The notes beneath the pieces are model-generated. The model was not told the DNA's origin, did no database searches, and worked only from the letters and a program-made list of their open reading frames with translations. From contig JACPCC010000099.1 in assembly GCA_016179995.1 (NCBI GenBank), positions 1 through 12,691 on the forward strand: a DNA stretch of 12,691 nucleotides, read 5' to 3'. Each line of letters begins with the position of its first letter. Position 1 is the first letter of the stretch. This document shows, in pieces, positions 1 through 12,691 of this stretch. The DNA comes from Candidatus Woesearchaeota archaeon (lineage in GTDB: Archaea; Nanobdellota; Nanobdellia; Woesearchaeales; GW2011-AR9). Position numbers and translations under genes: made by a program.

Positions 1-288
1 AAGCCGATGAACTTCTAATTTATTTCTTACAAACAGAACTTTTCCTTCTTTAAATACTCTATATTGAATATATAAAGGGAGTGAATCAAACAAAGATAAC
101 TGTACTTTTTCTGAGCTATGGCTTAATATGTCTGCTTTTTTTTTAATAGAAATTTTTGACTCAAGCTTAATACAAATGTCCACATCAGAATATGGCCGAG
201 CATTACCTGTTGCTTGCGAACCAAAAAGATAAATCATTCGAACTTCTGGATACAACGTAAGCTTATCTATTAACGATTTTAATTGCAT
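1..288 (-). CDS. MNT-type minimal nucleotidyltransferase, MntA-like (3' end outside window)
   Basis: The first 96 codons of a minus-strand gene run off the left edge. The protein shows the minimal nucleotidyltransferase signature: G23-S24, then exactly ten residues, then D35-V36-D37 (GSx10DxD), which binds metal and NTP. A later FDSLPLYIQYRVF stretch carries the likely third carboxylate, D68, followed by the family's usual KEGKVLF strand. Free-standing proteins of this size (about 100-140 aa) are often antitoxins that AMPylate or inactivate a HEPN toxin (MntA/HepT). Any HEPN partner would lie beyond position 1 and cannot be seen. ATG at 288 is chosen because a TATA-like box (about 307-318, read on the minus strand) lies about 25 bp upstream, which suggests a leaderless mRNA; an in-frame stop lies at 304-306. 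The fold is fairly certain; the antitoxin role is inferred. Confidence 0.85.
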   Translation of the reverse strand, partial: MQLKSLIDKLTLYPEVRMIYLFGSQATGNARPYSDVDICIKLESKISIKKKADILSHSSEKVQLSLFDSLPLYIQYRVFKEGKVLFVRNKLEVHRL

Positions 289-388
289 ATCTACAAATAT
301 CTTTTAATATTATAAAAACTTATCGCTCAATGTATTATTTTAATGACTATACAAATCTCTTCACAAAACTACTTAATTTTCAGCAATA

Positions 389-399
389 TTTATAAATAA
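389..399 (+). promoter_or_regulatory. TATA box of the L7Ae operon
   Basis: TTTATAAATAA is an archetypal archaeal TATA element and is repeated almost letter for letter before EF-1A (7273-7283). Initiation about 25 bp downstream would start the mRNA near 420 and leave a leader of roughly 130 nt, long for an archaeon. An 8-bp inverted pair (TTATCGCT 320-327, AGCGATAA 399-406) links this box to the divergent nucleotidyltransferase promoter. Its meaning is unknown. Confidence 0.7.
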
Positions 400-442
400 G
401 CGATAAATTTGTTATTTATCCTACCTATGAGTTGGGTAACTT

Positions 443-533
443 AAAAGATATCAACATTAAGTGTGTTATATCTTTTATATTTAGCTGTGAAATTTACAGT
501 TAAACAACGAGGTAACAATTCTCTTATTGTTAC
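443..533 (+). promoter_or_regulatory. Structured 5' leader of the L7Ae operon
   Basis: Three hairpins can be drawn. The first pairs AAAAGATAT (443-451) with ATATCTTTT (468-476), extended by AACA/TGTT across one bulged C. The second is a weak one at 485-499 (CTGT/ACAG). The third is a perfect 8-bp stem, GTAACAAT (512-519) with ATTGTTAC (526-533), over a 6-nt loop. The last ends just before the Shine-Dalgarno sequence (GAGGAGGT, 536-543) and sits between two CGAGG copies (508-512 and 535-539). In some archaea L7Ae represses its own mRNA by binding a kink-turn in the leader. The position here suits such control, but a clean kink-turn (3-nt bulge plus tandem GA pairs) was not found. Confidence 0.45.
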
Positions 534-550
534 GCGAGGAGGTTAATAAA

Positions 551-871
551 ATGTCCGATGACGCAAAAGTATTAGAAATAGTAGAAATAGCACGTACTAC
601 TGGAAAAATTAAAAAAGGTTCTAATGAAGCGACAAAAGCTATTGAAAAAGGAACTGCTAAACTAGTTGTTTATGCTGCTGATGTTACACCTAAAGAAATT
701 ATCATGCACTTGCCTTTATTATGCCAAGAAAAGAAAGTGCCTTGTTTTGAAGTCGCTAAAAAAGAAGACCTTGGCGCTGCTGCCGGTCTTGCTCTATCTA
801 CTGCTGCTGTTGCTATAATCAAAGAAGGAGAAGCTAAGCATGCTTTAGAAGCCTTGGCACGTAGCAAATAA
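551..871 (+). CDS. rpl7ae: Ribosomal protein eL8 / L7Ae
   Basis: This 106-residue protein binds kink-turns. In archaea it serves the large ribosomal subunit, box C/D and H/ACA sRNPs, and RNase P. The signature GSNEATKAIEKG near residues 27-38 matches the RNA-binding helix-turn of the family, where G(T/S)NE(A/V)TK contacts the kink-turn. DVTPKEIIMHLPLLC and the C-terminal LGAAAGL complete the L7Ae/L30e/S12e fold at usual length. An in-frame TTG at 527 is possible, but ATG 551 is chosen because GAGGAGGT sits 7 bp before it and family homology begins there. It is the first gene of the operon with S28e, L24e and NDK, an order common in archaea. Identification is secure. Confidence 0.97.
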   Translation: MSDDAKVLEIVEIARTTGKIKKGSNEATKAIEKGTAKLVVYAADVTPKEIIMHLPLLCQEKKVPCFEVAKKEDLGAAAGLALSTAAVAIIKEGEAKHALEALARSK

Positions 872-890
872 TTAATTGAGGCAAAATAAA

Positions 891-1199
891 ATGGCTCAAG
901 AAAAACAAGACACCAGACCTGATAGACCGGAAAAACAATCTCGTCTCGCTCAGGAAGAAGCACCACGGCAAGAAGGTGAGATTCACTTTTCTCCAGGAAT
1001 ACCTGCTGAAGTCAAAGAGATAGTGGCTCGTGTAGGTACAAGAGGAGAACTAACGCAAGTCATGTGCCTAGTTATGGACGGCCGTGATAAAGACAAATCA
1101 ATTCGTCGAAATGTCAAAGGTCCAGTTCGGGTAGGCGACATTCTAATGCTTATGGAAACTGAGATTGAAGCACAACGCCTGGGCGGCGGAAGAAGGTGA
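891..1199 (+). CDS. rps28e: Ribosomal protein eS28 with N-terminal extension
   Basis: This is a small-subunit protein near the mRNA exit/E-site region. The core, from about residue 35 on, carries [18 protein letters not shown], the near-invariant [20 protein letters not shown] and a basic C-terminus, all diagnostic of S28e. At 102 residues it is longer than the usual 65-75. The extra roughly 30 N-terminal residues are polar and rich in Q, E, R and P, so probably disordered. ATG 891 is preferred to the in-frame TTG at 876, since GAGG at 878-881 is a suitable ribosome binding site for 891. It starts 19 bp after the L7Ae stop, in the same operon. The identification is certain; the role of the extension is unknown. 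Confidence 0.95.
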
Positions 1200-1204
1200 T
1201 TTAA

Positions 1205-1453
1205 ATGCCAAAATGCGATTTTTGTGGGAACTCTGTCGAGAAAGGAACGGGCATGATGTTTGTTTACATTAGTGGAAAGATTGTAAATTTTTGCTCACGC
1301 AAATGTGAAAAAAACATGTTTAAGCTAGGCCGCAAGCCTTTGGAAATACGCTGGACGCAAGCTTATCGTCAAGAACATAAGAAAGATAATAAAGATGGCG
1401 TTAAATCTAGTTTTAAAGAAAATACCATCAATACTGCCGGTGGTAAAGCATGA
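1205..1453 (+). CDS. rpl24e: Ribosomal protein eL24 (zinc-binding)
   Basis: This large-subunit protein carries the L24e zinc ribbon. C4-x2-C7 and C30-x3-C34 (CDFCG and CSRKC) form the four-cysteine site, and the segment GTGMMFVYISGKIVNFCSRKC is typical of the family (TRASH/L24e fold). The sequence LGRKPLEIRWTQAYR follows and matches the conserved rRNA-binding end. Archaeal L24e is usually 55-70 residues. Here about 20 further polar residues (K, D, N, S, T) extend the C-terminus. The GAAGGTGAT sequence overlapping the S28e stop supplies the ribosome binding site. The stop codon overlaps the NDK start (ATGA), so the two are probably translationally coupled. Confidence 0.95.
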   Translation: MPKCDFCGNSVEKGTGMMFVYISGKIVNFCSRKCEKNMFKLGRKPLEIRWTQAYRQEHKKDNKDGVKSSFKENTINTAGGKA

Positions 1454-1938
1454 TTGAACGCAGTCTAGTTCTGTTGAAGCCCGATGCTATCAAGCGTGGG
1501 CTTAGTGGCAGAATTATTCAGCGCTTTGAAGATGTAGGATTTAAAGTAGTTGGTGCTAAAATGGTTTGGGTTGATGAAAATCTCGCCCGACAGCATTATT
1601 TCGATTTAGGCGAACGCAGAGGCGAAAAAGTTCTTCAGGTGATGCTAAAATTTATTACTAGTGGACCAGTTTTAGCTCTTTGTCTAGAAGGTATCAACGC
1701 AGTTGAAAACATAAGAAAAATGGTAGGCGCAACTGAACCTCGCGGCGCGCAGCCAGGAACAATTCGCGGTGACTTTGCTCACATAAGCTTTGCTGACGCA
1801 GACCAACAAGATAAAGCTATTGAAAACTTGATCCATGCTTCTGGAAATGTTCAAGAAGCACAGAAAGAAATTACTCTCTGGTTTAAACCTCAGGAATTGC
1901 ACTCCTATAAAAGTGTTCACGAAGCACATACTTTTTGA
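1450..1938 (+). CDS. ndk: Nucleoside diphosphate kinase
   Basis: NDK transfers the gamma-phosphate between nucleoside triphosphates and diphosphates through a phosphohistidine. Conserved parts are LVLLKPDAIKRGL (K10), HY at 49-50, SGPV at 71-74, PGTIRGDF (R106) and the catalytic H129 in NLIHAS. The C-terminal tail TLWFKPQELHSY matches the long, eukaryote-like form. Two departures stand out. About ten extra residues separate RGDF from the catalytic histidine, where the usual GRN-(I/V)-(I/V)-H becomes ENLIH. The phenylalanine pair that stacks on the base in canonical enzymes (PFF after HY) is replaced by V61-L62 with a few extra residues before it. At 162 residues it is slightly long. It is the last gene of the ribosomal operon, a position usual in archaea. 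It is probably active, as all catalytic residues are present. Confidence 0.95.
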   Translation: MIERSLVLLKPDAIKRGLSGRIIQRFEDVGFKVVGAKMVWVDENLARQHYFDLGERRGEKVLQVMLKFITSGPVLALCLEGINAVENIRKMVGATEPRGAQPGTIRGDFAHISFADADQQDKAIENLIHASGNVQEAQKEITLWFKPQELHSYKSVHEAHTF

Positions 1939-2110
1939 TTTTTTAAATCTAACAAAAAGCTAATTAAACCTATCCAAAATAAATAATAAGTAAACTAAGT
2001 TAATAATAAAAACAGAATAAAAAAGAATAATAAAACAAATCAACAAAACAAAGAAAAATCAGATTCAAAGAACAATTTGATTTAAACTTAAATTAAGATG
2101 AGGAAGAAAA
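1939..2110. other. A-rich spacer between NDK and EF-2
   Basis: A 172-bp spacer of extremely low complexity, mostly A and T on the plus strand. A T-run directly follows the NDK stop and could end the operon transcript. No convincing TATA box or hairpin was found. The ribosome binding site of EF-2 (GATGAGGAAG, 2097-2106) closes it. Confidence 0.5.
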
Positions 2111-4312
2111 ATGGCAGCTTCAGAAAAAATAGTAGATAAAGTACTGAGAATTACTCAGAATCCTAAATTTATTAGAAATATTTGTACTAGTGCGCATATT
2201 CACCACGGCAAAACCGCTTTTACTGACAACCTTTTGGCCGCAGCTGGGATGATGTCTGAAAAAGCAGCTGGAGACTTGGAAGCAGGTATGACTACTTGGC
2301 AGCATGCTGATGAACAAGAACGTTTAATGACTGTAGATGCAGCTAATGTTTCTATGGTTCACGATTTCTTTGGAAATGAATACTTAATCAATCTTATTGA
2401 CACACCTGGTCATGTTGACTTTGGTGGAAATGTAACTAGGGCTATGAGAGCTATTGATGGAACCGTAGTATTAATCTGTGCAGTTGAAGGAGTAATGCCT
2501 CAAACTGAAACTGTTGTTCGTCAAGCAGTTCGTGAAAGGGTTAAACCAGTTCTTTTCATCAACAAAGTTGATCGCTTAGTTAAAGAATTAAAATTATCGC
2601 CAGAACAAATTTCCCAAAAAATTATGTCTTTGGTACAGCAATTCAACAATTTAATTGAAAATATTGCTGAACCGCAATACAAACAAATTTGGAAAGTTAG
2701 TGTACCTGAAGGTAGTGTAGCCTTTGGTTCTGCACGTGAAAACTGGGCTTTATCTTTTCCATACATGCAGAAGAAAAGTATTAAATTTTCTGATATCCTC
2801 AAAATTTATGAGATGGAAGAAGAAGAACGGAAAAAATGGGTTTGGGAGAATGCTCCTTTGAACGAAGTTATTTTGGATATGGTCATTAAACACTTACCTG
2901 ACCCTGCTCAAGCACAAGCTTATCGTATTCAAAAAATGTGGCACGGCGATTTAGAATCAGAATTTGGTAAAGGTCTATTGACCGCTGATCCTAACGGAAA
3001 GCTAGCTTTTGTTATAACCAGAATTGTTGTTGATCCAAAATCTGGAAAAGATATTTCTGCTGGGCGTATCTTTAGTGGAAGAATAAGCAGTGGTATGGAG
3101 GTCTGGCTTAACGATGCTAAGAAAAAACAAAGAATTCAAAATGTTTATATCTATAATGGTATCCGTCCAGAAATTATCGAATCAGTTCCTGCTGGAAACG
3201 TTTTAGCTATTTCCGGTGTAGTTGGCTTTGCTGGGGAAACTGTAACTCTAGAAGCTGAACATCCTTTTGAAGAATTGAAACATATCTTTGAACCAGTTAT
3301 CACTAAAGCTATTGAGCCAAAAAGACCAGGAGATCTGCCAAAGTTGGTAGAAGTTCTACGCAAAGTTAGTCGTGAAGATCCTTCTGTTAAAATTGAAATT
3401 AATGAAGAAACTGGTCAGAACTTGATGCATGGTATGGGAGAACTGCACTTAGAGATTATTGAAAATAGAATAATTACTGAAAAAGGTGTGGAAGTTAAAA
3501 CTTCTCCGCCAATTGTTGTATATCGTGAAACAATCACCAAACAAAGTCCTGAAGTTGAAGGTAAATCACCAAACAAACATAACAAGCTTTACTTTAAAGT
3601 AGAGCCACTTGATCCTAGAATCAGTGAAGGAATTAAAAGCGGAGTAATTCCTGCCGGACGTTTCAAAAAACGTGACGACCAAATGGTTGCTTACTTGAGA
3701 GAAGAATGCGGTTGGGATGCTAAAACTGCCGGTATGGTTAAAGCAGTATGTAATGGCAATATGTTCATGGACGAAACTCGTGGTATTGTCTATATTAACG
3801 AAATCTTGGAAATGGTTTTAGACATGTTTGAAGATGTTATGAAAGCAGGCCCATTAGCTAAAGAGCCTTGTGTGGGAGTTAGAGTTAGCCTCACAGATTG
3901 TAAATTGCACGAAGATGCTATTCACCGTGGCCCAGCACAAACTTATCCTGCTGTCAGAGAAGGTATTAGAGGAGCTATGATGCAAGCGGGTCCTGTACTC
4001 TTTGAGCCTTTACAAGTTATGAGAATTGAAGCACCTAACGAATATGTGGGAGAAATTTCACGTTTAGTTTCCTCCAAGAGAGGTCAACTCTTAGACTTAA
4101 ACCAAGAAGGTGAGCAAGGTATTATAAAAGCTAAACTTCCTGTAGGTGAATTAATTGGTTGGAGTAACGACTTAAGATCTGCAACAGAAGGTCGTGGCAG
4201 TTCTAACTTAGTTGATCAGATGTTCGAACGTTTACCATTTGAATTGCAGGATAAAATTAGAAATAATATCATCCAAAGAAAAGGTTTAAGTTCAGGTGAA
4301 TTGGGAGCTTAA
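2111..4312 (+). CDS. fusA: Translation elongation factor aEF-2 with atypical P-loop and switch I
   Basis: EF-2 is the GTPase that drives ribosomal translocation. At 733 residues it has full archaeal EF-2 length, with GTPase motifs in order: G1 AHIHHGKT (28-35), G3 DTPGH (97-101), G4 NKVD (151-154) and a G5-like GSAR (206-209). Domains III-V follow, including HGMGELHLEII (440-450) and the tip loop LHEDAIHRGPAQ, where H605 is the residue normally changed to diphthamide. In G1 the family's AHxDHGKT aspartate is H31, and in switch I the usual RGITI reads RLMTV, keeping T74. EF-1A in the same window keeps both canonical motifs, so this is not a regional sequence-quality problem. The gene stands alone after the NDK operon, with an SD at 2097-2106, and is followed by a T-tract. 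Identification is secure. Confidence 0.97.
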   Translation: MAASEKIVDKVLRITQNPKFIRNICTSAHIHHGKTAFTDNLLAAAGMMSEKAAGDLEAGMTTWQHADEQERLMTVDAANVSMVHDFFGNEYLINLIDTPGHVDFGGNVTRAMRAIDGTVVLICAVEGVMPQTETVVRQAVRERVKPVLFINKVDRLVKELKLSPEQISQKIMSLVQQFNNLIENIAEPQYKQIWKVSVPEGSVAFGSARENWALSFPYMQKKSIKFSDILKIYEMEEEERKKWVWENAPLNEVILDMVIKHLPDPAQAQAYRIQKMWHGDLESEFGKGLLTADPNGKLAFVITRIVVDPKSGKDISAGRIFSGRISSGMEVWLNDAKKKQRIQNVYIYNGIRPEIIESVPAGNVLAISGVVGFAGETVTLEAEHPFEELKHIFEPVITKAIEPKRPGDLPKLVEVLRKVSREDPSVKIEINEETGQNLMHGMGELHLEIIENRIITEKGVEVKTSPPIVVYRETITKQSPEVEGKSPNKHNKLYFKVEPLDPRISEGIKSGVIPAGRFKKRDDQMVAYLREECGWDAKTAGMVKAVCNGNMFMDETRGIVYINEILEMVLDMFEDVMKAGPLAKEPCVGVRVSLTDCKLHEDAIHRGPAQTYPAVREGIRGAMMQAGPVLFEPLQVMRIEAPNEYVGEISRLVSSKRGQLLDLNQEGEQGIIKAKLPVGELIGWSNDLRSATEGRGSSNLVDQMFERLPFELQDKIRNNIIQRKGLSSGELGA

Positions 4313-4332
4313 ACTTTTTTTTCTTTTTTTAA
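4313..4332 (+). terminator. T-tract terminator after EF-2
   Basis: Immediately after the EF-2 stop the plus strand reads two runs of seven or more T separated by one C. Uninterrupted U-tracts without a hairpin are the usual intrinsic termination signal in archaea. Confidence 0.6.
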
Positions 4333-4361
4333 TAATCATTTAAATCACTTATCATAGAAAT

Positions 4362-4649
4362 ATGGCAGACGAAATAGCAAAAAATAGACCACCAAGAAGA
4401 TATATTAGTCGTAAAGACTTGTCTGTCCATTTAGGAATTCTTTTACAAGATTATCCAGAAGGAGGTTTTAAGACAGAACATATCAGGTCTTATGTTAGTC
4501 CATTAGTTGAGCGTTTAAAATATCAGCTGCCCAGGGGAGAAAAAGCAAGTAAGATTGTTCTTCATGAAGCTAAGAGGTATTTACAAGAGCAAGGTTGGCA
4601 GTCTTATTCTACCGTAGATAAAAAAGGTTATTATCGTAGAGGAGATTAG
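4362..4649 (+). CDS. Small basic protein of unknown function
   Basis: This 95-residue soluble protein is not one I recognise. It is basic (many K and R, including NRPPRRYISRKD at 8-19) and mostly helical by eye, with a central PEGGFKTEHIRSYVSPLVERL stretch. A C-terminal helix, KASKIVLHEAKRYLQEQGW, precedes an aromatic tail with two tyrosine-arginine motifs. There are no cysteines, signal peptide or membrane segments. A small RNA- or ribosome-associated factor would suit the charge and the position behind EF-2, but that is only inference. No SD precedes ATG 4362. A weak TATA-like TTTAAAT about 20 bp upstream suggests a leaderless transcript separated from EF-2 by the T-tract. Base composition and codon use match the neighbours, so I take it as real. 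Confidence 0.7.
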   Translation: MADEIAKNRPPRRYISRKDLSVHLGILLQDYPEGGFKTEHIRSYVSPLVERLKYQLPRGEKASKIVLHEAKRYLQEQGWQSYSTVDKKGYYRRGD

Positions 4650-4674
4650 ATTTTTTTGAGAAAAGATGTTTTTA

Positions 4675-4849
4675 TAATCCTCGTATTTGTTTAGCTCGGC
4701 GCGGTCAATAAGTTTTCCGAGCATAACCATTCGTCAGATGGTTTAAGTTCCCCGTCAGATAAATTAAATATATTGTTTTACACCGACTACACATTTATAG
4801 CGGGGCGAGGGAAACAGACCGCCGAATTGCTAAACAAATACTAATCCTC
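4675..4849. mobile_element. MITE-like non-autonomous element with 13-bp TIRs and 8-bp target duplication
   Basis: A 159-bp body (4683-4841) begins with GTATTTGTTTAGC and ends with its exact reverse complement GCTAAACAAATAC. Both ends abut a perfect direct repeat, TAATCCTC (4675-4682 and 4842-4849). This is the anatomy of a transposed element with an 8-bp target site duplication. The terminal repeats extend inward imperfectly (TCG/CGA, GCGGTC 4701-4706 with GACCGC 4817-4822). The inside carries no gene, only hairpins: AACCAT/ATGGTT (4725-4743), CCCCG/CGGGG (4750-4754 and 4801-4805) enclosing ATAAAT/ATTTAT, and an alternative GCTCGG/CCGAGC (4694-4699 and 4717-4722). The octamer CGTCAGAT occurs twice (4732, 4753). 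It is visibly richer in G and C than its flanks. A structured RNA is the alternative reading, but the exactly abutting direct repeats favour insertion. The parent transposase family is not identified. Confidence 0.72.
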
Positions 4850-4928
4850 TATTTTTCTTCGTATGTTTTTTAAATTGAATCGTCTTTTTAGAAAAAGGTT
4901 TGATAAAAATAATTTAGAGAGAGGAAAA

Positions 4929-5276
4929 ATGAAACAAAACATTCTTGCTAAAAATAACATTTCTGCTTATGTGATTGAATTATTTCCTAAGAATGATTTG
5001 CAAGACAAAAGTGCTTTAATAACTACTGTAGGTGCGGCAACTATGGGAGTATCAAACGTTTATATTGCTTATGTTAACGACGTTGCTAAATCATTAATAA
5101 GGCTCGGCTTCAAAATTTCTCCTCTAAATTTTGGTACAGAAGACTTTATCGGCAGAAAAGCCTTAGTGAGAATGAATTATTCTGGCGATTCTTGTCCGAC
5201 TGAAGAATGCATCCGTTCGGTTGTCGACAAAGAGATTATTTCCGGATTGGATTATGTTGTTAGAAAATTAAGGTGA
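4929..5276 (+). CDS. Small protein of unknown function
   Basis: This is a 115-residue protein I do not recognise. It reads as an alpha/beta domain: a hydrophobic strand ISAYVIELF, an ALITTVGAATMGVSNVYIAYV segment with small residues, then FKISPLNFGTEDFIGRKALVRM and a C-terminal helix ending in basic residues. Two cysteines, 5 apart (CPTEEC), lie near residues 85-90. No signal peptide or clear membrane span is present. ATG 4929 is chosen because GAGAGAGGA (4918-4926) lies just before it. An earlier in-frame ATG at 4863 would add 22 basic residues but has no such site. A TATA-like TTTTTTAAATT at 4865-4875 would start the transcript near 4895-4900. It converges with the radical SAM gene, leaving only 22 bp between stops. 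Function unknown. Confidence 0.65.
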   Translation: MKQNILAKNNISAYVIELFPKNDLQDKSALITTVGAATMGVSNVYIAYVNDVAKSLIRLGFKISPLNFGTEDFIGRKALVRMNYSGDSCPTEECIRSVVDKEIISGLDYVVRKLR

Positions 5277-5298
5277 ATATAATCATACAAAGTGTAAA

Positions 5299-6321
5299 TT
5301 AAAACATCTCTCTCATCGTCTCTAAAAGCATTAATGGGTTTCTTCTAAAATAAGAAGTATTATATGCGCAGGCAGAAAAACATTTATCATTGCATTTGTC
5401 TAATAATTCTTCACTATTGTGTTTACCATCTTTAAAATAACTCTTATCGATATCCAAAAATTTAATTCCATTAGTTTGTTTCATATATTTTGAACACTTG
5501 AATATTTCACCATTCGTAGCAACTTGTATCATATATGTGCCAACATCACAAGGCCAACGCAATGGTTCATCAATAAATCTTAAAGCATCATGAAAATATC
5601 TTTCTGCATTAATTATTTTTGTCCCCGCTTTTTTTCTTTCAATAAGATATCTTAAAGTTTTTTTAATCTTTTCTTTCACCATGGGCTCTTCGTAAACTGT
5701 TCTTCTTTCGGAATTAAATGCGCTAAACTCTGTTACCAAACCAAAACTTATGGGCAATTTCCTTCTTTCAGACAATTCGACCAATTTCGCAGTTTCATCT
5801 AAATTGGCAGGAGCTAAAACTTGATGAGCTTTGTATCTTAATCCATACTCTCTTTGTGCTTGTTCTAACCTTTCAATTAAACTTTCATCACCATGGAGGG
5901 TTTTATCTGAACCTTTAACAGTATCATAACCATCTAAAGAAACTTCTAAGACTGTCAATCCTGCTTCTCCTAACTGCGCTAGTTTTTCTGAGGATAAAGA
6001 ATTTTTTTGTCCGTGTGAAGTAACATAAGTAAACAAATTTCTCTCTGAAGCAAAACGCACTAAATCAGGAAAATCTTTTCTTAATGTAGGTTCACCACCC
6101 ATAAACGCAATAACAGAACTTCCTAAATAATCAGCATGCACTATTCTTCTCCCTATCTCTTCTTTTGAGGGGTTTTTCCTCTCATTATCTACAACTTCAC
6201 AATATTCACACTTCAAATCACACTTATCAGTAATCCACAAGTGCGTCCATAGTGGTAGAGGACCAAGCTGAGAAGACAAATAAGACTTTCCCATATTTAA
6301 CATTTGTTGAACTGAAACCAT
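5299..6321 (-). CDS. Radical SAM protein with SPASM/Twitch-like auxiliary cysteine domain
   Basis: This 340-residue enzyme reductively cleaves S-adenosylmethionine with a 4Fe-4S cluster. C34-x3-C38-x2-C41 (TDKCDLKCEYC) is the canonical radical SAM cluster site, and GGEPTL at 75-80 is the SAM-binding strand. The C-terminal part has five more cysteines. C258 and C276 in the arrangement C-x12-G-x4-C match the opening of a SPASM domain, and C310-x3-C314-x3-C318 would bind a further cluster. The spacing of the last group differs from the standard C-x2-C-x5-C-x3-C. SPASM relatives modify peptides or proteins or mature cofactors, but no candidate substrate peptide is beside it, so the substrate is unknown. 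A minus-strand TATA (6344-6356) sits about 29 bp before the ATG, giving a very short leader. It is transcribed divergently from the AbrB/PIN pair. Confidence 0.85.
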   Translation of the reverse strand: MVSVQQMLNMGKSYLSSQLGPLPLWTHLWITDKCDLKCEYCEVVDNERKNPSKEEIGRRIVHADYLGSSVIAFMGGEPTLRKDFPDLVRFASERNLFTYVTSHGQKNSLSSEKLAQLGEAGLTVLEVSLDGYDTVKGSDKTLHGDESLIERLEQAQREYGLRYKAHQVLAPANLDETAKLVELSERRKLPISFGLVTEFSAFNSERRTVYEEPMVKEKIKKTLRYLIERKKAGTKIINAERYFHDALRFIDEPLRWPCDVGTYMIQVATNGEIFKCSKYMKQTNGIKFLDIDKSYFKDGKHNSEELLDKCNDKCFSACAYNTSYFRRNPLMLLETMREMF

Positions 6322-6404
6322 TCTTATCTTCTCATTAAAACGTGTATTTTATATTTCTTTTTGTTTTAAAGAATCTAGAACTGAGCAAGACCTATCAACA
6401 CAAA

Positions 6405-6441
6405 ACGTTTTATAAGTACGTAAAACGTAAAAGTACGTAAA
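6405..6441. promoter_or_regulatory. Probable operator of the AbrB/PIN module
   Basis: Directly upstream of the TATA box (TTTATAAAT, 6443-6451) lie an 8-bp inverted repeat, ACGTTTTA (6405-6412) with TAAAACGT (6421-6428), and an 11-bp direct repeat, AAGTACGTAAA (6414-6424 and 6431-6441). AbrB/MazE-type antitoxins usually bind such repeats to repress their own operon. A regulator bound here would also sit in the shared intergenic region of the radical SAM gene. Confidence 0.6.
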
Positions 6442-6483
6442 GTTTATAAATGTGTGCTGTTTTTCTATGATTGGTGATCTAAA

Positions 6484-6738
6484 ATGACTGAAATTGAAAC
6501 TGCGAAAATGTCAGAGCGAGGACAAATAATTATTCCAAAAGATGTAAGAGATTATATTGAAGCTGGTGAAAGCACAATCTTTACCATTATGCCACTTGAT
6601 AGAGAAACAATAATTATGAAGAAACTAGATAAACTGAAGATGATAGAGGAGTTTAGAAATATTCGCACAAAGGCAAAAGAAAAATTAACTTCTTCTGAGG
6701 TAAATAGAGAGATAAAGAGAATTCGAAAACAAAATTAA
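6484..6738 (+). CDS. AbrB/MazE/SpoVT-family antitoxin
   Basis: This 84-residue DNA-binding protein has the swapped-hairpin AbrB fold. KMSERGQIIIPKDVRDYIEAG (8-28) is the family hallmark, matching S-(K/R)-G-Q-(I/V)-x-(I/L)-P-K-x-(I/V)-R. After this, FTIMPLDRETIIMKKL forms the second beta hairpin. The C-terminal half, rich in K, E and R, is helical and probably wraps and neutralises the toxin. The ribosome binding site GGTGAT lies at 6472-6477, and a TATA at 6443-6451 gives a short leader. The PIN-domain gene starts 9 bp after the stop. By family behaviour it should neutralise the toxin and, alone or with it, repress the operon through the repeats at 6405-6441. Family assignment is strong; the toxin pairing is inferred from context. 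Confidence 0.9.
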   Translation: MTEIETAKMSERGQIIIPKDVRDYIEAGESTIFTIMPLDRETIIMKKLDKLKMIEEFRNIRTKAKEKLTSSEVNREIKRIRKQN

Positions 6739-6747
6739 ATTAGCCTC

Positions 6748-7152
6748 ATGATAAGAGTGGTTTTGGATACAAATATAGTAATCTCAGCAGCAATCTCATC
6801 AGATGGGAATCCAGCTCTAATTTTTGAAATGCTCATACTTGAAGAAATAGAGAACTATACTACACAGAAGATTATTGATGAAATTAAAGCTGTTTTTCAA
6901 CGACCAAGAATAACTAAAATTGTTAGTTTAATTGAACAAAATTTTATGGTAAATACATTTGAACAATTCTCAGAAATAATAACTCCCAATGTTAATTTTA
7001 AAGAGATAAAAGATGATCCCGATGATGACAAATTTCTTGATTGTGCGGTTAGTGTTTCTGCCTACTTCATCATCTCTGGAGATGAACATTTGTTAAAACT
7101 TCAAGAGTTCAGAGGCATAAAAATTATCAATCCGCTGAATTTGTTAAATTGA
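6748..7152 (+). CDS. PIN-domain ribonuclease, toxin of a TA pair (COG1569-like)
   Basis: This 134-residue protein is a PIN-fold RNase of the 'putative toxin component, PIN family' type. It has a Mg-dependent acidic cluster: D7 in VVLDTNIVISA, E45 in the helix KIIDEIKAVF, D94/D98 in the stretch DPDDDKFLDCA (91-100), and D112 in SGDEHLL. All acidic positions expected for catalysis are present, so it should be active. VapC-like PIN toxins cut tRNA or rRNA; the target here cannot be told. The pair is AbrB-type rather than the commoner RHH or Phd antitoxin. ATG 6748 lies 9 bp after the antitoxin stop with no clear SD, suggesting translation coupled to the antitoxin. The gene ends normally, followed by a hairpin at 7211-7236. 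Confidence 0.9.
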   Translation: MIRVVLDTNIVISAAISSDGNPALIFEMLILEEIENYTTQKIIDEIKAVFQRPRITKIVSLIEQNFMVNTFEQFSEIITPNVNFKEIKDDPDDDKFLDCAVSVSAYFIISGDEHLLKLQEFRGIKIINPLNLLN

Positions 7153-7272
7153 TGAATGCAGAAAATAAAGAAACATTTGAAATATAATCAGCTATTTTTC
7201 TATTTTCCATAATGGTTAATTTTATCTCCAACCATTTCTCTAACCCCAATATTCTAAAACATTTACGAAATC
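7153..7272. other. Spacer after the PIN gene, with one hairpin
   Basis: This AT-rich spacer contains a perfect 7-bp inverted repeat, AATGGTT (7211-7217) and AACCATT (7230-7236), with a 12-nt loop and only short T-runs around it. It may help end the toxin transcript. Nothing else was seen before the EF-1A promoter. Confidence 0.35.
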
Positions 7273-7283
7273 TTTATAAATAA
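7273..7283 (+). promoter_or_regulatory. TATA box of the EF-1A/S10 unit
   Basis: TTTATAAATAA is the same sequence as the L7Ae operon TATA. Initiation near 7303 would give a leader of about 90 nt that ends in a strong ribosome binding site (GGAGGAAA, 7380-7387). A second, weaker candidate, CCTATAAACA near 7332-7341, would shorten the leader to about 30 nt. Confidence 0.65.
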
Positions 7284-7393
7284 ACATCTTTAACGTGCTT
7301 TATTGACAGTTATTCATACTGTGTAAATAAAACCTATAAACATGGTAATAAAAAATATAAAAAACAACCTTAATCTCACGGAGGAAACAGAAG

Positions 7394-8689
7394 ATGGCAA
7401 AAACAAAAGAACACATTAACTTAGTATTTATTGGTCACGTCGACCACGGAAAATCAACTACCGTTGGTAGATTACTTTACGATACAGGAAACATCGACGA
7501 ACAGGAAATGCGTAAGCTGAAAGAGAAAGCACAGCAATTAGGTAAAGCTGGTTTCGAGTTCGCTTTCGTAATGGACAACTTGAAAGAAGAACAAGAGAGA
7601 GGAGTTACTATTGACTTATCTCACAAACGCTTTGATTCAGATAAGTATTACTTCACTATTATCGACGCTCCAGGACACAAAGATTTTATCAAAAACATGA
7701 TTACTGGCGCTTCTCAAGCAGATTGTGCAGTATTAGTAGTTTCCGGAAACCCAGGAGACGGTGTACAAGCACAAACTATCGAACACTTAAAATTATCCAA
7801 AATTTTTGGTGTCGGACAATTAGTTGTAGCTGTCAACAAGATGGATATGGCTAAATATGAAGAAGCCCGCTTTAACCAAGTTGTAGAAGAAGTAAAGAAA
7901 CATGCTACCCAAGCAGGTTGGAAAGCAGATAAAGTACGCTTTATCCCTATTGCTTCCTTCCCAGGAGAAAACATTGCTAAGAAAACTACTAATATGTCTT
8001 GGTGGAAAGGCGATTGTTTATTAGAAGCTATCAACAAGTTTGATGTTCCTGCTAAACCTACTAACTTACCTTTGCGTTTGCCTTTGCAAGACGTTTATAA
8101 TATCACCGGTATTGGTGTAGTTCCAGTAGGTAGAGTAGAAACTGGAATAATGAAAGTCGGCGACAAAGTTATGATTGTACCTGGTAGAGAAGGAAAAGGC
8201 GTTCCTGGTGAAGTCAAAACTATTGAAATGCACCACGAACAAGTTACTCAAGCTGAACCTGGAGATAACATTGGTTTCAACGTTAGAGGTATTGGTAAGA
8301 AAGATATTGCTCGGGGAGACGTTTTAGGCCACGCTGATCATGTTCCAACTGTAGCTAGTGAATTCACAGCTCAAATAGTTATCTTGAACCATCCTACTGT
8401 TGTAACTGTCGGTTATACTCCGGTATTCCACATCCATACAGCTCAAGTAGCCTGTCAGTTAACTAAGATAATCAAGAAAATGAATCCTGCTAGCGGTGAA
8501 GAAGTTACTACAGATAAAGAAATCCTTCGCAATGGAGACGCAGCTGTAGTTCAGCTTAAGCCAATGCAGCCTATAGTTATTGAGAAAAATTCCGAAATCC
8601 CGCAGATGTCTAAGTTTGCTGTTAGAGATTCAGGAGTCACAGTAGCTGCAGGTATGTGTATTGACATCGTCAAGAAGACGTTAGAATAA
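7394..8689 (+). CDS. tuf: Translation elongation factor aEF-1A
   Basis: EF-1A brings aminoacyl-tRNA to the ribosomal A site as a GTP complex. The protein has 431 residues, the normal archaeal length. Visible motifs are G1 GHVDHGKST (14-22), switch I with [17 protein letters not shown] (61-77), G3 DAPGH (91-95) and G4 NKMD (148-151). Domains II and III follow, including [23 protein letters not shown] and a C-terminal [18 protein letters not shown]. The G5 region reads PIAS instead of the usual PISA/PISG, a minor oddity. Unlike EF-2 in this window, the P-loop aspartate (D17) and RGVTI are intact. SD GGAGGAAA lies just before the ATG. S10 follows 71 bp downstream, the classical archaeal tuf-rps10 order. 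Identification is secure. Confidence 0.98.
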
Positions 8690-8705
8690 ATTTAAATAAA
8701 TCTGT

Positions 8706-8745
8706 TTGGGTTTTTCCCAAGCATGATAAATTTTAATTTATCATG
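8706..8745 (+). promoter_or_regulatory. Two tandem hairpins between EF-1A and S10
   Basis: TTGGG (8706-8710) pairs with CCCAA (8716-8720) over five T. Next to it is a perfect 24-nt palindrome-like repeat, CATGATAAATT (8722-8732) with AATTTATCATG (8735-8745). Neither is followed by a T-run, so a simple terminator is unlikely. They may mark an RNA processing or stabilising site separating the abundant EF-1A message from S10, which lacks a clear SD. Confidence 0.5.
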
Positions 8746-8760
8746 TAGAAATAAATAAAA

Positions 8761-9075
8761 ATGACACAACACGCCAGAATAAAATTAGCCAGTATTGATA
8801 TTGATAAAATCAATGAAATCTGCACTAACATCAAAGATATTGCAGAAAAGACCGGTGTGGAATTACGCGGACCTATCCCACTTCCTACTAAAAAGCTGAA
8901 AGTAACCACCAGAAAATCCCCTTGCGGAAACGGAACAGCCACTTGGGAAAGATATGAAATGCGTGTTCATAAACGTCTGATTGATCTTGGCGCTGATGAA
9001 CGTACTTTACGTTTAGTCATGCGTGTACCAATTCCTGAAGGTCTCAATATAGAAATTGAGATGGTCGATAATTAA
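8761..9075 (+). CDS. rps10: Ribosomal protein uS10 (archaeal type)
   Basis: This small-subunit head protein matches the archaeal/eukaryotic S10 (S20e) pattern along its whole 104 residues. The segments are ARIKLAS near the start, IKDIAEKTGVELRGPIPLP (24-42), a KVTTRKSPCGNGTATWE loop, YEMRVHKRLIDLGADERTLR, and the final VPIPEGLNIEIEMVD. Length is normal. It lies behind EF-1A as in most archaea. No SD is visible before ATG 8761. The upstream sequence is A-rich after two hairpins (8706-8745), so translation may rely on re-initiation or on a processed leaderless end. T-tracts after the stop probably terminate the unit. Confidence 0.97.
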   Translation: MTQHARIKLASIDIDKINEICTNIKDIAEKTGVELRGPIPLPTKKLKVTTRKSPCGNGTATWERYEMRVHKRLIDLGADERTLRLVMRVPIPEGLNIEIEMVDN

Positions 9076-9089
9076 AATTTTTATTAACT

Positions 9090-9143
9090 TTTATAATCTC
9101 TCTCTTTTTTAATCTTATTTTTATCTTTTTTCTTCTCTTTATT
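9090..9143 (+). terminator. T-tract region after S10
   Basis: The plus strand downstream of S10 consists of repeated T-runs (several of 4-6 T, CTCTCTCTTTTTT, TTTTTATC, TCTTTTTTC). It is well suited to archaeal U-tract termination of the EF-1A/S10 transcript before the convergent fic remnant. Confidence 0.5.
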
Positions 9144-9188
9144 TAAAAAATTTAATTTATATAATTTTTAATTCTAATTAGTTTCTTT

Positions 9189-10144
9189 TTAATCTGTGGT
9201 TGAATTTTTAACTTGATATCTTAGAAGATTAGTACTATTCTTTTTATATCTCTCCAACAGTCCAACTAAAAACTCTTCATGTTGTTCAGTTACTATGGTC
9301 ATTTTTGTTCGATCATGACTTACTTGGATGGTTGGGGCTAGTCCTTGTGCTATCAACGCTTTTCTAAGTACGTTTCTTATACCCAATATAGTATTTCTTG
9401 GACCTCTTAAATCAACATCAACCTCATATCTGCATAGGTTTGACATTTTCTCTTCTAGCGACTCGGCACTATCATTAACTTTTCCTTGGATATAATGTAT
9501 GAATCTTAACTCAGCATAAGATTGATTTTCAAACATACTATCTTGACCAGAGCGTTCTCTAAAAGCCCTAGTTGCATCTTCAATATGATCTAAATAAGTA
9601 GGCCTCTCTGTGTGTTTAATAGTCACTGGGTAATGTCATTGTGGTATAAAATCATATTTTGCATAAGTCGAGATGTTCGTCCGTTTCCATCAGATAACGG
9701 ATGTATCAAAGAAAAATAAAGATGAAAACATAATGCTCTTTCTAATATTCTTATATCTGGATTATTTACATAAGAAAGTAACTTATTCATTTCTCTTTCA
9801 ACTTTAGCAGGGTTAGTCATAACATAAATATTTTCTTTACCTGCTATACGAACACTTTCATTTCGATATCCACTGAGTCTCTGATCTATTTCTCTAGCTA
9901 CTTGACAAATCAAGCCCATATCCATAGTACCATTATAGTGTTCAAGAGAAATATCCCAGGCTTTCAATAATCTTTGATGCGTTGCTTTACTGGTGGAATC
10001 TACTTCTAATTTATCTGAGTGAGAAATGGCATCAAAATTTAGTGTTTTAAGGGCTTAATCATTTAATTCATCAGTATATAAAAAATGATTTCTAATTTTA
10101 TCTAATGTCAACTCTAGTTCTGAAAATAGTTTTTCATCTAACAT
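9189..10144 (-). pseudogene. fic: Fic-domain protein gene, broken by a stop codon and a frameshift
   Basis: Fic proteins usually transfer AMP from ATP to target proteins. The catalytic motif is intact: HPLSDGNGRTSR, coded around 9655-9695, matches HxFx(D/E)GNGRxxR with leucine for the phenylalanine. Upstream, SDKLEV resembles a weakened (S/T)xxxE(G/N) inhibitory helix. The natural reading frame begins at ATG 10144, where a TATA (GTTTATAAAC, 10166-10175) lies about 26 bp upstream. It meets TAA after 29 codons (10055-10057). A second lesion near 9633-9634 shifts the frame just after the motif. Dropping two bases there restores HND-YPVTIKHTERPTYLDH, the usual Fic continuation. The 3' part (9626-9189) then runs on to about 318 codons in all, normal for such proteins. 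Two independent lesions argue for decay, although a sequencing error at either is possible. Confidence 0.82.
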
Positions 10145-10359
10145 AATTCTCTCATTATCTTGTCTGTTTATAAACTTTTTGAGAGTAACACTACTTTACA
10201 GTAATTATTACAGTTAAGGTAACACTATAGTTTAGATTATCTTTACTCAATATTTAATTATTTAATTAGATTAATAGTTAAAGAAATTAATCAGATATTT
10301 CTCTATTTTTTCTTTTCCTTCCACAACATATTAAAATAATCGCCTAAACTAAGCTTTAT
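10145..10359. promoter_or_regulatory. Divergent promoter region of fic remnant and dus
   Basis: The region holds the minus-strand TATA of fic (10166-10175) and, for dus, a TATA-like ATATTAAAATAA (10328-10339) centred about 27 bp before ATG 10360, indicating a leaderless dus mRNA. Behind the fic box lie a direct repeat GTAACACTA (10185-10193 and 10219-10227), a TTACAGT pair (10196-10202 and 10208-10214) and a palindrome GTAATTATTAC (10201-10211). They resemble an operator whose regulator is not known. The remainder is plain AT-rich sequence. Confidence 0.5.
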
Positions 10360-11304
10360 ATGACTAAACTTCCAAACTTTTCTAGCAGAGCTTTTTTTGC
10401 TCCCATGGCTGGTCTGTCTGATCCAGCTCTGCGTTTATTATGCAAAGAATTAGGAGCCGGTTTAGTGGTTACAGAATTTATCAGCATCCATGCCGTGACA
10501 GCCAAAGCTGAAGATATAACTAAATTTATAGAGTTTTCTGAAAAAGAACGCCCTTTGGCAGTGCAATTATTTGGTTCTGATAGAGAAAAATTAAAGCAAG
10601 CAGTAAAAATAGTAGAGCCTTATTTTGATATTATTGATTATAATATGGGTTGTCCTGCTCCACATATCACTGAGCAAATGGCTTGTTCTGCTTTGCTTCA
10701 AGAGCCAGAACTAACCAGGAAAATATTTCGCACGTTAGTTCAATCTACTTCCAAGCCAGTTTCTGTTAAAATGAGAGCAGGAATTACTAAACCAGATAAA
10801 TGGCAGACTATTGCTAAAATTGCTGAGGAAGAAGGTTTATCTATGATTACCTTTCATCCACGTACAGTAAAACAAGGTTATTCAGGTAAATCTGACTGGA
10901 GCCAAATTAAAGAGTTAAAACATTTGGTTAAAATACCTATCGTTGGAAATGGGGATATTCAAACTCCGGAAGACGCCAAGCGGATGATTGAAGAAACTGG
11001 CTGTGATTATGTCATGATTGGGCGTGCTGCCGCTAAAAACCCCTTTCTCTTTCAGCAAATTAATACCTATTTTTTAACTGGATCTTATGCATCAATAACT
11101 CCCAAAGAAAGACTAAAATATTTTTTTAAGTATTTAGATTACTCTAACAATTTTGAGATTAAAACTTCTCTAATTAAAATGCAGGCAATTAACTTTTCCT
11201 CTGGATGTCCTGGTAGTAAAGAATTGAGAACTAAATTGGGCAAATCAAATACATTTGAAGAGATTAATGAATTAATGACAGAATTTTATGATCAATTAAA
11301 TTGA
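10360..11304 (+). CDS. dus: tRNA-dihydrouridine synthase
   Basis: This flavoenzyme reduces uridines in the tRNA D-loop or nearby positions to dihydrouridine. The 314 residues contain the FMN-binding TIM-barrel signature FFAPMAGLSDPALRLL (12-27), QLFGSD (69-74) and DYNMGCPAP with C98, the catalytic cysteine position. They also contain K137 in VKMRAG, H166 in FHPRT (165-169), GNGDI (196-200) and the phosphate-binding IGRAAAKNP (220-228). A helical C-terminal domain for tRNA binding follows. After the cysteine the usual GAGAALL reads MACSALL, a modest variation. The gene appears leaderless, with a TATA-like box about 27 bp upstream. It stands alone, convergent with the prepilin peptidase across the structured block at 11351-11679. 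Family is certain; the tRNA position modified is not. Confidence 0.95.
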   Translation: MTKLPNFSSRAFFAPMAGLSDPALRLLCKELGAGLVVTEFISIHAVTAKAEDITKFIEFSEKERPLAVQLFGSDREKLKQAVKIVEPYFDIIDYNMGCPAPHITEQMACSALLQEPELTRKIFRTLVQSTSKPVSVKMRAGITKPDKWQTIAKIAEEEGLSMITFHPRTVKQGYSGKSDWSQIKELKHLVKIPIVGNGDIQTPEDAKRMIEETGCDYVMIGRAAAKNPFLFQQINTYFLTGSYASITPKERLKYFFKYLDYSNNFEIKTSLIKMQAINFSSGCPGSKELRTKLGKSNTFEEINELMTEFYDQLN

Positions 11305-11350
11305 TGATGTACTTATAATCATGATAATTATTTCATTTTTTAAATAAAAA

Positions 11351-11679
11351 CCGCCACCGGTCGGACAATCAGAAAAACACCGTTTTTCTTGGTGAGAAAC
11401 GTTGTTTCTCGTTTGAACCGACAATCCCAGAGGGATCAGTTGTCTTATCCGGAAATTCGAGATTCGTCTTTATAATGCTTAATTGCTCAAGCATATAATC
11501 TGACGCAATACCAGATTATGCGACGGTGGCAGGAATATAAGTTGTGCGTTTATATTGTTAAATTCTCCGTCGCGCCCAGAATCCGCAGATTCTCAGGATG
11601 CGACGGTGGCAGGAATATAAGTTGTGCGTTTATATTGTTAAATTCTCCGTCGCGCCCAGAATCCGCAGATTCTCAGGAT
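11351..11679 (+). ncRNA. Candidate structured RNA or inserted element between convergent genes
   Basis: This block is a chain of perfect hairpins, noticeably richer in G and C than its AT-rich flanks. They are AGAAAAA/TTTTTCT (11371-11389), GAGAAAC/GTTTCTC (11394-11410), GACAA-TCCC/GGGA-TTGTC (11420-11444), ATGCTT/AAGCAT (11475-11494), ATAATCTG/CAGATTAT (11495-11519), and GCGACGG/CCGTCGC (11520-11573) enclosing AATATAA/TTATATT. The last is AGAATC/GATTCT (11578-11593). GCCACCG (11353-11359) can pair with CGGTGGC (11524-11530, repeated at 11604-11610), closing a multibranched domain of about 180 nt. Both neighbouring genes end here, so it is not a leader. A TATA-like CTTATAATC (11313-11321) could start a transcript near 11340. 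Strand is assumed. I could not match it to RNase P, SRP, 5S or tRNA. No coding frame explains it. Confidence 0.6.
11520..11679. repeat. Perfect 80-bp tandem duplication
   Basis: Two head-to-tail identical units, 11520-11599 and 11600-11679, begin GCGACGGTGGCAGG and end CAGATTCTCAGGAT. Identity extends two bases further upstream of each unit. Each unit carries two hairpins (GCGACGG/CCGTCGC and AGAATC/GATTCT). Absence of any difference implies a recent event or an assembly artefact. Confidence 0.95.
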
Positions 11680-11741
11680 ATTAATCATTGAAGATTATTT
11701 CTATTTTTTTAAAATATTATCAAAGAAGAAGTTATAACCCT

Positions 11742-12584
11742 CTAAAACTTCATCCAATTCCAAATCCCTGTTCTAAACATCAACAAAATATAAGCCAGCA
11801 AGAAACATGGGACAAAGGGGATTCCTTCTTTAATCATAACTTCTTTCAGCAAACTACTTTTATACAACTTATTCAACTTTAACAAATCGTTTTTTTCTAG
11901 TGTTTTATGCTCTAAAATAATTTTTCCTTTCACTTTAACTTCTTTGGCCAGCCAATCCCCTTCTGTCAATTTTTCCACTGAAATTGAACGATAGAAGCAG
12001 TGCTTCTCTACTATTCCCAATAATAAAAAAAAGTAAAAGAAAGGCAATGGAAAAAAAACAAACGGCAAAAACATTCTTTGGATAATGGCTAAAACTATAA
12101 TTAATATGGTAGTTCCCGCTAATATTAAATGTAGTAGACGATAATCCTGTAATTCTTCCCGAAACTTATGGAATACTATTTTTCTTCTTATAACTGCTAG
12201 ATAAACCACCCATCCTAAACCATAGACTGCTCCGCAGAACAACAATGCAAAAAAGAAGAACAACAGCTCCCAGCTTGATGCTTGAAATGGCAAATCTATG
12301 CCAATAGCTGCTCCTAAGCCCATCAATAATTTTGTGTCCCCGCCGCCCCATTGTCCTAACTTATAGAGTAAATAGCCAATTAAAAATAAGATAGTAAAAC
12401 CAAGCACACCACTTTCTATAATCCACCAATTATCTGATAAGATAGAAGCTATTAATTCTATTCCTAACACAGAAAAAAGTAAACCATAACTAATCCAATC
12501 AGGTACTTCTTTTGTGCGTAAATCACAATACGATGCAGCTGCGAGAGCTACAAACGCAATAACACCTATCAAGACCTCTATCAT
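11742..12584 (-). CDS. A24-family prepilin/preflagellin peptidase (archaeal type)
   Basis: This membrane aspartyl protease cuts class III signal peptides of archaeal pilins and archaellins. The two catalytic aspartates are visible: D21 in SYCDLRTKEVPDW (18-30) and D83 in the GxGD motif GGGDTKLL (80-87). Hydrophobic spans lie at about 3-20, 32-50, 57-76, 105-130, 150-168, 172-192 and 255-275. Between the last two is a soluble segment with LTEGDWLAKEVKVKGKI (about 207-223) before GIPFVPCFLLAYI. This resembles the archaeal type II C-terminal domain attached to many such peptidases. At 280 residues it is normal for that form. A TATA-like element (12604-12614) lies about 25 bp before the ATG, so the mRNA is probably leaderless. 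No pilin or assembly ATPase gene is in the window, so the substrates are elsewhere. Confidence 0.9.
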   Translation of the reverse strand: MIEVLIGVIAFVALAAASYCDLRTKEVPDWISYGLLFSVLGIELIASILSDNWWIIESGVLGFTILFLIGYLLYKLGQWGGGDTKLLMGLGAAIGIDLPFQASSWELLFFFFALLFCGAVYGLGWVVYLAVIRRKIVFHKFREELQDYRLLHLILAGTTILIIVLAIIQRMFLPFVFFPLPFFYFFLLLGIVEKHCFYRSISVEKLTEGDWLAKEVKVKGKIILEHKTLEKNDLLKLNKLYKSSLLKEVMIKEGIPFVPCFLLAYILLMFRTGIWNWMKF

Positions 12585-12586
12585 AA

Positions 12587-12653
12587 AACTAAGGAGTTCT
12601 AAAGAGTATATTAAGTTTTCTCAAAAGAAACATTTAAAATAAACTCTTTAGTT
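12587..12653. repeat. Imperfect inverted repeat flanking the peptidase promoter
   Basis: AACTAAGGAGTT (12587-12598) and AACTCTTTAGTT (12642-12653) are inverted copies matching at 11 of 12 positions. CTAAAGAG (12599-12606) also pairs with CTCTTTAG (12644-12651). They bracket the TATA box of the prepilin peptidase and could be an operator or the end of the preceding transcript. Confidence 0.35.
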
Positions 12654-12690
12654 ATATTAAACTTTTTTTTATCCAATCTCTTTCAGCCTT
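12652..12690 (-). CDS. Possible 3' end of a further minus-strand gene
   Basis: Read on the minus strand, the last 39 bases give KAERDWIKKSLI followed by TAA, a plausible charged C-terminus upstream of the peptidase gene. Another frame also stays open for six codons (RLKEIG, then stop). Too little remains to name a product or to be sure that it is coding. Confidence 0.25.
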   Translation of the reverse strand, partial: KAERDWIKKSLI

Positions 12691-12691
12691 T

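Follow-up and report, generated by a model that had tools for sequence, protein, structure and literature searches.

A tRNA-Ser(CGA) gene with three introns behind a hairpin leader that copies the start of the tRNA in a Woesearchaeota archaeon

Background

Leaders of tRNAs are usually regarded as short, plain, throwaway sequence, and leaders that work by strand exchange, in which one strand has two competing partners, are represented by riboswitches and T-boxes. Several known arrangements of tRNA sequence come close to the one described here. 1) Multi-intron tRNA genes are found in archaea. 2) Split tRNA halves, as in Nanoarchaeum, carry a tRNA 5' piece together with a complement-seeking stretch. 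3) In circularly permuted tRNAs of Thermofilum, as far as the account in PMC3218864 goes, extra tRNA sequence lies between promoter and tRNA, this sequence being the needed 3' half placed in front. 4) In Caldiarchaeum, the account in PMC3293823 places a 5' fragment of tRNA-Thr upstream, 1.8 kb from the tRNA-Thr gene, and links it to a mobile element.

The locus studied here lies in the window, by which we mean the whole stretch of 12,691 nucleotides from Candidatus Woesearchaeota archaeon that was analysed. Its minus strand almost certainly carries a tRNA-Ser(CGA) gene with three introns, behind two copies, one complete and the other truncated, of a leader element, here called the mini, that consists of a copy of the tRNA start, a constant module, a hairpin and a complementary strand. 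Like the archaeal multi-intron genes, this tRNA needs three segments removed, and the tRNA part shows no difference from them, the mini being an addition outside the gene. The mini resembles a split half but precedes a complete tRNA in cis and complements both itself and that tRNA; a split half was rejected as its identity, since with the complete tRNA directly behind no separate 3' half is needed. As in riboswitches and T-boxes, the mini strand has two competing partners; the output here would, however, be the tRNA itself, the mini is without an Rfam match, and we know of no ligand or aptamer for it. A permuted tRNA was likewise rejected, since the upstream copy is of the 5' end and not of the 3' half that is placed in front in the genes outlined in PMC3218864; the T-loop join near 59/60 given there for Thermofilum is at the site that is also interrupted in the window. 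Unlike the Caldiarchaeum fragment as outlined in PMC3293823, the mini is 3–60 nt away from its tRNA, forms a covarying hairpin and recurs across an order. No description of the mini was found in the published open-access papers searched.

A tRNA-Ser(CGA) gene on the minus strand

In a preliminary description, the block at 11351–11679 was put forward as a candidate novel structured RNA between convergent genes, and much of what was recorded there holds. The flanking genes do converge (see the list below), the G+C content of the block is 0.45 against 0.26 in the two 200-base flanks, and it has 9 non-overlapping perfect stems of 5–8 bp, against a mean of 2.8, with none of 300 dinucleotide shuffles reaching 9. 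The statement that no tRNA motif is present was mistaken: the minus strand is a tRNA-Ser(CGA), which was overlooked because the antisense strand was read, and most of the stems are the antisense image of this gene. The long-range GCCACCG/CGGTGGC helix exists, but it is the acceptor stem of the minus-strand tRNA and not part of a novel RNA. The proposal of a novel structured RNA consequently falls for 179 of the 329 bp (11352–11530, the tRNA gene) and survives for 11563–11610 and a truncated copy at 11647–11679. An exact 80-bp tandem repeat of two copies at 11518–11679 was absent from that description, so that some of the stems counted in it are one stem taken twice. A stand-alone RNA on the plus strand, as originally envisaged, is hardly credible: the plus strand does fold better than its shuffles (z = -3.5), but the minus strand folds better still (z = -5.4) and holds a complete tRNA-Ser(CGA), on which two grounds the plus-strand RNA was rejected, and the homologues inspected are tRNA genes or minis on the minus strand. 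The features of the gene and its flanks are as follows.

ends at 11304, plus: Dus gene, flanking the block
11346–11350, minus: T run 3' of the tRNA, resembling a terminator (from the sequence; putative role)
11352–11530, minus: tRNA-Ser(CGA) gene with three introns, G1 at 11530 and G73 at 11352 (ARAGORN on joined exons, homologues in relatives)
11500–11530, minus: exon 1, acceptor 5' strand, D-arm and start of the anticodon stem (borders inferred from other tRNA-Ser genes)
11463–11499, minus: putative intron 1, 37 nt, in the anticodon stem
11456–11462, minus: exon 2, anticodon CGA (joined-exon ARAGORN call)
11442–11455, minus: intron 2, 14 nt, in the anticodon loop (ends accurate to a base or two)
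11412–11441, minus: exon 3, 3' side of the anticodon stem, long variable arm and 5' side of the T-arm (joined-exon ARAGORN call)
11366–11411, minus: intron 3, 46 nt, in the T-loop (missing from the paralogue L002)
11352–11365, minus: exon 4, 3' side of the T-stem, acceptor 3' strand and G73 (joined-exon ARAGORN call)
ends at 11742, minus: type IV leader peptidase gene, flanking the block

When the exons 11530–11500, 11462–11456, 11441–11412 and 11365–11352 were joined, an 82-nt RNA was obtained that ARAGORN, with CCA added, called tRNA-Ser(cga), and RNAfold gave it acceptor, D-, anticodon, variable and T-stems. The discriminator of tRNA-Ser is G73, and position 73 is a G here (11352). When relatives were searched at the DNA level, 109 of 191 genomes matched, the matches listed falling mostly on two query stretches, which on the minus strand are the 5' part of the tRNA and the part with the variable arm and T-arm, and in the paralogue L002 of the window's own genome the T-loop is uninterrupted. 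The ends of all three introns may move by a base or two; with borders set by comparison, RNAfold showed no clear bulge-helix-bulge at them, and the T-loop border, judged by eye, has 3 of 4 central pairs. ARAGORN found no tRNA in the unspliced gene as it stands in the DNA, and the Rfam covariance-model search that had been proposed as a check gave for the window one unrelated weak match at E<=1 and missed the tRNA gene there; the three introns account for both misses. The tRNA part of the block is thus ordinary.

Two other places in the window were noted. At 6484–7152 there are adjacent ORFs that we take to resemble an AbrB-type antitoxin and a PIN-domain toxin, and at 9189–9967 a presumably Fic-like ORF (HPLSDGNGR) overlaps a second ORF.

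Sequence plan and structure of the mini

Read on the tRNA strand, the window has 5' of the tRNA a copy of GCCACCGTCGCAT, then a hairpin, then GCGACGG. The features of this part are as follows.

11518–11679, minus: exact 80-bp tandem repeat, two copies, one with the complete and one with the truncated mini (sequence)
11531–11566, minus: spacer between mini and tRNA, with TATAAA at 11549–11554 (sequence)
11563–11610, minus: complete mini, with a copy of tRNA nt 1–13, a hairpin and the complement of nt 5–11 (R1 match, alignment)
11647–11679, minus: truncated mini without the 5' strand (sequence)

The same plan precedes many tRNA-Ser genes: after tRNA nt 1–11 come an internal-loop module that stays constant and a hairpin that varies, and the unit ends with the complement of nt 1–11. 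R1, a covariance model of the mini, matches the complete mini at 53.4 bits (E 9.5e-13; this sequence belongs to the training set of R1) and the truncated one weakly, at 11654–11679 with 15.4 bits. For alignment, 52 minis were kept after 4 of 56 had been removed as duplicates or for loops longer than 31 nt; 12 units outside the mini rule, four of them longer or decayed minis, were left out. In these 52 minis 83.2% of cells pair (68.5% when shuffled), changes on both sides occur in 15 of the 20 pairs (12.0 shuffled) and double-change cells number 168 (56 shuffled). The check for compensatory changes suggested for the block was thus positive, with a covariation score of 0.371 against 0.137 for shuffles that retain relatedness, although the scored structure was itself written from these sequences; none of 500 shuffles scored as high, and sliding the partner by 1–3 columns gave at most 0.122. 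RNAalifold, given the same alignment, predicted 14 of the 20 pairs, the inner ones from nt 6 inwards.

The basal helix matches the type of the tRNA (GUCGC/GCGAC, GUGGC/GCCAC or GUAGC/GCUAC). Between it and the terminal hairpin lies the constant module. This module is built from two bases that stay unpaired, AU in most cases, a C-G pair preceded by either A-U or C-G, and a single unpaired C on the facing side. The GUGGC-type units inspected have AC in the tRNA where the mini has AU, so the copy stops at about the end of the helix. Nine mini loci searched against Rfam at E<=0.1 gave tRNA matches only, five in number, and membership in a known Rfam family was rejected, there being no match to any curated model but tRNA. 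The structured RNA at 11563–11610 is conserved, covaries and has no Rfam match; its structure is well supported, and for its function we offer an inference below.

The covariation of the mini's own helix, strongest at nt 4–7 and in the module, would be expected of a plain leader hairpin or released small RNA that folds only on itself, RNase P cutting at the tRNA start. Its role would be that of a processing signal, a 5' shield or a separate RNA, and the copied sequence would merely mark its origin. We regard this as possible, with the odds against it. It leaves unexplained that nt 1–6 equal those of the tRNA, an equality that is partly a product of the way units were found, even where the mini's own pairing is often broken (at nt 2, 20 of 56 pair).

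The same data bear on a second alternative, in which the mini is a functionless scar left at tRNA genes by recombination, slippage or a mobile hairpin. It would have arisen either when the promoter-near end was duplicated in tandem and later decayed, or as the target-site copy of an element. The units of the window are exact tandem copies and those of L258, L263 and L268 near-exact; L015 and L118 are sister genes, one of them without the copy; other tRNAs also have partial tRNA copies; and tRNA fragments linked to integration are known in Caldiarchaeum, as far as PMC3293823 describes them. In a scar, however, one would not expect 15 covarying pairs and a constant module to persist through many families, and we consider this alternative rather unlikely.

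Distribution of the mini

Full-length R1 matches at E<=1e-4 number about 107 (counted by hand, training sequences included) and occur in 58 of the 352 genomes of the order (Woesearchaeota). At E<=0.1, 77 of the 352 match, many weakly, and 275 give no match, so the mini is dispensable. In a class-wide draw of 330 genomes R1 (E<=0.01) matched in 17, all 17 of them in the mini's own order. A strict pattern, which leaves nt 1–6 free, was found at 48 places (hand count, including two chance-like places in G093 and one unread in G137) in 31 of the 352 genomes, against 3 genomes for its backwards control, and in none of 172 genomes of other orders of the class (hand count, with a pattern fitted to the tRNA of this order). 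Among 31 named stretches, all 13 archaeal ones had an R1 match (E<=2.1e-10), in records labelled Woesearchaeota, Nanoarchaeota or 'archaeon', and the 18 bacterial ones had no comparable match (best E 0.0042). A pattern run on viral contigs was rejected as too loose, its 100 stretches yielding 80 loci with a best R1 value of E 7.6e-4.

After removal of 4 that were not serine from 132 candidates, 128 tRNA-Ser genes remained, in 57 of which the first 13 nt recur upstream (<=3 mismatches); the sample is enriched, some loci having been found through the mini, so that this is no clean frequency. The reversed motif and the downstream copy, as controls, gave 2 each. Among the 66 tRNA-Ser genes fetched solely by a tRNA pattern 12 have the copy, which is no clean frequency either, as this subset omits the loci fetched earlier. 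A looser rule gave 78 units, a set containing noise in the form of bacterial chance loci, and ARAGORN called the downstream tRNA Ser-tga in 13, Ser-cga in 11, Ser-gct in 9, Ser-gga in 5, Ala in 2 and Thr, Cys and Tyr in 1 each, with 35 uncalled.

Of 42 R1 contexts inspected by eye, 33 lead into a tRNA, whole or truncated, or into another mini that shares the start; one runs off the contig, one is the reverse of a palindromic unit and seven are away from tRNAs. These seven (L286–L291, L293) are probably chance matches, perhaps with the exception of L289 (R1 E 2.4e-4), which itself is possibly due to chance. On the minus strand of L289 an rrp41-like gene has its first bases duplicated immediately upstream, and a hairpin with the mini module comes after this duplicate; the element lies between what we take to be rrp4-like and rrp41-like genes. 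Such a module-like repeat before a gene of this kind fits the idea of a scar.

Other repeats around tRNA genes

Further copies of tRNA sequence were observed. In the window's own genome, L066, L073 and L075 share the palindrome RGGTTGATAAGGGCAGACTGCCCTTATGTGAG 40–100 nt 3' of three tRNAs, assigned by anticodon to Asn, Met and Leu, followed by a copy of the acceptor 3' strand of that tRNA; in L074 the insertion in the T-loop of the tRNA is filled by the palindrome in inverted orientation, and these four are the only places found in the own-genome search. L068, of the same genome, has a longer 5' tRNA fragment, identical in its first 11 nt and 134 nt upstream of the tRNA, which sits in a repeated stretch and has a structure that is not that of the mini.

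Mirrored copies of the tRNA-Ser 3' end lie downstream of 19 of the 128 genes (reversed motif 6, wrong side 3), for example at L022, L033, L035, L036, L042, L056, L059 and L064, and 14 of the 19 have an upstream copy too. The 22 nt before and the 110 nt after tRNA-Ser are complementary above shuffled loci in the upstream-copy set (z 4.5 with the upstream copy only, 2.8 with both copies and -0.4 with none). In L032 and L037 a complete tRNA-Ser, flanked by complementary arms, apparently lies inside another tRNA-Ser that is interrupted near its variable arm.

Promoter position

Counted per unit, a TATA-like 8-mer lies 29–36 nt 5' of the first copy in 38 of 56 units, 5' of the tRNA behind the mini in 4 of 57 and 5' of copy-less tRNAs in 51 of 68. 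The TATA box thus stands before the mini and not before the tRNA, so that the mini occupies the usual start position of a tRNA, and this placement makes it probable that mini and tRNA share one transcript. The window is an exception, for there both the complete mini and the tRNA start 24 nt behind a TATAAA; as each unit has its own TATAAA, separate promoters are possible there and the window's mini and tRNA could be transcribed apart.

The promoter position agrees with a plain leader hairpin, and so regular a placement behind a TATA box is unexpected of a scar. The spacing would also suit G1 of the mini as the first base of the tRNA, which raises a third alternative, an intron in the D-arm reaching from mini nt 14 to tRNA nt 13, with the 5' strand of the mini as the true exon 1 and the second copy intronic. 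Mini nt 1–7 can indeed pair with the acceptor 3' strand. However, among 11 units in which the two copies differ in nt 1–7, the tRNA side is the better partner in 8, the mini in 2 and neither in 1, at least two of these three exceptions using a wrongly anchored T-arm; the tRNA-side copy is therefore the mature end, and the intron was rejected. It is very improbable also by reasoning, since a bulge-helix-bulge would need nt 8–11 paired with their own copy, which is impossible.

A possible strand-exchange leader

Two folds of nearly equal energy are predicted for the precursor, since the mini has both a copy of the tRNA start and the complement of that start. We favour, with a probability of about 0.4, the reading that the mini is a strand-exchange leader that may gate maturation of the tRNA. 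Mini and tRNA would be transcribed together, mini first, and two mutually exclusive pairings would be open to the precursor. With fold A, the mini would close on itself and the tRNA pair with its own 5' strand, RNase P making the true 5' end. In fold B, the 5' strand of the mini would capture the 3' acceptor strand of the tRNA, and the 3' strand of the mini would form a hairpin with the first nucleotides of the tRNA, the spacer serving as loop and the true 5' end being hidden. The leader might in this way act as a gate or a proofreading step in tRNA maturation, and the constant module would be the likely binding site of a putative factor. The formation of fold B, the switching, the effect on RNase P and any factor we infer; conservation, covariation, promoter position, complementarity and near-equal predicted energies were computed.

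At nt 4–6, the mini and its own tRNA agree in 158 of 168 cells, against 71 when the tRNAs are shuffled, an agreement partly built in, as units were partly found through resemblance. The tRNA 3' acceptor strand is a possible partner for mini nt 1–7 in 385 of 392 cells, the mini's own 3' strand in 258 of these. Acceptor pairing survives 15 of 22 substitutions (38% expected, p 0.007); C>T changes make up 12 of the 22, an excess that may come from mutation bias on a transcribed strand. No spacer among 46 units (of 58) is shorter than 3 nt, the minimum for the loop of a hairpin. The hairpin that joins the mini 3' strand to the tRNA start is extended by the spacer ends in 40 of 81 cells (null 30.6, 1/2000), the mini's own hairpin in 37 of 81 (null 32.8, 205/2000), so that the hairpin of fold B alone beats the null and the test is a weak chooser between the folds.

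Fold B was the predicted minimum in 10 of 13 short precursors and lay on average 1.1 kcal/mol below fold A; the folded set was drawn from 57 precursors, the three-intron precursor of the window lying outside it, and in L058, one of the 13, the copy is a chance one. Near-equal energies are expected from any duplication like this. The mini, being made before the tRNA, would fold first, which suits a plain leader and, by favouring fold A, counts against the strand-exchange leader. Three possible reasons for the leader were rejected: i) loss of RNase P as its driver, as RNase P RNA was found in 44 of 48 family genomes, the window's own included; ii) service to long precursors, the median length being 122 with the copy and 131 without (p 0.24); and iii) service to intron-rich precursors, a T-loop intron occurring in 16 of 57 genes with the copy and 35 of 71 without.

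Conclusion

The introns explain how intron-rich serine tRNAs, that of the window included, escape the standard finders. In one archaeal order, a hairpin leader that mimics the tRNA start precedes tRNAs of each of the four serine anticodon classes, as well as a few others. We propose, as a tentative idea that we think may well fail, that self-copying tRNA leaders form a new class of cis-acting RNA in Woesearchaeota, made of the first ~11 nt of the tRNA and their complement, which would act as a switch by strand exchange and offer a protein or ligand a conserved module. If this is true, such a leader would act on the maturation of the tRNA itself, and its strands would track the sequence of each tRNA, as in the GUCGC, GUGGC and GUAGC types. 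The spread of the leader suggests that cells with very small genomes may control or proofread the maturation of their tRNAs.
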